A DNA stretch of 64,000 bases from NCBI GenBank assembly GCA_021776115.1, contig JAJFGN010000070.1, forward strand, positions 124,001 to 188,000. The letters run 5' to 3'. The first letter of the stretch is position 1, and every line of letters begins with the position of its first letter. Made by a program: the position numbers and the translations under genes. The notes below the pieces were generated by a model that saw only the letters and a program-made list of their open reading frames with translations, was not told where the DNA came from and searched no databases. Below, one piece after another: positions 1-64,000 of the stretch. The stretch comes from Kiloniellaceae bacterium. Its GTDB lineage: Bacteria; Pseudomonadota; Alphaproteobacteria; Kiloniellales; J153.

Positions 1-1
1 C

Positions 2-874
2 GACTCCGGGCCACCGGCGCCCCGCCCGCCGCGCGCGGCACGGCCGCGAAAGCTCTCGGTCACAGCGGTCGAGACCTGGATGCGCGATCCTTACGATCTC
101 TACGCCCGGCGCATTCTGGATCTTGCCGCGCTCGACCCGCTCGACGCCGATCCCGGCGCGGCGGAGTTGGGAACGCTTGTGCACGCGGCGCTCGAATCTT
201 ACCTCCGCGGTCATCCGGATGGTCCGCCTAACGATCCCGAAGTGGCCTTGATCGCCTGCGGCCGTGCGGTCTTCGAGGCCGATGCCACGCCCCCTGGCAT
301 TCGTGCCTTCTGGTGGCCTCGTTTCAAACGCATCGCTCAATGGTTCGCGGCTCAGGAGCAGGGCGGCGCGGACATCGGGCGCCGCTTCGCCGAGGTCAAG
401 GGACGCTTGGTCATCGCTGCGCCCGGCGGCGATTTCGAATTGACCGCGACGGCCGACCGCATCGACCTGCGCGGCGACGAAAGCTTGACGATCCTGGATT
501 ACAAGACCGGCGGTGTGCCCTCGGCCAAAGAGGTCGAGTTCGGGTTTTCTCCACAACTACCGCTCGAAGCCGCAATCGCGGCGGCGGGCGGCTTCGAATC
601 CGTGCCCGGTGCACCGGTGGCGCGCTTGGAATACTGGCGTCTAACCGGTGCCGAGCCGCCGGGCATGATCAGGTCCCTCGCGGGCGATCCGAGTGCGCGG
701 GCGGCGGAAGCGCTGGAGGGGTTGGGGCAACTGATCACAAAGTTCGACGATCCGGCGACGCCCTACCTCGCGCGGCCCCGGCCCAAATGGGCCGGGCGCT
801 ACAGCGATTATGGCCACCTCGCGCGGGTCAAGGAGTGGGCGGCCGGAGACGACGGCGGGGACGAAGGCGCATGA
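2..874 (+). CDS. addB: Double-strand break repair protein AddB, C-terminal part (5' truncated by window)
   Basis: The frame is open from the first bases of the window, so this is the 3' end of a larger gene; the visible 290 residues are the C-terminal nuclease region. AddB pairs with AddA to form the helicase-nuclease that resects double-strand breaks for RecA loading, the alphaproteobacterial counterpart of RecBCD. The RecB-type nuclease signature is visible: an acidic 'TADRIDL' stretch followed by 'LDYKTGG' and 'SPQLPLEA' (D...DxK...Q motifs). The entry segment 'SVTAVETWMRDPYDLYARRIL' (abridged here) is typical of the start of this domain. The TGA stop overlaps the addA start codon (ATGA), indicating translational coupling. 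I identify it with high confidence from the nuclease domain plus the adjacent addA. Confidence 0.9.
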   Translation, partial: DSGPPAPRPPRAARPRKLSVTAVETWMRDPYDLYARRILDLAALDPLDADPGAAELGTLVHAALESYLRGHPDGPPNDPEVALIACGRAVFEADATPPGIRAFWWPRFKRIAQWFAAQEQGGADIGRRFAEVKGRLVIAAPGGDFELTATADRIDLRGDESLTILDYKTGGVPSAKEVEFGFSPQLPLEAAIAAAGGFESVPGAPVARLEYWRLTGAEPPGMIRSLAGDPSARAAEALEGLGQLITKFDDPATPYLARPRPKWAGRYSDYGHLARVKEWAAGDDGGDEGA

Positions 875-3800
875 GCGCCGAGGCGTCACTCGCGCGCAAT
901 CGGGCCGCTGCGGCGCAACGTCCGGCGGCGGATCCTGCCGGTTCGGTCTGGGTCGGCGCCTCGGCTGGCACCGGCAAGACCAAGGTGCTGACCGACCGCG
1001 TGCTCAGCCTCATGCTGCACGGGACCGCGCCGGCGCGCATTCTATGTCTGACCTTTACCAAGGCGGCGGCCGCAGAAATGGCGAACCGCCTGGCCAATCG
1101 TTTGGCGCGTTGGACCGCGATCAAAGATGGCGATCTGATCCTTGAGTTGTCCGATCTGCTCGGCCGCGCGCCGGATGAGGTCATGCGCGCCCGCGCGCGG
1201 CAGTTGTTCGCCCGCGTACTGGATGCCCCGGGCGGCATGAAGATTCAAACCATCCATGCTTTCTGCCAATCGTTGCTCGGACGGTTTCCCTTGGAGGCCG
1301 GTATCGCGCCGCACTTTCAGGTCCTCGATGAGCGCTCAGCGGCGGAGATGCTGCGGGCTGCGCGCGAGGAGATTTTGATCGACCCCGCTTTTGCCGGCGA
1401 AATTTCTGAAGTCGCCGTGCATGTGCAGGAACAGAGTTTCACCGAGCTATTGGACGAGTTGGCGCGCGAGCGCGGCCGCGTCGCGCGGCTATGCGCGCGT
1501 CCCGGGGGTATCGACGCCGCCGAGGCGGCGGTTTACCGCCTGCTGAATCTTGACCTGGATGAGACGCCGGAGGGCGTGCTCGGTACTGCGTGCGCCGACG
1601 AGGGCTTTGATCTTGCCGGGCTGCACCGTGCCGTCCAAGCGATGTTGGATGCGGGCGGCAAGAAAGATCGCGAGCATGGTGCGGTGATCGCGTCTTGGTT
1701 GGAGAACTCAACGGGCCGCGTCAAGAGTTTCGATCTCTACCTGGGCGCTTTTTTTACCGAAGGCGGGAAGGGCGATGCCTTCAAGAAGCTTGTCTACAAG
1801 GACGCCCTCGCCGCCGCGCCCGGGATCGATCGGGTTCTCGAAGATGAAGCGCAGCGCCTCATGGTGGTCAGGACCAAGCTGAACGCCCTGACTGTTGCCC
1901 GGGCGACGGCGGCCTTGCTGCGTCTTGGCACCGCGATCCTGGCGGTTTACGACCGGCACAAAAGCGCGCGCGCTTTGCTCGACTATGACGATCTGATTCT
2001 AAACGCCCGTGATCTGCTGGTGCGCCAGGGCGCGGCCTCTTGGGTTTTATTCAAGCTCGACGGCGGTCTGGATCATATCCTGATCGACGAGGCGCAAGAC
2101 ACCAATCCCGAACAGTGGGACGTGATCGACATGCTCAGCGCCGAGTTCTTCGCCGGCGCGGGTGCGCGCGAGGGACCGCGTACGGTTTTCGCGGTCGGCG
2201 ATGCGAAACAATCGATTTATAGTTTTCAGCGTGCCGATCCGGCGGCATTTGGACGCATGCGGGCACACTTTGCGGCCAAGGCCCACGGCGCCGGTCAAGG
2301 CTGGGCCAAGGTCGATCTGGCGCATTCCTTTCGTTCTTGTCCGGCGATCTTGCAGGTGGTCGACGCAGTCTTCGCACAAGAGGCGGCGCGCGAGGGTGTG
2401 TTGTTCGAGGAGGCCGCCCTGTCCCACGCCGCCGTGCGTCTGGGTCAAGCGGGTCTGGTCGAGCTTTGGCCGCCCGCGCCCGCCGAGATCGGTGGCGATC
2501 CGGCGCCATGGGAGCCACCCACGGCGCGGCGCGGCGCGGCGCCTTCGCGCGCCCGCTTGGCCCGCCTGATCGCGCAGCGGATACATGAGTGGACCCGCGC
2601 ACCTGTCGCGGCGGGGCAATTGGGCCCGGGACACGAGGCCTGGCTCGCGTCCAAGGGACGGCGGCTGCGGCCCGGCGACGTTCTAGTGCTGGTGCGCCGG
2701 CGTAACGCCTTTGTCGAAGAACTGGTACGCGAATTGAAGCGTCTCGACGTGCCGGTCGCCGGGGTTGACCGCATGGTGCTGCGCGACCAGCTCGCGGTCA
2801 TGGACCTGGCCGCGCTTGGCCGCTTCTTGCTTTTGCCCGAAGACGATTTGACGCTGGCCAGTGTCTTGAAGGGGCCGTTGATCGGGTTGAGCGAGGAGCA
2901 GCTATTCGAAATCGCCTATGACCGCAAGTCGAGGACGTTGTGGCAGTCTCTCGCGGAGCACGCGGAGCGCGATCCGGCCTACGCCGTTGCGCGCGAGCAT
3001 CTGACCGATCTGCTCGCGCGTGCCGATTTCGTTCCCCCTTACGAGCTTTTCGCTCATGTACTGACGCGCGACTGGGACGGCGCTTCGGGCCGGTCGCGGT
3101 TGCTCGCGCGCCTGGGGCCCGACGCCAACGATCCGATCGAGGAATTCATCTCTCTCGCCCTAACCCATGAGCGCGAGCATGCGCCCTCGCTGGAAGGTTT
3201 CCTCCATTGGGTCGAAGCCGGCGCACAGATGGTCAAACGCGATCTGGACATGGGGCAGGACGCCGTGCGCGTCATGACCGTGCATGGGGCCAAGGGCCTG
3301 CAAGCGCCGGTCGTTTTCTTGCCCGATACTCTGCAAACGCCGCAGGCGCGCAAAGGCGTTTTCTGGCTGGAGAGCGATCGCGAAGGTGGCGGTGAAGGTG
3401 AAGGTCCAGCACTTTGGCCAGTGCGCAAGGCTTTGGACGGCCCGGTTGCGGCGCACGCGCGCGCGGAGGCTCAAGGCGTGCAGGATCGGGAATACCGGCG
3501 TCTGCTCTATGTTGCGCTGACCCGCGCGGAGGACCGGCTCTATGTTTGTGGCTGGGCGGCGCAAAAAACGCCGCCGGCCGATTGCTGGTACACCTTGGTG
3601 GAAGGTGCATTGTCCGCGGTTGGTGAGGCCGCCGACTTCATTTTGGGTGACGGTGCCGCTGGCGGTTGGGCCGGTCCCGGGTGGCGCTTGGTGGGTCCGC
3701 AGGCCGCCGGACCGGATGGACCCGATGCCGAGGCTGCGCGCCCTAACGCCGAAGTCCAACCCTTGCCGGCCTGGGCGTGCCGGCCACCCCCGCATGAAGC

Positions 3801-4389
3801 CGCGCCGCCGCGCCCCCTAGCGCCTTCGCGCCCATCGCAAGCGGAGCCCGCAGCGGTCTCTCCACTTGGTGCAGACAAGAGCCGCCGATTCTTGCGCGGC
3901 CGCTTGATACACCGCCTGCTGCAAAGCCTGCCCGATTTGCCGCGCGACGCCCGGCGCGCCGCTGCCGCGCGCTTTCTTTCGGCTGGCGGTCATGGCTTGA
4001 GTGCCGCTCAGCAAGCCGAGATCGCGGCTGTCACCCTGACAATCCTCGAAGACGCGAATTTCGCACCTCTGTTCGGTCCCGGCAGCCGTGCCGAGGTGCC
4101 GGTTGTCGGCGTCATCGGGCAAGGCGCGGCGGTGGAGGTCATCTCGGGCCAAGTCGACCGTTTAGTTGTCGAAAATGACCGTATCCGTATTGTGGATTTC
4201 AAGACCAATCGCCCAGCTCCAGCACATGAATCCGAGGTTGCACCCCTCTACCGGCGACAAATGGCGGCCTATCGTGCTGTTTTGACGGAGGTTTATCCCG
4301 GCCGCCAGATCGACTGCTATTTACTGTGGAGTGATGGGCCGCTCCTCATGCATCTCAGCGATGCGTCGTTGGCTGCTTACGCACCTTGA
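871..4389 (+). CDS. addA: Double-strand break repair helicase AddA
   Basis: 1172-residue UvrD/Rep-type (SF1A) helicase with a C-terminal nuclease, the catalytic partner of AddB in break resection. Visible motifs: Walker A 'GASAGTGKT' at about residues 29-37; motif Ia region with 'HAFCQSLL'; Walker B 'LIDEAQDTN'; motif III 'VGDAKQSIYSFQRAD'; motifs V/VI 'VMTVHGAKGLQAPVV' and 'YVALTRAEDRLYVCG'. The C-terminus has the nuclease residues 'GQVDRL' and 'IVDFKTNR'. The frame is open further upstream, but the ATG at 871 is chosen because it overlaps the addB stop as ATGA and gives the normal family N-terminus and length. The stop codon lies inside a candidate promoter for the following trxA gene. Confidence 0.95.
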   Translation: MSAEASLARNRAAAAQRPAADPAGSVWVGASAGTGKTKVLTDRVLSLMLHGTAPARILCLTFTKAAAAEMANRLANRLARWTAIKDGDLILELSDLLGRAPDEVMRARARQLFARVLDAPGGMKIQTIHAFCQSLLGRFPLEAGIAPHFQVLDERSAAEMLRAAREEILIDPAFAGEISEVAVHVQEQSFTELLDELARERGRVARLCARPGGIDAAEAAVYRLLNLDLDETPEGVLGTACADEGFDLAGLHRAVQAMLDAGGKKDREHGAVIASWLENSTGRVKSFDLYLGAFFTEGGKGDAFKKLVYKDALAAAPGIDRVLEDEAQRLMVVRTKLNALTVARATAALLRLGTAILAVYDRHKSARALLDYDDLILNARDLLVRQGAASWVLFKLDGGLDHILIDEAQDTNPEQWDVIDMLSAEFFAGAGAREGPRTVFAVGDAKQSIYSFQRADPAAFGRMRAHFAAKAHGAGQGWAKVDLAHSFRSCPAILQVVDAVFAQEAAREGVLFEEAALSHAAVRLGQAGLVELWPPAPAEIGGDPAPWEPPTARRGAAPSRARLARLIAQRIHEWTRAPVAAGQLGPGHEAWLASKGRRLRPGDVLVLVRRRNAFVEELVRELKRLDVPVAGVDRMVLRDQLAVMDLAALGRFLLLPEDDLTLASVLKGPLIGLSEEQLFEIAYDRKSRTLWQSLAEHAERDPAYAVAREHLTDLLARADFVPPYELFAHVLTRDWDGASGRSRLLARLGPDANDPIEEFISLALTHEREHAPSLEGFLHWVEAGAQMVKRDLDMGQDAVRVMTVHGAKGLQAPVVFLPDTLQTPQARKGVFWLESDREGGGEGEGPALWPVRKALDGPVAAHARAEAQGVQDREYRRLLYVALTRAEDRLYVCGWAAQKTPPADCWYTLVEGALSAVGEAADFILGDGAAGGWAGPGWRLVGPQAAGPDGPDAEAARPNAEVQPLPAWACRPPPHEAAPPRPLAPSRPSQAEPAAVSPLGADKSRRFLRGRLIHRLLQSLPDLPRDARRAAAARFLSAGGHGLSAAQQAEIAAVTLTILEDANFAPLFGPGSRAEVPVVGVIGQGAAVEVISGQVDRLVVENDRIRIVDFKTNRPAPAHESEVAPLYRRQMAAYRAVLTEVYPGRQIDCYLLWSDGPLLMHLSDASLAAYAP

Positions 4390-4415
4390 CGCTCGCGGGC
4401 ACCCATTCCTACATT
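4386..4415 (+). promoter_or_regulatory. Candidate sigma-70 promoter for trxA
   Basis: TTGACG (4386-4391) and TACATT (4410-4415) are separated by 18 bases, 69 bases before the trxA ATG. The -35 hexamer overlaps the addA stop codon. The match is by eye, and a one-base-long spacer with an imperfect -10 makes this tentative. Confidence 0.4.
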
Positions 4416-4483
4416 AGACTCATCGATAGGCTGTCGGCACATCGTAGGTGTGCGATTGGCCTGAATCCATTCTGAGGTTGTGC

Positions 4484-4804
4484 ATGTCTACCGTCCCCGT
4501 TAGCGACAATTCCTTCGATGCCGATGTGCTTAAGGCCGAAGGCGCCGTTTTGGTCGATTTCTGGGCCGAGTGGTGCGGACCCTGCAAGATTATCGCACCC
4601 GCGCTCGAAGATATCGCCAAGGAGATGGACGGCCGCGTAACGGTCGCCAAGGTCAACATTGACGACAACCCCTTGACCCCACAGAAGTATGGCGTGCGTG
4701 GCATCCCGACACTTATGCTGTTCAAGGATGGCCAGGTCGCCGCGACCAAGGTCGGCGCCATGGCCAAAGGGCAGCTTCAAGAATGGGTCGAGTCGGTGCT
4801 CTAA
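4484..4804 (+). CDS. trxA: Thioredoxin 1
   Basis: A 106-residue cytoplasmic thioredoxin, the standard length for the family. It reduces protein disulfides with electrons from thioredoxin reductase, serving ribonucleotide reductase, PAPS reductase and general redox repair. The active site 'WCGPCK' is at residues 30-35, preceded by 'VLVDFWAEW', with the conserved cis-proline in 'GIPTLMLFK'. An in-frame upstream extension exists (from 4448), but the ATG at 4484 gives the canonical N-terminus and has a TGAGGT Shine-Dalgarno-like sequence a few bases upstream. The gene lies directly after addA on the same strand and before a strong hairpin terminator, so it is the last gene of this transcription unit. 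Proximity of trxA to addA is common in alphaproteobacteria. Confidence 0.96.
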
Positions 4805-4835
4805 CCGCCTCCTGCAATTCGTTAGACAGAGTTTG

Positions 4836-4865
4836 AACCCCGCCGATACAGGCGGGGTTTTTTCT
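4836..4865 (+). terminator. Rho-independent terminator after trxA
   Basis: A perfect 9-bp stem, AACCCCGCC (4836-4844) with GGCGGGGTT (4851-4859), encloses a 6-base loop and is followed by a run of T residues up to 4865. It separates trxA from the convergent folC gene, whose stop codon is at 4865. On the minus strand the hairpin lacks a good T tract, so it mainly serves the plus strand. Confidence 0.9.
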
Positions 4866-6217
4866 TAGGCGCCTTGGGCCAATACAGCGCCAGCTAGATA
4901 GAGCGATCCGCAAATCAAAATTCGGCCGGGCGGCGCGTCCTCGGACTGCTCTGTGATAATCTCTCGAACCGCCGTCTCGACATCTGGGCTAACGCGCGCT
5001 TGAATCCCGGCGGCGACGGCTTCGGCAGCCGCGGCCTCGGCCGAGAGCGCGGCTTCGACGCCGGGTATGCCGACGGCGTGCAGGCTTTGCGCGAGCGGCA
5101 CTAGGGGCCGAACGAAATCGCGCGCCGCTTTGGTATTGAGCATGCCGTAAATGAGATGCAACGGCCGCCCGGTCCACCCCGCCGCGACTTCGGCCAGGGC
5201 CTTTCCCGCGGCCGCGTTGTGGCCACCATCGAGCCACAGCTCCCAGCCCTCGGGCATCAAGGCGGCCAGGCGGCCACCTTGCAGGTGTTGCAGGCGCGCG
5301 CGCCATTGCGCGTGTTCCAAACCAGTGCCGCGCGCGGCATTGTCCAGGCCGAACTCCGCTAATTGAGCCAGGCAGGCCAAGGCGAGCCCGGCATTCTCGA
5401 CCTGAAAGCGGCCTAGCAAGTTGGGCATGGGAAAGTCTTGAACGCCTGCCGCGCTCTCGAACCGCAAGGCGGCGCCGGTGGCGCGCGCATGCCATTCCTC
5501 ACCGAAACGAAACAGCGGCGCGCCGACCTCGTGCGCGCGGCTCCCGATGATGGCGCGGGCCGGCGCGGGCTGCGGTCCGATAACAGCCGTGACTCCAGGC
5601 TTGAGAATACCGGCTTTCTCGTACGCGATTTCTTCAATCGTTTCGCCCAGATACTGCACATGATCGACCGACACAGGCGTGATCGCCGTGAGGCGTGGCC
5701 GCTCGATGACGTTGGTCGCGTCCAGACGCCCGCCCAGGCCGGTTTCCAGCAAAAGAATATCGGCGGACTCGCCGGCGAAAGCCAAAAACGCTGCGGCGGT
5801 TGTGATTTCGAAAAAAGTGATCGGGTCTGGCCCATTGGCGGCTTCGCAGGCCTCCAGGAGCTCGATCAACACGGTCTCGTCGATCAGGCCGTCGGCCAGA
5901 CGAATTCTCTCATGAAAGCGTACCAGGTGCGGCGAAGTGTACGCCTGTACGCGCTTGCCGGCGGCGCGCATCATGGCGTCAAGAAAGGCGATGGAGGAGC
6001 CCTTGCCGTTAGTGCCCGCGACATGCACAACCGGTGGCAAACGTCTCTCGGGATGATTCAAGCGTGCCAAAAGACGCTCGACCCGTCCGAGCGACAGGTC
6101 GATGATTTTTGGGTGCAGCCGCGTCAGCCGCGCGAGAACCGCGTCGCTGCCGATTGTTTCACTCTTGGGCGGCTGGGGTGGGTTCTTCGCCGGGTTTGCC
6201 GGTTTGGGATGGATCAT
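4865..6217 (-). CDS. folC: Bifunctional folylpolyglutamate synthase / dihydrofolate synthase
   Basis: About 450 residues. FolC joins dihydropteroate to L-glutamate with ATP and extends the gamma-glutamyl tail of folates. The Mur-ligase-type P-loop 'AGTNGKGS' is at about residues 67-74, followed by 'TSPHLVRFHERI', 'LLETGLGGRLDATNV' and 'DGGHNAAAGKAL', all typical of FolC. Two methionines are possible starts (6253 and 6217). I chose 6217 because the family core begins soon after it; either choice overlaps the end of accD by at least 59 bases, which is unusually long. The order accD-folC is widely conserved in proteobacteria and suggests one transcript with the trp genes upstream. Confidence 0.92.
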   Translation of the reverse strand: MIHPKPANPAKNPPQPPKSETIGSDAVLARLTRLHPKIIDLSLGRVERLLARLNHPERRLPPVVHVAGTNGKGSSIAFLDAMMRAAGKRVQAYTSPHLVRFHERIRLADGLIDETVLIELLEACEAANGPDPITFFEITTAAAFLAFAGESADILLLETGLGGRLDATNVIERPRLTAITPVSVDHVQYLGETIEEIAYEKAGILKPGVTAVIGPQPAPARAIIGSRAHEVGAPLFRFGEEWHARATGAALRFESAAGVQDFPMPNLLGRFQVENAGLALACLAQLAEFGLDNAARGTGLEHAQWRARLQHLQGGRLAALMPEGWELWLDGGHNAAAGKALAEVAAGWTGRPLHLIYGMLNTKAARDFVRPLVPLAQSLHAVGIPGVEAALSAEAAAAEAVAAGIQARVSPDVETAVREIITEQSEDAPPGRILICGSLYLAGAVLAQGA

Positions 6218-7112
6218 GGGTCGGCGCGCTCTCGGCCTTGGGTAAGGCGACAATCTCGGCCACGGGGCCTTTGTCGCGCAACAGGCGCAGTAGGCGAATG
6301 AGGGTCGGACGAAGATCGTGGCGATGCACGACCATATCGATCATGCCGTGTTCCAAAAGATACTCGGCCCGTTGGAATCCTTCCGGCAGGGTTTCGCGGA
6401 TCGTTTCTTCGATCACCCGTTGTCCGGCAAAGCCGACAATCGCCCCCGGTTCGGCGATGGCGACATCGCCGAGCATGGCGAAAGACGCGGAGACCCCACC
6501 GGTCGTGGGATCGGTCAGGAGGACGATATAGGGCAAGCCCGCTTTCTTAACATCCTCGACCGCGATAACCGTGCGCGGCAGCTGCATCAGCGAGAGCGCG
6601 CCCTCCTGCATGCGCGCGCCGCCCGAGGCCGGCACCGCAATGAACGCGGCTTCTTGCAGGATGGCCAGGCGCGCGGCCGCGATCAGGCCCTCGCCGACCG
6701 CGACACCCATGGAACCGCCCATGAAGGCGAAATCGAAGGCGGCGGCGACGACCGGCATGCCGCCGATCTTGCCATGCGCGACCAGAATAGCTTCCTTGCT
6801 TTCGCCCCCCGCTTGCGCTTCCTTCAGGCGATCGCCATAGCGTTTGCGGTCCCGGAATTTCAGCGGATCGATTGGCGTGTCGGGTAGCTCGATCAGATTG
6901 AACTCGCCGTCGTCGTAAAGCAGCGACAAGCGCTGGCGCGCCCCGATGCGCATGTGATGGCCACAATGGGGGCAAACCCGGTTTTTCGCTTCCAGCTCGC
7001 GGTGGAAGATCATTTGTGCGCAAGACGGACACTTGTGCCAAAGGTTCTCCGGGACTTCGCGATTGACCAGGGCCCGGATCTTGGGGCGGACGAAATTAGC
7101 GATCCAATTCAT
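6159..7112 (-). CDS. accD: Acetyl-CoA carboxylase carboxyltransferase subunit beta
   Basis: 317 residues. AccD with AccA transfers the carboxyl group from biotin-BCCP to acetyl-CoA, giving malonyl-CoA for fatty-acid synthesis. The N-terminal zinc ribbon is intact: cysteines 28, 31, 47 and 50. The crotonase-fold carboxyltransferase core follows, with 'FMGGSMGVAVGE', 'ASGGARMQEG' and 'PTTGGVSASFAMLGD', plus 'PGAIVGFAGQRVIE'. The last about 20 residues are Pro/Thr/Glu rich and are encoded in the region overlapping the folC start. It sits downstream of trpA with a 58-base gap, a frequent arrangement in alphaproteobacteria. Confidence 0.97.
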   Translation of the reverse strand: MNWIANFVRPKIRALVNREVPENLWHKCPSCAQMIFHRELEAKNRVCPHCGHHMRIGARQRLSLLYDDGEFNLIELPDTPIDPLKFRDRKRYGDRLKEAQAGGESKEAILVAHGKIGGMPVVAAAFDFAFMGGSMGVAVGEGLIAAARLAILQEAAFIAVPASGGARMQEGALSLMQLPRTVIAVEDVKKAGLPYIVLLTDPTTGGVSASFAMLGDVAIAEPGAIVGFAGQRVIEETIRETLPEGFQRAEYLLEHGMIDMVVHRHDLRPTLIRLLRLLRDKGPVAEIVALPKAESAPTHDPSQTGKPGEEPTPAAQE

Positions 7113-7170
7113 CTAGGTGCCCCCTTGGTAGGTGTTCCCGGGCGCGCGGCCCTACGGCCTGACCCCATCT

Positions 7171-8016
7171 CTACCCGTTCCGCGCCTTGCGCACACCCGC
7201 AGCAAGTGCGCGCACGAACCCCAGAACATCGGGCACCATGCCGGGCCGTGGCCGGCCCTCGCTGTCCAGCCCGCCCTTGATCCGCTCGACCATGGCGGAG
7301 CCGACAACGGCTGCATCCGCGACGCGCGCAATGTTCGCCGCATGCTCCGGCGTTCTGATCCCGAAGCCGACCGCGATCGGCAACTCGGTATGGCGCTTCA
7401 AGCGCTCAACCGCTACGCGCACAACATCGGCTTGTGCCGTGCGGGTTCCCGTAATGCCCATGATCGAGACGTAGTAAACAAAGCCGCTGGTATTAGCGAG
7501 TACCGTCGGCACCCGTTTGTCGTCGGTGGTGGGTGTGGCTAGGCGAATCCAGTGCAGGTCGGCCTTTAGCGCTGGCAGGCAAAGCTCGGCGTCTTCCTCG
7601 GGTGGCAGGTCCACAACGATTAGTCCGTCGACGCCGGCCCGCTTCGCATCCGACAGGAATGCCTCCACACCATAGCTGTAGATCGGGTTGTAATATCCCA
7701 TCAGGATGATAGGCGTTTGCTCGTCCTTTTCCCGGAAGCGGCGCACCAAGTCTAGGGTCTTGGCCAGGGTCATCCCTGCGCCCAGCGCGCGCAGGCTTGA
7801 CGCCTGGATGGCTGGGCCGTCGGCCATGGGATCGGAAAACGGCATCCCCAACTCAATCACGTCGACTCCCGCGTCGGGCAGGCCCCGAACCAGCTCCAGG
7901 CAGGACTCGAATGTCGGGTCGCCGGCGGTCGTGAAGGTGATCAGTCCGCCTCGCCCCTGAGCTTTTAACTCGGCAAAGCGCTGCTCCAGCCGGCTTTTCG
8001 CGCCGGATGGGCTCAT
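7171..8016 (-). CDS. trpA: Tryptophan synthase alpha chain
   Basis: 281 residues. TrpA cleaves indole-3-glycerol phosphate to indole and glyceraldehyde-3-phosphate and channels indole to TrpB. The catalytic acids are visible as Glu55 in '[11 protein letters not shown]' and Asp66 in 'PMADGPAIQ'; the phosphate-binding '[11 protein letters not shown]' and '[11 protein letters not shown]' segments are present. The start codon overlaps the trpB stop (ATGA, 8013-8016), so the two subunits are translationally coupled, consistent with their 1:1 complex. Confidence 0.97.
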
Positions 8017-9236
8017 ATTTCGGTTCCCAGGGCCTCAGCCACGGTGAAGACGTCCTTGTCGCCGCGCCCGCACAAGTTCATGACCAGAAGGTGGTCCTTG
8101 GGCAGGCTCGGCGCCAGTTTCTTGACGAAAGCCAGGGCGTGTGCGGGCTCCAGGGCAGGCAGAATACCCTCTAGCCGCGCGCACGACTTGAAGGCCTCCA
8201 GCGCCTCGTCATCGGTCGCCGACACGTACTCGACGCGCCCGGTTTCCTTCAGCCAGGAATGCTCCGGCCCGATTCCCGGATAATCCAGGCCGGCCGAAAT
8301 CGAATGCGCCTCCAGAATCTGGCCGTCGTCGCTTTGCAGCAGATAGGTTCGGTTGCCATGCAGCACGCCGGGTCGGCCGCCGGTTAGCGAGGCCGCGTGC
8401 TTATCCGTGTCCAGGCCCAGGCCCGCCGCCTCGACACCGAACATGCGCACGTCCTTGTCGTCGAGGAAGGGGTGGAACAGGCCGATGGCGTTCGATCCGC
8501 CGCCGATGCAAGCGACCAGGGAATCGGGGCCGCGCCCCTCCATCTCCATGATCTGTTCGCGCACCTCGTTGCCGATTACCGATTGGAAATCGCGCACCAT
8601 CGCGGGGTAGGGATGGGGGCCCGCGGCGGTTCCGATGATGTAGAAGGTGTTATCGACATTAGCGACCCAATCGCGCAGGGCCTCGTTCATGGCGTCTTTC
8701 AGGGTTCGGCTGCCGCTGGTCACGGGCACCACCCGGGCGCCCAGAAGTTTCATGCGAAAAACGTTGGGCTTCTGCCGCTCGATATCCTCGACGCCCATGT
8801 AGATGACGCAGGGCAAATCGAAGCGCGCGCACACGGTGGCCGTGGCCACGCCGTGTTGACCCGCGCCGGTTTCGGCAATGATCCGCCGCTTGCCCATGCG
8901 CCGGGCGAGCAGGATTTGGCCCATGCAATTGTTGATCTTGTGCGCGCCCGTGTGGTTCAACTCGTCGCGTTTGAAATAGACCTTCGCGCCCTTGCCGCCC
9001 CGGCGCAGGTGTTCGGTTATCCGCTCCGCGTAGTAAAGCGGGCTCGGCCGCCCCACGTAGTGTTTGGCAAAATAGTCGATCTCGGTTTGAAAGGACGGGT
9101 CCGCCTTGGCGGCCGTATAGGCACGCTCCACCTCTAGGATCAACGGCATCAGGGTCTCAGCCACAAATCGGCCGCCGAACTGGCCGAAATGGCCACCTTC
9201 GTCGGGTCCACTGCGGTATGTATTTAGAGAGGCCAT
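8013..9236 (-). CDS. trpB: Tryptophan synthase beta chain
   Basis: 407 residues, normal length. TrpB is the PLP enzyme that condenses indole with L-serine. The PLP lysine is Lys100 in '[10 protein letters not shown]', followed by '[16 protein letters not shown]' and the phosphate-cup motif '[10 protein letters not shown]'. N-terminal '[15 protein letters not shown]' is characteristic of the TrpB1 type. The ATGA overlap with trpA couples the subunits. Upstream, 86 bases separate it from the trpF stop; no strong attenuator-like structure was seen there, though this was judged only by eye. Confidence 0.98.
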
Positions 9237-9322
9237 GGCGCCATTTTGTACTGTTCGTATGCGGGCGCACTCTGCCCGATATCGCCAGCTACCGCAATGC
9301 CGGGGGCGCCTGAGAAGCCTCT

Positions 9323-9970
9323 CTAGAGCGACCTGACAGTGTCCAGGAAGGCCTGGATCTTAGTCGGGTTTTTTAGCCCCGGTTTGTCCTCCACACCTGA
9401 GGAGACGTCGACCGCCCGCGCGCCCGAGGTGCGCACGGCGTCCGCCAGGTTGCCCGCATGCAAGCCGCCAGACAGCATCCAGGGGATCGGCCAAGATCGC
9501 CCGGCCAGGAGCTCCCAGTCGAAGGCGAGTGCGTTGCCGCCGGGAAGCGCGTTTTTCATGTCTTTGGGCGGTTTGGCGTCGAATAGGAGGCGGTCGGCGA
9601 CGGGCAGATAAGCTTGCGCACCGGCCACATCCGCCGCGTTCGCGATCTTGACGGCTTTCATAACCGGTAGCCCAAATCGGGCCCTAATCTGGGCGACGCG
9701 CTCCGGGCTCTCGCTCCCATGCAGTTGCAGCAGGTCGAGCGGCACTGCCTCGCAAATTTCGCGAAGGGTGGCATCCTGGGCATCGACCAGAAGGGCGACC
9801 TTCTTTATCCGCACCGGTACTGCGGCGGCAATCGCGTGGGCTTGCTTTGGCGACACCGCGCGCGGGCTGGGCGGATACAACACCAGGCCGATGTAGTCGG
9901 CGCCGCCGTGCACAGCGGCGGCCGCGGCCGTGGCAGTGTTGATGCCGCAAATCTTGGCTTCAACGGTCAT
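9323..9970 (-). CDS. trpF: Phosphoribosylanthranilate isomerase
   Basis: 215 residues. TrpF isomerises phosphoribosylanthranilate to CdRP in tryptophan synthesis. The general base is in 'KICGINTA' (Cys8), the general acid is the Asp of 'LLFDAKPPK', and the phosphate loop '[11 protein letters not shown]' and '[11 protein letters not shown]' are visible. The start codon overlaps the stop of the upstream membrane-protein gene (ATGA, 9967-9970). It is followed by trpB and trpA, so the window holds trpF-trpB-trpA but not the early trp genes, as is usual in alphaproteobacteria with split trp operons. Confidence 0.97.
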
Positions 9971-10878
9971 GACTCTACGCCGCCTTGGCTGTGCGGGGTG
10001 ACCGGCGGTCCGGCGCCAGTTGCTGGTACCCAGCCGGTACAGAAACGAAAGGAGATCGACACCGCCGAGACCATCAACGCCGCGAGGATGTAATTTAGCG
10101 CCGCCAGCACTAACTGCGCCAAGCCAAAGGCAACCGCATTGTCGCGCAGGGCCTGGTGTAAGGCGTCCCGCGGGCTCATACCTGAATCCTGGGCGCTGGA
10201 CGCAATCTCCGGCAATAAAAGAACCCCCAGCAGCGAACTTACAGCCCAGATCGCGGCCAGCATGGGCAGCGCGGTGACGAACAGGGTGGCTAGCAACCTG
10301 AAGCCTTGGCCACGCGTATGCGCCCAGGAATTAGCCAGGGTATATTCTTCGTCCACGGCGACGGCAGGAAACACAAAGCTGAACCTCAGCAGGACATAGG
10401 GTAGGGCAACTGCCGCGGCCAAACCTGCCGAAGCCAGAAGCAATATCTTGGTCCCCACGGTCGCCGCTCCCTCGGCACCAGGATCGCCAAGTCCAAGCGC
10501 CATAAACGGCAAGACCAAGAGATAGAACAACCCGGTCACGGCCATGACGTAACCCAGGAACCGCCAATGCCGTGGCTTCCAGGACGGAAAAGTGACCGGC
10601 GCGCCTTGGGTCGGGCCGAGCAGGGTCAGGCGATGCCAGGCGACTCCAAACAGTGTGTAGGGGACGAAGCCGACGACCATCAGGACGAACGACAGGAAGA
10701 CGTTCTCCCCGGCCATGAAGGCCAAAGCCAAAACTACCAGCGAAAGCACGAAGGGCAGAGCCGCGGCCTGAAGCAGCAGGCGAAGCGAACTGAACACGGC
10801 CGCGTAGGCCGCGCGCATGGTTTGGCCGACCGGCACGCGCTGGATCGCAGAAGCGGGCGGGCTGCTGCTTTGGGTCAC
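9967..10878 (-). CDS. Multi-pass membrane protein of unknown function, coupled to pyrF and trpF
   Basis: I do not recognise a named family. The 303-residue protein starts at a GTG (10878) that overlaps the pyrF stop as GTGA, and its stop overlaps the trpF start as ATGA, so it is translationally coupled on both sides. A longer in-frame extension into pyrF is open but would need a start inside pyrF and is not credible. After a short polar N-terminus there are about six hydrophobic segments, for example near '[17 protein letters not shown]', '[17 protein letters not shown]', '[16 protein letters not shown]', '[18 protein letters not shown]', and a last pair around '[18 protein letters not shown]'. 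It is likely an inner-membrane protein. No catalytic motif is apparent. The link to pyrimidine or tryptophan synthesis is positional only. Confidence 0.85.
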
Positions 10879-11642
10879 GATACACCGCCAGAGGCCTGCG
10901 ATATCTCCTCGGCGATTTGCCGTGCGGCCGCGAGCGGATCGGCTTGCCCGGTGATCGGCCGGCCAATGACCAGGTAATCGGCGCCGGCTTGAAGCGCCTC
11001 TGCCGGCGACATGACCCGTTTTTGATCGCCCGGCGCGGCCCCAGCCGGGCGGATACCGGGCACGACCAGGGTAAAGTCCGGGCCGCACAAGGCGCGTAAG
11101 GCTTCGATCTCTCGCGGGCTGCACACAGCGCCGTCCAGGCCGCTGTCGCGGGCCAGCGCGGCCAGGCGCTTGACCTGCTCGCTCACGGGCCCGCGCTGCC
11201 CGAGCGTCTCCAGGTCGGCCTCGTCCAGGCTGGTCAGCAGGGTGATGGCAATCAGGCGCGGGCGCGGCGCCTCGGCATCTTCCGCAGCCTCGCGCGCGGC
11301 CTCGGCCGCGGCCTGCATCATGGCGCGCCCGCCCGAGGCGTGCAGGCTAAGCATGAAGGGTCGCAGATGCACGGCGGCGCGTACCGCGCCGGCCACGGTG
11401 TTCGGGATATCGTGGAACTTCAGATCGAGGAACAGGCGCTCCCCGCCGCTTACCGCACGCACGCCATCGGGCCCCTGCGCGGTGAAGAGTTCCTTGCCGA
11501 CCTTGACACCGCCGACCGCGCCCCTTAACGCGCGCGCCAGCTTCGCGGCGTGGGCGAGGTCGGGCGTGTCCAGCGCGACGAAGATTCGCTCCTGGGCGTG
11601 ACTTGGCGCACGGGCCGGCTGGTGGGCGTTGGGTTCGGACAT
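10875..11642 (-). CDS. pyrF: Orotidine 5'-phosphate decarboxylase
   Basis: 255 residues. PyrF decarboxylates OMP to UMP, the last step of de novo pyrimidine synthesis. The catalytic array '[11 protein letters not shown]' (Asp73, Lys75, Asp78) is intact, with the N-terminal substrate aspartate in '[10 protein letters not shown]' and C-terminal phosphate-binding '[13 protein letters not shown]'. Family members begin near residue 19, so the first about 18 residues are an extension; a later start is not obvious. The stop overlaps the GTG of the following membrane-protein gene. It starts 39 bases downstream of the MarR-GNAT stop on the same strand. Confidence 0.97.
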
Positions 11643-11681
11643 GGCCCGGATATACCAGAGGTCCAGGGAGCGGTCACGGGG

Positions 11682-12617
11682 TCACAAGTCCAGTTCCCAA
11701 GTCTGGCCGATCAGATCGTGACCGAAACTGCGATGAGGGTTTTCCTCGACCAGGCGAAATTCCGCCGCTTGATAGATTCGCCGCGCAGCGTGGAGGATGT
11801 CGTTGGTCCACAGCGTGACCTTGCGATATCCCGTCCGCCGGGCGAAGGCGAGGGCTTCCTCAACCAGGCGATGCCCAATGCCCAAGCCCCGCGCTTTGGG
11901 GTCTACCAGCAGCAGGCGAATTCGCGCGATCTTGTCGCATTCCTTGACCAGAAGTATGGAGCCCACATTTTCGCCGTCCCGCTCCGCGATCCAGCACCTT
12001 TCCTTCGCCGGGTCGAAGTCACGCACGAACTTGGCGGCGATTTCCGCGACCATGGCCTCGAAGGTCTCGTCCCAGGCATATTCCTCGCTGTAGAGGACGG
12101 CATGGCGCTGGATAATCCAGCCCATATCGCCGGGCCGGTTCGGCCGCAGTATGTAGGGTATGCGGTGCGGCGGTTGGGCGCCAAGCAGGCCCTCGATCGT
12201 GCCCATGGCGTCTACCAAGCGTTTGCACTGATCGGCTGAGAGACTCGCCAGCATGTCCGCGGTCTGGCCATGTGACCGCGCGTTCAACGCCGCGAAAGCC
12301 GCTTGCCCATCGGGCGTCAGATGTAAATGGCTGCGCCGGCGGTCGGTGTCGGAAGGGCGTTTCTCGATCAGGTTGCGCCGCGCTAGGCCGCTCAGTATGC
12401 GGCTGAGGTAACCCGCATCTAACTTTAATTCGCTGCCCAGCGCGGCTGCCGATGCTTCCTCCTGGTGCGCAATTTCATAAAGTACCCGCGCTTCGCTCAG
12501 CGAAAAGGGGCTGTGCAGCAGCTTCCGGTCCAAAACGCCCATATGCTGGGTGTAGAAGCGCGTGAAGCGTCGCACCGCCGCGACCCGCCGGTCCTCCATG
12601 TCGCGGCCTTCCTGCAT
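11682..12617 (-). CDS. MarR-type regulator fused to a GNAT N-acetyltransferase
   Basis: 311 residues with two domains. Residues about 10-145 are a MarR winged helix: 'FSLSEARVLYEIAHQEEASA', the recognition region 'LDAGYLSRILSGLARRNLI' and the wing 'DRRRSHLHLTPDGQ'. Residues about 155-311 are a GNAT acetyltransferase with the acetyl-CoA signature 'RGLGIGHRLVEEALAFARR'. Such fusions are known in bacteria; the substrate cannot be read from sequence. A second possible start is at 12599. A 35-bp imperfect palindrome of MarR-operator type lies 48 bases upstream, suggesting autorepression, possibly relieved by a ligand. Upstream on the same strand is an ornithine cyclodeaminase-like gene, hinting at an amino-acid or amine link, which is inference only. 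Confidence 0.9.
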   Translation of the reverse strand: MQEGRDMEDRRVAAVRRFTRFYTQHMGVLDRKLLHSPFSLSEARVLYEIAHQEEASAAALGSELKLDAGYLSRILSGLARRNLIEKRPSDTDRRRSHLHLTPDGQAAFAALNARSHGQTADMLASLSADQCKRLVDAMGTIEGLLGAQPPHRIPYILRPNRPGDMGWIIQRHAVLYSEEYAWDETFEAMVAEIAAKFVRDFDPAKERCWIAERDGENVGSILLVKECDKIARIRLLLVDPKARGLGIGHRLVEEALAFARRTGYRKVTLWTNDILHAARRIYQAAEFRLVEENPHRSFGHDLIGQTWELDL

Positions 12618-12664
12618 CGTCCCCGCTATCCTCGATAAATTGCCCTCTAGCTATTTGTCATTAT

Positions 12665-12699
12665 CAAACATATAGTTGCTTTTGGCAACAATATGTTTG
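12665..12699. promoter_or_regulatory. Imperfect palindrome, candidate MarR-type operator
   Basis: CAAACATATAGTTGC (12665-12679) and GCAACAATATGTTTG (12685-12699) are inverted repeats with 14 of 15 matches around a TTTTG spacer. The inner part, ATAGTTGC...GCAAC, resembles known MarR-family operators. It lies 48 bases upstream of the MarR-GNAT gene and in an AT-rich patch unlike the surrounding DNA. No T tract follows on either strand, which argues against a terminator. Confidence 0.65.
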
Positions 12700-12730
12700 A
12701 CGGCTTTAGTGATCGTACCCGTGGATCGCT

Positions 12731-13666
12731 TCAGGTGCGCTCGACCGTCAATTGCGCGGCAGCCAGGTCCTCGACCGCGGTGCCAACCGACTTAAACAGG
12801 GTGATCTGATCATAAAATCGGCGCCCCGCTCTGTCGCCGCGCGTCAGCTCGAAGAGGTCGGCGGCGACATCCTCGGGCGCGAGGACGCCGGATTCGAGAG
12901 GTTGGACGATATCTCCGGCCTCTTTCGATGCCCCCGCCCGGGTGTCGACGAAAACGCGTGCCCGCCGGATCGCTTCGTCGTCGGCCTCACGCATATCGGG
13001 ACGGAATCCGCCGACCAGATCGATATGTTGTCCGGGCTGAAGCCAATCGCCCCGGATCAAGGGATCCTTGGTCAAGGTCGCGCAGGAAACGATATGCGCG
13101 CCGCGCACAGCTTCCTCCAGGCCGGTTGTGTGGGCGACCCGGAAATCATCCCGGTTCAGGCGCTTAGCCAACTTGGCCGCCTTTTCCTCGCTTCGGCCCC
13201 AAATCAGGACGTTGCAGATCGGCCGGACCGCGGCATGCGCAAGGATCAGGTGCGGCGCCAGGGCGCCGGTTCCGACCATAAGCAGGCGCTCACTGTCTGG
13301 GCGGGACAGGTAGCGCGAGGCGAGTGCCGAAGCCGCCGCCGTGCGGCGCACTGTCAGTGTCGGCCCGTCGAGCAGCGCGAGTGGCGAGCCCGATTTTCCG
13401 TCCAAGAGCAAATACGCACCCATGACCGCCGGCAGCCCGCGCTCGACATTGTCGGGAAAGACCGTGACCAGTTTGATTCCGATGTGCCGGTTCGGCTGCC
13501 AGGCGGGCATCAGCAGCAGGGTCGCATCCGCCCCGCCGGCAGTCTCAATCGTGTGATGGTGGCGTACCGGGGATTCGGTGTCGCGGCGGAATGCCTGGCG
13601 CAAGCGCTCGACCAAGCTTTCGAAATCCAAGGCGGACTCGACCTCGCCGGCGGAGATAATACGCAT
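12731..13666 (-). CDS. Ornithine cyclodeaminase / mu-crystallin family protein
   Basis: 311 residues of the OCD/mu-crystallin family, which covers ornithine cyclodeaminase, ketimine reductases, alanine dehydrogenase and related NAD(P)-dependent enzymes. Substrate-site features are visible: 'HIGIKLVTVFPDN' (conserved Lys), 'LDGPTLTVRRTAAASALAS' (conserved Arg), and the Rossmann motif 'LLMVGTGALAPHL' followed by 'VLIWGRSEEKA'; 'DLVGGFRPDMREADD' carries the usual acidic residue. Substrate specificity cannot be assigned from sequence alone. It follows lapA by only 4 bases, so it probably shares the ihfB-lapA transcript. Its downstream neighbour is the MarR-GNAT gene. Confidence 0.9.
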   Translation of the reverse strand: MRIISAGEVESALDFESLVERLRQAFRRDTESPVRHHHTIETAGGADATLLLMPAWQPNRHIGIKLVTVFPDNVERGLPAVMGAYLLLDGKSGSPLALLDGPTLTVRRTAAASALASRYLSRPDSERLLMVGTGALAPHLILAHAAVRPICNVLIWGRSEEKAAKLAKRLNRDDFRVAHTTGLEEAVRGAHIVSCATLTKDPLIRGDWLQPGQHIDLVGGFRPDMREADDEAIRRARVFVDTRAGASKEAGDIVQPLESGVLAPEDVAADLFELTRGDRAGRRFYDQITLFKSVGTAVEDLAAAQLTVERT

Positions 13667-13670
13667 CTGT

Positions 13671-14066
13671 TTAGGCGCGTGCGGCCGGTAGCTGGTTCGG
13701 CCCGGATTGCGCGCTTCGGCTGGCGTCGTTCACCGGTGCGTCGGGTACCGCGTTGCGTGGCGCCAAGGCCGCATTGCGTTCACGTTCGATCTTGCGGCGC
13801 AGGAAATCCAAGTCACGCTCCGCGACTTCCGCCCTATGTACAGCTTCGCGCCGGCGCCTGCGCGTTGAGCCGGCGGAAAGCCACGCGATAAAGCCGCCCG
13901 CGATCAGGCCAACCAGGGCGCTGCCCAAGACCAGGATGAACAAAGGCGCTTCTACGGTGATGCCAAGTGGCCATAGATTCAGCGTCGCGCCGGCGCGATT
14001 CGAGATCGCGAACACAATGGCTACGATCGCCAAGGGAACGGTCAATATCCAGGATAGGTATTTCAC
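13671..14066 (-). CDS. lapA: LapA-domain (DUF1049) inner-membrane protein
   Basis: 131 residues. Two hydrophobic segments near the N-terminus ('WILTVPLAIVAIVFAI' and 'LFILVLGSALVGLIAGGFIA') flank the 'SNRAGATLNLWPLG' motif typical of lipopolysaccharide assembly protein A. A basic, probably coiled-coil cytoplasmic tail follows. In enterobacteria LapA works with LapB in control of LPS synthesis; no LapB gene is seen nearby, so the role here is uncertain. Position just downstream of ihfB is the common alphaproteobacterial arrangement. The 135 bases between ihfB and this gene show no clear terminator. Confidence 0.85.
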   Translation of the reverse strand: MKYLSWILTVPLAIVAIVFAISNRAGATLNLWPLGITVEAPLFILVLGSALVGLIAGGFIAWLSAGSTRRRRREAVHRAEVAERDLDFLRRKIERERNAALAPRNAVPDAPVNDASRSAQSGPNQLPAARA

Positions 14067-14201
14067 GGGACTCGCATTTTTCGGGGGCCCGAATTTTAGC
14101 TTGTTCGACCACTTTAACCAGCGCAGGACCGGATCGAAACCCCGCTTCTCCGGTCAGACCGCCGTAAATACTATTTAGGGGCCGCTGGGGCGTCTTCGCG
14201 G

Positions 14202-14486
14202 TCAGGCGCCGTCGTTAAGCCGATCGCGCAATAGCTTACCGGTTTTAAAGAAGGGAATGTGCTTTTCATCGACCTCGACCGCTGCGCCGGTCCGTGGATT
14301 ACGGCCGACGCGCGCATCGCGATGCTTAACGGAAAACGCGCCAAACCCGCGCAACTCCACCCGATCTCCGCGAGACAGGGCGATCCCAATTTCGTCAAAG
14401 ACAGTCGAGACGATTCGCTCCACGTCTCGGTGATAGAGATGCGGGTTCAGCTCCGCGATTCGCTGGATTAGTTCCGACTTTGTCAT
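14202..14486 (-). CDS. ihfB: Integration host factor subunit beta
   Basis: 94 residues, the normal size. IHF beta forms a heterodimer with IHF alpha, bends DNA sharply at specific sites and assists replication, recombination and sigma-54 promoters. The sequence runs '[17 protein letters not shown]', '[17 protein letters not shown]' and the intercalating-proline arm 'GRNPRTG' (Pro64). An upstream extension is open but the ATG at 14486 is preceded by AAGGGG and gives the family N-terminus. rpsA lies upstream with its own terminator between, so ihfB likely starts from the promoter candidate at 14609-14637. The presence of rpoN in the same window fits IHF's role at sigma-54 promoters. Confidence 0.96.
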
Positions 14487-14608
14487 GGTGCCCCTTCCCC
14501 CACAATCATGGCCAGCACGATCCGAAATCAACCGGCCCACCGAAGCGTGCACGACGAATACAGCCCACTCGATGCTACCCGCCACCGTGTACGCGCCGAT
14601 GCGCAGCC

Positions 14609-14637
14609 TATCCCACGCCAACAGGTTAGCCTGTCAA
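14609..14637 (-). promoter_or_regulatory. Candidate promoter for ihfB
   Basis: On the minus strand TTGACA (14637-14632) and GGGATA (14614-14609) are spaced by 17 bases, about 120 bases upstream of the ihfB ATG. The -35 is a perfect consensus and the -10 is weak. The rest of the 337-base gap between ihfB and rpsA holds the rpsA terminator and nothing else I can recognise. Confidence 0.4.
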
Positions 14638-14728
14638 AGTTACTGTCTGCCGTCAAGTGTAAGTCGTTCAGAACAATGAGCTTTTTTGAAGCGGGTTGAG
14701 GAAGCCTCTCGGTGCCCGCCAAGGATCA

Positions 14729-14763
14729 AAATAAAAGCGGCCCAGTGCAATGCACCGGGCCGC
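14729..14763 (-). terminator. Rho-independent terminator after rpsA
   Basis: Read on the minus strand, GCGGCCCGGT pairs with ACTGGGCCGC (one G-T pair) around a short GCATTGC loop and is followed by TTTTATTT. It lies 60 bases after the rpsA stop and isolates rpsA from ihfB. Confidence 0.85.
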
Positions 14764-14823
14764 GAAATTTACCACAACCGACAAGGTCGAAAGGAAGTTC
14801 AACCCCCTAATTTTTTCGAGCGC

Positions 14824-16674
14824 TTAGTCCGCGTCGGGTTCGGCGACTCCGTCGTTATTGTCACCGCTATCGTCGTCAGCCTCATCCTTGGCCGCTGCCT
14901 TTTTCTTGGCGCTTTTCGCCGGTTTCGGTTTTTCTGTCTTGGCGCCCTCGTCACTCGAGGGCGATTCTTTCTCTTTTGCTGCTTTTGAAATTGCCGCGCC
15001 CAAGATATCGCCCAGACTCGCACCCGATTCGGTCGAGCCATAGTCGGCCATGGCCTTCTTCTCTTCTTCGACCTCGCGCTGTTTAATCGACAAGGCTAGC
15101 TTGCGGGTTTTTGGGTCGAAGGTCGTAACTTTGGCGTCAAATTTTTCGCCGACGGCGAAGCGCTCGGGCTTCTGTTCGGCACGCTCGCGCGATAGTTCAG
15201 CCTTGCGAATGAAGCCGACCAGACCGTCACCGGCCTCTACCTCGATTCCATTGTCGACGACCTGTCGCACGGTGCAGGTAACAATCGCGCCTTTCTTGAT
15301 ATCGCCCGCCGCACCCGCGAAGGGGTCGTCGCTGAGCTGTTTAATGCCGAGGCTGATGCGCTCCTTCTCGATGTCGACGTCCAAGACCTTGACCTTGACC
15401 TCATCGCCCTTGTTGTACTGCTTGACGGCTTCCTCGCCGGGCAGATTCCAGTCGAGGTCGGAAAAATGAACCATCCCGTCGATGTCGCCGGGCAGGCCGA
15501 CAAACAAACCGAATTCGGTGATGTTCTTGATCTCGCCGCTCAACTCGCGGCCGACCGGATAGGTTTCGACGAAAGCATCCCAAGGATTGTTCAGGCACTG
15601 TTTCAGACCCAGGCTGATTCGGCGTTTTTGCTCGTCCACGTCCAGGACCATGACTTCGACTTCCTGGCTGGTCGAGACGATCTTGCCGGGATGCACGTTC
15701 TTCTTGGTCCAGCTCATCTCGGAGACATGGACCAGCCCCTCTATGCCGGCTTCCAATTCGACGAAAGCGCCGTAGTCCGTAATGTTGGTGACCCGACCGG
15801 TGAATTTCGTGCCGATCGGGTATTTGGCGGCGACACCTTCCCAGGGATCGGCCTCCAGCTGCTTCATGCCCAGGCTGATGCGCTGGGTTTCCGGATTAAA
15901 GCGGATAACCTGCACCTTGACCTGTTGGCCGATCGACAAGGATTCGCTTGGATGGTTGATTCGCTTCCAGGAGATGTCCGTGACGTGGAGCAGGCCGTCG
16001 ACCCCGCCTAGATCCACGAAAGCGCCGTAATCGGTGATGTTCTTGACCACGCCGTCGAGGACCTGGCCCTCTTTCAGGCCGGCGATCAGTTCAGATCTCT
16101 GTACGGCGCGTGTCTCCTCAAGCACGGCGCGACGCGACACCACGATGTTACCCCGCGAGCGGTCCATCTTGAGGATCTGGAACGGTTGCGGCGAACCCAT
16201 CAGCGGTCCGACGTCGCGAACCGGGCGGATATCGACCTGGCTGCCCGGCAGGAAGGCCACGGCGCCCGAGAGGTCGACGGTAAAGCCGCCCTTTACCCGG
16301 CCAAAGATGACACCGGTCACGCGCGTTGCGTCGTTGAAAGACGTCTCAAGCAGGGTCCAAGCTTCCTCGCGCTTGGCTTTTTCGCGCGACAGCATGGCCA
16401 AGCCGTCCTTGTTCTCCATGCGCTCGAGATAGACTTCGACTTGGTCGCCGACCTTGATCTCCGGCGCCTGGCCAGCCTCCGCGAATTCCTTCAAGGCGAC
16501 GCGCCCTTCGGACTTCAAGCCAACGTCAATGACGGCGGCGTCGCCCTCGACGGCGATGACGGTGCCTTTAAGGACTGTGCCCTCCAGGCCATCCGCTTGG
16601 CCGAGGGATTCTTCGAGCAGGGCGGCAAAGCTCTCTTTGCCTGATTCGGGGGATTGTGCGGCTGCTTGAGCCAT
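14824..16674 (-). CDS. rpsA: 30S ribosomal protein S1
   Basis: 616 residues. S1 binds mRNA at the ribosome and is needed for initiation on most transcripts. Six S1 (OB-fold) repeats can be followed, with 'GTVIAVEGDAAVIDVG', 'ITDYGAFVDLGGVDGLLH', 'ITDYGAFVELEAGIEGLVH' and 'ITEFGLFVGLPGDIDGMVH' as the most obvious. The start at 16674 has AAGGAA upstream. The C-terminal about 60 residues beyond the last S1 repeat are low-complexity: a Lys/Ala/Pro-rich segment followed by an Asp-rich end, making the protein longer than the usual about 560-570. cmk lies upstream, the order cmk-rpsA-ihfB being widely conserved. Confidence 0.97.
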   Translation of the reverse strand: MAQAAAQSPESGKESFAALLEESLGQADGLEGTVLKGTVIAVEGDAAVIDVGLKSEGRVALKEFAEAGQAPEIKVGDQVEVYLERMENKDGLAMLSREKAKREEAWTLLETSFNDATRVTGVIFGRVKGGFTVDLSGAVAFLPGSQVDIRPVRDVGPLMGSPQPFQILKMDRSRGNIVVSRRAVLEETRAVQRSELIAGLKEGQVLDGVVKNITDYGAFVDLGGVDGLLHVTDISWKRINHPSESLSIGQQVKVQVIRFNPETQRISLGMKQLEADPWEGVAAKYPIGTKFTGRVTNITDYGAFVELEAGIEGLVHVSEMSWTKKNVHPGKIVSTSQEVEVMVLDVDEQKRRISLGLKQCLNNPWDAFVETYPVGRELSGEIKNITEFGLFVGLPGDIDGMVHFSDLDWNLPGEEAVKQYNKGDEVKVKVLDVDIEKERISLGIKQLSDDPFAGAAGDIKKGAIVTCTVRQVVDNGIEVEAGDGLVGFIRKAELSRERAEQKPERFAVGEKFDAKVTTFDPKTRKLALSIKQREVEEEKKAMADYGSTESGASLGDILGAAISKAAKEKESPSSDEGAKTEKPKPAKSAKKKAAAKDEADDDSGDNNDGVAEPDAD

Positions 16675-16770
16675 AGACTAGGTTCCTTTCACTATTCGAA
16701 ATATACGGGCCGACCGGTTGGCTCCGGCGGTCTTCCCGGGATTCGTCCCGGGCGCGTGTTCGGTACATCA

Positions 16771-16870
16771 CCCTGGGCCTCGCGGCCCGTCTTAACCCTG
16801 GGCCTCGCGGCCCGTCTTAAACCTGGGCCTCGCGGCCCGTCTCAACCTTCGCCTTGCGGCCCGTGTGCGG
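16771..16870. repeat. Four tandem 25-bp repeats with hairpin potential between cmk and rpsA
   Basis: Units start at 16771, 16796, 16821 and 16846. The first two are identical (CCCTGGGCCTCGCGGCCCGT + CTTAA), the third differs at two positions and the fourth is degenerate. Each intact unit contains GGGCC-TCGC-GGCCC, which on the minus-strand RNA folds as a 5-bp stem with a GCGA tetraloop. Copies three and four run into the end of cmk (stop at 16842). There are no unique spacers, so it is not a CRISPR. Function unknown; it may modulate cmk-rpsA read-through. Confidence 0.8.
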
Positions 16871-17510
16871 GGGATGGGGGGCGATACGCCGAGACGATCC
16901 GCTTGGCGGCCTCGAAAGCCGCGTCCGCGTCCATTTCGCTGGTATCTAGGACAAACGCACCGGGCGCGGATTTTAGCGGCGCAGCGTCACGGGCACTGTC
17001 GCGAGCGTCCCGGGCTTCCATTTCCTGCACAACGCGCGCGTATATACTCGGCTCACCCCGATCTAGCAACTCTTTATGGCGCCGCCCCGCCCTGGCCTCA
17101 GGGCTGGCGCTGACGAAAAGCTTAATGTCCGCTTGCGGACAAACCACGGTTCCAATGTCCCGCCCATCAAGGATGGCCCCCTTCTTGCCCTCTGGCGGGT
17201 GAGCGGCAAAGCGGCGTTGTAGATCCAAGAGTGCGGCGCGTACCGAGGGGATCGCGGCGATGATGGAGGCCGCCTGGCCTATGTTCTCCTGGCGCAATCC
17301 CGGCCGTGCCAGATCGGCGAACGCAAGCGCCCGCGCGGCGGCGCAGGCGGCTTCGGCGTCGGTGGGAATCGCGCCGGCTTCGAGCACCTTGGCCGCCACG
17401 GCGCGATAAATCAGCCCGGTGTCAAGATAGGCGAGATCGAACGCTGCGGCGAGGCGTCGCGCGAGCGTGCCTTTTCCCGACGCGCCGGGGCCATCGATGG
17501 CAATAATCAT
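16842..17510 (-). CDS. cmk: Cytidylate kinase
   Basis: 222 residues. Cmk phosphorylates CMP and dCMP with ATP. The P-loop 'GPGASGKG' is at about residues 7-14, followed by '[12 protein letters not shown]' and '[20 protein letters not shown]', typical of the family. The start at 17510 gives 'MIIAIDGPG', the expected N-terminus; a TTG 21 bases upstream is also in frame. Immediately upstream the first 12 bases of the gene recur twice more as a 14-bp tandem repeat, giving a chain of three ATGA-type overlaps between the aroA stop and cmk. The 3' end runs into the 25-bp repeat array. Confidence 0.96.
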
Positions 17511-17538
17511 GGGGCAATAATCATGGGGCAATAATCAT
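17499..17538 (-). repeat. Triple 14-bp repeat creating successive ATGA stop/start overlaps at the aroA-cmk junction
   Basis: On the minus strand ATGATTATTGCCCC occurs at 17538 and 17524, and a third copy at 17510 begins cmk (ATGATTATTGCC, then diverging). The first ATG overlaps the aroA TGA. Translation from copy 1 or 2 gives Met-Ile-Ile-Ala-Pro and then TGA, which overlaps the ATG of the next copy. All three are read directly from the sequence. Confidence 0.9.
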
Positions 17539-18848
17539 GGTGCCGTTAATTTCGCGCCCAATCCGGTCATCAGCTCGGCGAAGCCGGGAAAGCTGGTCTC
17601 GATCGGGCCTGCGTCGTCGACCGCGATCGGGCGCTCGGCGTTCAGACCCAAGACCAGGAAGCTCATCGCGATGCGGTGATCTAAAGCAGTCTCGACGACC
17701 GCGCCGCCGGGTACACGCCCAGCCATGCCGTGGACGGTCACGGAATCGGGACCTTCCTCGACCTCGACGCCACAGGCCGTCAGGCCGCGCGCCACGGCGC
17801 TCAAGCGGTCGCTTTCCTTCACCCGCAGCTCGGCCAGACCGTGCATGACAGTCACGCCCTGGGCGCAAGCCGCCGCAACTGCGAGGATCGGGTACTCGTC
17901 GATCATACTGGGCGCACGCCATGCCGGGACTTCGACGCCGCTCAAAGGGCCCGCCTCGATCGAGATATCCGCGACCGGCTCCCCGGCCTCTTCATGCGGG
18001 TTCTCAATTTCGATGCGCGCGCCCATCTCTTGGAGAGTGTCGATCAAGCCCGTGCGATGCGGGTTCATGCCGATACCCTCGAGACTCAAGCGCGAGCCAG
18101 GCAACATCGCCGCGGCGACAAGCGGGAAGGCGGCTGAAGAGGGATCGCCCGGCACGCGCAGCGACTGCCCCATGAGCTCTGGTTGTCCCTGGAGAGTAAT
18201 GACGCGGCCCTCGTTGCCTTGGACGATGTTGATATTGGCCCCGAAGGTACGCAACATGCGTTCGGTGTGGTCACGCGTCGGCGTCGGCTCGATCACGCTC
18301 GTCGCTCCGGGTGCGTTCAGGCCCGCGAATAGGACTGCCGACTTAACCTGGGCGGAGGCGACGGGAAGTTTATAGGAGATCGGCGCGGCTTCGCCCGAGC
18401 CCACCACGGTCAGCGGCAGGCGGCACCCCTCGCGCGCGAGAAGCTGGGCGCCCATTTCCCGCAAAGGCGCGGCAACGCGCGCCATGGGCCGGCTGCGGAG
18501 GCTGGCATCGCCGGTCAGGATGGCGGTTAGAGAATGGCTGGCCAGGATGCCTAAAAGCAGCCGGGCGCCGGTCCCCGAATTACCCATGTCCAGCACCTGA
18601 TCTGGTTCGATCAAGCCACCAATGCCACGGCCCCAAACGCGCCAGGTGCCGCTGGAGTCGCGCTCGACCTCCGCCCCCAGCGCTTGCATCGCGGCGGCGG
18701 TGCGCAGCACGTCCTCGCCTTCCAACAAGCCCTCTATGGTGCTTTGACCCGTGGCCAGCGCACCGATCATCAAGGCGCGATGCGATATGGACTTATCGCC
18801 CGGCACGCGCGCGCGGCCTTCGATGGCTTCGCTCGGATTGGCGGTCAT
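17535..18848 (-). CDS. aroA: 3-phosphoshikimate 1-carboxyvinyltransferase (EPSP synthase), class II-like
   Basis: 437 residues. AroA transfers enolpyruvate from PEP to shikimate-3-phosphate, the sixth step of the shikimate pathway. The sequence matches the class II (CP4-like) type: '[14 protein letters not shown]', '[20 protein letters not shown]', '[13 protein letters not shown]', '[16 protein letters not shown]', '[15 protein letters not shown]' and '[16 protein letters not shown]'. The PEP-site loop reads 'GNSGTGARL', with Gly92 where the CP4 enzyme has Ala100. The ATG at 18848 is chosen over an open upstream extension because it gives the family start. It is divergent from the FYDLN protein gene, an arrangement common in alphaproteobacteria; the 168-base gap must hold both promoters. 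Confidence 0.96.
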
Positions 18849-19016
18849 GGGTCGCACGGTGGTTGGTCTTTCCAAATTCGGTTGTGGAGCGGCGTTCCTA
18901 ACACACTCCCTCAAGCGTGAGCCAGTGTGGGTGCGTGAATTACCTTTTGACAGGGACCCTGGATCGTGGCAATTGCCTCGCCCGTTACCGCCCATGCCAG
19001 GATCGGAGGAGCGCCC

Positions 19017-19400
19017 GTGGCCAAACAAGACTGGGGAACAAAGAGGCTATGCCAGTCCTGTGCGACGAAATTCTACGATTTTGGCCGTACACCCATCGTG
19101 TGCCCTAAATGCACAACAACCTTCGATCCCGAAACTTTGTTGAAGGCGCGCCGTAGCCGCCCGAGTAGCGCAAGTAAAGCGGCCAAACCGCCCAAGCCGG
19201 CCCAGGTCCTCAAACCCGCTAAAGACGAAGACGAGGATACGGCGATTGGCGTCGATCTCGATGACGAGGATGTCGTGGATCTGGACGATACCGATGACGA
19301 AGACGATTCGGTGCTGGCGGATGCCTCCGATCTGGGTGGCGATGATGTCAAAGATGTCGTTGGCGCTAAAAAAAAGGGTGATGGCGACGACGATCGCTGA
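19017..19400 (+). CDS. FYDLN acid-domain protein (TIGR02300 family)
   Basis: 127 residues from a GTG start with a strong GGAGGA seven bases upstream. The N-terminus has '[20 protein letters not shown]' and '[12 protein letters not shown]', two CxxC pairs that probably bind zinc, and contains the FYDxxR signature of the family. The C-terminal half is first Lys/Ala/Pro rich and then extremely acidic (Asp/Glu runs from about residue 70), giving a bipolar charge pattern. Family members occur almost only in alphaproteobacteria, often divergent from aroA as here, and have no established function. A longer ATG-less upstream reading is possible but lacks a ribosome site. Confidence 0.88.
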
Positions 19401-19496
19401 CGGCTGCGCCGGCTGGGCTATTGGGCGTGGTCACCGTCGCAGCCGCGCGGTGGACGCTTGAACCCATATCGGCCGGCATGCCCAACGATTTTTCCC

Positions 19497-19525
19497 TTGC
19501 GCGGTCTGGGGGCGCTTCCTAACTT
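19497..19525 (+). promoter_or_regulatory. Candidate promoter for tRNA-Ala
   Basis: TTGCGC (19497-19502) and TAACTT (19520-19525) are separated by 17 bases and end 38 bases before the mature tRNA 5' end. Both hexamers are two mismatches or so from consensus, so this is moderate evidence only. Confidence 0.4.
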
Positions 19526-19563
19526 CCCGACGTCACGGCGTGCCGCGTCGCGCCAATCTGCCT

Positions 19564-19639
<76 letters not shown>

Positions 19640-19660
19640 AGATCTTGACCGTAGTTTGGC

Positions 19661-19700
19661 ACACTAAAGGCCCCAGCTCATGAGCTGGGGCCTTTAGTGT
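19661..19700. terminator. Perfect 40-bp palindrome after tRNA-Ala, probable bidirectional terminator
   Basis: ACACTAAAGGCCCCAGCTCA (19661-19680) is followed directly by its exact reverse complement (19681-19700). The RNA forms a GC-rich core of AAAGGCCCCAGCTC with a minimal loop. It ends with TTTAGTG and TATTTG, a weak T tract, on the plus strand, and an equivalent on the minus strand. Position just after the tRNA suggests termination; exact 20+20 symmetry is longer than needed. Confidence 0.7.
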
Positions 19701-20173
19701 ATTTGTACTTCAAGCGGCCCCAGATCCGCTTGGTAGAGCTTGTAGGGCATGCGCCGCACTCGCGAAACTTTCAATATATCATATATATATCAATATGTTA
19801 AAGAGATTTTGGTGAGAAGTGCAGGACATACCCGATCATTGCCCGGGTTGGGCCGGTATTCGCCAAGCAGTCAAAGGTATCGGCTTGGTCTTGATCGGCC
19901 TGCGCTAATTCTAATACCGCTAATACTCAATCGTCGGCGGTAGGTAAACCCAAGTTCAAGCCCTAGGCTGGGTATTTGCGAGCTAGAAATACTCATAAAT
20001 CGGGTTGGCAACCAAACGCCGTCTTGGCTTCCTATTTGCCGACCTTGCGACTTCTAGCAACGGACCAAAACTAATGCATCGCGGTAACCATTTATTAAAG
20101 GTGAACCGTTAAATCAATTACTGGCGGTGATGTCATCGCCTATCATTTTGCTGGCTAAGTGAGGAAATTGAAT
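19701..20173. other. 473-bp AT-richer non-coding stretch
   Basis: No credible gene. It begins with sequence after the tRNA terminator and includes a very AT-rich patch at about 19770-19800 (CAATATATCATATATATATC and on), unlike the GC-rich surroundings. Short reading frames here lack family features. The last about 100 bases presumably carry the promoter of the histone-like gene, but no convincing -35/-10 pair stands out. Confidence 0.6.
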
Positions 20174-20674
20174 ATGGCTACCATCAAAAGAAAGCGGAAG
20201 TCGTCTAAGGCTAAGACCCCCGCTCAATTGGCCGTTGCCGTCAAGTCGGCTACCAAGGCCCTGAAGGCTACTGAGAAGAAGATCACGGCCGCGCGTCGTG
20301 CGGTTAAGAAGGCGATGGCTGCTAAGAAGGCCGCTGCCAAGAAGCTTTCCGCCATGAAGAAGGCGCTCGTCAAGGCCAAGGCCCGTGCGCTGAAGGCCAA
20401 GAAGCTTGCCGCGAAGAAGGCCGCTGCCGCGAAGAAGCGGACGGCGTCCAAGACCCGTCGCAGCACGACCAAGCGCCGTACCACGGCCAAGCGTCGCACC
20501 ACGGCCAAGCGCCGCAAGGTTGCGAAGAAGCGCGCTGCGCCGAAGCGCAAGGTCGCGAAGAAGCGTAAGGTCGCGAAGAAGCGTGCCGCTCCGAAGCGCA
20601 AGGCCGCCCGTCGCCGCGTTGCCGCGGCGCGTCCGGTCAGCGCTTGGCGCAATGGCGCCGTGGCAAGCATGTAA
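20174..20674 (+). CDS. Histone H1-like Lys/Ala-rich DNA-binding protein
   Basis: 166 residues, composed almost wholly of Lys, Ala, Arg, Thr and Val. GAGGAA lies seven bases before the ATG at 20174, which I prefer over an in-frame ATG 15 bases upstream. The N-terminal half is likely helical with long 'AKKAAAKK'-type runs; the C-terminal half has internal repeats: 'TTAKRR' twice and 'KVAKKRAAPKR' twice. This resembles the C-terminal tail of eukaryotic H1 and bacterial proteins such as AlgP and Bordetella BpH1, which bind DNA without sequence specificity and help compact the nucleoid. Basic low-complexity sequence makes orthology assignment unreliable. The reverse strand is also open because of the codon bias, but lacks any support. 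A terminator follows. Confidence 0.85.
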   Translation: MATIKRKRKSSKAKTPAQLAVAVKSATKALKATEKKITAARRAVKKAMAAKKAAAKKLSAMKKALVKAKARALKAKKLAAKKAAAAKKRTASKTRRSTTKRRTTAKRRTTAKRRKVAKKRAAPKRKVAKKRKVAKKRAAPKRKAARRRVAAARPVSAWRNGAVASM

Positions 20675-20700
20675 GCCACTGTACCTAGACTTTGCAAAGA

Positions 20701-20731
20701 AGACGGGGGCCGTTAGCTCCCGTCTTTTTTG
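20701..20731 (+). terminator. Rho-independent terminator after the histone-like gene
   Basis: AGACGGG...CCCGTCT forms a stem of at least 7 bp, extended by GC pairs, around CGTTA, and is followed by TTTTTT. It starts 27 bases after the stop codon. Confidence 0.9.
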
Positions 20732-20916
20732 TGTCTGGGCTTTAAGTTCGGGAGGTTTGGTGCGTGCGAGGTGTTGCACCGTCCGGCGTGACACGGGTCC
20801 CGCCATGCTTGATCCTGGCGGCGGGGCACACCACATATCGGGGTAGCGGCGCCGCTTGGGCGGGCCGTGGGGCGTCTCGGTGCCGCTCTTACGGATCGAA
20901 AGGCCCCTGTTTTCAG

Positions 20917-20947
20917 CCCTTGCTCACCCTGAGGAGGACGCTGAGTT
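20917..20947 (+). promoter_or_regulatory. ROSE-like RNA thermometer hairpin in the hsp20 leader
   Basis: CCTTGCTC (20918-20925), a 5-base loop ACCCT and GAGGAGG (20931-20937) form a hairpin that sequesters the Shine-Dalgarno GAGGAGGA, nine bases before the ATG. The pairing contains a G opposite G between C-G and U-A pairs, which is the hallmark of ROSE (repression of heat-shock gene expression) elements, whose core is UYGCU paired with AGGA. Upstream GC-rich inverted segments (GGGGC near 20869 and GCCCC near 20903) could form the additional leader stems. ROSE elements are known from small heat-shock genes of rhizobia and other proteobacteria; assignment here is by structure, not by search. 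Confidence 0.65.
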
Positions 20948-21451
20948 ATGGCGCGACTGTCTCTATTCAACAGCCCACTTCTTTTGGGTTTCGAGCCTTT
21001 TGAAGAGGCCTTGGAGCGTATCACCAAGGCGTCGGCCGATGGCTATCCTCCCTATAACGTAATCCAGTTGAACCAGGATCACCTGCGCATCACCCTCGCG
21101 GTCGCGGGTTTTGGGCCTGACGATCTTGAGGTTCAGGTTCAAGATAACCAGCTAGTAGTTCGGGGCCACCAGAACGAAGACAAGTCAGCGGTTTATTTGC
21201 ACCGCGGCATCGCGGCCCGCCAATTCCAGCGAAGCTTTGTTCTGGCTGACGGCATCGAAGTAACCGGCGCGTCGATGGATAATGGCTTGCTGCATCTGGA
21301 CTTAGAGCGGCCGGTCAATGTGCCGCGGGTGCGTAAGATCGACATCGTTGCCGACAATAAAACCTCGTCCCTTGCGCGGAAGGGAGCGGGTGGAAATGGC
21401 CAACTTGCCCACGAGGGGAAAATTCCCGGAGGGACAGAGTCCGATGAATGA
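20948..21451 (+). CDS. Small heat-shock protein, Hsp20/IbpA family
   Basis: 167 residues. ATP-independent holdase that binds unfolding proteins in the cytoplasm. The alpha-crystallin domain spans about residues 35-130: 'NVIQLNQDHLRITLAVAGFG', 'QLVVRGHQNEDK', 'YLHRGIAARQFQRSFVLADG' and the signature 'ASMDNGLLHLDLERP'. The C-terminal 'NVPRVRKIDI' is in the place of the usual IxI oligomerisation motif. A ROSE-like hairpin covers its ribosome site, so translation is probably temperature-controlled. The stop overlaps the start of the DUF1150 gene by 8 bases. Confidence 0.95.
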   Translation: MARLSLFNSPLLLGFEPFEEALERITKASADGYPPYNVIQLNQDHLRITLAVAGFGPDDLEVQVQDNQLVVRGHQNEDKSAVYLHRGIAARQFQRSFVLADGIEVTGASMDNGLLHLDLERPVNVPRVRKIDIVADNKTSSLARKGAGGNGQLAHEGKIPGGTESDE

Positions 21452-21659
21452 GATGGTTCGAATAGGCACACTCTCGCCGCAAGACCTAATGGCCTTGGGC
21501 TTGGAGCAGATCGCCTACATAAAGCCCGTAGAAATTGAGGGTGATGCCGTATTCGCGGTCCACGCGGCTGACGGTACGCAGATTGCGATCATGAAGAGCC
21601 GTGATTCGGCGGAAGTGGCCATTCGGCACCATGATCTGGAAGCTATGAGCGTCCACTGA
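21444..21659 (+). CDS. DUF1150 family protein
   Basis: 71 residues. The sequence 'ALGLEQIAYIKPV' and 'FAVHAADGTQIAIMKSRDSA' match the DUF1150 family, small alphaproteobacterial proteins of unknown function often found directly after hsp20 genes. A GGAGGG lies upstream of the ATG at 21444, inside the end of hsp20, and the two reading frames overlap by 8 bases, so they are cotranslated. A longer in-frame extension is open but lies wholly within hsp20 and is not supported. A heat-shock-related role follows only from position. Confidence 0.85.
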   Translation: MNEMVRIGTLSPQDLMALGLEQIAYIKPVEIEGDAVFAVHAADGTQIAIMKSRDSAEVAIRHHDLEAMSVH

Positions 21660-21714
21660 TAAGGACCGCCGGGCGCGTCTCGAAAGTTTCGCCCGCGCGG
21701 CGGGATCGCGCGAT

Positions 21715-22179
21715 TTAGGCCGCGTGGCTGGTTGCCGATTCGCTGATCAAGGCATGGATCGCTTCGGCACTATCTGCGCCACGCAATTTCTCACAAATAG
21801 CGCTGTCGCGGAGCAGGCGCGAGACACGGGCCAAAGCTTTCAGATGATCTGCGCCCGCCGTTTCCGGGGCCAGCAGCACACAAATAAGATCGACCGGCTG
21901 CTCGTCGATAGCGTCGAAGTCGATCGGCGTTTCCAGCCGCGCGAATAAGGCGTAGAGGCGATCCAGTTCGGCCAGCTTACCGTGGGGAATCGCGATGCCG
22001 TGGCCAACGCCCGTGGTTCCCAAGCGCTCGCGCTCGACGAGTACATCGAAGATCGTGCGCTCGGGTTGCCCCGTCAGCCGCGCGGCGCGCTTAGCCAGTT
22101 CCTGAAGGGCCTGCTTTTTGCTCGACACCTTCAAGTTCGCGACAATGCACTGAGAGTTCAAAAGTTCGACAACGTCCAT
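21715..22179 (-). CDS. ptsN: PTS IIA-like nitrogen regulatory protein PtsN (EIIA-Ntr)
   Basis: 154 residues. EIIA-Ntr is the end acceptor of the nitrogen phosphotransferase chain (PtsP-NPr-PtsN) and regulates potassium and nitrogen responses by phosphorylation state. The phospho-accepting histidine is His66 in 'GHGIAIPHGKL'. An upstream in-frame extension exists, but the ATG at 22179 gives the usual start 'MDVVELLNSQ'. The position after hpf and rpoN on the same strand is the classical rpoN-hpf-ptsN cluster. Its 3' end faces the DUF1150 gene with a 55-base gap that shows no strong terminator. Confidence 0.95.
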   Translation of the reverse strand: MDVVELLNSQCIVANLKVSSKKQALQELAKRAARLTGQPERTIFDVLVERERLGTTGVGHGIAIPHGKLAELDRLYALFARLETPIDFDAIDEQPVDLICVLLAPETAGADHLKALARVSRLLRDSAICEKLRGADSAEAIHALISESATSHAA

Positions 22180-22205
22180 GGCAATCTCGTGAAAAGCTGA
22201 GTTAG

Positions 22206-22787
22206 TTAGCCGCGGTTTCCGCGGGGGTCGACCCAACCGATGTGCCCATCGGCGCGCCGATAAATCATATTTAAACCGCTGTGCGAAGAATTGCGGAACA
22301 TCAGCGCGGGGACGTCAGCCAGATCCATCCTCATCACCGCCTGCTCGACCGTCAGGCTGGGTATCTCGGTCGTCATTTCCGCAATCACAGCCGGTTTCCC
22401 TTCGGAATCGTTGTTCTCCAATTCCTCGCCGCCGGGATCCGCGAGCACATACTGCTGTGCCGTCAGAATTTCGGCCTCCGCCGCGGAGTCGCTACGATGG
22501 TCACGCAGCCGCCGTTTATGACGGCGTAACCGTTTCGCCAGATGCTCGGCCGCGTTGTCGAAGGCCGGGTAGGGTTCCTCCGCTTCGCCCTGCGCCCGTA
22601 ACTGTATTCCCCGGCCTACGTGCGCGGTCACCTGGGCCCGAAAACGATGGCCCTCCTTGGTCAGGGTGACTCCGACCTCGATGGCATCACCGAAGTACTT
22701 GTCCAAGATACGCGACAGGCTGTCCCCGACGTGGGTGCGCAAGGCGTCCCCAACGTCGAGCTGCTTTCCCTTGACGGATAGCTGCAT
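22206..22787 (-). CDS. hpf: Ribosome hibernation promoting factor, long form
   Basis: 193 residues, so the long type with two domains. The N-terminal about 100 residues form the 30S-binding RaiA/YfiA fold ('MQLSVKGKQLDVGDALRTHV', 'HRFRAQVTAHVGRG', and the basic helix 'LAKRLRRHKRRLRDH'). The C-terminal about 55 residues ('IPSLTVEQAVMRMDLADVPA' to 'IYRRADGHIGWVDP') are the dimerisation domain that joins two ribosomes into 100S particles. It has its own promoter candidate in the 246-base gap after rpoN, in keeping with stationary-phase or stress control. Confidence 0.96.
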   Translation of the reverse strand: MQLSVKGKQLDVGDALRTHVGDSLSRILDKYFGDAIEVGVTLTKEGHRFRAQVTAHVGRGIQLRAQGEAEEPYPAFDNAAEHLAKRLRRHKRRLRDHRSDSAAEAEILTAQQYVLADPGGEELENNDSEGKPAVIAEMTTEIPSLTVEQAVMRMDLADVPALMFRNSSHSGLNMIYRRADGHIGWVDPRGNRG

Positions 22788-22887
22788 TCTATAACTTTTC
22801 CGACAATTCCGACAGGCAGACCCGGCGTTTTAACCGCCCCGGCGTCTCAACCGCCAGGTATGGACCCGGGTGGTCGGCGGCGGCGCC

Positions 22888-22916
22888 ACCATATGAGCGA
22901 GCTATGGGCGAGTCAA
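22888..22916 (-). promoter_or_regulatory. Candidate sigma-70 promoter for hpf-ptsN
   Basis: Minus-strand TTGACT (22916-22911), a 17-base spacer and TATGGT (22893-22888) give a good match to the housekeeping consensus. It lies about 100 bases upstream of the hpf ATG. Confidence 0.55.
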
Positions 22917-23033
22917 GCATACCTCGGGCCATGATTTACTCGGGTTCCAGCGCCAAAATATGCTCTCATAGCGTCCCGCTAGGGTCGATTTTTCGAGGCA
23001 AATGTGGGTTTGGCCATGGAGTCGCGCCGGTTT

Positions 23034-24551
23034 TCAGGCGGGCAGGGCCTTTTCACGCCGGCGCTGTACCGAGGATGGAATTCTCATGCCCTCGCGGTAC
23101 TTGGCGACGGTGCGCCGCGCAATATCGATGCCTTCGAGCTGAAGCCGCTCCACGATCGAATCGTCCGAGAGGACGGTGTTTTTGGTTTCTGCGTCGATCA
23201 AGGCCTTGATCCGATGGCGTACGGATTCGGCGGAATGGGTTTTCCCGTCGTGCCCGGGGATGGCGGGGGTAAAGAAGTACTTTAACTCGAAAATGCCACG
23301 GTGGGTGGCGATATACTTGTTGGAGGTAACGCGGCTCACGGTCGATTCGTGCATTTCAATGGCTTCGGCGATATCGCGCAATATCAAGGGGCGCAAATGT
23401 TGCACGCCTTTACGGAAAAAGGCGTCTTGCCGGCGCACCACTTCGCTCGCGACTTTTAGAATCGTTGTCGCCCGCTGGTGCAGCGCGCGCACCAGCCAGT
23501 TGGCCGATTGATACTGCTCACTGAGATATTCGCGTTCGTCTTTAGTGCGTACGCGCGAGGAAACCATGGCGTGGTAATGTGTATTGACGAGAACCCTGGG
23601 CAGGGTCTCGCTGTTTAGCTCGATAATCCAATTGCCATCCGGGCCGGGCCGCATCAAAACGTCGGGCACCACCGGCTCCGCCGGCTCGAAATCGAAAGCT
23701 TGAGCGGGCTTTGGGTTCAAGGCACGGATTTCGGCGATCATCTCCGCTAAGTCCTCGTCGTCCACGCCGCAAACCTTGCCCAATGCCGCGAGATCGCGCC
23801 GGGCAATGAGATCTAGGTTTTCCAGCATAGCCGCCATCGCAGGGTCTAGACGGTTGCGATCGGCCAGTTGGAGGGCCAAACACTCGCCTAAAGAGCGAGC
23901 GAAGATTCCGGTCGGGTCGAACCTTTGAAGCTTTTTAAGGACCGCCTCCACCGCCGCGGATTCGCAGCCAAGCGATTCGGCGAGTTCATTGATATTGCCC
24001 CGCAAGTACCCCGAATCGTCCAGCATCTCGATCAGGTGAACCCCGATCAGCCTTTCGGCCGGATCCCGCAGGTCCAGGTTCAATTGATCGAGCAAGTGCT
24101 GGCGCAACGTCGCGGGTTCGGACGGGCGCTGCTCCACAGACGGATCCTCGCCGTCCCAGCTACCGGACCCGCCACTTTGTGAGAAAGCGCTTTGCGAAGC
24201 AGTCCAATCTTCGGCTGGGCCATTGTCGTAGACGTTCTCGAAATCGGCGTCGAGCGGCGCATCCTGCTCGCCTTGCATTGTCTCGGTGCCAGTTAGGGTC
24301 GCGGTGTCGGGCGCCTCGCCGGTCTCTCGTTTCGCGGCGCCTTCAAGCTCGGGGCCGGATCCCTCAGTACCGGGCGTGCCGCTTTCGTCGCGCTCGTCGT
24401 GCTCGAGCAGCGGGTTACGCTCGAGTTCCTGTTCTATGTAGCTGGCAAGTTCGATGTTGGAGAGTTGCAGCAGCTTGATCGCCTGCTGCAACTGCGGCGT
24501 CATCACAAGAGATTGGGTCTGGCGCAGATCCAGACGTTGCGACACCGCCAT
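23034..24551 (-). CDS. rpoN: RNA polymerase sigma-54 factor
   Basis: 505 residues. RpoN directs RNA polymerase to -24/-12 promoters that need AAA+ activators, for nitrogen, flagellar and other functions. The N-terminal activator region 'LRQTQSLVMTPQLQQAIKLL' and 'ELASYIEQELERNPLLE' is intact, an acidic linker follows (about 50-120), and the C-terminal RpoN box 'ARRTVAKYRE' (about residues 478-487) recognises the -24 element. It starts 11 bases after the lptB stop, so it probably shares the LPS-transport transcript, as in many proteobacteria. Confidence 0.97.
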   Translation of the reverse strand: MAVSQRLDLRQTQSLVMTPQLQQAIKLLQLSNIELASYIEQELERNPLLEHDERDESGTPGTEGSGPELEGAAKRETGEAPDTATLTGTETMQGEQDAPLDADFENVYDNGPAEDWTASQSAFSQSGGSGSWDGEDPSVEQRPSEPATLRQHLLDQLNLDLRDPAERLIGVHLIEMLDDSGYLRGNINELAESLGCESAAVEAVLKKLQRFDPTGIFARSLGECLALQLADRNRLDPAMAAMLENLDLIARRDLAALGKVCGVDDEDLAEMIAEIRALNPKPAQAFDFEPAEPVVPDVLMRPGPDGNWIIELNSETLPRVLVNTHYHAMVSSRVRTKDEREYLSEQYQSANWLVRALHQRATTILKVASEVVRRQDAFFRKGVQHLRPLILRDIAEAIEMHESTVSRVTSNKYIATHRGIFELKYFFTPAIPGHDGKTHSAESVRHRIKALIDAETKNTVLSDDSIVERLQLEGIDIARRTVAKYREGMRIPSSVQRRREKALPA

Positions 24552-24562
24552 AGCCCTGAATC

Positions 24563-25378
24563 CTAAAGGCTAAATCTTTCACCCAAGTAAACGCGGCGGA
24601 CGTCTTCGTGGGCGACAATCTCTGCGGGCTCGCCCTCCATGAGGACGATGCCGTCGTGAATGATGTAGGCGCGGTCGACCACGTCGAGGGTTTCGCGCAC
24701 GTTGTGATCGGTTATCAAGACGCCCAAACCACGGTCTTTGAGATGCGAAACAAGGTCGCGGATGTCGTTGACGGCGATCGGGTCGATGCCGGCCAGGGGT
24801 TCGTCGAGCAGGATGAAGTTCGGTTGCGAGGCTAATGCCCGGGCGATCTCGACACGCCGGCGTTCCCCGCCCGACAGGGCAAGTGAGGGCGTACGCCGCA
24901 AATGAGTGATCGAGAATTCGGCCAGCAGGTCGTCCAGCACGGCCTCCCGTCGCTCGCGCACGGGCTCGATCACCTCGAGGACGCCACGGATATTCTGCTC
25001 CACGGTCAAGCCACGGAAGATACTGGCCTCCTGCGGCAGATAGCCGATTCCAAGACGGGCTCGCCGGTACATCGGCATATCTGTGATGTCATGCCCGTCT
25101 AGCGTGATCCAGCCGTATTCCGGCGCGAGCAGGCCGGTGATGATGTAAAAGCAGGTCGTTTTCCCGGCGCCGTTGGGCCCAAGGAGGCCCACCGCCTCGC
25201 CACGTTGCACATTCAAATTAACGCCGCGCAAGACCGGCCGCTTCTTGAAGCTCTTGCCAATATTGACCGCTGTGAGGCCATCGTTCTCCGCGACCAGGCG
25301 CGGTGATGCCTGACCTGGCTCCGAGCGAGAGGCCGATGCCGGAGGGGCGCCGCGAAGTTTTTCTACTTTCCGGCTCAT
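24563..25378 (-). CDS. lptB: LPS export ABC transporter ATP-binding protein LptB
   Basis: 271 residues. LptB powers extraction of LPS from the inner membrane together with LptF/LptG. Walker A 'GPNGAGKTT' is at about 67-75, the signature 'LSGGERRRVEIARAL' and Walker B 'FILLDEPLAGIDP' follow, and 'ITDHNVRETL' gives the H-loop. The first about 33 residues are an extension not seen in E. coli LptB; a later start cannot be excluded. It lies 40 bases after lptA. Confidence 0.96.
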   Translation of the reverse strand: MSRKVEKLRGAPPASASRSEPGQASPRLVAENDGLTAVNIGKSFKKRPVLRGVNLNVQRGEAVGLLGPNGAGKTTCFYIITGLLAPEYGWITLDGHDITDMPMYRRARLGIGYLPQEASIFRGLTVEQNIRGVLEVIEPVRERREAVLDDLLAEFSITHLRRTPSLALSGGERRRVEIARALASQPNFILLDEPLAGIDPIAVNDIRDLVSHLKDRGLGVLITDHNVRETLDVVDRAYIIHDGIVLMEGEPAEIVAHEDVRRVYLGERFSL

Positions 25379-25418
25379 CGGCCGCCACCGTCGAGCGAGA
25401 ATTTTCGGCCGCGCCGGT

Positions 25419-26288
25419 TCACGAGTCGCCTCCCGGCCCAGGTTTGCGCTTCGGCACCAGCAGGCCGCGCACCTTGCCGCCCTTTGTGCTGCCCGGCGGA
25501 CCCGCCAATATACGGCTGATCCCGGTCTTCAGATTCACTTCCGCATACTCGCCGTTCAACTGATTGTCCTCTCTTGTAATCTTTACTGCACCGTCGAGCG
25601 TGGCTAACTCGCGCGCGACATAATACATGCCGTGGTCGCCCTGAGCATATTCCTGAGGCGTGATGATACGGACGTTGCCGAAGGCCTCAATGCGTTTCAG
25701 TTCGAGGCTGTCGTCCGCGCCGGGTTCGAAATAGGCGGTCAATACATCGGCCTTGATGCGCTTGTCCTCGCGCACGGCCTCCGCGTTCCCACGGGCCACC
25801 GCCATCTGTTTCTTTTCCCAATACTCCAGGCTGTCGCGCGCGGTAATAGTGTCGTTTTCTCCGATTAGGCGCAAATCCTCGCCGACCAGGACCAAGACCC
25901 CGTTTATCACGTCATAGGCACCGCGGTCGCCGTAGACCGTCTCGGTGGGAGAGACAATACGGACGTTGCCCACGACATCGATCTTGTCGACTTCCGTTCC
26001 GTTCTCTTTGGCTTGACGGTAATGAGCCGTCATCTCATCGGCGTAAACCGAGATATTTCCGCGCACTGCCAGGGCGTTGCCGCGCGCGATATAGACTTGT
26101 TGGTCGCGGCGCCACTCGATCCCGTCGTCGGCGTTGATTTCGAGCGGTGAGTCGCCGCTTTGCAGCCCTTGCAGCGCCTGAGCGGCGCCCGGGGCAGCGG
26201 ATCCAAACCACAATACGGCTGCAAGCACGGCCGCGCCGAGGCTGGACCAACGCGGCCGCAATAGGTGCGGTAGTGACCTTCCGCTCAC
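25419..26288 (-). CDS. lptA: LPS transport periplasmic protein LptA
   Basis: 289 residues with an N-terminal signal sequence ('LGAAVLAAVLWFGSAAPGAA', cleavage likely after about residue 37). The OstA beta-jellyroll repeats are recognisable: 'DDGIEWRRDQQVYIARGNA', 'VDKIDVVGNVRIVSPTETV' and 'LKRIEAFGNVRIITPQEYA'. LptA forms the periplasmic bridge from LptC to LptD. It is longer than E. coli LptA (185) with an extra repeat-like section and a Pro/Lys/Gly-rich tail. Its start overlaps the lptC stop (ATGA, 26285-26288). Confidence 0.93.
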   Translation of the reverse strand: MSGRSLPHLLRPRWSSLGAAVLAAVLWFGSAAPGAAQALQGLQSGDSPLEINADDGIEWRRDQQVYIARGNALAVRGNISVYADEMTAHYRQAKENGTEVDKIDVVGNVRIVSPTETVYGDRGAYDVINGVLVLVGEDLRLIGENDTITARDSLEYWEKKQMAVARGNAEAVREDKRIKADVLTAYFEPGADDSLELKRIEAFGNVRIITPQEYAQGDHGMYYVARELATLDGAVKITREDNQLNGEYAEVNLKTGISRILAGPPGSTKGGKVRGLLVPKRKPGPGGDS

Positions 26289-26977
26289 CGCAGCGACTCC
26301 TTGCCTGCGGGGAGGAGGGTCAGATGACTGCGGCCCGTGAAGAGGATGCGTTGGCCGCGATCCAAGACCCGAAACCCTTCAGCTTGGATAGAACCCGCGG
26401 CGCCCTGCCCTTCGACGGGCTCGTCGCCCTCGGCGGTAGAATTGGCCAAATCGATTCGCGCTGCGCTGGTTTGCATCTCGAAACCTTCGTCGTGAAACAG
26501 GCTCACGTCACCGAACAGATACAACAGCCGGGCTTCGCGATCGAATTCGCCGGCACGGGCCGTCAGGGCCAACCAGGTTCCGTCGGCCATGGACACGTCC
26601 GCCTTTGGAAGCTCCAGCTCAATCAGATTCTCACTGTCGCGCGACTGCGTGGCGACGTCGGCGGTAAGGGAATACGGCCGGTCCTTCTCATCGATGCCAT
26701 CGAAGCGCGCATTCAACATGCTCAGGTTTTCTAGATGATCGGGCCCCAGCTTCGCCGCGCCAAGACGGAACTTCTCTTTCTCGCCCGTTAGTTGCGGCCA
26801 CGCCACAATCAGCAGGATCAGGGCTGCCGCCATGGCCGGAAGCAGCATCTTCATCGTGCCGACGAACATACTGTAGCGGTCGCGCAGAGACAGACGCGGC
26901 GGCGCCCGCCGCGTCGAGTTGGCGGCGGACGTCTTTGCATCTTGCGGCAGATCGGCGGAGCTTGCTGTCTGTGCCAT
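26285..26977 (-). CDS. lptC: LPS export ABC transporter periplasmic protein LptC
   Basis: 230 residues from the ATG at 26977. One transmembrane segment near residues 43-60 ('MLLPAMAAALILLIVAWPQL') anchors a periplasmic jellyroll domain that passes LPS from LptBFG to LptA. 'ARFDGIDEKDRPYSLTADVA' and 'DREARLLYLFGDVSLFHDEG' are typical of alphaproteobacterial LptC. An open extension upstream (to 27055) overlaps the end of kdsD. The stop overlaps the lptA start. Confidence 0.9.
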   Translation of the reverse strand: MAQTASSADLPQDAKTSAANSTRRAPPRLSLRDRYSMFVGTMKMLLPAMAAALILLIVAWPQLTGEKEKFRLGAAKLGPDHLENLSMLNARFDGIDEKDRPYSLTADVATQSRDSENLIELELPKADVSMADGTWLALTARAGEFDREARLLYLFGDVSLFHDEGFEMQTSAARIDLANSTAEGDEPVEGQGAAGSIQAEGFRVLDRGQRILFTGRSHLTLLPAGKESLR

Positions 26978-27008
26978 GTCTAAGAGCCTGTGATCATTGC
27001 TCTTTCCA

Positions 27009-28028
27009 CTAAGCGACGCCGGCCCTGAGACAGTCGTGAATGTGCAGAATACCAATTGGCCTCTCGTCCTCGACCACGAACAGGCTGGTTACCGGCCGTT
27101 CGTTGCGCACGCCATTCATTATGCCCAAGGCTTCGGCCGCGAAGGCTTGCGGGCGGACTGTGCGCGGCTTGGCGGTCATGACCTCTCCGGCCGTCATATC
27201 GAGCAGGCCTGTTGCCATGTGGCGGCGCAGGTCACCGTCCGTGATGATGCCGGCCAAGACGCCGCCGATTCCCGTCACCCCGACACATCCGAAGCGGCGC
27301 TCCGTCATGATCAGTATCGCCTCCGCCATGACCGTTTCGGGCCCGCACAGGGGCAATTCCGGCGTCCGGTGCATGATATCGGCGACACGCAACAGCGTAC
27401 GGCCGAGCGCGCCGCCCGGGTGCAGGACCTGAAAGTCCTGTGAGGTAAACCCCTTGCGCTCCAGCAACGCGATGGCGATGGCGTCACCCAGGGCCAGCAT
27501 CATCGTTGTCGAGGTGGTTGGCGCCAGGCCCATAGGGCAGGCCTCCGGGGCGTCGGGCAGGACCAGCGCCACATTGGCGGCCTCGGTCAGGATGCTGTCG
27601 CGCCGCCGGGTTATCGCGATCAAGGGAATCGCGAAGCGGCGGCAGTAAGCGATGATATCGCTGAGTTCCGTGGTGCCGCCGGAATTCGACAATGCGACGA
27701 CCGCGTCGCCCGGCGCGATCATGCCGAGATCGCCATGGCTGGCCTCGCCCGGATGGACAAACTGCGCCGGGGTGCCCGTCGATGCCAAGGTCGAAGCCAG
27801 CTTGCGGGCGATGTGCCCTGACTTACCCATTCCGGTTACGGTGATTCGCCCGGTGACGGCGGCAAGTACACCGACCGCTTGCCCGAAACTGCCATCGAGT
27901 GAGCGAGCCAGGGAGTCGAGCGCCTCCGCCTCTTGGCCAATGACACGGCGTCCTGCCTCCAAGTCCCGCTTGGTGGCGCTGGGCGCGCTGTCATGGCCTG
28001 GAAGTCGATTCGTGGCGGTCATCGTCAA
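27009..28028 (-). CDS. kdsD: Arabinose-5-phosphate isomerase (KpsF/GutQ family)
   Basis: 339 residues. KdsD converts ribulose-5-phosphate to arabinose-5-phosphate, the first step to Kdo for LPS. The SIS domain (about residues 35-180) shows 'VTGMGKSGHIARKLASTLAS', 'GEASHGDLGMI' and 'ALSNSGGTTELSDII', and two CBS domains follow (about 210-335; 'MTERRFGCVGVT' and 'GIITDGDLRRHMATGLL'). It heads the LPS-linked cluster lptC-lptA-lptB. The 213-base gap upstream should contain the promoter; several A/T-rich hexamers are present there but none is convincing. Confidence 0.95.
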   Translation of the reverse strand: MTMTATNRLPGHDSAPSATKRDLEAGRRVIGQEAEALDSLARSLDGSFGQAVGVLAAVTGRITVTGMGKSGHIARKLASTLASTGTPAQFVHPGEASHGDLGMIAPGDAVVALSNSGGTTELSDIIAYCRRFAIPLIAITRRRDSILTEAANVALVLPDAPEACPMGLAPTTSTTMMLALGDAIAIALLERKGFTSQDFQVLHPGGALGRTLLRVADIMHRTPELPLCGPETVMAEAILIMTERRFGCVGVTGIGGVLAGIITDGDLRRHMATGLLDMTAGEVMTAKPRTVRPQAFAAEALGIMNGVRNERPVTSLFVVEDERPIGILHIHDCLRAGVA

Positions 28029-28241
28029 CTATTCCCTGGATCAATTATCCGCTGGCGCATCGTCGTGATGCCGGTCGTCACACAAAGAGGCAAACCGGCC
28101 CGGCCCCTCTCCAAGCCTTATAACCGAACTGTCGTAAGAAGGCACATGTCTTGCATAACTAATGATTCGCAAGAGGTACGGCGAGTATCCCCGGGGAGCC
28201 GGAGCGCCTCTTCACGCTGGGCGCTCAATTGCCGCGCGACG

Positions 28242-28856
28242 TCAATGATGGGCGAAGATGTCGATTTCGGCCCAGCCGCGCAGGTCGAGCGCGGCGCGCG
28301 CCGGCAGGAATCCAAAGCACGCGGCCGCCAAATCGTCACGGCCCTCGCGCGCCAACATGGTGTCCAGCGCCTCGCGTAACCGATGCAGGTGCAAAACGTC
28401 GCTTGCCGCGTACCGCTGCTGTTCGTCGCTCAGCTTGTCGGCGCCCCAATCCGAAGACTGCATCTGCTTGGAGATATCGACGCCCAAGAGGTCGCGACAC
28501 AAATCTTTCAAGCCGTGCTTGTCGGTAAAGGTTCGTACCAGGCGCGAGGCGATCTTCGTGCAGTACACCGGGCCGCCAGTCACGCCCAGATTGCGCTGGA
28601 TCACGGCCAGGTCAAAGCGGGCGAAATGGTATAGCTTCAGTACTTTTTGGTCGGTCAGCAACGCCTTCAGATTGGGCGCGTTGTAATTGCCGCCGCGAAA
28701 TTGCACCAGGTGGCACTCTCCGTCCCCGGCCGAGAGCTGAATTAGGCACAACCGGTCTCGCGCCAGCTGTAAGCCCATGGTTTCCGTGTCGATCGCAACC
28801 GAGTCACCGAAGCTGAGGCCGGCCGGCAGGTCGTTTTGGTGGAGATGCAATTTCAC
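28242..28856 (-). CDS. RNase D-like 3'-5' exonuclease
   Basis: 204 residues of a DEDDy-type exonuclease. Exo I 'AIDTETMGL' (Asp23, Glu25), Exo II 'HFARFDLAVIQ' and Exo III 'YAASDVLHL' are all present. Unlike E. coli RNase D (375 residues) there is no HRDC domain, so this is the short alphaproteobacterial form. Such proteins act on RNA 3' ends, though the substrate is not established for this type. It is divergent from the NDUFA9-like gene and lies upstream of kdsD on the same strand, an arrangement often seen in this group. Confidence 0.9.
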   Translation of the reverse strand: MKLHLHQNDLPAGLSFGDSVAIDTETMGLQLARDRLCLIQLSAGDGECHLVQFRGGNYNAPNLKALLTDQKVLKLYHFARFDLAVIQRNLGVTGGPVYCTKIASRLVRTFTDKHGLKDLCRDLLGVDISKQMQSSDWGADKLSDEQQRYAASDVLHLHRLREALDTMLAREGRDDLAAACFGFLPARAALDLRGWAEIDIFAHH

Positions 28857-29065
28857 GAGCTAATCTCATCGCTTTGATGGCGCAGGGGGCGTGTCGCGAA
28901 GCCTGCGCCGGACCGCTGCGGCATTCTCGCCAGGCCCCGGATTCTGTCAAGAGCTACCGGGGGTTTCCGGGTGCGCGCTAATTGCTTCTGTCACGAAGGG
29001 CGCCGGATTAGTATACAAGGACAGCGTTGGCGCGGAGGTCTGCGCAGCAAGAGCAGGGGGCAGCC

Positions 29066-30016
29066 ATGGCAAGAGGCTTGATCACGGTCTTTGGCGGATC
29101 GGGGTTTCTGGGCCGCCATCTGGTTCGGCGTTTGGCCAAGCAAGGTTGGACGGTCCGGGTCGCGGTGCGCCGACCATCTTCCGCGATTTTTCTAAAACCC
29201 ATGGGCGACGTGGGCCAGATCACGCCCATACGCGCCCCGATCCAAGATGCCGCCGCGGTCCGCGCCGCAACCGCTGGCGCGCGCGCCGTGGTCAATTTGG
29301 TCGGCATCCTCTATGAGAAAGGCGATCGCGACTTTGCGGCGATCCATGTCGGGGGCGCGCAAAACGTCGCGCTCGCCGCGGCCGAGGCGGGCGCCGAGCG
29401 GCTTGTCCATATCTCGGCCATCGGCGCAAATTTGCATGGGGAGGCGGACTACGCCCGATCGAAAGGCGCTGGCGAGGCGGCGGTCAAGACCGCCTTTCCT
29501 GCGGCGACGATTTTGCGCCCCAGCGTGGTTTTCGGACCGGAAGACGATTTTTTCAACCGCTTCGCGGCAATGGCCTGCGTATCGCCGGTCTTGCCGTTAA
29601 TTGGCGGCGGGACGACCAAGTTCCAGCCGGTCTATGTCGGTGACGTGGCCGACGCCATCGCCGCTTGCCTGATCGACCCCGCGACCCAGGGCAAGATCTA
29701 CGAGCTAGGCGGGCCGCACGTCTATACTTTCAAGGACCTGATGGTGCTCGTGCTGGCCCAGATCGGGCGCAAGCGCCTTTTGGCGCCCTTACCGTTCGCG
29801 CTCGCCGATTTACAGGCCGCCTTCCTGGAAAAACTCCCGGTACCGCCGCTCACACGCGATCAAGTCAAGCTTTTGCGCCATGACAACCTGGTTTCGAAGG
29901 ACGCCTTGACCCTAACGGATCTGAATATCGTGCCAACCGCACCGGATTCGATTCTGCCGATGTATCTGGACCGGTATCGAAAGGGTGGCCGTTTCAATCG
30001 GACGACCACACGATAG
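29066..30016 (+). CDS. Complex I NDUFA9-like NAD(P)-binding protein (atypical SDR)
   Basis: 316 residues. The Rossmann motif 'VFGGSGFLGRHLVRRLAKQG' is at the N-terminus and 'YARSKGAGEAAV' has the Tyr-x3-Lys of short-chain dehydrogenases, followed by 'ILRPSVVFGPEDDFFNRFA'. The whole matches the family of mitochondrial NDUFA9 and its alphaproteobacterial homologues, which bind NADPH. Whether it is a complex I accessory subunit here is not shown by context: no nuo genes are nearby. The ATG at 29066 has AGGGGG upstream and is preferred over an earlier in-frame start at 29027. It converges with uppP. Confidence 0.9.
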   Translation: MARGLITVFGGSGFLGRHLVRRLAKQGWTVRVAVRRPSSAIFLKPMGDVGQITPIRAPIQDAAAVRAATAGARAVVNLVGILYEKGDRDFAAIHVGGAQNVALAAAEAGAERLVHISAIGANLHGEADYARSKGAGEAAVKTAFPAATILRPSVVFGPEDDFFNRFAAMACVSPVLPLIGGGTTKFQPVYVGDVADAIAACLIDPATQGKIYELGGPHVYTFKDLMVLVLAQIGRKRLLAPLPFALADLQAAFLEKLPVPPLTRDQVKLLRHDNLVSKDALTLTDLNIVPTAPDSILPMYLDRYRKGGRFNRTTTR

Positions 30017-30040
30017 GCCGCCGGGCCGGCGCTTGGCGGG

Positions 30041-30865
30041 TCAGGCGGCCCAGACCAAAAGCACGACGCCCAGGACAATGCGGTACACCACGAAAGGCAT
30101 GAAGCCCGCGTGACGCAGCCAGCGTAACATCAGCGCAATGGCAAGCAGCGCTGTCGCGAACGCGATGGCCACAGCGACTAGCGCTTCGTATTGCAAGGCC
30201 AGGTCACCCGTCTCGCGAAGGTCGAGGCCGGCCAGAGTCCCGGCGCCTAGAATCGTCGGAATAGATAGAAGCAGAGAAAAGCGCGCCGCCTCCGGCCGCT
30301 CGTATCCGAAAAACCGTGCGGCGGTCATGGTGATGCCAGAGCGGCTGGTCCCAGGAATCAGGGCCAGGACCTGCGACGCGCCGATGATGAGCGCTTGAAA
30401 CACGGTGATGTGCTCAACCCGGCGCACGGTCATGCCCATACGGTCCGCGACCAGCAGAAGAACGCCGAAACCGATCGTGGTCCAGGCAACGATCGTCACG
30501 CTGTCGTGCAGGGTGCCGGTAATGAAGTCTTTGAACAGGAACCCCACGGCGACAACCGGCAGGGTCGCCAAGATAACCAAGAACGCCAAACGCGCGCCCG
30601 GCGTCCACTGGCCGACTAGGAGTTTGGCCACGCCCTGGGCCATAAACCAAAGGTCGCGCCAAAAATATACACAAACTGCCGCCAGGGTGCCGACATGGAC
30701 CGCGATATCCATGATCAAACGCTCGCTGCCGGTCTGCTGAATGGCCTCCCACCCGGCGCGGTCGAAGAATTCCCACGCCAATACGAGGTGTCCCGACGAG
30801 CTAATCGGCAGGAACTCTGTAATGCCTTGCACGAGGGCGAGGATAAATATGTGCAGGAGAGGCAA
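30041..30865 (-). CDS. uppP: Undecaprenyl-diphosphatase UppP (BacA)
   Basis: 274 residues, multi-pass inner-membrane enzyme. It dephosphorylates undecaprenyl pyrophosphate to recycle the lipid carrier for peptidoglycan and other polymers, and gives some bacitracin resistance. Both family signatures are visible: 'FLPISSSGHLVLAWEFF' near the N-terminus and 'PGTSRSGITMTAARFFGYER' (with the catalytic Arg/Ser) in the middle. About eight hydrophobic segments are evident. It is divergent from gltD and tail-to-tail with the NDUFA9-like gene. Confidence 0.97.
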   Translation of the reverse strand: MPLLHIFILALVQGITEFLPISSSGHLVLAWEFFDRAGWEAIQQTGSERLIMDIAVHVGTLAAVCVYFWRDLWFMAQGVAKLLVGQWTPGARLAFLVILATLPVVAVGFLFKDFITGTLHDSVTIVAWTTIGFGVLLLVADRMGMTVRRVEHITVFQALIIGASQVLALIPGTSRSGITMTAARFFGYERPEAARFSLLLSIPTILGAGTLAGLDLRETGDLALQYEALVAVAIAFATALLAIALMLRWLRHAGFMPFVVYRIVLGVVLLVWAA

Positions 30866-31270
30866 GGCGATCTACCCAGGCGCTACCAGGCCGCGGTTAG
30901 CGGCTTATATCACTGTGGGGCTCGATTCGCACAAGCCTCGATTGTTCCGGCCGGAGCCCTCAAAATAGTCCCGCATCGGAACTAAATACTAAGCGCGGGC
31001 AAAGGTTCGATGCTTTTCAAAATTTAGCTGCTTCTAGTTAAGATTTTTAGGTCAATATTACTGTCTTATTAAACTCAAATCACGTGCGTCGCCTTGAATT
31101 CTGTGGTATATAGCCCCTTCAGTTAGGGGGCCCGATTAGTCGCTAAGCGCTGCCGCCCGGTTTTCGAGGACCGGACCGGAGCCTGAGCGGGCTTGCCGGT
31201 GCCAGAGACCGATGCTTCGCCGGCGCGCGAACCTCGGCACAGAGGAAAAGGCGGGCCTGTGGGCGGCAAG
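30866..31270. other. 405-bp divergent intergenic region uppP/gltD
   Basis: No gene is apparent. The part from about 30980 to 31120 is clearly AT-richer than its surroundings and includes GGTATATAGCC near 31105, a possible -10 for gltD. A short hairpin GCCCC-TTCAGTTA-GGGGGC follows at about 31113. The last 120 bases before gltD are GC-rich. The long leader could carry nitrogen-related regulation, but no sigma-54 promoter (TGGCAC-N5-TTGC) was found. Confidence 0.5.
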
Positions 31271-32716
31271 ATGTTGAAGTTTGTTGAGTTGGGAGAAAGC
31301 CGGCCGGCGAAACGCTCGGGTGACGCTCGGCGGACAGATTTTGCCGAAATATATCGGGACTTCGATCCCGCCGCCGCCGCCGATCAGGCCGGGCGATGCT
31401 CACAGTGCGGTGTGCCTTTTTGTCAAATCCATTGCCCGCTGCACAACAACATCCCCGACTGGCTGATGCTGACGGCCGAGGGCCGGCTGGAAGAGGCCTA
31501 CGAACTCGCGCAGTCGACCAACACCTTTCCTGAGATTTGCGGCCGGATCTGCCCGCAGGATCGCCTGTGCGAAGGCAACTGCGTGATTGAACAGGCCGGG
31601 CACGGCACGGTCACCATCGGGTCGATTGAGAATTACATCACCGATACGGCTTGGGAGCGGGGATGGGTCAAGCCGACCAGGCCGCGCCAGGAACGCCGGG
31701 AGTCGGTAGGTATCGTCGGGGCGGGCCCGGCCGGCCTGGCGGCTGCCGAAGCGCTTCGCCGCCGCGGATACCAGGCCCATGTCTACGATCGCCATGACCG
31801 GGTCGGTGGCTTGTTGGTCTACGGCATCCCGAACTTTAAGCTTGAGAAGCGGATCGTCGCCCGGCGCGCCGATCTTCTGAGCGAGTCCGGGGTCGTCTTC
31901 CATCTCAATTGCGAGATCGGCAGGGACATAACCCTGGCGGAACTGCGAGAGCACCACGACGCCGTCTTGATCGCCACAGGCGTCTACCGCGCGCGCGACA
32001 TCAAGCTGCCGGGCGTCGGCTTGGACAACGTCATTCCGGCCCTCGACTTCTTAATTGCTTCCAACCGAAAGGGCCTTGGCGATACGGTCCCGCGCTTCGA
32101 CGATGGCTCTCTCGACGCGGCCGGAAAGAATGTCGTGGTTATCGGCGGTGGCGACACGGCCATGGATTGCGTGCGCACGGCCGTGCGTCAGGGGGCCAAG
32201 GCGGTCAAGTGCTTGTACCGGCGCGACCGTGAGAACATGCCCGGGTCTCAGCGCGAAGTTAGCCATGCCGAAGAAGAAGGCGTCGAATTCGTGTGGCTGT
32301 CCGCGCCCGAGGCTTTCTTGGGCGACGGCGCGGTGCGCGCCGTGCGCGCGCAACGGGTTCACCTGGGCGTGCCCGACGCGACCGGCCGCCAGATGCCGCA
32401 GATTATTGAGGGATCGAGTTTCTCTCTTGACGCCGATCTGGCGATCAAGGCGCTCGGCTTCGACCCCGACGATCTGCAGGCCCAGTTCGCGGAGCCGAAA
32501 CTCGGGGTCACGCGCTGGGGTACGATCGCGATCGATCACCGCGACATGAAGACCAGCCTGGACGGGGTCTTCGCCGCCGGCGATATCGTACGCGGCGCCT
32601 CGCTAGTGGTCTGGGCGATCCGCGATGGCCGCGATGCCGCCGAGCGTATCCACGACTACATTTCAGCCAAGCGGATAAGCGGCGCGGACGCGCGCGCGCC
32701 GGTCGCGGCGGAGTGA
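31271..32716 (+). CDS. gltD: Glutamate synthase (NADPH) small chain
   Basis: 481 residues from the ATG at 31271; an earlier in-frame start at 31193 exists. GltD passes electrons from NADPH through FAD and iron-sulfur clusters to GltB. The N-terminal cluster-binding region has 'CSQCGVPFCQIHCPLHNNIP' and 'CGRICPQDRLCEGNC'. The FAD motif 'VGIVGAGPAGLAAAEALRRR' and the NADPH motif 'VVVIGGGDTAMDCVRTAV' follow, with 'GVFAAGDIVRGASLVVWAI' near the end. Its stop is 20 bases before gltB, forming a gltD-gltB operon. Confidence 0.97.
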   Translation: MLKFVELGESRPAKRSGDARRTDFAEIYRDFDPAAAADQAGRCSQCGVPFCQIHCPLHNNIPDWLMLTAEGRLEEAYELAQSTNTFPEICGRICPQDRLCEGNCVIEQAGHGTVTIGSIENYITDTAWERGWVKPTRPRQERRESVGIVGAGPAGLAAAEALRRRGYQAHVYDRHDRVGGLLVYGIPNFKLEKRIVARRADLLSESGVVFHLNCEIGRDITLAELREHHDAVLIATGVYRARDIKLPGVGLDNVIPALDFLIASNRKGLGDTVPRFDDGSLDAAGKNVVVIGGGDTAMDCVRTAVRQGAKAVKCLYRRDRENMPGSQREVSHAEEEGVEFVWLSAPEAFLGDGAVRAVRAQRVHLGVPDATGRQMPQIIEGSSFSLDADLAIKALGFDPDDLQAQFAEPKLGVTRWGTIAIDHRDMKTSLDGVFAAGDIVRGASLVVWAIRDGRDAAERIHDYISAKRISGADARAPVAAE

Positions 32717-32736
32717 CCTGCAATGAGGCGCGTAGC

Positions 32737-35700
32737 ATGAGTTCGACCGAAAAACCGTCCGCCAAATCGTCCGCGGGACCCGAATCCGCCGCACAGTTTA
32801 TCCAATCCTGGCAAGACAATGCCGCGCGCCTGGCGCGCGACGGCCTTTACGATCCGACCGAGGAGCACGAGTCTTGCGGCGTTGGCTTGGTCGCCGCGAT
32901 CGATGGCAAACCGCGCCGCGCGGTGGTCGAGGCGGGTATCGCGGCCTTGAAGGCGGTCTGGCACCGCGGTGCGGTCGATGCCGACGGCAAGACCGGCGAC
33001 GGCGCCGGCATCCACGTAGAGATCCCCCAGGACTTCTTTCGCGAACACGTCACGCGTACCGGGCACGCCCCGAACTCGGGGCGGATCGCCGTCGGCATGA
33101 TCTTTCTGCCGCGCACCGATTTCGCGGCGCAGGAGCGTTGCCGGGTTCTGGTCGAGCGTGAAATCCTGAACTACGGCTACACCATTCACGGCTGGCGGCA
33201 GGTTCCGGTGGACACGCGCGTCACCGGCGAAAAGGCTGAAATCACCCGGCCCGAGATCGAACAGATCATGATCGCGAATAGCCGGGATACCGCCGCTCGC
33301 GAATTCGAGGTTGACCTTTACATCATCCGGCGCCGGATCGAGCGGGCGGCGGAGACGGAATCGATCAAGGACTTCTATATCTGCTCGCTGTCCTGCCGCT
33401 CGATCATCTACAAGGGCATGTTCCTGGCAGAGCAGCTCGACGTCTTTTATCCCGATCTGCGCGATCCCCGTTTCGAATCCTCCTTCGCGATCTTCCATCA
33501 GCGTTATTCGACCAATACCTTCCCGACCTGGCGCCTGGCGCAACCCTTCCGCGTCCTCGCCCACAACGGCGAAATCAATACTCTGAAAGGCAACGCGAAT
33601 TGGATGCGGGCCCACGAGTGCCGCCTGGCCGCGCCCGCCTTCGGCGATCACATTGCGGACCTCAAGCCCATCGTACAGCCGGGGGGCTCGGATTCGGCGA
33701 CGTTGGATGCGGTGTTCGAGCTCTTGATACGTGCCGGCCGCGATCTGCCCTTGGCTAAGTCCATGTTGATCCCAGAGGCCTGGCGCGACGACAGTCCCAT
33801 GCCGGAGGCTCACAAGCGTCTCTATAGCTACTGCAATGCCGTGATGGAACCCTGGGACGGGCCGGCGGCGGTGTGCGCCTATGGCGGCCGCTGGGTGATC
33901 GCGGGCATGGATCGCAATGGCCTGCGCCCGCTGCGCTATTCCGTTACCGACGATGGGCTGCTGTTCGCGGGGTCGGAAACCGGCATGGTTCGCCTGGAAG
34001 AAACAAGGATCGTCGAGAAGGGCCGCCTGGGGCCGGGCCAGATGATCGCGGTCGACTTGCAGGACGGTAAGTTATTTCACGATGCCGAGATCAAGGACCT
34101 TATGGCGGCGCAAAGGCCCTACGGCGCCTGGACCGCACACATCAAGCGCATCGACGATCTGATTCGCCCCGACCACGGCGAACCCGGCACCCTCGATCGT
34201 GACGAACTGCGGCGCGGGCAATTGACCGCTGGGCTGACCATGGAAGACATGGAATTGATCCTGCATCCCATGGTCGAGGACGCCAAGGAAGCCACCGGTT
34301 CCATGGGCGACGACACGCCGCTGGCCGTGCTGTCGGAATTCAACCGCGGTCTGCACCACTTCTTCCGCCAGAACTTCAGCCAGGTGACCAATCCGCCTAT
34401 CGATTCCTTACGCGAGCGCCGGGTCATGACGCTCAAAACCCGGCTCGGAAATCTGGGCAATATTCTGGACGAAGACGAAACCCAGTGCCGCTTGCTACAG
34501 CTCGACTCGCCGGTCTTATCCAACGCGGAGTTTGAAGCCATGCGCACCTATATGGGTGCGACTGCCTTCAGTATCGACTGCACCTTTGAGGTCAGCGGCG
34601 CCGAAGCCGCGTTGAAAGAGGCGCTAGAGCGCATCCGCCGCGAGGCCGAGGACGCGGTACGCGGCGGTTGCGAGCACATTATTCTAAGCGATGAGAATGT
34701 CGGGACCGAACGGGCGCCGATCCCTATGATTCTGGCGACCGGCGCCGCGCATTCGCATCTCATGCACCAGAACCTGCGCACCTTCACCTCCATCAACGTG
34801 CGCGCGGGCGACTGCTTGGACGTCCACAATTTCGCGGTTTTGATCGGCGTCGGCGCCACCACCGTCAACGCCTATATGGCGCAAGAGTCGATCGCGGATC
34901 GGCATCGTCGTGGCCTGTTCGGCGACTTGAGTCTGGAGGCCTGTGTGCGGCGTTACAAGACGGCGGTCGACGACGGGCTGCTGAAGATCATGTCCAAGAT
35001 GGGCATATCGGTTCTGTCTTCTTATCGTGGCGGCTACAATTTCGAAGCGGTCGGTCTGTCGCGCACTTTGGTCGACGAGTATTTTCCGAGCATGCCCAGC
35101 CGCCTTTCGGGCATCGGTCTGACCGGCATTCAGCAAAACGTTTCGGAGCGGCATCAGGCGGCCTGGTCAGGCGATACCATTGCGCTGCCGGTCGGCGGCT
35201 TCTACCGGTACCGGCGCGGCGGCGAGACGCACGCCTGGGAAGGCGGCGTCATCCACACGCTTCAGGCCGCGGTCGCGACCGACTCCTACTCAACCTATAA
35301 GAAATACAGTGCCGATGTGGCCAAGTTGCCGCCGGTCACACTACGCGATCTCTTGGATTTCAAGCACGACGATGTCGCATCGATCTCAATCGAGGAGGTC
35401 GAGTCCATCACCTCCCTGCGCAAGCGCTTTGTCACGCCCGGCATGTCCCTGGGCGCCTTGGGGCCGGAGGCGCATGGCGCCTTGAACATCGCCATGAACC
35501 GGATTGGCGCCAAGTCGGATTCGGGCGAGGGTGGCGAAGACCCGGCGCGCTTCGTGCCGCGTGCCAATGGCGACAACGAGAATTCCGCGATCAAGCAAAT
35601 CGCCTCCGGGCGCTTCGGCGTTACGGCAGAATACCTGAACAATTGCCGCGAGATCGAGATCAAGGTCGCGCAGGGCGCCAAGCCTGGCGAGGGTGGGCAG

Positions 35701-37314
35701 CTACCCGCTTTCAAGGTGACGGAAATGATCGCTAAGCTGCGCCATTCGACGCCCGGTGTGATGCTGATCTCGCCGCCGCCGCATCACGATATCTATTCGA
35801 TCGAAGATCTGGCACAGCTCATCTATGATCTGAAGCAGATCAATCCCGACGCCCGCGTGTGCGTGAAACTGGTCGCTCGCTCGGGTATCGGCACCATCGC
35901 GGCCGGCGTGGCCAAGGCCAAGGCAGATGTGATTCTAATCTCCGGCCATGCCGGCGGCACGGGCGCCAGTCCGCAAACCTCGATCAAGTTCGCGGGCGTT
36001 CCCTGGGAGATGGGCCTGTCCGAAGTGCATCAGGTTCTCACCCTCAACCGCCTGCGCCAGAACGTCATCTTACGCACCGACGGCGGCATCAAGACAGGGC
36101 GCGACGTGGTGATCGCGGCCTTGCTCGGCGCCGAGGAGTTCGGTGTCGGCACCGCGTCCTTGGTGGCCATGGGCTGCATCATGGTCCGTCAATGCCATTC
36201 CAACACCTGCCCCGTGGGCGTGTGCACCCAGAACGAGGCCTTGCGGCAGAAATTCACCGGTACACCGGAAAAAGTCGTCAACCTGTTCAGCTTCATCGCC
36301 GAAGAGGTGCGCGAGATTCTGGCCTCGCTCGGCGCCCGCTCGCTCGATGAGGTGATTGGGCGCACCGATCTGCTGGTCCAGGTTAGCCGCGGCGCGGCGC
36401 ACCTCGACGACTTGGATCTCAATCCCCTGCTGACCAAGGCCGAGGCCTCGGATCAACCGGTCCATTGTACGCTCAAGGGCCGCAACGAGGTTCCGGAAAC
36501 GCTGGATGCCCAGATGATCGCGGATGCCAAGCCGCTGTTCGACTTGGGCGAAAAGATGCAGCTTCAATACACGATCCGCAACACGCACCGGGCTATCGGG
36601 ACCAAGCTGTCGTCCATGATCACGCGGCGCTTCGGCATGTTCGGGTTGAAGCCCGGGCACGTCACGGTACGCCTGCGCGGCTCCGCCGGGCAATCGCTCG
36701 GCGCCTTCGCCGTGCAAGGCGTCAAGCTGGAGGTCTTCGGCGACGCTAACGACTATGTCGGAAAAGGGTTGTCGGGCGGCACCATCGTGGTCCGGCCCCT
36801 CACCTCCAGCCCGCTGGCGACAAACGAGAACACGATTATCGGCAACACTGTGCTCTATGGCGCCACCGCTGGGCGTCTGTTCGCCGCCGGCCAGGCGGGC
36901 GAACGCTTCTGCGTGCGCAATTCCGATGCGGTCGCGGTGGTTGAGGGCTGCGGCTCCAACGGTTGTGAGTACATGACCGGCGGCACCGTCGTCATTCTGG
37001 GCTCGGTTGGGGATAACTTCGCGGCTGGAATGACCGGCGGCATGGCCTTCGTCTACGACCCCGACGAGAGCTTGCCGGAGCGAATCAATACCGACAACGT
37101 CCTCTATCAGCGAATCGAAACTGCCCATTGGGACGGCGTGGTGCGAGGTCTGATCCGCGAGCACGTACGCGAGACTCAATCACGCTATGCGGAGCGTATG
37201 CTGGTCGATTGGCGTAACGAGAAGGCGAATTTCTGGCAGGTCGTGCCTCGGGAGATGCTCGGGCGCCTGACGCATCCGGTGCGCACCGAAGAGGTTGGCG
37301 AAAAGCGGGCCTGA
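32737..37314 (+). CDS. gltB: Glutamate synthase (NADPH) large chain
   Basis: 1525 residues. GltB releases ammonia from glutamine and channels it to 2-oxoglutarate. The catalytic N-terminal cysteine of the mature enzyme is Cys47 in 'EEHESCGVGLVAAIDG', so a 46-residue propeptide is expected to be removed. The amidotransferase domain (47 to about 430), a central domain, the FMN synthase domain ('GHAGGTGASPQTSIKFAG') with the 3Fe-4S cysteines 'MGCIMVRQCHSNTCPVGVC', and the C-terminal beta-helix (GXGXG repeats such as 'GATAGRLFAAGQAGERFCVR') are all present. An alternative GTG at 32713 overlaps gltD; the ATG at 32737 has an AGG upstream and is preferred. Confidence 0.98.
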   Translation: MSSTEKPSAKSSAGPESAAQFIQSWQDNAARLARDGLYDPTEEHESCGVGLVAAIDGKPRRAVVEAGIAALKAVWHRGAVDADGKTGDGAGIHVEIPQDFFREHVTRTGHAPNSGRIAVGMIFLPRTDFAAQERCRVLVEREILNYGYTIHGWRQVPVDTRVTGEKAEITRPEIEQIMIANSRDTAAREFEVDLYIIRRRIERAAETESIKDFYICSLSCRSIIYKGMFLAEQLDVFYPDLRDPRFESSFAIFHQRYSTNTFPTWRLAQPFRVLAHNGEINTLKGNANWMRAHECRLAAPAFGDHIADLKPIVQPGGSDSATLDAVFELLIRAGRDLPLAKSMLIPEAWRDDSPMPEAHKRLYSYCNAVMEPWDGPAAVCAYGGRWVIAGMDRNGLRPLRYSVTDDGLLFAGSETGMVRLEETRIVEKGRLGPGQMIAVDLQDGKLFHDAEIKDLMAAQRPYGAWTAHIKRIDDLIRPDHGEPGTLDRDELRRGQLTAGLTMEDMELILHPMVEDAKEATGSMGDDTPLAVLSEFNRGLHHFFRQNFSQVTNPPIDSLRERRVMTLKTRLGNLGNILDEDETQCRLLQLDSPVLSNAEFEAMRTYMGATAFSIDCTFEVSGAEAALKEALERIRREAEDAVRGGCEHIILSDENVGTERAPIPMILATGAAHSHLMHQNLRTFTSINVRAGDCLDVHNFAVLIGVGATTVNAYMAQESIADRHRRGLFGDLSLEACVRRYKTAVDDGLLKIMSKMGISVLSSYRGGYNFEAVGLSRTLVDEYFPSMPSRLSGIGLTGIQQNVSERHQAAWSGDTIALPVGGFYRYRRGGETHAWEGGVIHTLQAAVATDSYSTYKKYSADVAKLPPVTLRDLLDFKHDDVASISIEEVESITSLRKRFVTPGMSLGALGPEAHGALNIAMNRIGAKSDSGEGGEDPARFVPRANGDNENSAIKQIASGRFGVTAEYLNNCREIEIKVAQGAKPGEGGQLPAFKVTEMIAKLRHSTPGVMLISPPPHHDIYSIEDLAQLIYDLKQINPDARVCVKLVARSGIGTIAAGVAKAKADVILISGHAGGTGASPQTSIKFAGVPWEMGLSEVHQVLTLNRLRQNVILRTDGGIKTGRDVVIAALLGAEEFGVGTASLVAMGCIMVRQCHSNTCPVGVCTQNEALRQKFTGTPEKVVNLFSFIAEEVREILASLGARSLDEVIGRTDLLVQVSRGAAHLDDLDLNPLLTKAEASDQPVHCTLKGRNEVPETLDAQMIADAKPLFDLGEKMQLQYTIRNTHRAIGTKLSSMITRRFGMFGLKPGHVTVRLRGSAGQSLGAFAVQGVKLEVFGDANDYVGKGLSGGTIVVRPLTSSPLATNENTIIGNTVLYGATAGRLFAAGQAGERFCVRNSDAVAVVEGCGSNGCEYMTGGTVVILGSVGDNFAAGMTGGMAFVYDPDESLPERINTDNVLYQRIETAHWDGVVRGLIREHVRETQSRYAERMLVDWRNEKANFWQVVPREMLGRLTHPVRTEEVGEKRA

Positions 37315-37399
37315 GGGCACGCCCCCCTCGTTGGGCGCAAGGCCGTGCCGCAAAAGCGACACTCCCAAGCAGGCCGCGGGCACGCTATAGTCGCGCGAC

Positions 37400-38068
37400 A
37401 TGCGAACGCTCTATCACCTGCCGCTCGATCCCGATTGTCGGCAAATCCGTATCCTCCTGGGTGAAAAGCGCCTGGAGTTCGTCCTCAAGACCGAACAGGT
37501 TTGGGAGCGGCGCGAGAGCTTCCTGGAACTGAACCCCGCCGGCGAGGTGCCGGTATTACTGGAAACCGATGGCACTTCCATCGCCGGGGCGCCGGTTATC
37601 GCCGAGTATCTGGATGAGGCTTATCCCGACCCGCCTCTGATCGGCGCCGACCCCTTGGACCGGGCCGAGGTGCGCCGCCTGGCCCAGTGGTTCGCGGTCA
37701 AGTTCGCGCACGAGGTCAGCCGCAATCTGGTCGAGGAGAAGATCAACAAGCGCTTTCTCAAGCTGGGTCAGCCCAATACTTCCGCGATCCGCGCCGGCCA
37801 CGCCAACATTCACTACCATTTGGATTACCTGGCCTGGTTGAACGACCGGCGCCGTTGGCTGGCGGGGGAAAGCTATTCCCTTGCCGACGTCACGGCAGCA
37901 GCGCACCTCTCGGTCGTCGACTACCTTGGCGACGTGCCCTGGGACAAGCATCCGGGCGCCAAGGATTGGTACGCCCGGGTGAAGTCGCGCCCCTCCATGC
38001 GCGCCATCCTGGCCGACCACGTCGCCGGCGCGGCGCCGCCCGCCTACTACGCCGACTTGGATTTCTAG
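37400..38068 (+). CDS. GST-fold protein, possibly FtsZ-localised protein FzlA
   Basis: 222 residues with an N-terminal thioredoxin-like half ('MRTLYHLPLDPDCRQIRILL', 'FLELNPAGEVPVLLETDG') and an all-helical C-terminal half ('WLAGESYSLADVTAAAHLSV'). It lacks an obvious glutathione-activating Ser/Tyr at the usual site. The N-terminus and 'KTEQVWERRESFLELNPAGE' strongly recall FzlA of Caulobacter, a GST-like dimer that binds FtsZ and curves its filaments at the division site; I name this from memory, without alignment. Alternatively it is a generic GST. It follows gltB by 85 bases and precedes an aminotransferase by 25, probably on one transcript. Confidence 0.75.
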   Translation: MRTLYHLPLDPDCRQIRILLGEKRLEFVLKTEQVWERRESFLELNPAGEVPVLLETDGTSIAGAPVIAEYLDEAYPDPPLIGADPLDRAEVRRLAQWFAVKFAHEVSRNLVEEKINKRFLKLGQPNTSAIRAGHANIHYHLDYLAWLNDRRRWLAGESYSLADVTAAAHLSVVDYLGDVPWDKHPGAKDWYARVKSRPSMRAILADHVAGAAPPAYYADLDF

Positions 38069-38093
38069 CTGGGCTAGGTAGGACCGGCGGAAC

Positions 38094-39224
38094 ATGCGCG
38101 ACTTCGCTCTCGAAACCTATTTCTCAAAGTGGGAGTTTTCCGCGCGGTATCATATGACCGCCTCCGACCTGGAGAGCCTGTCTGTTGCCGATCTCCTAGC
38201 TATGGCGACGCCGCAGGACCGCGACGCCTTTGCGCAGCAGTGGCTAGGCTATACGGAGACCCATGGTCACCCCGAGCTGCGAGAGGAAATATCGAAAACC
38301 TACGATACGGTCGCGCCGAGTGACATCTTGTGCTTCGCGGGGGCCGAGGAGGGCGTCTACGCCGCCATGCGCGTATTGCTCGACAAAGATGACCACGCCA
38401 TCGTGGTGGTGCCGAACTATCAAGCCGCGGAGACCTTGCCACTCGATATCTGCGCCGTCTCCGGAGTTCCCCTCGATGGCGCGGACAAGTGGTCCCTCGA
38501 TATCGACCGGGTGCGGAAGGAAATCCGCCCGAACACCAAGCTGATCTCCATCAACTTCCCCAACAACCCGACCGGCGCCGTTCTCGAACGCGGCCGCTTC
38601 GATGCGCTTGTCGAGCTATGCCGCGCGCGCGGCATTTATCTTTTCAGTGACGAGGTTTACCGGCTGATAGAACGCGATCCGGCCATCAGACTGCCACAAG
38701 TGGCCGATGTTTATGAGCGCGGGCTGTCCCTCAACGTGATGTCCAAGGCTTATGGTTTGCCGGGCTTGCGTGTCGGTTGGATCGCGACCCAGGATGCCCA
38801 GATCCTGCAGAAGATGGAGCGGTATAAGCATTACCTCTCGATCTGTAATGCCGCGCCGAGCGAGCGGCTGGCGATCATCGCGCTAAGGGCGCGGGATGAG
38901 ATACTTGGGCGGAACCGCGCTTTGACGAGCCAGAACGCCGACAAGCTTGGCGCTTTCTTCAGCGAGTTCCCCGATCTCTTCGATTGGACCCGTCCCGATG
39001 GCGGATGTGTCGGGTTCCCGCGCTACAAGGGGCCGCAAAGCACGGACAGCTTCTGCGAGGATTTGGTCAGCAAAGCGGGCCTATTGCTCCTGCCGCCAAA
39101 AGTTTACCGGTCCGAGCTTCTAGAGACGCCCCAAGACCGCTTCCGAATCGGTTTCGGCAGAGCCGGAATCGACGAGGGCTTGGCGGCTTTCAGGGCCTAT
39201 CTGAAATCCAACCAGGGCGCGTAG
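38094..39224 (+). CDS. PLP-dependent aminotransferase, class I/II fold
   Basis: 376 residues of fold-type I. Visible motifs: 'GHPELREEISKTY', 'FAGAEEGVYAAMR' (phosphate loop region), 'SINFPNNPTGAVL' (substrate/PLP Asn), 'YLFSDEVYRLIE' (PLP-N Asp) and the PLP lysine Lys218 in 'MSKAYGLPGLRVGW'; the C-terminal 'FRIGFGRAG' carries the carboxylate-binding Arg. Substrate is not determinable. It is not one of the standard AspC/HisC types by its N-terminus, which begins directly with 'ALETYFSKWEF'. It sits in a group of less conserved genes between the FzlA-like gene and the SDR. Confidence 0.9.
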   Translation: MRDFALETYFSKWEFSARYHMTASDLESLSVADLLAMATPQDRDAFAQQWLGYTETHGHPELREEISKTYDTVAPSDILCFAGAEEGVYAAMRVLLDKDDHAIVVVPNYQAAETLPLDICAVSGVPLDGADKWSLDIDRVRKEIRPNTKLISINFPNNPTGAVLERGRFDALVELCRARGIYLFSDEVYRLIERDPAIRLPQVADVYERGLSLNVMSKAYGLPGLRVGWIATQDAQILQKMERYKHYLSICNAAPSERLAIIALRARDEILGRNRALTSQNADKLGAFFSEFPDLFDWTRPDGGCVGFPRYKGPQSTDSFCEDLVSKAGLLLLPPKVYRSELLETPQDRFRIGFGRAGIDEGLAAFRAYLKSNQGA

Positions 39225-39242
39225 ACGCGAGGCGCGACCGTC

Positions 39243-39539
39243 TCAAGCCTGTACCCTGCCGGCGGCAAACACTTGTGTCCATTGGAGGACACGGACAGAT
39301 TTACGAAGACCGGTAGGCCAAAACGGATCGGTTTCGATAAGCGCTTTGACCGCTTCCGGACTTTCCGCTTCTACCAGCCAGAGGCCGCCTGCTGCGGCGC
39401 CGGTATCTGAGTCCTTCAAGGGTCCCGCAGCACGAATGCTGACGGCATTGCGCTCAAGGAATGCAAGGTGATCTCTCATAAGCTTGGCCCGCATTTCTGC
39501 ATAGGTGTCGTCATCTTCGAACAGCACGGCATAGGTCAT
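39243..39539 (-). CDS. YciI family protein
   Basis: 98 residues with the ferredoxin-like YciI fold ('FEDDDTYAEMRAKLMRDHL', 'AAGPLKDSDTGAAAGGLWLV', 'VKALIETDPFW'). The His-Asp pair typical of the family appears in 'MRDHLAFLE' and 'IETDPFW'. YciI proteins have been proposed as dehydratases, lyases or small sensors; no reaction is assigned here. It is divergent from the LysR gene, sharing a 98-base regulatory gap, so it is a plausible target of that regulator. Confidence 0.85.
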   Translation of the reverse strand: MTYAVLFEDDDTYAEMRAKLMRDHLAFLERNAVSIRAAGPLKDSDTGAAAGGLWLVEAESPEAVKALIETDPFWPTGLRKSVRVLQWTQVFAAGRVQA

Positions 39540-39610
39540 TGGCGTTGCCTCGGGTGTTGTTGATGCGGATGGCTTGGCAAGCTATATTAGCTTTTTTGCT
39601 ACTTAAACTG

Positions 39611-39626
39611 GCAAATTTGCGCAAAT
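39611..39626. promoter_or_regulatory. Overlapping palindromes, candidate LysR-type operator
   Basis: GCAAATTTGC (39611-39620) and ATTTGCGCAAAT (39615-39626) are both perfect palindromes and overlap by six bases. They lie 12 bases upstream of the LysR-gene ATG in an AT-rich gap shared with the yciI-like gene. The position suits autoregulation of the regulator and control of the divergent gene. Confidence 0.55.
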
Positions 39627-39637
39627 ATTAGGCAAAA

Positions 39638-40537
39638 ATGCGGGATCAAAATTGGGATGATCTCAGGTTCGTTCTCGGTGCGGCGCGGACGGGGTCCTAT
39701 GCGGGCGCCGCCCGGCGGCTGGGGGTGAACGAGAGCACCGTGACCCGCCGGATCGCGCAAGCGGAGCGGCGCTTGCGTGCCCGTCTGTTCGAACGGAATC
39801 TTGGAAGACTGACTCCTACCGAGGCCGGTGCCGAGTTGATCCGGCGGGTGGAGCGTATTGAGTTGGAGGTTCAGGGGGCGGAAGGGATCCTATCGGGGGC
39901 CGATGAGCGCGCCGCGGGCTCGGTTCGGGTGACGTCGGTGCCACTTCTCGTGAATCGCGTCTTGGTGCCCGCGTTGCCGCCGGTGCTGGCGCCGCATCCC
40001 CACCTTGGGATCGAATTGATCGCCGATCCGCGCGACCTTAGTCTGACAAAACGCGAAGCGGACATCGCCTTGCGGCTCGCGCGGCCGCAAAGGGAAGTTC
40101 GTGCCGTCGCCCGCCGGATCGGAACTCTGGACTACGCCGTATATGGCCCGCTAGAGCGGCGAGGCGAGCCGCTGCCATGGATTAGTTACGCCGACACAAT
40201 GTCGGATCTGCCACAATCCCGCTGGATCGCGGAGCGAATTGCCCGTGACGAAGTCGCCGCGCCGCAACTCTTGGCCAACGATGCGGAAACGATTCTTCAG
40301 TGTGTAAAGGCGGGCGCCGGAAAGTCCTTGCTCCCGGTCGCGATCGGGGAGAGGGAGCCGGCCCTTGTTCGCCTCGAAAATTGTCCACCCGCCTTATCGA
40401 GGGAGTTATGGCTGATGGTGCATCCGGAAATGCGGGACCTCATTCGGATACGGGTTGTAATGGCTTGGCTGACGGCCACGGTAAAGCAAGTCCTAGAGCT
40501 AAGCCGGGGTTCTCCAGAGGGGAGCCTTGGCCCCTAA
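39638..40537 (+). CDS. LysR family transcriptional regulator
   Basis: 299 residues. The N-terminal winged helix reads 'DLRFVLGAARTGSYAGAARR' and 'LGVNESTVTRRIAQAERRLR', followed by 'LFERNLGRLTPTEAGAELIR'. Residues about 90-290 are the effector-binding domain. Such regulators usually control a divergent gene and themselves; here the divergent gene is the yciI-like one, with overlapping palindromes between. The effector cannot be predicted. Confidence 0.93.
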   Translation: MRDQNWDDLRFVLGAARTGSYAGAARRLGVNESTVTRRIAQAERRLRARLFERNLGRLTPTEAGAELIRRVERIELEVQGAEGILSGADERAAGSVRVTSVPLLVNRVLVPALPPVLAPHPHLGIELIADPRDLSLTKREADIALRLARPQREVRAVARRIGTLDYAVYGPLERRGEPLPWISYADTMSDLPQSRWIAERIARDEVAAPQLLANDAETILQCVKAGAGKSLLPVAIGEREPALVRLENCPPALSRELWLMVHPEMRDLIRIRVVMAWLTATVKQVLELSRGSPEGSLGP

Positions 40538-40574
40538 AAAAACACATGCGGGTAATGACCGTAGTCATTGCGCA

Positions 40575-41348
40575 TCAATTCACGGCCTTCTCCAAATTGG
40601 CCAAATTGTTCTGTGCCGCTTGCGCGGCCGGCGAGTCTGGGGCGGTTTCGATGATTTGGCTCCAGTCGGCGCGCGCGCCTGCGGGGTCACCCGCCAAGCG
40701 GCGCAAGATTCCGCGCTCCAAAAGGCCGTCCGGGTTGCCGGGATCTAGCTTGAGGGCCCGGGAAAGATCGTCGCTGGCCAGGTCCGTCGCCTCCAAGGAG
40801 CGATAGGCGCTGGCGCGCAGGACCAGAATATCGGCCCGCGCGGGCAAAAGGTCGTTTGCCAAGTTGAGATCGTCAACCGCCTCCCAATATTGCGCCGTCG
40901 TGGCCCGCGCAATGCTGCGGTCAATTAGCAACTCCACGTCGTTCGGGGTCAGCTCCAGCGCCCGGCTAAGCGCCTGCTCTGCCCGCGTGCCCTCCCCGGC
41001 CAGCAGCCAGGCTTGACCCGCCTGGGCGAGCACCCTGGCGCGTGGACCGATAGCGGCGACCGCCATGGCGCCGGATAGGCGCTCCAGGCGCTGCGCCGCC
41101 TCGATGTGACGGCCAAGCCCGAACAGCGATATGGCGGCACAGTGCTGAGCCGACTCACCGCCGCCCTGCGCGGCCCAAATCTCAGCCTCGTCGAAGGCTC
41201 TCTGTGGGTCGGCCTGGGCCAGGGACATGCAGGCCGCGTAGCTCGACTGCGCCCCCGGGCCAGCAGTCTGACTGGCCGCGGGCAGGGGCAAGGCCGCGAC
41301 GACGCTGGCCAAAAACACGGCGGCGAGGTGTTGTCGGGGCTCTAGCAT
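40575..41348 (-). CDS. Exported TPR-repeat protein of unknown function
   Basis: 257 residues with an N-terminal signal sequence ('LAAVFLASVVAALPLPAAS'; cleavage likely near residue 27) and TPR-like helical repeats ('AGQAWLLAGEGTRAEQALSR', 'ALELTPNDVELLIDRSIA', 'ADILVLRASAYRSLEATDLA', 'ALKLDPGNPDGLLERGILRR'). Probably a periplasmic scaffold or assembly protein; no catalytic motif is present. It lies between the LysR gene and the SDR, convergent with the former, and it probably has its own promoter in the 65-base divergent gap before the SDR. Confidence 0.88.
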   Translation of the reverse strand: MLEPRQHLAAVFLASVVAALPLPAASQTAGPGAQSSYAACMSLAQADPQRAFDEAEIWAAQGGGESAQHCAAISLFGLGRHIEAAQRLERLSGAMAVAAIGPRARVLAQAGQAWLLAGEGTRAEQALSRALELTPNDVELLIDRSIARATTAQYWEAVDDLNLANDLLPARADILVLRASAYRSLEATDLASDDLSRALKLDPGNPDGLLERGILRRLAGDPAGARADWSQIIETAPDSPAAQAAQNNLANLEKAVN

Positions 41349-41413
41349 GCCCCTAAAGTCGCCGCGCGCGGCCGCCTCCGCAAGTACCGACTGCGTTCTT
41401 TTTTAGGAGCACC

Positions 41414-42295
41414 ATGACCGAACGCCGCTTGTTTTGCTTTGGACTTGGGTACAGCGCCTGCGCACTGGCGGCGTGTTTGAAAGCCGCAGGGTGGCGCATC
41501 GCGGGTACGACGCGGGACGCGGACAAGGCGGCGGCGCTGTGCGATCAGGGGATCGAGGCCTTCGTCTTCGACCGTGGCCTGCCGCTCGCCGATCCGGCGG
41601 CAGCCCTGCGCGGCGCGACTCACATCTTGAGCAGCGTGCCGCCCGAGGCGGAGGGAGACCCCGTCATCGACCACCATGCCGCCGACTTGTTGGCTTGCGA
41701 TGGGATACAGTGGGTCGGATACCTCTCGACCACGGGGGTCTACGGCGACCGCATGGGCGCATGGGTCGACGAAGACTCGGTGCTGGAGCCAACCGGCGCG
41801 CGCGGCCATCGGCGGGTCGCGGCCGAGCGCGCTTGGCTAGAGTTGTATGCCCAAAACGGCCTGCCCGTGCATCTCTTTCGCCTCGCCGGCATCTACGGGC
41901 CCGGCCGAAACGCCCTAGCAAGTGTGCGGGCCGGCAAGGCCCGGCGCATCGACAAGCCCGGTCAGGTTTTCAGCCGTATTCACGTCGAGGACATTGCCAA
42001 GGTGCTCGAAGCCTCCCTCGCGCATCCCAACCCGGGCCGGGCCTACAATCTCTGCGACGACGATCCCACCCCGCCGGCCGAGGTGATCGCACATGCCTGC
42101 GACCTCTTGGGTGTGGCGCCGCCGCCCCTGGTGCCTTTCGAGCAAGCGGAGCTGTCGCCCATGGCGCGCAGCTTCTACCGCGACAACAAGCGGGTTTCGA
42201 ACCGAAGGATTAAGATGGAGCTTGGGGTCGCGCTGGCCTACCCGGATTACAAAATGGGGTTGAAGGCGTTGCTTGCCGCCGAAACGCGCGGCTAA
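41414..42295 (+). CDS. SDR family NAD(P)-dependent oxidoreductase (YeeZ-like)
   Basis: 293 residues. The N-terminus 'FCFGLGYSACALAACLKAAG' is a Rossmann GxGxxxxxL motif, with 'LSTTGVYGDRMGAWVDEDS' and 'LFRLAGIYGPGRNALASVRA' as in the YeeZ-type extended SDRs. The expected catalytic Lys after the Tyr is not clear, so activity is uncertain. A GGAGC ribosome-site sequence lies six bases upstream. Its 3' end overlaps the alpha/beta hydrolase stop on the opposite strand by four bases. Confidence 0.88.
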   Translation: MTERRLFCFGLGYSACALAACLKAAGWRIAGTTRDADKAAALCDQGIEAFVFDRGLPLADPAAALRGATHILSSVPPEAEGDPVIDHHAADLLACDGIQWVGYLSTTGVYGDRMGAWVDEDSVLEPTGARGHRRVAAERAWLELYAQNGLPVHLFRLAGIYGPGRNALASVRAGKARRIDKPGQVFSRIHVEDIAKVLEASLAHPNPGRAYNLCDDDPTPPAEVIAHACDLLGVAPPPLVPFEQAELSPMARSFYRDNKRVSNRRIKMELGVALAYPDYKMGLKALLAAETRG

Positions 42296-43101
42296 CCCAC
42301 TTGATCGCTTAAGGCCGCGACGGCGTTCGTGAGGCGCGCGAGGTCTTGGGGCTCGGAAAGTCGGTGACCGCCGCCCTTGACCAGCGTGACCTCGACATCG
42401 GCCGATTCCAACCTGTCCATCAGCTCGAGCGACAAGGCGTAAGGCACGTCCGGATCGACGGCCCCATGGATGAGGCGCACCGGACAGGCGATTGGGATCG
42501 GCTTGTCCATCAGCAGGTGGTCGCGCCCGTCTTCGATCAAGCGCAGGGTGATGGGATAGGGCCCCTCATCGTAGTCCGAGGGCTGGCGATAAACGCCGTC
42601 GCGTTGGATCGTGGCCCGGATCTCGGGCCCGAATGCGTTCCACATCAGTGTCTCGGTGAAATCGGGCGCGGCCGCGATGCCGACCAGGCCGGCCACACGT
42701 TCGGGCCGGGCAAGGGCGGCCAAGAGCATGATCCACCCGCCCATGGAGGACCCGACCAGAATTTGCGGCCCGTCGCTCAACTCATCGACCACGGCGACCG
42801 CGTCGTCCGCCCAGCGCCCTATGGTGCCCTCCTCGAACCGCCCGGACGAGGCGCCGTGGCCCAGATAATCGAAACGTACGAAGGCTTGGCCGCGCGTTCT
42901 GGCATAGGTTTCCAACGCCAGCGCCTTGCTGCCGGTCATGTCGGACATGAAGCCGCTGAGGAAGATGATACCGGGCAGCGTGACTTTCGTGCCACGGGTA
43001 CGCCTTTCGTCGGCGCGCGTCCTATGATACGCGATGGTTGTGCCGTCGGCGCGTGCTAAAGTTCGGGCCGCTACGTCGTTCGCGGTTTTTTCGATTGCCA
43101 T
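42292..43101 (-). CDS. Alpha/beta hydrolase
   Basis: 269 residues. The nucleophile elbow is 'LVGSSMGGWIMLL' (Ser in GSSMG), the oxyanion segment 'FLSGFMSDMTGSKA', an Asp in 'HGAVDPDVPYAL' and the catalytic His in 'VKGGGHRLSEP' complete the triad. It resembles the ABHD10-like group of small hydrolases; substrate unknown. It is divergent from the glycosyltransferase with only 15 bases between start codons, so the promoters must lie within the coding regions. Confidence 0.9.
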   Translation of the reverse strand: MAIEKTANDVAARTLARADGTTIAYHRTRADERRTRGTKVTLPGIIFLSGFMSDMTGSKALALETYARTRGQAFVRFDYLGHGASSGRFEEGTIGRWADDAVAVVDELSDGPQILVGSSMGGWIMLLAALARPERVAGLVGIAAAPDFTETLMWNAFGPEIRATIQRDGVYRQPSDYDEGPYPITLRLIEDGRDHLLMDKPIPIACPVRLIHGAVDPDVPYALSLELMDRLESADVEVTLVKGGGHRLSEPQDLARLTNAVAALSDQVG

Positions 43102-43116
43102 GGGTTCCAGGACACG

Positions 43117-44361
43117 ATGACTAAGTCTGCCAAGACTAACACCGGCGCTAAAGTCGCGAAAGCGAATGGACCGGTTGTCCTCCAGGTCCTGCCGAGCCTA
43201 GTCACCGGCGGGGCCGAACGCGGCGCAATCGACATCGCGGCCGCGTTGGCCGCCGCGGGCGGCACGTCGCTCATCGCTTCCGAGGGCGGGCCGATGGAGC
43301 ACGAACTGCGCCGCGCCAAGGCGACTCATATAACCTTGCCTTTGGCATCGAAGAATCCCATCACGATGTACCGCAATGTCGCGCGCTTGGTGGATGTCAT
43401 CAAGGCTCACAATGTCGATATCGTTCATGCGCGCTCGCGCGCCCCGGCGTGGAGCGCCGCAGCCGCGGCCAAGCGCACCGGCGCCCATTTCATCACCACG
43501 TTTCACGGCGCCTACAACTTCAACAACGGGATCAAGCGGCGCTACAACGCGATCATGGTCTCGGGCGAAAGGGTCATCGCGAACTCGACCTTCATCGAGA
43601 GTCATATTAAAGAGAATTATAGCGTCGACCCGTCACGTGTTCGGGTCATCCACCGCGGCATCGATCTGGACCGTTACGACCCGGAAAAGGTAAGCGCCGA
43701 ACGCGTGATCCAGCTCGCGACCCGTTGGCGGTTGCCCGACGGCGTGCCGATCGTCATGTTGCCCGGCCGCCTGACGCGCCTGAAGGGGCAGATTGACCTG
43801 ATCGAAGCCCTGAACCGGCTGCGCGATCTCGATTTCTTGTGCGTTCTGGTGGGCTCCGACCAAGGCCGGACCGCCTATCGGGCGGAGCTTGAGCGCTTGG
43901 TCGCCAAGCACGATCTGGGCAGCCGCGTGTTTCTGCCCGGGCAATGCGATGACATGCCAGCCGCCTATATGCTGGCCGACGTGGTCGTTTGCGCCTCGAC
44001 CGATCCCGAGGCCTTTGGCCGTGTGGTCAGCGAGGCCCAGTCCATGGGCTGCCCGGTTGTCGCCAGCAATCACGGCGGGGTGCCGGAACAAGTGTTGGAC
44101 GGGCGCACGGCCTTTTTGTTCCCGCCGCGCGATCGAGAGGCCCTGGCGGGGGCCTTACGCAAGACGCTGGGTCTGACGGCGCCGGAACGTGAAATCCTCT
44201 CGCTCTCGGCGCGCACACACGCGCGGGCCAACTTCTCCAAGGACAAGATGTGCAAAGCAACCCTGGCGCTGTACCGGGAGGTGCTCCAAGCCGCCCCGCG
44301 CCTGGCGCCGTTTGCCGTGCCGGGCCAAGCCGCGGCCAGTAACCGCCCCGCCGGTTCTTGA
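43117..44361 (+). CDS. Glycosyltransferase family 4 (GT-B fold)
   Basis: 414 residues. N-terminal 'VVLQVLPSLVTGGAERGAID' is the acceptor-side glycine loop, 'IVHARSRAPAWSAAAAA' follows, and the donor half has 'MLPGRLTRLKGQIDLIEAL' and the EX7E-type 'DPEAFGRVVSEAQSMGCPVV' with 'ASNHGGVPEQVLDGRTAFLF'. It is probably a cell-envelope polysaccharide or LPS glycosyltransferase; donor and acceptor cannot be read. A short Lys/Ala-rich N-terminal extension (residues 1-18) precedes the fold. thrS follows by 69 bases. Confidence 0.92.
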   Translation: MTKSAKTNTGAKVAKANGPVVLQVLPSLVTGGAERGAIDIAAALAAAGGTSLIASEGGPMEHELRRAKATHITLPLASKNPITMYRNVARLVDVIKAHNVDIVHARSRAPAWSAAAAAKRTGAHFITTFHGAYNFNNGIKRRYNAIMVSGERVIANSTFIESHIKENYSVDPSRVRVIHRGIDLDRYDPEKVSAERVIQLATRWRLPDGVPIVMLPGRLTRLKGQIDLIEALNRLRDLDFLCVLVGSDQGRTAYRAELERLVAKHDLGSRVFLPGQCDDMPAAYMLADVVVCASTDPEAFGRVVSEAQSMGCPVVASNHGGVPEQVLDGRTAFLFPPRDREALAGALRKTLGLTAPEREILSLSARTHARANFSKDKMCKATLALYREVLQAAPRLAPFAVPGQAAASNRPAGS

Positions 44362-44430
44362 CAGGCTTTCTATTCCTCCTACAGTGCAGCCGCTCGAATT
44401 CAGGCGAAATAACTCGGAACCCAAGCGAAC

Positions 44431-46350
44431 ATGGTAGCCATCACGCTGCCCGACGGAAGCGTGCGGTCCTTCGACGGCGCGGTCAGCGGCGCCGAGGTCG
44501 CGGCTGCGATCGGCCCCCGCCTGGCCAAGGACGCCTTGGCGGTCAAGCTTGACGGATCGCTAAAAGATCTCGCCACCTTGATCGAAGCCGACGCGCGGCT
44601 GGAAATCGTCACGCGCGGCCATCCCGATGCGCTGGAGATCCTGCGCCACGATTGCGCGCACATCCTGGCCGAAGCGGTGCAGGAGCTTTATCCCAACACC
44701 CAGGTAACCTTCGGCCCGGCGACCGAAACCGGCTTCTACTATGATTTCGCGCGCGCGCAGCCCTTCACGACGGAGGATCTGGAGAGGATCGAGCAGCGCA
44801 TGCGCGAGATCGTCGATCGCGACGAGACGATCGTGCGTGAGGTTTGGGATCGCGCCGCCGCCATCCGGCATTTCGACGAGGCCGGGGAGAAGTACAAAGC
44901 GGAACATATCGAAACCATGCCGCAAGACGCGGTCATCTCGATCTATCGGCAGGGCGACTGGTTGGACCTCTGCCTAGGCCCGCACTTACCCTCGACCGGG
45001 CGCCTGGGGCACGCGTTCAAGTTGCTTAAAGTCTCCGGCGCCTATTGGCGCGGCGATTCGCGCAACGAGCAATTACAGCGCATCACCGGAACCTGTTGGG
45101 AGACGGAAAAGCAACTTAAGGGCTACCTCCACATGCTGGAGGAGGCAGAAAGGCGGGATCACCGCCGCCTGGGCCGAGAGATGGGCCTGTTCCACCAGCA
45201 GGAGGAAGCGGCCGGATCGGTCTTCTGGCATCCCAAGGGCTGGACCCTATATCGCACGGTTGAGACCTATATGCGCGCCCGGCTGGACGCGGCGGGCTAC
45301 CAAGAGGTCAAGACGCCGCAGCTAATCGACCGCGCGCTCTGGGAAGCTTCAGGGCATTGGGAAAAGTTCCGCGAGCATATGTTCACGGCCGAGGCGGACG
45401 AGAACAAGATCCTGGCGCTCAAGCCCATGAATTGCCCCGCCCATGTGCAGATCTTCCGCCAGGGCATCACCAGCTATCGCGATCTGCCGTTGCGTATGGC
45501 CGAGTTCGGCTGCTGCCATCGTAATGAGCCTTCGGGCGCCCTACATGGCTTGATGCGGGTGCGCGCCTTCACTCAGGACGATGCCCACATTTTTTGCACC
45601 GAAGATCAGATCAATAGCGAGACGGTTTCCTTCTGCGCGCTGCTGCAATCGATCTATCGCGATCTGGGCTTCGATCAGGTGGCGGTCAAGTTCTCCGACC
45701 GCCCGGCGACGCGCGCCGGCACGGACGAGACCTGGGATAAGGCCGAAGGCGCTTTGCGCGAGGCGGTTGAGGAGGCTAACCTCGAATATACGCTCAACCC
45801 TGGCGAAGGCGCCTTTTACGGGCCCAAGCTGGAATTCGTTCTGCGCGATGCGATTGGGCGGGAATGGCAGTGCGGGACCCTGCAAGTCGATTTCGTTTTG
45901 CCTGAGCGCCTGGATGCGAGCTATGTCGGCGAGGATGGCGAAAAGCACCGTCCGGTCATGCTGCACCGGGCGATCCTCGGTTCTTTCGAGCGCTTCCTCG
46001 CCATCTTGGTCGAGCAATTCGCGGGCCGGTTCCCGTTATGGCTGGCGCCGGTTCAGATCGTTGTGGCGACGATTACCTCCGACGCCGACGGCTATGCCGC
46101 GCAGGTTCGCGAGGCCTTCACGACGGCGGGCTTGCGTTGCGAGTCGGATCTGCGTAACGAAAAGATTAATTATAAAGTGCGAGAACACAGCTTGGCCAAG
46201 GTGCCCATCATCGCCGTTGTCGGGCGGCGCGAGGCCGAAGAAGGCACGGTCGCCTTGCGCCGCCTGGGCGGCAAGGCGCAGGAGTTTCTTGCACTCCACG
46301 AAGCAGTCACTAGAGTACAGGCAGAATCCGCCTCGCCCGCCGGCGCTTGA
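44431..46350 (+). CDS. thrS: Threonine--tRNA ligase
   Basis: 639 residues, standard size. Class II synthetase with N-terminal TGS domain (1-60), editing domain with the His/Cys site ('HDCAH', residues 73-77, and the later '[11 protein letters not shown]'), catalytic core with motif 2 '[20 protein letters not shown]' and 'TQDDAHIFC', and the C-terminal anticodon domain. It opens the translation cluster thrS-infC-rpmI-rplT-pheS. No T-box or clear leader structure was seen upstream. Confidence 0.98.
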
Positions 46351-46436
46351 CGCCCAAAGGCTCGTGCGAATGTTCCGGTGTTGTTTGACGCAGGAAAGCG
46401 CAAGGTGGAACACTTAACTGAGAGGGAGCATTACTC

Positions 46437-46973
46437 ATAGCACGACCGCCATTTAATCTGACACCGTCCCGCGATGGGCCGCGTGCCAACGAACATATCA
46501 ATGTCCCCGACGTTCGGCTCATTGACGAGACCGGAGAGAACGTCGGCGTTGTCAGCCGCGACGAGGCCATGCGCCGAGCCGCCGATGCCGGCCTTGACCT
46601 GGTGGAGATTTCACCGAACGCCGCCCCTCCTGTGTGCAAGATCCTCGATTTCGGGCGCTTCAAGTACGAAGACCAGAAGAAAAAGGCCGAGGCGCGCAAG
46701 AAACAGAAGGTCATCGACGTCAAAGAAATTAAAATGCGGCCGAATATCGACCAGCATGACTATGACGTGAAGATGCGTTCGATCCTGAGATTTCTGGAAG
46801 AAGGCGATAAGGTCAAGGTGACCTTGCGCTTCCGGGGCCGCGAAATGGCGCACCAGGACCTTGGCCTGAAGGTCCTAATGCGGGTCCGCGACCAGCTTGA
46901 GGAACTTACCAAGGTCGAGCAGTTTCCTAGGCTCGAGGGCCGGCAAATGGTCATGGTTCTAGCCCCCCGTTAG
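46437..46973 (+). CDS. infC: Translation initiation factor IF-3, ATA start
   Basis: 178 residues when read from an ATA at 46437. The frame gives '[20 protein letters not shown]' then '[20 protein letters not shown]', the normal IF-3 N-terminal domain, followed by '[20 protein letters not shown]' and the C-terminal domain '[16 protein letters not shown]'. The first in-frame ATG (46569) would remove 44 residues of that domain, so it is not the start. AGAGGGAG lies eight bases before the ATA. IF-3 genes commonly use rare start codons (ATT in E. coli) that IF-3 itself discriminates against, giving autogenous feedback. Confidence 0.93.
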
Positions 46974-47012
46974 CACTGGGGCCCTCTACTGGGGTTGGAT
47001 TGGCCGGCCAGG

Positions 47013-47052
47013 GGCCATACCTTGCAATGGTGTGGCCTGAAGGTTATAACCT
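47013..47052 (+). promoter_or_regulatory. Structured leader upstream of rpmI-rplT
   Basis: GGCCATACC (47013-47021) and GGTGTGGCC (47029-47037) form a 9-bp hairpin with one G-T pair around a TTGCAAT loop, and AGGTTATAACCT (47041-47052) is a perfect 12-bp palindrome just after it. No convincing T tract follows. The 165-base gap in this position is where L20 autoregulation acts in other bacteria, but the structures differ by eye from the E. coli pseudoknot. Confidence 0.4.
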
Positions 47053-47138
47053 GCGCCTTCTGACATGAGCGGTCCGGCTAAAAGGGCATGCCCAGCCGCT
47101 TTAAACACTGGTAAATCATATACATAAGGACCCGTGAA

Positions 47139-47339
47139 ATGCCCAAGCTGAAGAGCAAGAGCGGCGCGCGCAAGCGCTTCCGCCTGACCGGTAGTGGCAA
47201 GGTGGTGATGAATTTTGCCAAGAAACGCCATATGCTTCGTCGGCGGTCGCAGAAAATGAAGCGTAAGGCGCGCGGGACCCAGATTATGGCCGCGCCCGAC
47301 GCTAAGGTCGTCAAGCGCTATTTCCTTCCCTACGCTTAA
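47139..47339 (+). CDS. rpmI: 50S ribosomal protein L35
   Basis: 66 residues, very basic, with the typical 'MPKLKSKSGARKRFRLTGSG' start and 'KKRHMLRRRSQKMKRKARGT' core. L35 is a small component of the large subunit near the tRNA exit region. AAGGACC precedes the ATG by a few bases. It is followed by rplT after 12 bases. Confidence 0.98.
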   Translation: MPKLKSKSGARKRFRLTGSGKVVMNFAKKRHMLRRRSQKMKRKARGTQIMAAPDAKVVKRYFLPYA

Positions 47340-47351
47340 GGAGATACGGAC

Positions 47352-47723
47352 ATGGCACGCGTAAAGCGCGGCGTGACCGCGCGCGCCCGGCACAAGAAAG
47401 TCGTCAAGCAAGCCAAGGGCTATGACGGCCGGAACAAGAACGTCTTTCGCACCGCCGTCGAGCGGGTCGAGAAAGGCTTGCAATACGCCTACCGCGACCG
47501 GCGGGTTCGTAAGCGGACCTTTCGCGGCCTGTGGATCCAGCGGATCAACGCGGGCGCGCGGGAGCACGGCCTGACCTATTCGCAGTTTATGAATGGGTTG
47601 AAGCGCGCCGGGGTCGAGGTCGACCGCAAGGTCCTTTCCGATCTGGCGGTGCGCGAACCCGCGGCTTTCAAGTCCCTGGCCGAGCAGGCGCAGAGCGCGC
47701 TGGCTGCGGCCGGGACCGCCTAA
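47352..47723 (+). CDS. rplT: 50S ribosomal protein L20
   Basis: 123 residues. '[20 protein letters not shown]' and '[20 protein letters not shown]' are diagnostic. L20 is an early assembly protein of the large subunit and in some bacteria represses the rpmI-rplT operon by binding its leader. AAGGAGA precedes the ATG. pheS begins 53 bases downstream. Confidence 0.98.
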
Positions 47724-47776
47724 GCCCCATCCCAAGGCCGGCCTCTCAGGGTCGGCCATCCTCCGTTGGCATCGCC

Positions 47777-48850
47777 ATGGAAGACCTGGATCACCTGCGC
47801 AGCAGCTTGATTACCGAGGTTGCCGCCGCGGGCGACCTCGACGCCCTTGAGGCCGTGCGCGTGCGTGCGCTGGGCAAGAAAGGGGCGGTGACCCAGCGTA
47901 TGAAAACGCTAGGCGGCCTGGAGCCGGAGGCCCGCAAGACCGCCGGGCAAGCCCTCAACATTGTCAAGGACGCCCTGGCGAGCGCGATCGAATCGCGTAA
48001 GGCCGAGCTCGCCGATAAGGCATTGAGCGCGCGTCTGGAGCGCGAGACGGTCGACGTAACGCTGCCTGTGCGCCCGGCGCCTGTCGGGCACATTCACCCC
48101 ATAAGTCAGACCTTGGAGGAATTGGTCGCGATTTTCGGTGAAATGGGCTTTTCGGTCGCGGAAGGCCCGGACATCGAGGACGATTTCCACAACTTCACCG
48201 CCCTTAACATCCCGGAGGAGCATCCGGCGCGCCAGGACCACGATACCTTCTACCTGCCCCCGATTGAGGAGGGCGCAGCACGTATGGTCCTGCGCACCCA
48301 CACCTCCCCGGTCCAGATCCGAACCATGCAAAGCGTCGAGCCGCCGATCCGTATCATCGTGCCGGGGCGTACTTTCCGCGCCGATTCCGATGCCACCCAT
48401 TCGCCCATGTTCCATCAGGTCGAGGGCCTGGTCATCGACGAGGCCACACACATGGGGCATCTGAAGGGAACCCTAATCGACTTCTGCCGCGCTTTCTTTG
48501 GGATCGACGATCTGCCGGTCCGCTTCCGGCCGAGTTACTTCCCCTTTACCGAGCCCAGCGCCGAAGTCGACATCGGATGCAGCCGCGAAGGCGGTCAGCT
48601 CAAGATCGGCCACTTCAAAGATTGGCTGGAAATCCTGGGTTGCGGCATGGTCCACCCCAAGGTGCTGGAGAATTGCGGCATCGATTCGACGCGTTATCAG
48701 GGCTTCGCCTTCGGCATGGGGATCGAGCGTATTGCCATGCTGAAATACGGCATGCCCGATTTGCGCCCCTTCTACGAATCCGACCTGCGCTGGCTGCGCC
48801 ACTACGGCTTCCTGCCGCTCGAGGCGCCAAGCATGGTGCGCGGGCTATAG
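47777..48850 (+). CDS. pheS: Phenylalanine--tRNA ligase alpha subunit
   Basis: 357 residues from the ATG at 47777. The N-terminal coiled coil is followed by the class II core: motif 2 '[20 protein letters not shown]' and motif 3 '[15 protein letters not shown]'. It forms an alpha2-beta2 tetramer with PheT. Unusually, pheT is not the next gene: five kilobases of opposite-strand trehalose genes lie between, and pheS converges with glk over a 19-base gap. Confidence 0.98.
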
Positions 48851-48869
48851 CGCCGGACGCGCGCGCCCT

Positions 48870-49826
48870 TCAGCGCTCTTCGCTTAAAAGCCGCGCCAGG
48901 CCCAGGAAAGCGGGCTCCGGATGCGTCACGATCCAGGTCGGGATCGCGGCGAGATAAGCCTGGAATCGTCCTTTCGCCTCGAAGCGCTGGCGGAACCGGG
49001 AGTTGGCGAAATAGTCTGCGATCCGGGGCACGATGCCGCCCGCGATATAGATACCGCCCTGAGCTCCCAAGGTGAGCGCCAGATCGCCCGCGACCGTGCC
49101 GAGCATGGCGCAGAACATATCCAGAGCCGCCTTGGATGCTTCGCATCCACCCGCTGTCGCGGCCTGCGTGATTTCCGCCGCGCTGCGTTGCGGCGGGGTT
49201 TCTTTTTTCAGGGCGGCGAGGGCTTCGTAGACGCGCACCAGACCATCGCCCGAGATCACGCATTCGGCCGAGACATGACCGAATTCCGCCCGCAACCTGG
49301 CGAGGAGCGCGGTCTCCTCGTTGTCGGCCGCCGGCAGGGTGGCGTGGCCACCTTCGCCTACGATCACGGCGGGTCCCCGGGGTGGCGGAAGGTAGGTTGC
49401 GATGCCAAGGCCCGTACCCGGTCCCAAGACCGCGGCGGGGCGGTCGGCGCGGGCGCTGCCACCGCCAACGCCGCGCAGCATTGGGGCCTTGAGACACGAC
49501 AGGCCCCAGGCCACGGCTTCGAAGTCGTTCACAAGCAAGACGTGGCCAAGGCCGAATTCGCGTTCGATCTCCCGGGCGTCGATCCGCCAGGGACTGTTCG
49601 TCATCGCGACGGCGTTGCCCTCGAGCGGCCCGGCGCAAGCCATCGCCGCCGCGCGTGGCTGGTGTCCTGGCGGCAGGTTCTTGAGAAAGTCAGCTATTGC
49701 ATCGAGGGGCGTGGCGTGCGCGGCGACGCTCAGGCTTGCCCTATCCGCGATATCCTGCCCCTGCGCTAGGGCGAAACGCGCGTTAGTGCCGCCGATGTCG
49801 CCTAGCAGTATGTAATCGCGGCTCAT
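48870..49826 (-). CDS. glk: Glucokinase
   Basis: 318 residues of the bacterial ROK-independent Glk family. The ATP phosphate motif 'LLGDIGGTNARFAL' is at the N-terminus; 'VLLVNDFEAVAWGL' carries the catalytic Asp, and 'VLGPGTGLGIATYLP' and 'VGEGGHATLPAAD' complete the site. It phosphorylates free glucose. It is the last gene of the module otsB-GH15-otsA-glk, 30 bases after otsA, so it may deal with glucose released by the GH15 enzyme. Confidence 0.96.
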   Translation of the reverse strand: MSRDYILLGDIGGTNARFALAQGQDIADRASLSVAAHATPLDAIADFLKNLPPGHQPRAAAMACAGPLEGNAVAMTNSPWRIDAREIEREFGLGHVLLVNDFEAVAWGLSCLKAPMLRGVGGGSARADRPAAVLGPGTGLGIATYLPPPRGPAVIVGEGGHATLPAADNEETALLARLRAEFGHVSAECVISGDGLVRVYEALAALKKETPPQRSAAEITQAATAGGCEASKAALDMFCAMLGTVAGDLALTLGAQGGIYIAGGIVPRIADYFANSRFRQRFEAKGRFQAYLAAIPTWIVTHPEPAFLGLARLLSEER

Positions 49827-49856
49827 CGAACCAAGCTAAGGGTCACTTTGGTATAA

Positions 49857-51254
49857 TCAGGCCGCGGCGGCACCGCAGGGGGCGGCTTCGAGAGCCCCCA
49901 TGTAGGTATCGCGCCAATAGACCAGGTCATAGCGCTGGAGGTGCTTGAACATCGCGGCCCAGCGCTCACGTCTTTCTTCGATCGGCATAGTCAGAGCCTT
50001 GGCGAGAGTATCGCCGACACCTTCTATATCGTAAGGGTTGACGAGCAGCGCGCTCTCCAGCTCGCGCGCCGCGCCGGCAAACCGCGATAGCACTAAGACA
50101 CCGGGATCCTCCGGGTCTTGCGCGGCCACGAATTCCTTCGCCACCAGATTCATGCCGTCGCGCAACGGCGTCACCAAGCCGACGTTGCTCGCCCTCAAGA
50201 ATCCCATCAGCGTCTGCCGCTTGAAGCCCCGATTCAAGTAGCGCACCGGCGACCAGTCGAATTCGGCAAAGGTGCCGTTGATGTGACCGGCGATCGTTTC
50301 CACCTGGTGTCTTATCCTCTGATAATCGGCTAGGTCGCTGCGCGATGGCGGCGCGATCTGAAGCAAAGTGACGCGGCCCCTGAACGCCGGATAGTTGGAA
50401 AGCAGGTGCTGGTAGGATTCGAGGCGCTGGATCAGGCCCTTGGTGTAGTCCAAGCGGTCAACACCGGTGACCAGTTGGCGCTTCATGAGACTCTTCTTGA
50501 GCCGCTTGCTTTGCGCGCCTTTTTCGGCCCGGCGCGACAGCTCGGCGACTTCGGCGGTATCGATACTGATCGGAAAGGACTTCACGATCGGGGACATCCC
50601 AAAAGCCCTGATTCGTCCGCTGGGAAGGACCTCGCCGCCGGCTTCTTGCCGAATGTATTCGAGAAACGAATGTTTGTCGGCCTCGGTCTGGAATCCGATC
50701 AGGTCGTAGGTGCAGAGTTGCTTCACGAGCGACACATGATTCGGCAATGCCAGCAAGATTTCCATTGGCGGCCAGGGTACATGCAGGAAGAACCCCATCT
50801 TCTGCCGGCAGCCCGCCCGCCGAAGCGACTCCCCCAAGGGTATGAAATGGTAGTCGTGAATCCAAAGCACGTCGTTCCTCTGCAGCAAGGGCAGAAGACG
50901 GCCCGCGAACATCGCGTTGACGCGCAGGTAGCCGGCCATGTCGCGGCGGGTGAAGTCGGTCAAGTCGATCCGATTGTGGAACAGGGGCCAGAGTACCGAG
51001 TTCGCGAAGCCGGTGTAATACTCGTCGTGATCCTGTTGCGATAGATCCACTGTCGCATAGGATACCGGGCCGATCTCGACGATGCTGGCGTCGCCGGAAT
51101 CGCTCGGCAACGTCTTGCCGCTCCAGCCGAACCAGACGCCGCCCCGGTCCCGCAATGCCCGCTGCATCGCGACCGCCAAACCGCCCTCGGCGCCGGTGCC
51201 ACCGCCGGGGCGCATCGGCGCGACGCGGTTCGAGACCACAACCAAGCGACTCAA
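49857..51254 (-). CDS. otsA: Trehalose-6-phosphate synthase (GT20)
   Basis: 465 residues. OtsA joins UDP-glucose and glucose-6-phosphate to trehalose-6-phosphate. Visible: '[16 protein letters not shown]' with the 'GGLAVAM' loop, '[16 protein letters not shown]', the donor-site '[17 protein letters not shown]' and '[18 protein letters not shown]'. The start overlaps the stop of the GH15 gene (ATGA, 51251-51254). With OtsB it makes trehalose, an osmo- and stress-protectant. Confidence 0.96.
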
Positions 51255-53035
51255 AAGGCTTCCTCCCAGGATCGCGACAGGCTCATGGCGCAGTGTATCA
51301 TGCCGACCATCGAATAGGTTTGCGGGAAGTTACCCCACAACTCCCCGGTCGCTGGATCTATATCCTCGGACAGCAGACCCACCGAGTTGCGCGCCGCCAG
51401 TATATTTTCGAACAGCGCGCGCGCCTCGTCGCTTCGCCCGAGAGACGCGAGAGCCTCAATATACCAAAAGGTGCAGACATTGAATGCGTTCGTGGGCACT
51501 CCCAAATCGTCGGCATCCGCATAGCGAAACACGTACGTGCCGCGCAACAGCGCCTTCTCGATCTGCTCGACGGTCTTAATATAGCGCGAATCCTGTACCG
51601 GAATGAAACCCAATTGCGGTAGCAGCAGCAGCACGGCGTCGACCGCGGTCCCACCGAAAGTGGATACAAAGCTTTCCAATTCCGGATTCCAGGCCCGAAC
51701 AAGTATAGCTCGCCTCATGGTATCGGCTTTGTCGGCCCAATACTTCGAGCGATCGGCCAGTTCGAGATGTTCGGCGATCTTGGCCAAGCGGTCGCAGGCG
51801 GCCCAGCACATGACGCTGGAATAGGTATGAACGGCTTCCTTGGCCCGAAATTCCCAAATCCCCGCATCCGGCTGATTCCAGCGCGCGGCCGCTTGCTCGC
51901 CCAGCCGCTCCAGCCGGTGAAAAAAGTTGATGTCGCCGGGGTGCTCCAGCCGGCGATCGAAGAAAGCCTGCGCGGAAGCCAGGATCACGGCGCCGTAGCC
52001 ATCGTTTTGAACCTGCTTGTAGGCATCGTTGCCGACGCGCACCGGCCCCATGCCACGGTAACCGGCCAAAGTATCGACCTCGGTCTCGGTCAAGCGCTTG
52101 TCAAGCGCGATGCCGAAGACCGGTTGCAGATAGCCGTCTTGGGACGCGACCACGATGTTCGTTATGTAGCCGAGGTACTCCTCCATGGTACGCGTCGCGC
52201 CCAGGGCATTGAGGGCGTGCAAGACAAAATATGAATCGCGAAGCCAGCAAAAGCGGTAGTCCCAGTTGCGCCCGCTATTCGCGGCCTCGGGGATCGATGT
52301 CGTCGCGGCGGCCACGATCGCGCCGGTTTCCTCGAAACTGCAAAGCTTTAAGGTGATGGCGGCTCGAATCACGGCGTCCTGCCACTCGAAGGGGAGCGAA
52401 AGACTGCGCGACCAGCCCCGCCAATATTCGTCGGTCTTTTCCATGAACTCGCGGCTGGCTTCCGCGATCGGTCGGGTGAAGGTCTCGTCGGGGCCCAGGA
52501 TCAGGGAAATGGGACGTTCCAGGACAAAGGGCGTCTCATCCAATATGTAGGTGACGGAACCGTTGGTCGTGATCCGCAAGGTCAGGTCCGGCATGACGTA
52601 GCGTATGTGGTTTGAGCCCCGTGTTGTCTCTGGCCGGCTTTGTCCATAGCCGAAGGTGGGCCGGTTGCGAATTCGGATTCGCGGCGTGCCGGCGAGCGGA
52701 ATGATCTGCCGGACCAGCATTGCGGGGCGGAACATGCGCCCAAGGTCCCTGAAGCGTGGCGCGAAATCCGTAATCTGGACCCTGCCGCCATGCTTGTCCG
52801 TAAGGATAGTTTCGACAATCGCGGAGTTGTGACGATAGCGCTGCTGCGACTTCTCGAGATCGAAAAGCTCCACCTCGTAGAAGCCTTTGTCGCCGTCGCT
52901 ATGGTTGTGCAAAAGAGAGCAGAAGCGTGGATCGCTGTCGAAACGCGGCAAGCAGCACCAGACGATCTTGCCATGCGCGTCCAGCAAGGCATTGAAACTG
53001 CCGTTGCCGAGGATCGAGAGATCGAGTGTGGTCAA
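51251..53035 (-). CDS. Glycoside hydrolase family 15 (glucoamylase/trehalase-like)
   Basis: 594 residues. N-terminal beta-sandwich domain (about 1-210) and C-terminal (alpha/alpha)6 barrel. GH15 signatures: 'SGRNWDYRFCWLRDSYFVL' at about 255-272, the catalytic acid region 'AGIWEFRAKE' (Glu395) and the base region 'GLLSEDIDPATGELWGNFPQ' (Glu557). Family members hydrolyse alpha-glucans or, in mycobacteria, trehalose. Because it is coupled to otsB and otsA by ATGA overlaps at both ends, trehalose is a plausible substrate; this remains inference. No signal peptide is seen, so it is cytoplasmic. Confidence 0.93.
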   Translation of the reverse strand: MTTLDLSILGNGSFNALLDAHGKIVWCCLPRFDSDPRFCSLLHNHSDGDKGFYEVELFDLEKSQQRYRHNSAIVETILTDKHGGRVQITDFAPRFRDLGRMFRPAMLVRQIIPLAGTPRIRIRNRPTFGYGQSRPETTRGSNHIRYVMPDLTLRITTNGSVTYILDETPFVLERPISLILGPDETFTRPIAEASREFMEKTDEYWRGWSRSLSLPFEWQDAVIRAAITLKLCSFEETGAIVAAATTSIPEAANSGRNWDYRFCWLRDSYFVLHALNALGATRTMEEYLGYITNIVVASQDGYLQPVFGIALDKRLTETEVDTLAGYRGMGPVRVGNDAYKQVQNDGYGAVILASAQAFFDRRLEHPGDINFFHRLERLGEQAAARWNQPDAGIWEFRAKEAVHTYSSVMCWAACDRLAKIAEHLELADRSKYWADKADTMRRAILVRAWNPELESFVSTFGGTAVDAVLLLLPQLGFIPVQDSRYIKTVEQIEKALLRGTYVFRYADADDLGVPTNAFNVCTFWYIEALASLGRSDEARALFENILAARNSVGLLSEDIDPATGELWGNFPQTYSMVGMIHCAMSLSRSWEEAF

Positions 53036-53811
53036 GATGTTTGCTCCGTACCGACAGTTTCGAGCGAGTCCGCCAAGCTAGTCAGCCACCGTAAGACCTG
53101 GTCGACATCGTCGAGCCGGTAGCGCGCGGCGCTGTTTAGCGATTTTCCGACATGGATTGAGATGCCGTCCAGCGCGTTTATCGCCTCGAAGGCATCTTCA
53201 TCGGTCACGTCGTCGCCCAGGAAAACGGGAACCCGCGCTCTAAACGGCGCCTCGGCCATGAAGGCGCGCACGGCCGAGCCCTTGTCGGCATGCCGCGGCT
53301 TGACCTCGATAACCATCTTCCCGTGTATCAATCGCAGGTCTTGGGTCGCGCCGACGAGGGACCCGATCGCTTCCTCGATGCGCGCGCCTTGTTCCGGGGC
53401 AAGGCGGTAGTGAAAGGCCAGGGCGCGCCCCTTGTCTTCCAAAAGCAAGCCCTCGTGCGCCGCAGCAAGCTTGGCGAGCGGCGCCCGCAGGTGGTCGAGC
53501 GCCCCGGCCTCGCCCAGTACAGTCAGGTGTTCCCGGGCATCGCGGTGTTCCAGGCCATGGAGGCCGGCCATGGGCAAGCGCAGCGGTGCGAAAAGGCGAT
53601 CCAGGTTCTCGATCGTGCGGCCGCTGATCAACGCCACGGCGCCCCCCAGCCCTTGCAGCAAGCGCGCCAACAGCCCGCATACCGCGTCGCTTCGCGCCAC
53701 GCCATCGGGGGTATCCGCCAAATGGAGAAGCGTGCCGTCCACGTCCGTAAGCAAGGCCCAGCGCGGGTCGGGGCGGAGCGCTGTGGCGGATATCGCGGCC
53801 GGGTGGTTCAC
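53032..53811 (-). CDS. otsB: Trehalose-6-phosphate phosphatase
   Basis: 259 residues of the HAD superfamily. The nucleophile motif 'LLTDVDGTLLHLAD' (Asp23, Asp25) is near the N-terminus; 'VALISGRTIENLDRLF', the Lys in 'GKMVIEVKPRHADKGSAVRA' and 'FLGDDVTDEDAFEAIN' complete motifs II-IV. It releases trehalose from trehalose-6-phosphate. It is the first gene of the module, divergent from pheT, and its stop overlaps the GH15 start. Confidence 0.95.
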   Translation of the reverse strand: MNHPAAISATALRPDPRWALLTDVDGTLLHLADTPDGVARSDAVCGLLARLLQGLGGAVALISGRTIENLDRLFAPLRLPMAGLHGLEHRDAREHLTVLGEAGALDHLRAPLAKLAAAHEGLLLEDKGRALAFHYRLAPEQGARIEEAIGSLVGATQDLRLIHGKMVIEVKPRHADKGSAVRAFMAEAPFRARVPVFLGDDVTDEDAFEAINALDGISIHVGKSLNSAARYRLDDVDQVLRWLTSLADSLETVGTEQTS

Positions 53812-54059
53812 GAGGCGGTCCAGATGTCCTGACGCGGGCGGAAGTTGGCGGTCGATCTCATACTGTTCCTATATTCGTGCGCCCGCCGCCTTTCAAAAGA
53901 ATTAAGGGATACTTGCCGGGATTTGACCGGAATTTCGGCCCCGGGCCGCAGACGGACCCGGCAAAGCCGCTTGCCCCGTCCCCGCGTATCTGGGAAAAAT
54001 CCGCCGCGCCCCGGGCCAAGCCCCGGAGCCTTCGTCCAAGAACAAACGATACATATGCT
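53812..54059. other. 248-bp divergent intergenic region otsB/pheT
   Basis: No gene. It must hold separate promoters for pheT and the trehalose operon. On the plus strand TTGGCG (near 53847) and TATATT (near 53872) are 19 bases apart, a poor spacing. The pheT reading frame is open through most of the region, but the sequence before 54060 does not resemble PheT. Confidence 0.5.
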
Positions 54060-56462
54060 ATGAAATTCACGCTGAACTGGCTGAAGGACCACCTGGAGAC
54101 CCAGGCGAGCTTGGAGGAGGTCGTTGCCAAGCTCTCCATGATTGGGCTCGAGGTTGAGGGGGTCGAGGATCGGGCCAAGGACCTGGCGCCGTTCCGGGTC
54201 GCCTATGTCAAGGAAGCCCGGCCGCACCCCAATGCCGATCGCTTGCGGGTTTGCTTGGTCGATACCGGCGAGGAAGTCGTTCAGGTCGTCTGCGGCGCGC
54301 CCAACGCGCGCACCGGCATGAAGGGCATCTTCGCGCCCGCGGGCAGTTATATCCCCGGCACCGATATGGTGCTGAAACCGGGTGAGATTCGCGGTGAGAA
54401 GTCGAACGGCATGCTGGTCTCGGAGCGCGAGATGGGCATCTCCGACGAGCATGAGGGCATTATCGAGGTCGCGGGCGACGCCAAGATCGGTCTACCCTTC
54501 GCCCAGGTCGCGGGCCTTGACGATCCGGTCATCGACGTCGCCATCACCCCCAACCGGGGCGATTGCCTGGGCGTGCGCGGTATCGCACGCGATCTGGCCG
54601 CCGCCGGACTGGGCGCCTTGAAGCCGGTCGATCTCTCGCCCGTGCCCGGCAGCTTCGACAGCCCGATGGCTTGGCGCCGCGATCTGCCGGAGCAGGCGCA
54701 GGGTGCCTGTCCCTTCGTGGCCGGCCGTTTGTTCCGCAAGGTCAAGAACGGCCCCAGTCCCGACTGGATGCAGGCCCGACTGCGCGCGATCGGTCTTCGG
54801 CCGATCTCGGCGCTGGTCGATATCACCAACTACGTGACCTACGATCTCAACCGGCCGCTGCATGTTTTCGATGCCGCCAAGGTCAAGGGCGACCCGACCA
54901 TGCGCCTGGCCCGCGCCGGCGAGGAAATATTGGCGCTGGACGGGGAGACCTACCGTCTTTCGCCTGAGATGGTGGTCATTGCCGACGACAACGGGCCGGA
55001 GGGTATCGGCGGCGTCATGGGCGGTGAGCTCACCGGCGTGACCCCCGAGACCAGCGAGGTTTTCCTGGAGGTCGCGCTGTTCGATCCGGTGCTGGTCGCC
55101 ACCACGGGACGGACGTTGGGTATCTTTTCCGACGCGCGCTATCGTTTCGAGCGCGGCCTCGACCCGCAATCGGCTGTGTGGGGCGCGGAGGTCGCGGCAC
55201 GCCTTATCCTGGAAATTTGCGGCGGCGAGGTCAGCCATGTCGTGAGCGCCGGAGAGATGCCTTCGGCGACGCGCCGCCTCGCCCTGCGCCCGGCCCGGGT
55301 CGCGGCCTTGGGCGGCGTCGAGGTGCCGGCCGGCGATCAGGCCCGCATACTAAGCGATCTAGGCTTCGAGGTTGCCGAAAGCGGCGCAATGATCGAAGTA
55401 AGCGTCCCGGGCTGGCGCGGCGACATTGAGTGCGAGGCATGCCTGGTCGAAGAAGTCCTGCGCATTCGCGGCTTCGACGCGATCCCGGTGGTGCCCCTGC
55501 CGCGCCAAAGCGATTTGCCGCGGCCGGCCGTCACGCCGGCACAGAAACGCGTCTCCATCGCGCGCACAGCCCTGGCCTGGCGCGGGCTGGAAGAGGCGGT
55601 GACCTTCTCTTTCGTTTCGGGCCGCGAGGCCGCCTTGTTCGGCGGCGGGGCCGCGGCCCTGCGTCTCGACAATCCGATCAGCGCCGATCTCGATGTCATG
55701 CGGCCCAGCGTGCTGCCCGGCTTGACGGCGGCGGCGGCGCGTAACGCGGACCGGGGCTTGAGCGAGGCCGCGCTATTCGAAATCGGGCCGCAATATGCCG
55801 ACGCGACCCCCAAGGGACAGGTCCGGGTCGCCGCTGGCTTGCGTGCCGGTCTGGCCGGATCGCGCCATTGGGCCGCTAAATCGCGCACCGTCGATGCCCT
55901 GGACGCCAAGGCCGACGCCCTGGCGGTGCTGGAGGCTTGCGGCGCGCCGATCGATAAACTGCAAACCACGCGCGATGCTCCGGCCTGGTACCATCCCGGT
56001 CGTTCCGGGGTCTTGCGCCTTGGCCCCAACATCCTGGCCCAGTTCGGCGAGTTGCATCCGCGCCTGCTCAACGAGTTTTCCCTGCGTGGACCGGTCACCG
56101 CCTTCGAGGTGTTTCTGGACAAGGTGCCCATGCCGCGCGCTAAGGACGGTAAGCTCAAGGCGCCGCCCGCGCTCTCCCCGTTTCAGGCCGTGGAGCGTGA
56201 TTTCGCTTTCTTGGTCGGCGCGGACGTGCCGGCCGACAAGCTGATCCGCGCGGCCAAGGGCGCCGACAAGGCGCTTATCGCCAAGGTCGATCTTTTCGAT
56301 GTCTACACTGGAAAGGGTGTCGAAGCGGGCCAGAAGTCGCTCGCCATCGCGGTCACCTTGCAGCCCCAGGACCGCACCCTTACCGATCCCGAGATTGAAG
56401 CCATCGCGGGCCAGATCGTCGCCGCCGTCACCAAGGCAACCGGCGGCGTGCTCAGGGGGTAA
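54060..56462 (+). CDS. pheT: Phenylalanine--tRNA ligase beta subunit
   Basis: 800 residues. The ATG at 54060 gives the family start 'MKFTLNWLKDHLETQASLEE'. Domains in order: tRNA-binding OB fold (about 40-150; 'HPNADRLRVCLVDTG', 'VVCGAPNARTG'), B3/B4 editing domain ('ALVDITNYVTYDLNRPLHVF'), B5, the degenerate synthetase core, and the C-terminal FDX-ACB anticodon-binding domain ('SPFQAVERDFAFLV'). It is physically separated from pheS by the trehalose module and so needs its own promoter and balanced expression. Confidence 0.97.
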   Translation: MKFTLNWLKDHLETQASLEEVVAKLSMIGLEVEGVEDRAKDLAPFRVAYVKEARPHPNADRLRVCLVDTGEEVVQVVCGAPNARTGMKGIFAPAGSYIPGTDMVLKPGEIRGEKSNGMLVSEREMGISDEHEGIIEVAGDAKIGLPFAQVAGLDDPVIDVAITPNRGDCLGVRGIARDLAAAGLGALKPVDLSPVPGSFDSPMAWRRDLPEQAQGACPFVAGRLFRKVKNGPSPDWMQARLRAIGLRPISALVDITNYVTYDLNRPLHVFDAAKVKGDPTMRLARAGEEILALDGETYRLSPEMVVIADDNGPEGIGGVMGGELTGVTPETSEVFLEVALFDPVLVATTGRTLGIFSDARYRFERGLDPQSAVWGAEVAARLILEICGGEVSHVVSAGEMPSATRRLALRPARVAALGGVEVPAGDQARILSDLGFEVAESGAMIEVSVPGWRGDIECEACLVEEVLRIRGFDAIPVVPLPRQSDLPRPAVTPAQKRVSIARTALAWRGLEEAVTFSFVSGREAALFGGGAAALRLDNPISADLDVMRPSVLPGLTAAAARNADRGLSEAALFEIGPQYADATPKGQVRVAAGLRAGLAGSRHWAAKSRTVDALDAKADALAVLEACGAPIDKLQTTRDAPAWYHPGRSGVLRLGPNILAQFGELHPRLLNEFSLRGPVTAFEVFLDKVPMPRAKDGKLKAPPALSPFQAVERDFAFLVGADVPADKLIRAAKGADKALIAKVDLFDVYTGKGVEAGQKSLAIAVTLQPQDRTLTDPEIEAIAGQIVAAVTKATGGVLRG

Positions 56463-56469
56463 ATTGCCC

Positions 56470-57207
56470 TCAAGTCACCACGATCGGCTGGCCCTTGGTG
56501 ATGACGAGGGTGTGCTCGTATTGGGCCGAGAGGGCGCCGTCCGCCGTCTTCAGAGTCCAGCCATCTTCGGCTTCGAAGACCGCTCCCGCGCCCTCGGTCA
56601 GGAATGGCTCAATGGTGATGACCAGACCTTCGTGTAGGCGTTGGCGGTTTCCAGCAACGTAGACGTTGGAAACCGTGGGCGGCTCGTGAATGCCCCGGCC
56701 GACCCCGTGCCCCGCCAGATCGGCGATGATCCGATAACCGCCGCGCCGGGCTTCGCGCTCCACCGCGCGGCCGATCGCATTGATCGGGCGGCCGGCCTTG
56801 GCCGCGTAGACCGCTTTGCGCAGCGCGGCCTTTGTCGTGCGGCACAGCTTCTCGACCGCCGGCGCGACCGGTCCGACCGGGAAACTGCTCCCCGTATCGG
56901 TCCAATACCCGTTGAGCTCCGCCGAAACGTCGATGTTGACCAGATCCCCGGCTTGCAGCGTACGGGGCCCCGGGACGCCGTGGGCGGCCTCGTCGTTGAC
57001 GCTGATGCAGGTGTGGCCGGGGAAATCGTAGGCCAAACGCGGCGCGGAGCGGGCGCCGTGCGCCGCCAGGTATCGTCCGCCGATGTCGTCGAGTTCCGCC
57101 GTCGCGATGCCAGGCCGAACATGGCGTGCCATTTCCCGCAGGCAGTTGCGCACGATGCGGCCAATGACCTTCAGCCCCGCCAAATCGTCGTCGGATTCGA
57201 TTGTCAT
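56470..57207 (-). CDS. map: Methionine aminopeptidase, type I
   Basis: 245 residues. Removes N-terminal methionine from nascent proteins. The metal ligands and helper histidine are visible: His76 in 'VNDEAAHGVPG', Asp93 in 'VNIDVSAELNG', Asp104 in 'YWTDTGSSFP', then 'GHGVGRGIHEPP', 'TIEPFLTEG' and 'QYEHTLVIT' with the last His/Glu residues. Possibly one of two Map copies in the genome, as it is not next to rpsB or secY. It is tail-to-tail with pheT (7-base gap). Confidence 0.95.
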   Translation of the reverse strand: MTIESDDDLAGLKVIGRIVRNCLREMARHVRPGIATAELDDIGGRYLAAHGARSAPRLAYDFPGHTCISVNDEAAHGVPGPRTLQAGDLVNIDVSAELNGYWTDTGSSFPVGPVAPAVEKLCRTTKAALRKAVYAAKAGRPINAIGRAVEREARRGGYRIIADLAGHGVGRGIHEPPTVSNVYVAGNRQRLHEGLVITIEPFLTEGAGAVFEAEDGWTLKTADGALSAQYEHTLVITKGQPIVVT

Positions 57208-57241
57208 GTCGGATTTCCTCGTGTGGGCTGCCGTCGCCGAG

Positions 57242-57751
57242 CTACGCCGGTGGAACCGGCACCAGGACCCGGTGCAGGTCCAGGCTGGGTGGAGGGACCT
57301 CGGTCTGGCTCAGCATGTCGTGGATTTGGCCCCGGTGGTGGGTCTGGTGGTTGAAGAGATGCGCCACCAGCATCTCGGCCGAATCCTCGAAAGATAGTCC
57401 GGCATTGTTAACATAGGCGATGGACCCGGCCAGAAATTCCGGTGTCAGGCCGGCGGCGAAAGCCTCGATCCGCGCGTCCTCCGCCTGGCGGGCTTCCCGC
57501 AGGGCCGCGAAGTCCTCGTAGAGGATCGCGTCCAGGCCGCTCGAGGGCACCTCGCACCCCTCGAAGCGGGCCAGCCAGATCCGGTCGCCGACCATGATGT
57601 GATTGAGCGTGCCGTGAATCGAGCCGAAGAAGGCGGGCCGGGCCCGCTTGCGCTCAAGGTCGCTCAGGCGCGCGCAGGCGGTATAAAGCAAGTCGTTGGC
57701 CAAGCGATTGTACCGGGCCAAACGTTGGAAGTTTCGGATCAGGTGGGTCAC
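57242..57751 (-). CDS. DinB family protein
   Basis: 169 residues from a GTG at 57751; the open frame upstream lacks family features. DinB/YfiT-like four-helix bundles bind a divalent metal with three histidines: here 'SIHGTLNHIMVGDRIWLARF' and 'LFNHQTHHRGQIHDML' supply them. Members are thiol-dependent S-transferases or of unknown function. It lies 34 bases upstream of map on the same strand and is divergent from the TVP38-like gene. Confidence 0.85.
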   Translation of the reverse strand: MTHLIRNFQRLARYNRLANDLLYTACARLSDLERKRARPAFFGSIHGTLNHIMVGDRIWLARFEGCEVPSSGLDAILYEDFAALREARQAEDARIEAFAAGLTPEFLAGSIAYVNNAGLSFEDSAEMLVAHLFNHQTHHRGQIHDMLSQTEVPPPSLDLHRVLVPVPPA

Positions 57752-57839
57752 AGTGCTTGCCAATCGTCCTCGTCCGGCCTCAGGGTCGCGGGCGCCGGGC
57801 CGCCGATATCGACGCGACAACGCCACGATACCATCTATA

Positions 57840-58637
57840 GTGCCGCGAAAGGAAACGGACCTCCTGCATCGAGACGTAGGCAGGCCGACAAGGAGCAAAC
57901 CGCTGACCGCATCCAAGGCACCGGACAAATCCAGCACGGCAGGTTCCAAGCCGCCCCGGCCATGGCGCGGGCGAACGGTCGTCGGACTCGCCCTGGTGCT
58001 GCTCATGGTCCTGGCCTACATCGTCTTGGCGCGCAGCGGTTTGTTGGAAGATCTGCTCGACGGTTCGATGCTGCGGGCGTCAATCGAAGACCTTGGCTTC
58101 GCGGGCCCGCTATTGATCGTCGGTTTGATGACCCTCGCCATCGTGATGAGCCCGATCCCCAGTGCCCCCATCGCGCTCACCGCGGGCGCCGCCTACGGCC
58201 ACATCTGGGGCACGGTCTATGTCGCCGCCGGGGCCGAGCTCGGTGCGCTTATCGCCTTCGCGATCGCGCGCCTGGCCGGCTATGACGCGGTGCAATCCTG
58301 GTTGGGTAACCGAATGCCGAGCGGGCTGCTTGCCCGCTTCATGGGGTCGCAGAACGCCCTGATGGTCACGGTATTCGTGTCGCGGCTGCTGCCCTTCTTG
58401 TCATTCGATATGATCAGTTATGCGGCCGGCTTGACCCCGCTCACAGCTTGGCGCTTCGCGATCGCGACGTTGTTCGGCATCGTCCCCGCCAGTTTCCTGC
58501 TTGCCCATTTCGGCGGCGAGCTTGCCTCCGCCAACCTGCGGCGAGCCGGTCTGGCGGTCCTCGCGCTGGGTGCGATCACGCTGGTTCCGCTGGCGGTAAA
58601 GCTGGTCTTGGATCGGGTCCGGCGATCCCGGCGCTGA
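57840..58637 (+). CDS. TVP38/TMEM64 (DedA-like) membrane protein
   Basis: 265 residues from a GTG at 57840, or 244 residues if translation starts at the CTG at 57903. The latter has AAGGAG seven bases upstream, whereas the GTG has no ribosome site. The protein has an N-terminal membrane helix ('VVGLALVLLMVLAYIVLA'), the family core 'MSPIPSAPIALTAGAAYGHI' with 'AGAELGALIAFAIARLAG', re-entrant-type loops and 'SRLLPFLSFDMISYAAGLTP'. TVP38/DedA proteins are membrane proteins linked to lipid scrambling or flippase activity; exact role unknown. Confidence 0.88.
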   Translation: MPRKETDLLHRDVGRPTRSKPLTASKAPDKSSTAGSKPPRPWRGRTVVGLALVLLMVLAYIVLARSGLLEDLLDGSMLRASIEDLGFAGPLLIVGLMTLAIVMSPIPSAPIALTAGAAYGHIWGTVYVAAGAELGALIAFAIARLAGYDAVQSWLGNRMPSGLLARFMGSQNALMVTVFVSRLLPFLSFDMISYAAGLTPLTAWRFAIATLFGIVPASFLLAHFGGELASANLRRAGLAVLALGAITLVPLAVKLVLDRVRRSRR

Positions 58638-58724
58638 AGGCTCCGGTCCAGCAAGACGAGCCCTTTTGGCGGCTTTGCGCGCCCTCTTGGCCTACCCCCA
58701 TGGCGGTGCTATAGCCAGCCCGCC

Positions 58725-60527
58725 ATGACCGACACCGCCCATATCCGTAACTTCGCGATCATCGCCCATATCGACCACGGGAAATCGACCCTGGCCGACC
58801 GCTTGATCCAGATGTGCGGCGGCCTGACCCTGCGTGAGATGAAGGAGCAGGTCCTCGATTCCATGGATATCGAGCGGGAGCGCGGTATCACGATCAAGGC
58901 CCAGACCGTGTGCCTGGACTACAAGGCGAAGGACGGCGAGAGCTATGTCCTGAACCTGATCGACACTCCCGGCCATGTCGATTTCTCCTACGAAGTCAGC
59001 CGCTCCTTGTCGGCCTGCGAAGGCTCGCTCTTGCTGGTTGACGCCAGCCAGGGAGTCGAGGCGCAAACCCTGGCCAACGCCTACTTGGCCATCGACGCCG
59101 ACCACGAGGTCATCCCCGTGCTCAACAAGGTCGATCTACCGGCCGCCGAGCCGGAGCGGATCAAGGAGCAGATCGAGGAGGTCATCGGTCTCGACGCTTC
59201 AGAGGCCTTGCCGATTTCCGCCAAGACCGGTGAGGGCGTGGCCGAGGTTCTGGAAGCCCTGGTTCGACGCATCCCGCCACCTCGGGGCGACCGGGCCGCC
59301 CCGCTCAAGGCCCTGCTGGTCGATAGCTGGTACGATTCCTATCTGGGCGTGATTACCCTGGTGCGCGTCGTCGATGGCGAGCTGAAGGTCGGGGCGAAGA
59401 TTCGCATGATGGGCACGGGCGCGACGCATCAGGTCGACCGGGTGGGCGTCTTCCGGCCCAAGATGACCGACCATAAAGTGCTGGGGCCCGGCGAGATTGG
59501 TTTCATTACGGCCAGCATAAAGTCGGTCGCGGATTGCAACGTCGGCGACACCATCACGGAAGAGCGTCGCCCGGCGGAAAAGATGCTGCCCGGCTTTAAG
59601 CCCAGCGTGCCGGTCGTTTTCTGCGGCTTGTTCCCGTCCGATGCCGGCGAGTACGAGCACTTGCGCGATTCCTTGGCCAAGCTTGCGCTCAACGATTCCA
59701 GCTTCGAATTCGAAGCCGAGACCTCGGCCGCGCTCGGTTTCGGTTTTCGTTGCGGTTTTCTTGGCCTGCTGCACCTGGAGATCGTGCAGGAGCGCCTCGC
59801 ACGCGAATTCGATCTGGACTTGGTTGCGACCGCGCCCAGCGTGGTCTATCGGATCAAGTTAACCAACGGCGGGCAGATTGATCTGCATAACCCGACCGAC
59901 ATGCCGGACCCGGTGCGCATAGCCACGATCGAGGAGCCTTGGATCAAGGCGACGGTTCTGGTGCCCGATGAGTTTTTGGGCGCAGTTCTGAAACTGTGCG
60001 AGGACCGGCGCGGTGAGCAACTCGACCTGACTTATGCCGGTAACCGGGCCATGCTGGTGTATCGTTTGCCCCTGGCGGAGGTTGTGTTCGATTTCTACGA
60101 CCGGCTTAAATCGGTGACGCGCGGTTACGCGAGCTTCGATTACCAGATAGACGAATACCGGGAGGGCGACCTGGTCAAGGTTTCGATCCTGGTCAACGCG
60201 GAGCCGGTCGACTCGCTCTCGATCATTGTCCACAAGGCGCAGGCCGAAGCGCGCGGGCGGGTGCTGTGCGAGCGGTTGAAGGGTCTGATCCCGCGCCAGC
60301 TCTTCAAGATTGCGATACAGGCGGCCATCGGCGGCAAGGTGATCGCACGCGAGACGGTCAGCGCCCTGCGTAAGGACGTGACCGCCAAGTGCTATGGCGG
60401 CGATATCACGCGCAAGAAAAAGCTGTTGGAAAAACAGAAGAAGGGTAAGAAGCGCATGCGCCAGATCGGCAATGTCGAGATCCCGCAGTCGGCGTTCCTG
60501 GCGGCGCTCAAGATGGGTGACGAGTAG
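58725..60527 (+). CDS. lepA: Elongation factor 4 (LepA)
   Basis: 600 residues, standard size. Translational GTPase that helps ribosome biogenesis or rescues stalled elongation. G1 '[14 protein letters not shown]', G2/switch region '[13 protein letters not shown]', G3 'DTPGHVDF', G4 'VLNKVDL' and G5 'SAKTGEG' are present, with the C-terminal LepA-specific domain rich in Lys ('[20 protein letters not shown]'). It overlaps the following ICMT-like gene by one base. Confidence 0.98.
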
Positions 60528-61000
60528 TGCTAGAGACTGGTCAACGCGATGCGCCTGGCGTTGTGGCGATTCCGCCGTTCATCTACGGCGCATTTCTTTT
60601 GCTTGGCCTGGCCCTGGATTTCCTGTTTCCAATCTCAGTATTGCCGAACGGGCTTCAGTATGCGGTGGGATTTCCTTTGATCGCCGCGAGCTTTGCAGTC
60701 GCGATTACCGCGATGCAGCTTTTTCGCAAGGCGGGCACCAACCTCGACGTGCGCAAGCCGACAACGGCGGTTGTCGCGGCCGGACCGTTCCGCTTCTCGC
60801 GCAATCCAATCTACCTTTCCATGACGATGCTCTATATCGGGATCGCGATTGCCGCTGACAGTCTTTGGATTCTGGGCCTGGTTTTGCCCGTCCTGATGGT
60901 CATGCACTTCGGTGTTATCCGCCGCGAGGAACGTTACCTGGAGCGCAAGTTCGGTGACGAATATCTAAACTACAAGCGCGCCGTCCGGCGCTGGATCTAA
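60527..61000 (+). CDS. Isoprenylcysteine carboxyl methyltransferase-like (ICMT/PEMT) membrane protein
   Basis: 157 residues from a GTG that shares its first base with the last base of the lepA stop. Four or so membrane segments, then the family SAM-binding end 'AGPFRFSRNPIYLSMTMLY' and 'RREERYLERKFGDEYLNYKR'. Bacterial members methylate small lipids or unknown acceptors; true prenylcysteine substrates are not expected. Translation is probably coupled to lepA. Confidence 0.88.
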   Translation: MLETGQRDAPGVVAIPPFIYGAFLLLGLALDFLFPISVLPNGLQYAVGFPLIAASFAVAITAMQLFRKAGTNLDVRKPTTAVVAAGPFRFSRNPIYLSMTMLYIGIAIAADSLWILGLVLPVLMVMHFGVIRREERYLERKFGDEYLNYKRAVRRWI

Positions 61001-61194
61001 GCCGGATCCGCCGCCAGGGCTTAGCCCCGGTCCGGTAGAGTTTCCTTAACCATCTTTCAGTCTTAGCGAAGTTCTAACCCGCCATGAGGCATGATTTCCC
61101 TACGGGCGCGAGCGTCCCTGGAACCACCCGGCTTTTCGTTCATTTCCCTTGGGCCGGGCGTGGGGCCTTCCGCCGCGGCGATGGGAAGCGTGTC

Positions 61195-61683
61195 ATGGTC
61201 GATGTATCCCAAGAGTCCAGCCTTCTGGAACCCGACGATTCGGACGGGGACTATTGGCTGGTTTGCCTGCACGAAGTTGCCGGCTGCCCGGCGATCTTTC
61301 GTCTTATTGTCGAGGTTCCCGACGACATAGATGCGGGCGGCTTTAGCGACCGGATAGGCATCGTCTGGACCTACGACTCGGAGCAGGACGGCTTGCCCAA
61401 AGAAATCGACAGCGCCCGGATGGATTTTTTCGAGGACGTTATGGTAGAGGCCGTGGAAGGTCGGATGAACGCCTGCCTGGCCATCGTCGCGACGGCCAAG
61501 GGTGCCAAGGAGTGGACGGTCTATGCCGACGACGGCGGCGCGGTCGCTGCTTATGTGATGGAACTGGCGCGCGAGAACGACCTGCCTGTTCAGGTACACC
61601 GCGACCTGGACCCCGATTGGGAAGTCTACCACCGGCTGTTGGCGGTGGCCGACGAGGCTGACGAGGCCGAGGCGGCCGAATAA
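61195..61683 (+). CDS. DUF695-like protein of unknown function
   Basis: 162 residues from the ATG at 61195, which has GGGAAG upstream; an earlier in-frame ATG at 61084 has no ribosome site. 'RIGIVWTYDSEQDGLPKEID', 'MDFFEDVMVEAVEGRMNACL' and 'AKEWTVYADDGGAVAAYVME' look like the DUF695 domain, and the Asp/Glu/Ala-rich tail is common there. Function unknown. It is convergent with the AraC gene. Confidence 0.75.
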   Translation: MVDVSQESSLLEPDDSDGDYWLVCLHEVAGCPAIFRLIVEVPDDIDAGGFSDRIGIVWTYDSEQDGLPKEIDSARMDFFEDVMVEAVEGRMNACLAIVATAKGAKEWTVYADDGGAVAAYVMELARENDLPVQVHRDLDPDWEVYHRLLAVADEADEAEAAE

Positions 61684-61713
61684 TTTTCGTCCGCGGCTTG
61701 GCGGCTCTGCGGA

Positions 61714-62643
61714 TCAAGTTACTTCCGGCAAATCTCTTTCCGCGTTCTGGCGATAGGCATTCGGATCGATACCGTAAAGCGTCTTGAACGCGTGGGAAAA
61801 ATTGCTGCGGCTGCGGTAGCCAATCTTTCCCGCGATCGTTTTGACCGGTAGATCGGTCGTTTGCAGGAAATGAGCCGCGCGGCGCAAGCGGTTCTCCATC
61901 AGAAAACTATGCGGCGAGCGGCCGAAGGCGCGCGCGAAATGGGTGCCGAAGCTGGAACGGCTCATGCCCGCGAGCGCGGCCAATTCCTCGACGCTGATTT
62001 CTCTCTCAGGGTGCGTCATCATGGAGTCGATCGCCGCACTCAAGCGCGGATCTTGCATCGCGCGCAACCACGGCAGGCGCGCGTCCCGCCGTTCCGCCAA
62101 GCGGCGCAACGCGAAGATCAAGCACTGTTTCATCAGGGCTTCCGCCAAGGCGCTACTGCCTAGGCGCCGCTCCGACATCTCCGACAGCAGCGCCTGGAAG
62201 GCGTGCTGGATCGTGTGGCCCGGTGGGAAGGACTCAACGATGGGCAGATTCAATAGATCGAATACCCCGGTTCCTTCGCCATAGGTGGCGCGAACCCGGC
62301 CACAGGCCATCACGATATCGGGCGCGCCATCGCCCGCTTGCAGCCAGCGCAACCCCTCGGACAGAGATACGCAAGTCGTCTCGTCGGCCGGGCAGGATTG
62401 TGTGGCGTTATGCGCCGCGATGCTCTGCGCCATGCCGCGCGGTATCAAAATGATTGTGTTGGGTACAAAAGGGATCGGGGCGGCATCGCCCAGACACAAC
62501 GCGCCGGCGCCTTGCAGGGCGTAATGCACGGTAACGCACCCTTGGCCCGCCAGATCCAGGCGCCAGCCCTCGCGTACGTCGCATATGGCGAAGGGGTCGA
62601 CCTCGACATCGAAGGCCGACAATAATTTATCGAGTGCCGTCAT
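61714..62643 (-). CDS. AraC family transcriptional regulator with cupin N-domain
   Basis: 309 residues. The N-terminal half (about 1-180) is a cupin-type AraC_N domain ('VHYALQGAGALCLGDAAPIP'); the C-terminal double helix-turn-helix is at about 205-305 ('ISVEELAALAGMSRSSFGTH', 'FARAFGRSPHSFLMENRLRR', 'IAGKIGYRSRSNFSHAFKTL'). It is divergent from the Tat-exported hydrolase, a possible target, with a 193-base gap. Confidence 0.92.
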   Translation of the reverse strand: MTALDKLLSAFDVEVDPFAICDVREGWRLDLAGQGCVTVHYALQGAGALCLGDAAPIPFVPNTIILIPRGMAQSIAAHNATQSCPADETTCVSLSEGLRWLQAGDGAPDIVMACGRVRATYGEGTGVFDLLNLPIVESFPPGHTIQHAFQALLSEMSERRLGSSALAEALMKQCLIFALRRLAERRDARLPWLRAMQDPRLSAAIDSMMTHPEREISVEELAALAGMSRSSFGTHFARAFGRSPHSFLMENRLRRAAHFLQTTDLPVKTIAGKIGYRSRSNFSHAFKTLYGIDPNAYRQNAERDLPEVT

Positions 62644-62836
62644 CGTACCCTCGTGAGGCCGCGTCCGGCACCTAGCTTAACCGATAAACGGCGGGTGGAA
62701 AGTCGGCGCACACAAAAAAACCGGGGCACACGAAACCGTGAGGACGTGTTCGTGACGGCACGACTCCTGGCGGATTTGGCACGCCCGGTCCGGATAAGTT
62801 GAGGTTTAATCTGCAATTCGGGAGGAGTAGAACCCC

Positions 62837-63688
62837 ATGTGCGACCGTCAGGACCCCCACGATCACGACCAACACAATCAACACAATCGGAAACTAGATC
62901 GCCGCGCCTTGTTGCGCGGAGGAATCGCGGCCGGCGCGGCCGTGACCGTCGCCGCTGCAAGGGGACGCGGCGCTCAGGCGGCGGGCGATGACCCCTATGC
63001 GCCGCCGGCGAAGGGCGCCTTGCCTGAAACCGGGTTCAAGCTCAATCATAAGCGCGCGGCGCTGGTCGTCACCGATCCGCAGATCGATTTCCTCAGCCCC
63101 AAGGGCGTCACCTGGGGTGTGGTCGGCAAAAGTGTGGAACAGCACGGCACGGTCGGCAACATCAAGCGCTTGTTCACCGCCGCCAAGGGCACGGGCATGA
63201 CCGTCGCCATCTCGCCGCACTACTATTACCCGACCGATCACGGCTGGCGCTTTGGCGGCCCGCTCGAAAAGCTGATGCACGCTATCGGGATGTTCGATCG
63301 CAAGAGTGCTTACGACGTTTCCAAATTCGATGGCTCCGGCGCCGACTTCATGCCCGAGTACAAGGACTACATCCACGACGGAAAGACGATCATCTGCTCG
63401 CCGCACAAGGTCTACGGGCCGGAGCAGAACGACTTGGCCCTGCAGCTGCGCAAGGCACACGTCGAACAGGTGATCCTGGCCGGTATGTCGGCGAACCTTT
63501 GCGTCGAAGCGCACCTGCGCGAACTTCTTGAAATGGGCTTCGAGGTCGCGGTGATCAAGGATGCAACGGCGGCCGCCATGTTGCCGGAGGGCGATGGCTA
63601 CCTGGCCGCGCTGATCAACTTCCGCTACATCGCCAACGCGCTGTGGTCGACCGACGAAGCGGTCGCTCAGATCAACGGCAAGGCATAA
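62837..63688 (+). CDS. Tat-exported cysteine hydrolase (isochorismatase-like)
   Basis: 283 residues. A His/Asp-rich N-terminus (residues 6-18) is followed by a twin-arginine signal, Arg22-Arg23 in 'LDRRALLRGGIAAGAAVTVA', with a likely cleavage after about 48. The hydrolase fold has Asp80 ('LVVTDPQIDF'), Lys191 ('CSPHKVYGP') and the nucleophile Cys222 ('GMSANLCVEAHLREL'). Family members hydrolyse isochorismate, nicotinamide, carbamoyl-sarcosine or related compounds; substrate unknown. GGAGGAG lies upstream of the ATG. Export to the periplasm is unusual for this family. Confidence 0.9.
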   Translation: MCDRQDPHDHDQHNQHNRKLDRRALLRGGIAAGAAVTVAAARGRGAQAAGDDPYAPPAKGALPETGFKLNHKRAALVVTDPQIDFLSPKGVTWGVVGKSVEQHGTVGNIKRLFTAAKGTGMTVAISPHYYYPTDHGWRFGGPLEKLMHAIGMFDRKSAYDVSKFDGSGADFMPEYKDYIHDGKTIICSPHKVYGPEQNDLALQLRKAHVEQVILAGMSANLCVEAHLRELLEMGFEVAVIKDATAAAMLPEGDGYLAALINFRYIANALWSTDEAVAQINGKA

Positions 63689-63763
63689 ATCGGCCCGAAT
63701 AATGCCGGTGCGTCGCGTGTTTCACGGCGTGCCGGCAACCTTCGCACGCCGGCGGCGAAGACC

Positions 63764-63994
63764 TTATTTCTTGCGGCGCCGCAAATGGCAAAGCGCGACC
63801 AGGATCGCTGCCGGTACGGCGAAGAAGATTGTCGCGGGGATCTGCAATACACTGGCGATCACGGGATCCCAGAGTGGCGGCCAAATATAGCGTTCCACCA
63901 CGGCCTGAACCAGGTTCAGGCTGCCTACGTCGAGCTTGAACCACAGCTCGCCCAAGGGGCGCTGTAGGATGCCTCCTGGCCCGGCCAGGGCCAT
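63764..63994 (-). CDS. Small membrane protein of unknown function, possibly truncated by window edge
   Basis: 76 residues from the ATG at 63994; the frame stays open to the end of the window, so the true start may lie beyond it. It has one clear membrane segment ('IPATIFFAVPAAILVAL') and a basic end 'CHLRRRKK', with a conserved-looking 'RPLGELWFKLDVGSLNLVQA' and 'VERYIWPPLWDPVI'. I recall similar small proteins in Rhodospirillales but with no function. Confidence 0.6.
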   Translation of the reverse strand: MALAGPGGILQRPLGELWFKLDVGSLNLVQAVVERYIWPPLWDPVIASVLQIPATIFFAVPAAILVALCHLRRRKK

Positions 63995-64000
63995 GGCCCA

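Follow-up and report, generated by a model that had tools for sequence, protein, structure and literature searches.

Three serial ATGA overlaps between aroA and cmk in a Kiloniellaceae genome: probably a recent slippage triplication tolerated because translational coupling stays possible

The aroA–cmk junction of the Kiloniellaceae genome analysed here carries a perfect 14-bp tandem array that places three stop/start overlaps in series between the two genes. We consider it likely, with a probability of about 0.7, that the array is a recent triplication by slippage, tolerated since the coupling path survives, and probably not selected as a regulator. A conserved ATGA overlap between aroA and cmk would have grown from one copy to three by replication slippage between GCC triplets 14 bp apart, and every added copy would form a mini-ORF of five codons, with its TGA overlapping the following ATG. 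A ribosome ending aroA could still reach cmk via two extra termination–reinitiation steps, and the cost of the array would be at most a modest drop in Cmk output. The array is most likely tolerated because coupling remains possible, and we infer that it is nearly neutral.

The array spans positions 17499–17540 on the minus strand of the window (the whole stretch of 64,000 nucleotides that was analysed) and consists of three copies of CCATGATTATTGCC. Tandem Repeats Finder gave a period of 14, 3.0 copies, a 100% match and a score of 84, and a direct sequence check found all three copies at the junction to be exact. Read on the minus strand, the junction runs ACG GCA CC, ATGATTATTGCCCC, ATGATTATTGCCCC, ATGATTATTGCC, then ATC GAT GGC. 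The initial annotation had described two 14-bp units followed by a further 12 bases, which is the same array written in another phase. Allowing up to two mismatches, the unit occurs three times in the window, and three or more matches were reached in none of 100 dinucleotide-preserving shuffles. The array-bearing genome (85 contigs, with a completeness rating of 98.7%) has few short perfect arrays of this size, but the one at the junction is not alone. The 413 kb that were scanned held one other 14-bp array, of 2.9 copies (L129:14329–14368, G000:C30); it is unrelated to the first and intergenic, flanked by divergent genes that we take to be rph-like and hrcA-like.

All reading frames at the junction lie on the minus strand. 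The aroA ORF (17535–19028, from the ORF list and Pfam) encodes EPSP synthase (EPSP_synthase, 6.9e-109); its 5' end is given as the earliest TTG. Since the Pfam domain does not start until residue 65 of that ORF, the actual start codon probably lies further inside it. The aroA stop TGA at 17537–17535 overlaps ATG1 at 17538. A frame check showed that ATG1 opens mini-ORF 1 (17521–17538), which reads MIIAP* and whose TGA overlaps ATG2, and that ATG2 opens mini-ORF 2 (17507–17524), with the same reading and a TGA that overlaps ATG3. At 17510, ATG3 opens the 222-aa frame of cytidylate kinase, cmk (16842–17510, from the ORF list and Pfam; Cytidylate_kin, 2.4e-52). An overlap of −4 nt, in which the stop of one ORF lies over the start of the next, is therefore present three times in series. 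This bears out two statements of the initial annotation, that three stop/start overlaps follow one another up to the cmk start and that both five-codon mini-frames repeat the first four codons of Cmk. Since 14 is 2 mod 3, the stop/start path stays intact at any number of units.

Comparison with relatives shows how the array may have arisen. In two congeners, G001 and G002, aroA and cmk are joined by a plain ATGA overlap in one copy, and the third of the three congeners, G003, has a GTGA overlap. A repeated cmk start was found in 1 of the 61 genomes searched in the taxonomic order, namely the array-bearing genome itself. Copy number in related genomes, which had been proposed as a check, thus differs between species, with three copies here vs one in G001 and G002. 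Both of these congeners have two GCC triplets that flank the overlap at a spacing of exactly 14 bp; slippage between them therefore predicts exactly the observed unit, and the third copy would represent a further event. The proposed 3' slippage triplet is the GCC codon for Ala4 of Cmk (17499–17501, minus strand). The proposed 5' triplet corresponds to an aroA Ala codon (17541–17543, minus strand) that is GCC in G001 and G002 and GCA here, presumably since changed synonymously. The inner copies have GCCCC before the ATG, as do G001 and G002, and GCA CC stands in front of copy 1; the synonymous change from GCC to GCA therefore most likely followed the duplication. Slippage generates short tandem repeats and VNTRs, and the sequence comparison suggests it as the mutational route here as well. 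The array shares with such VNTRs the form of a perfect short tandem repeat, and its unit length matches the spacing at which a short direct repeat recurs in the congeners; it differs from them in that no frame is turned on or off when the copy number changes.

The other end of cmk also carries a tandem array. On the minus strand at 16770–16864, a 25-bp unit with a GGGCC..GGCCC inverted core is repeated 3.8 times at 91% match, spanning the last cmk codons and the cmk–rpsA spacer, and fewer, diverged copies are present in G001 and G002. Considered together with the other 14-bp array of the genome, this signifies that short tandem growth is not confined to the aroA–cmk junction. At about 16700–16740 on the minus strand, upstream of rpsA, the motif (A/G)GGAAGACCGCCGGA (16737–16723) is followed by a CAACCGG.CGGCC-like sequence. 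The motif precedes rpsA in all seven family loci checked and the region has no Rfam match; it is possibly an rpsA leader structure.

Shine–Dalgarno pairing before ATG1, ATG2 and ATG3 amounts to −2.1, −1.1 and +0.6 kcal/mol, compared with −5.9 kcal/mol for rpsA and a median of −3.5 kcal/mol over 51 called genes of the window. With such weak pairing at each of the three ATGs, cmk appears to depend on coupling. Between positions 16500 and 19200, no known RNA family matched at E values up to 0.1 (Rfam), a scan for sigma-70-like promoters gave none, and terminator-like sites were about as frequent as expected by chance (2 vs a mean of 2.4). Termination–reinitiation at −4-nt overlaps (ATGA or GTGA) is known for gene pairs, as described in the sections drawn on here (PMC10666635; PMC6728339). 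In the reporters presented in parts of PMC10666635, coupling is nearly lost with about 20 nt from stop to start, and the last 15 nt of the upstream gene are enough for coupling when tested as the end of a long fusion, not as a five-codon ORF. According to section 7 of the same source, reinitiation also took place across 15 nt in one of the two E. coli pairs (PMC10666635), so it is conceivable that a ribosome steps over one unit. The start of ATG3 is 27 nt downstream of the first base of the aroA stop; given this distance, the weak Shine–Dalgarno pairing and the need for near-contact in the reporters, a relay would be one natural means of keeping cmk translated, and we infer that ribosomes use it. 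Very short ORFs may lose ribosomes. By analogy with the reporter work on other pairs in those sections (PMC10666635), a working relay through the mini-ORFs is plausible.

Translation of cmk could also bypass the relay, starting from an in-frame TTG (17529–17531, minus strand, from the ORF list), from a post-termination ribosome that moves to ATG3, or by independent initiation, in which case the array would be a spacer. Counted from the first base of the aroA stop, the TTG at 17531 is 6 nt further on; the Cmk frame that it opens runs without a break for 229 aa and has no need of ATG3, and passages of a review describe coupling at positive spacing in some systems (PMC12548453). However, ATG1 directly overlaps the aroA stop, ATG3 lies at a distance where coupling is nearly lost in the systems tested in the cited part of PMC10666635, and its value of +0.6 kcal/mol means no Shine–Dalgarno pairing there. 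We therefore regard a bypass as unlikely.

The array was set in the context of its class by examining 244 aroA–cmk loci, from which 171 distinct junctions were scored; 44 loci without aroA found upstream, 18 that were not adjacent or odd and 11 duplicates were set aside. Direct overlap of aroA and cmk is the commonest state (102/171), and the overlap is thus common among relatives of the same pair. A relay path exists in 10 of the scored junctions, with the array-bearing window counted in. Classes were assigned mechanically: the seven ‘dead’ junctions, which have an overlapping start but no path, include L142, L152 and L154, whose layout differs, and the 52 junctions without an overlapping ATG/GTG take in the long overlaps L136–L139. 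One record, L104 (JAHREI010000001.1), is labelled Bacillus subtilis SK6B4, yet its aroA–cmk junction is almost the same as the one in Pseudochrobactrum (L103); this similarity suggests that the record is probably mislabelled or mixed.

Repeats of at least 13 bp were found at 6 of the 171 scored junctions, the next best being 7 bp. The overlap itself is copied in three of them: in the window (14 bp × 3), in G323 (17 bp × 2, L218) and in G426 (L232), where the duplication has a 17-bp spacing and a diverged tail. The spacing of 17 bp in G323 and G426 is also 2 mod 3, a rule for copied overlaps that is based on these three cases. The repeat of G323 is absent from the five congeners examined and that of G426 from three, one of which (L338) seems to differ in the sequence upstream of cmk; both duplications arose independently of the array in the window. 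The other three repeats are a 15-bp repeat within a 17-codon mini-ORF (L039, which match length and identity assign to the same-family genome G007), a repeat of 18 bp × 3, MIVGIAMIVAIAMIVAIDGP, in frame at the Cmk start (L152, G363:C141:34122–34180), and a 13-bp repeat in an untranslated spacer (L026, G037). The offsets of all six keep the translated path intact, in a set of few cases of which the window and L152 were ascertained.

Duplication of the same overlap in three lineages independently would be expected of a selected attenuator, in which each overlap passes on part of the ribosomes and the copy number, quickly changeable by slippage, sets the AroA:Cmk ratio; three serial links would multiply the losses. 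Junction repeats are also in excess at aroA–cmk at one cut-off (4/149 vs 1/532, p = 0.009), but this cut-off was chosen afterwards and the stretch lengths differ; the 149 are the 171 junctions minus 22 rows that represent the window itself or a pattern-targeted search. At a lower cut-off the excess is no longer significant (4/149 vs 5/532, p = 0.11), and we consider it weak. Moreover, each duplication is limited to one genome, and relay readings occur at chance rate over gene pairs generally, which makes a selected attenuator very unlikely.

This chance rate comes from a census of 1.61 Mb of sequence from 16 genomes, in which a caller based on codon usage identified 1258 genes. The 834 pairs of same-strand neighbours included 302 whose genes lay too far apart and were left out; in 225 of the remaining pairs the stop is TAA or TAG. 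TGA junctions where the preceding base makes CTG/TTG, not ATG/GTG, served as controls, and direct overlaps were excluded. Relay paths showed no excess, with 12/65 candidate ATG/GTG junctions vs 20/124 CTG/TTG controls (p = 0.69), nor did they for ATG alone vs CTG (8/29 vs 16/88, p = 0.30). The aroA–cmk junction of the window falls outside this census, its cmk having been missed by the gene caller. With a frequency close to chance, the mini-ORF relay was rejected as a generally selected layout. The initial annotation had put the chain forward as a possible device; this proposal finds no support, because relays occur at chance rate, the array was seen in one genome only and slippage between the GCC triplets accounts for the unit length.

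Another three-link ATGA relay is present in the same genome, at a junction between acpS and an upstream gene that we take to be pdxJ-like (L133:5063–5020, minus strand, G000:C70). It reads MTKTAMAPA*, MIMEPR*, then AcpS. This relay has no exact repeats and is not conserved; of eight family relatives, one (G003) shows a relay of a single link at this junction.

That the array is an assembly or sequencing artefact of a genome with one copy, as its presence in one genome only might suggest, is extremely unlikely, given that it is 42 bp long and shorter than ordinary sequencing reads, that copy 1 has GCACC in front of it whereas copies 2 and 3 have GCCCC, and that analogous arrays exist in two unrelated genomes (G323 and G426).

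The array can be compared with several known systems. As in the known −4-nt overlap pairs, every link of the array is an ordinary ATGA overlap; unlike them, the array puts two extra overlaps with five-codon ORFs between aroA and cmk. Judged by titles and abstract openings, no description of a repeated ATGA chain at aroA–cmk was found in the literature searched. Mycobacterial interspersed repetitive units (MIRUs) can be arranged in tandem between a pair of genes. They are the nearest precedent in the passages of PMC12548453 used here, which refer to Supply et al. 1997: a repeat with a mini-ORF that is joined to the next gene by a −4-nt overlap and is so tolerated. The word ‘unusual’, used of the chain in the initial annotation, is fair as a description, but in view of this precedent the chain is not without parallel (PMC12548453, in part). 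The mini-ORFs of the array are likewise joined to their neighbour by a −4-nt overlap; the array differs in that it is 14 bp in unit length, built from the local junction, not found interspersed and not mycobacterial. A search of the whole genome for the repeated-start pattern returned this array and one in-frame site in another coding frame, which is presumably TRAP permease-like, and a dispersed element was rejected on this result. The array is not found interspersed, so it would be MIRU-like in its mode of working and is not a MIRU member. In short-ORF ‘ribosome delivery’ and engineered bicistronic designs, as outlined in part of PMC12548453, the stop of a short ORF also meets the start of a gene; these have a single leader, whereas the array has two, after a full upstream gene.

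Tuning of the AroA:Cmk ratio by the array is possible, as a proposal. A broader proposal, which we think quite unlikely, is that stop/start overlaps are slippage-prone sites at which expansion by 2 mod 3 would be self-healing, since the relay would be restored at any copy number, giving a heritable and reversible attenuator in which each copy would reduce the second gene by one further reinitiation step; at aroA–cmk in the Alphaproteobacteria it would have had at least three independent origins. If it is merely tolerated slippage, the array is a curiosity. Junctions of this kind with one, two and three links exist in nature and could serve to measure the loss per termination–reinitiation step; they also suggest a survival rule for duplications at gene overlaps, namely 2 mod 3 where the overlap is duplicated and 0 mod 3 within a frame. 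If the array does tune expression, overlapped operons would carry an unnoticed kind of repeat-based dial.
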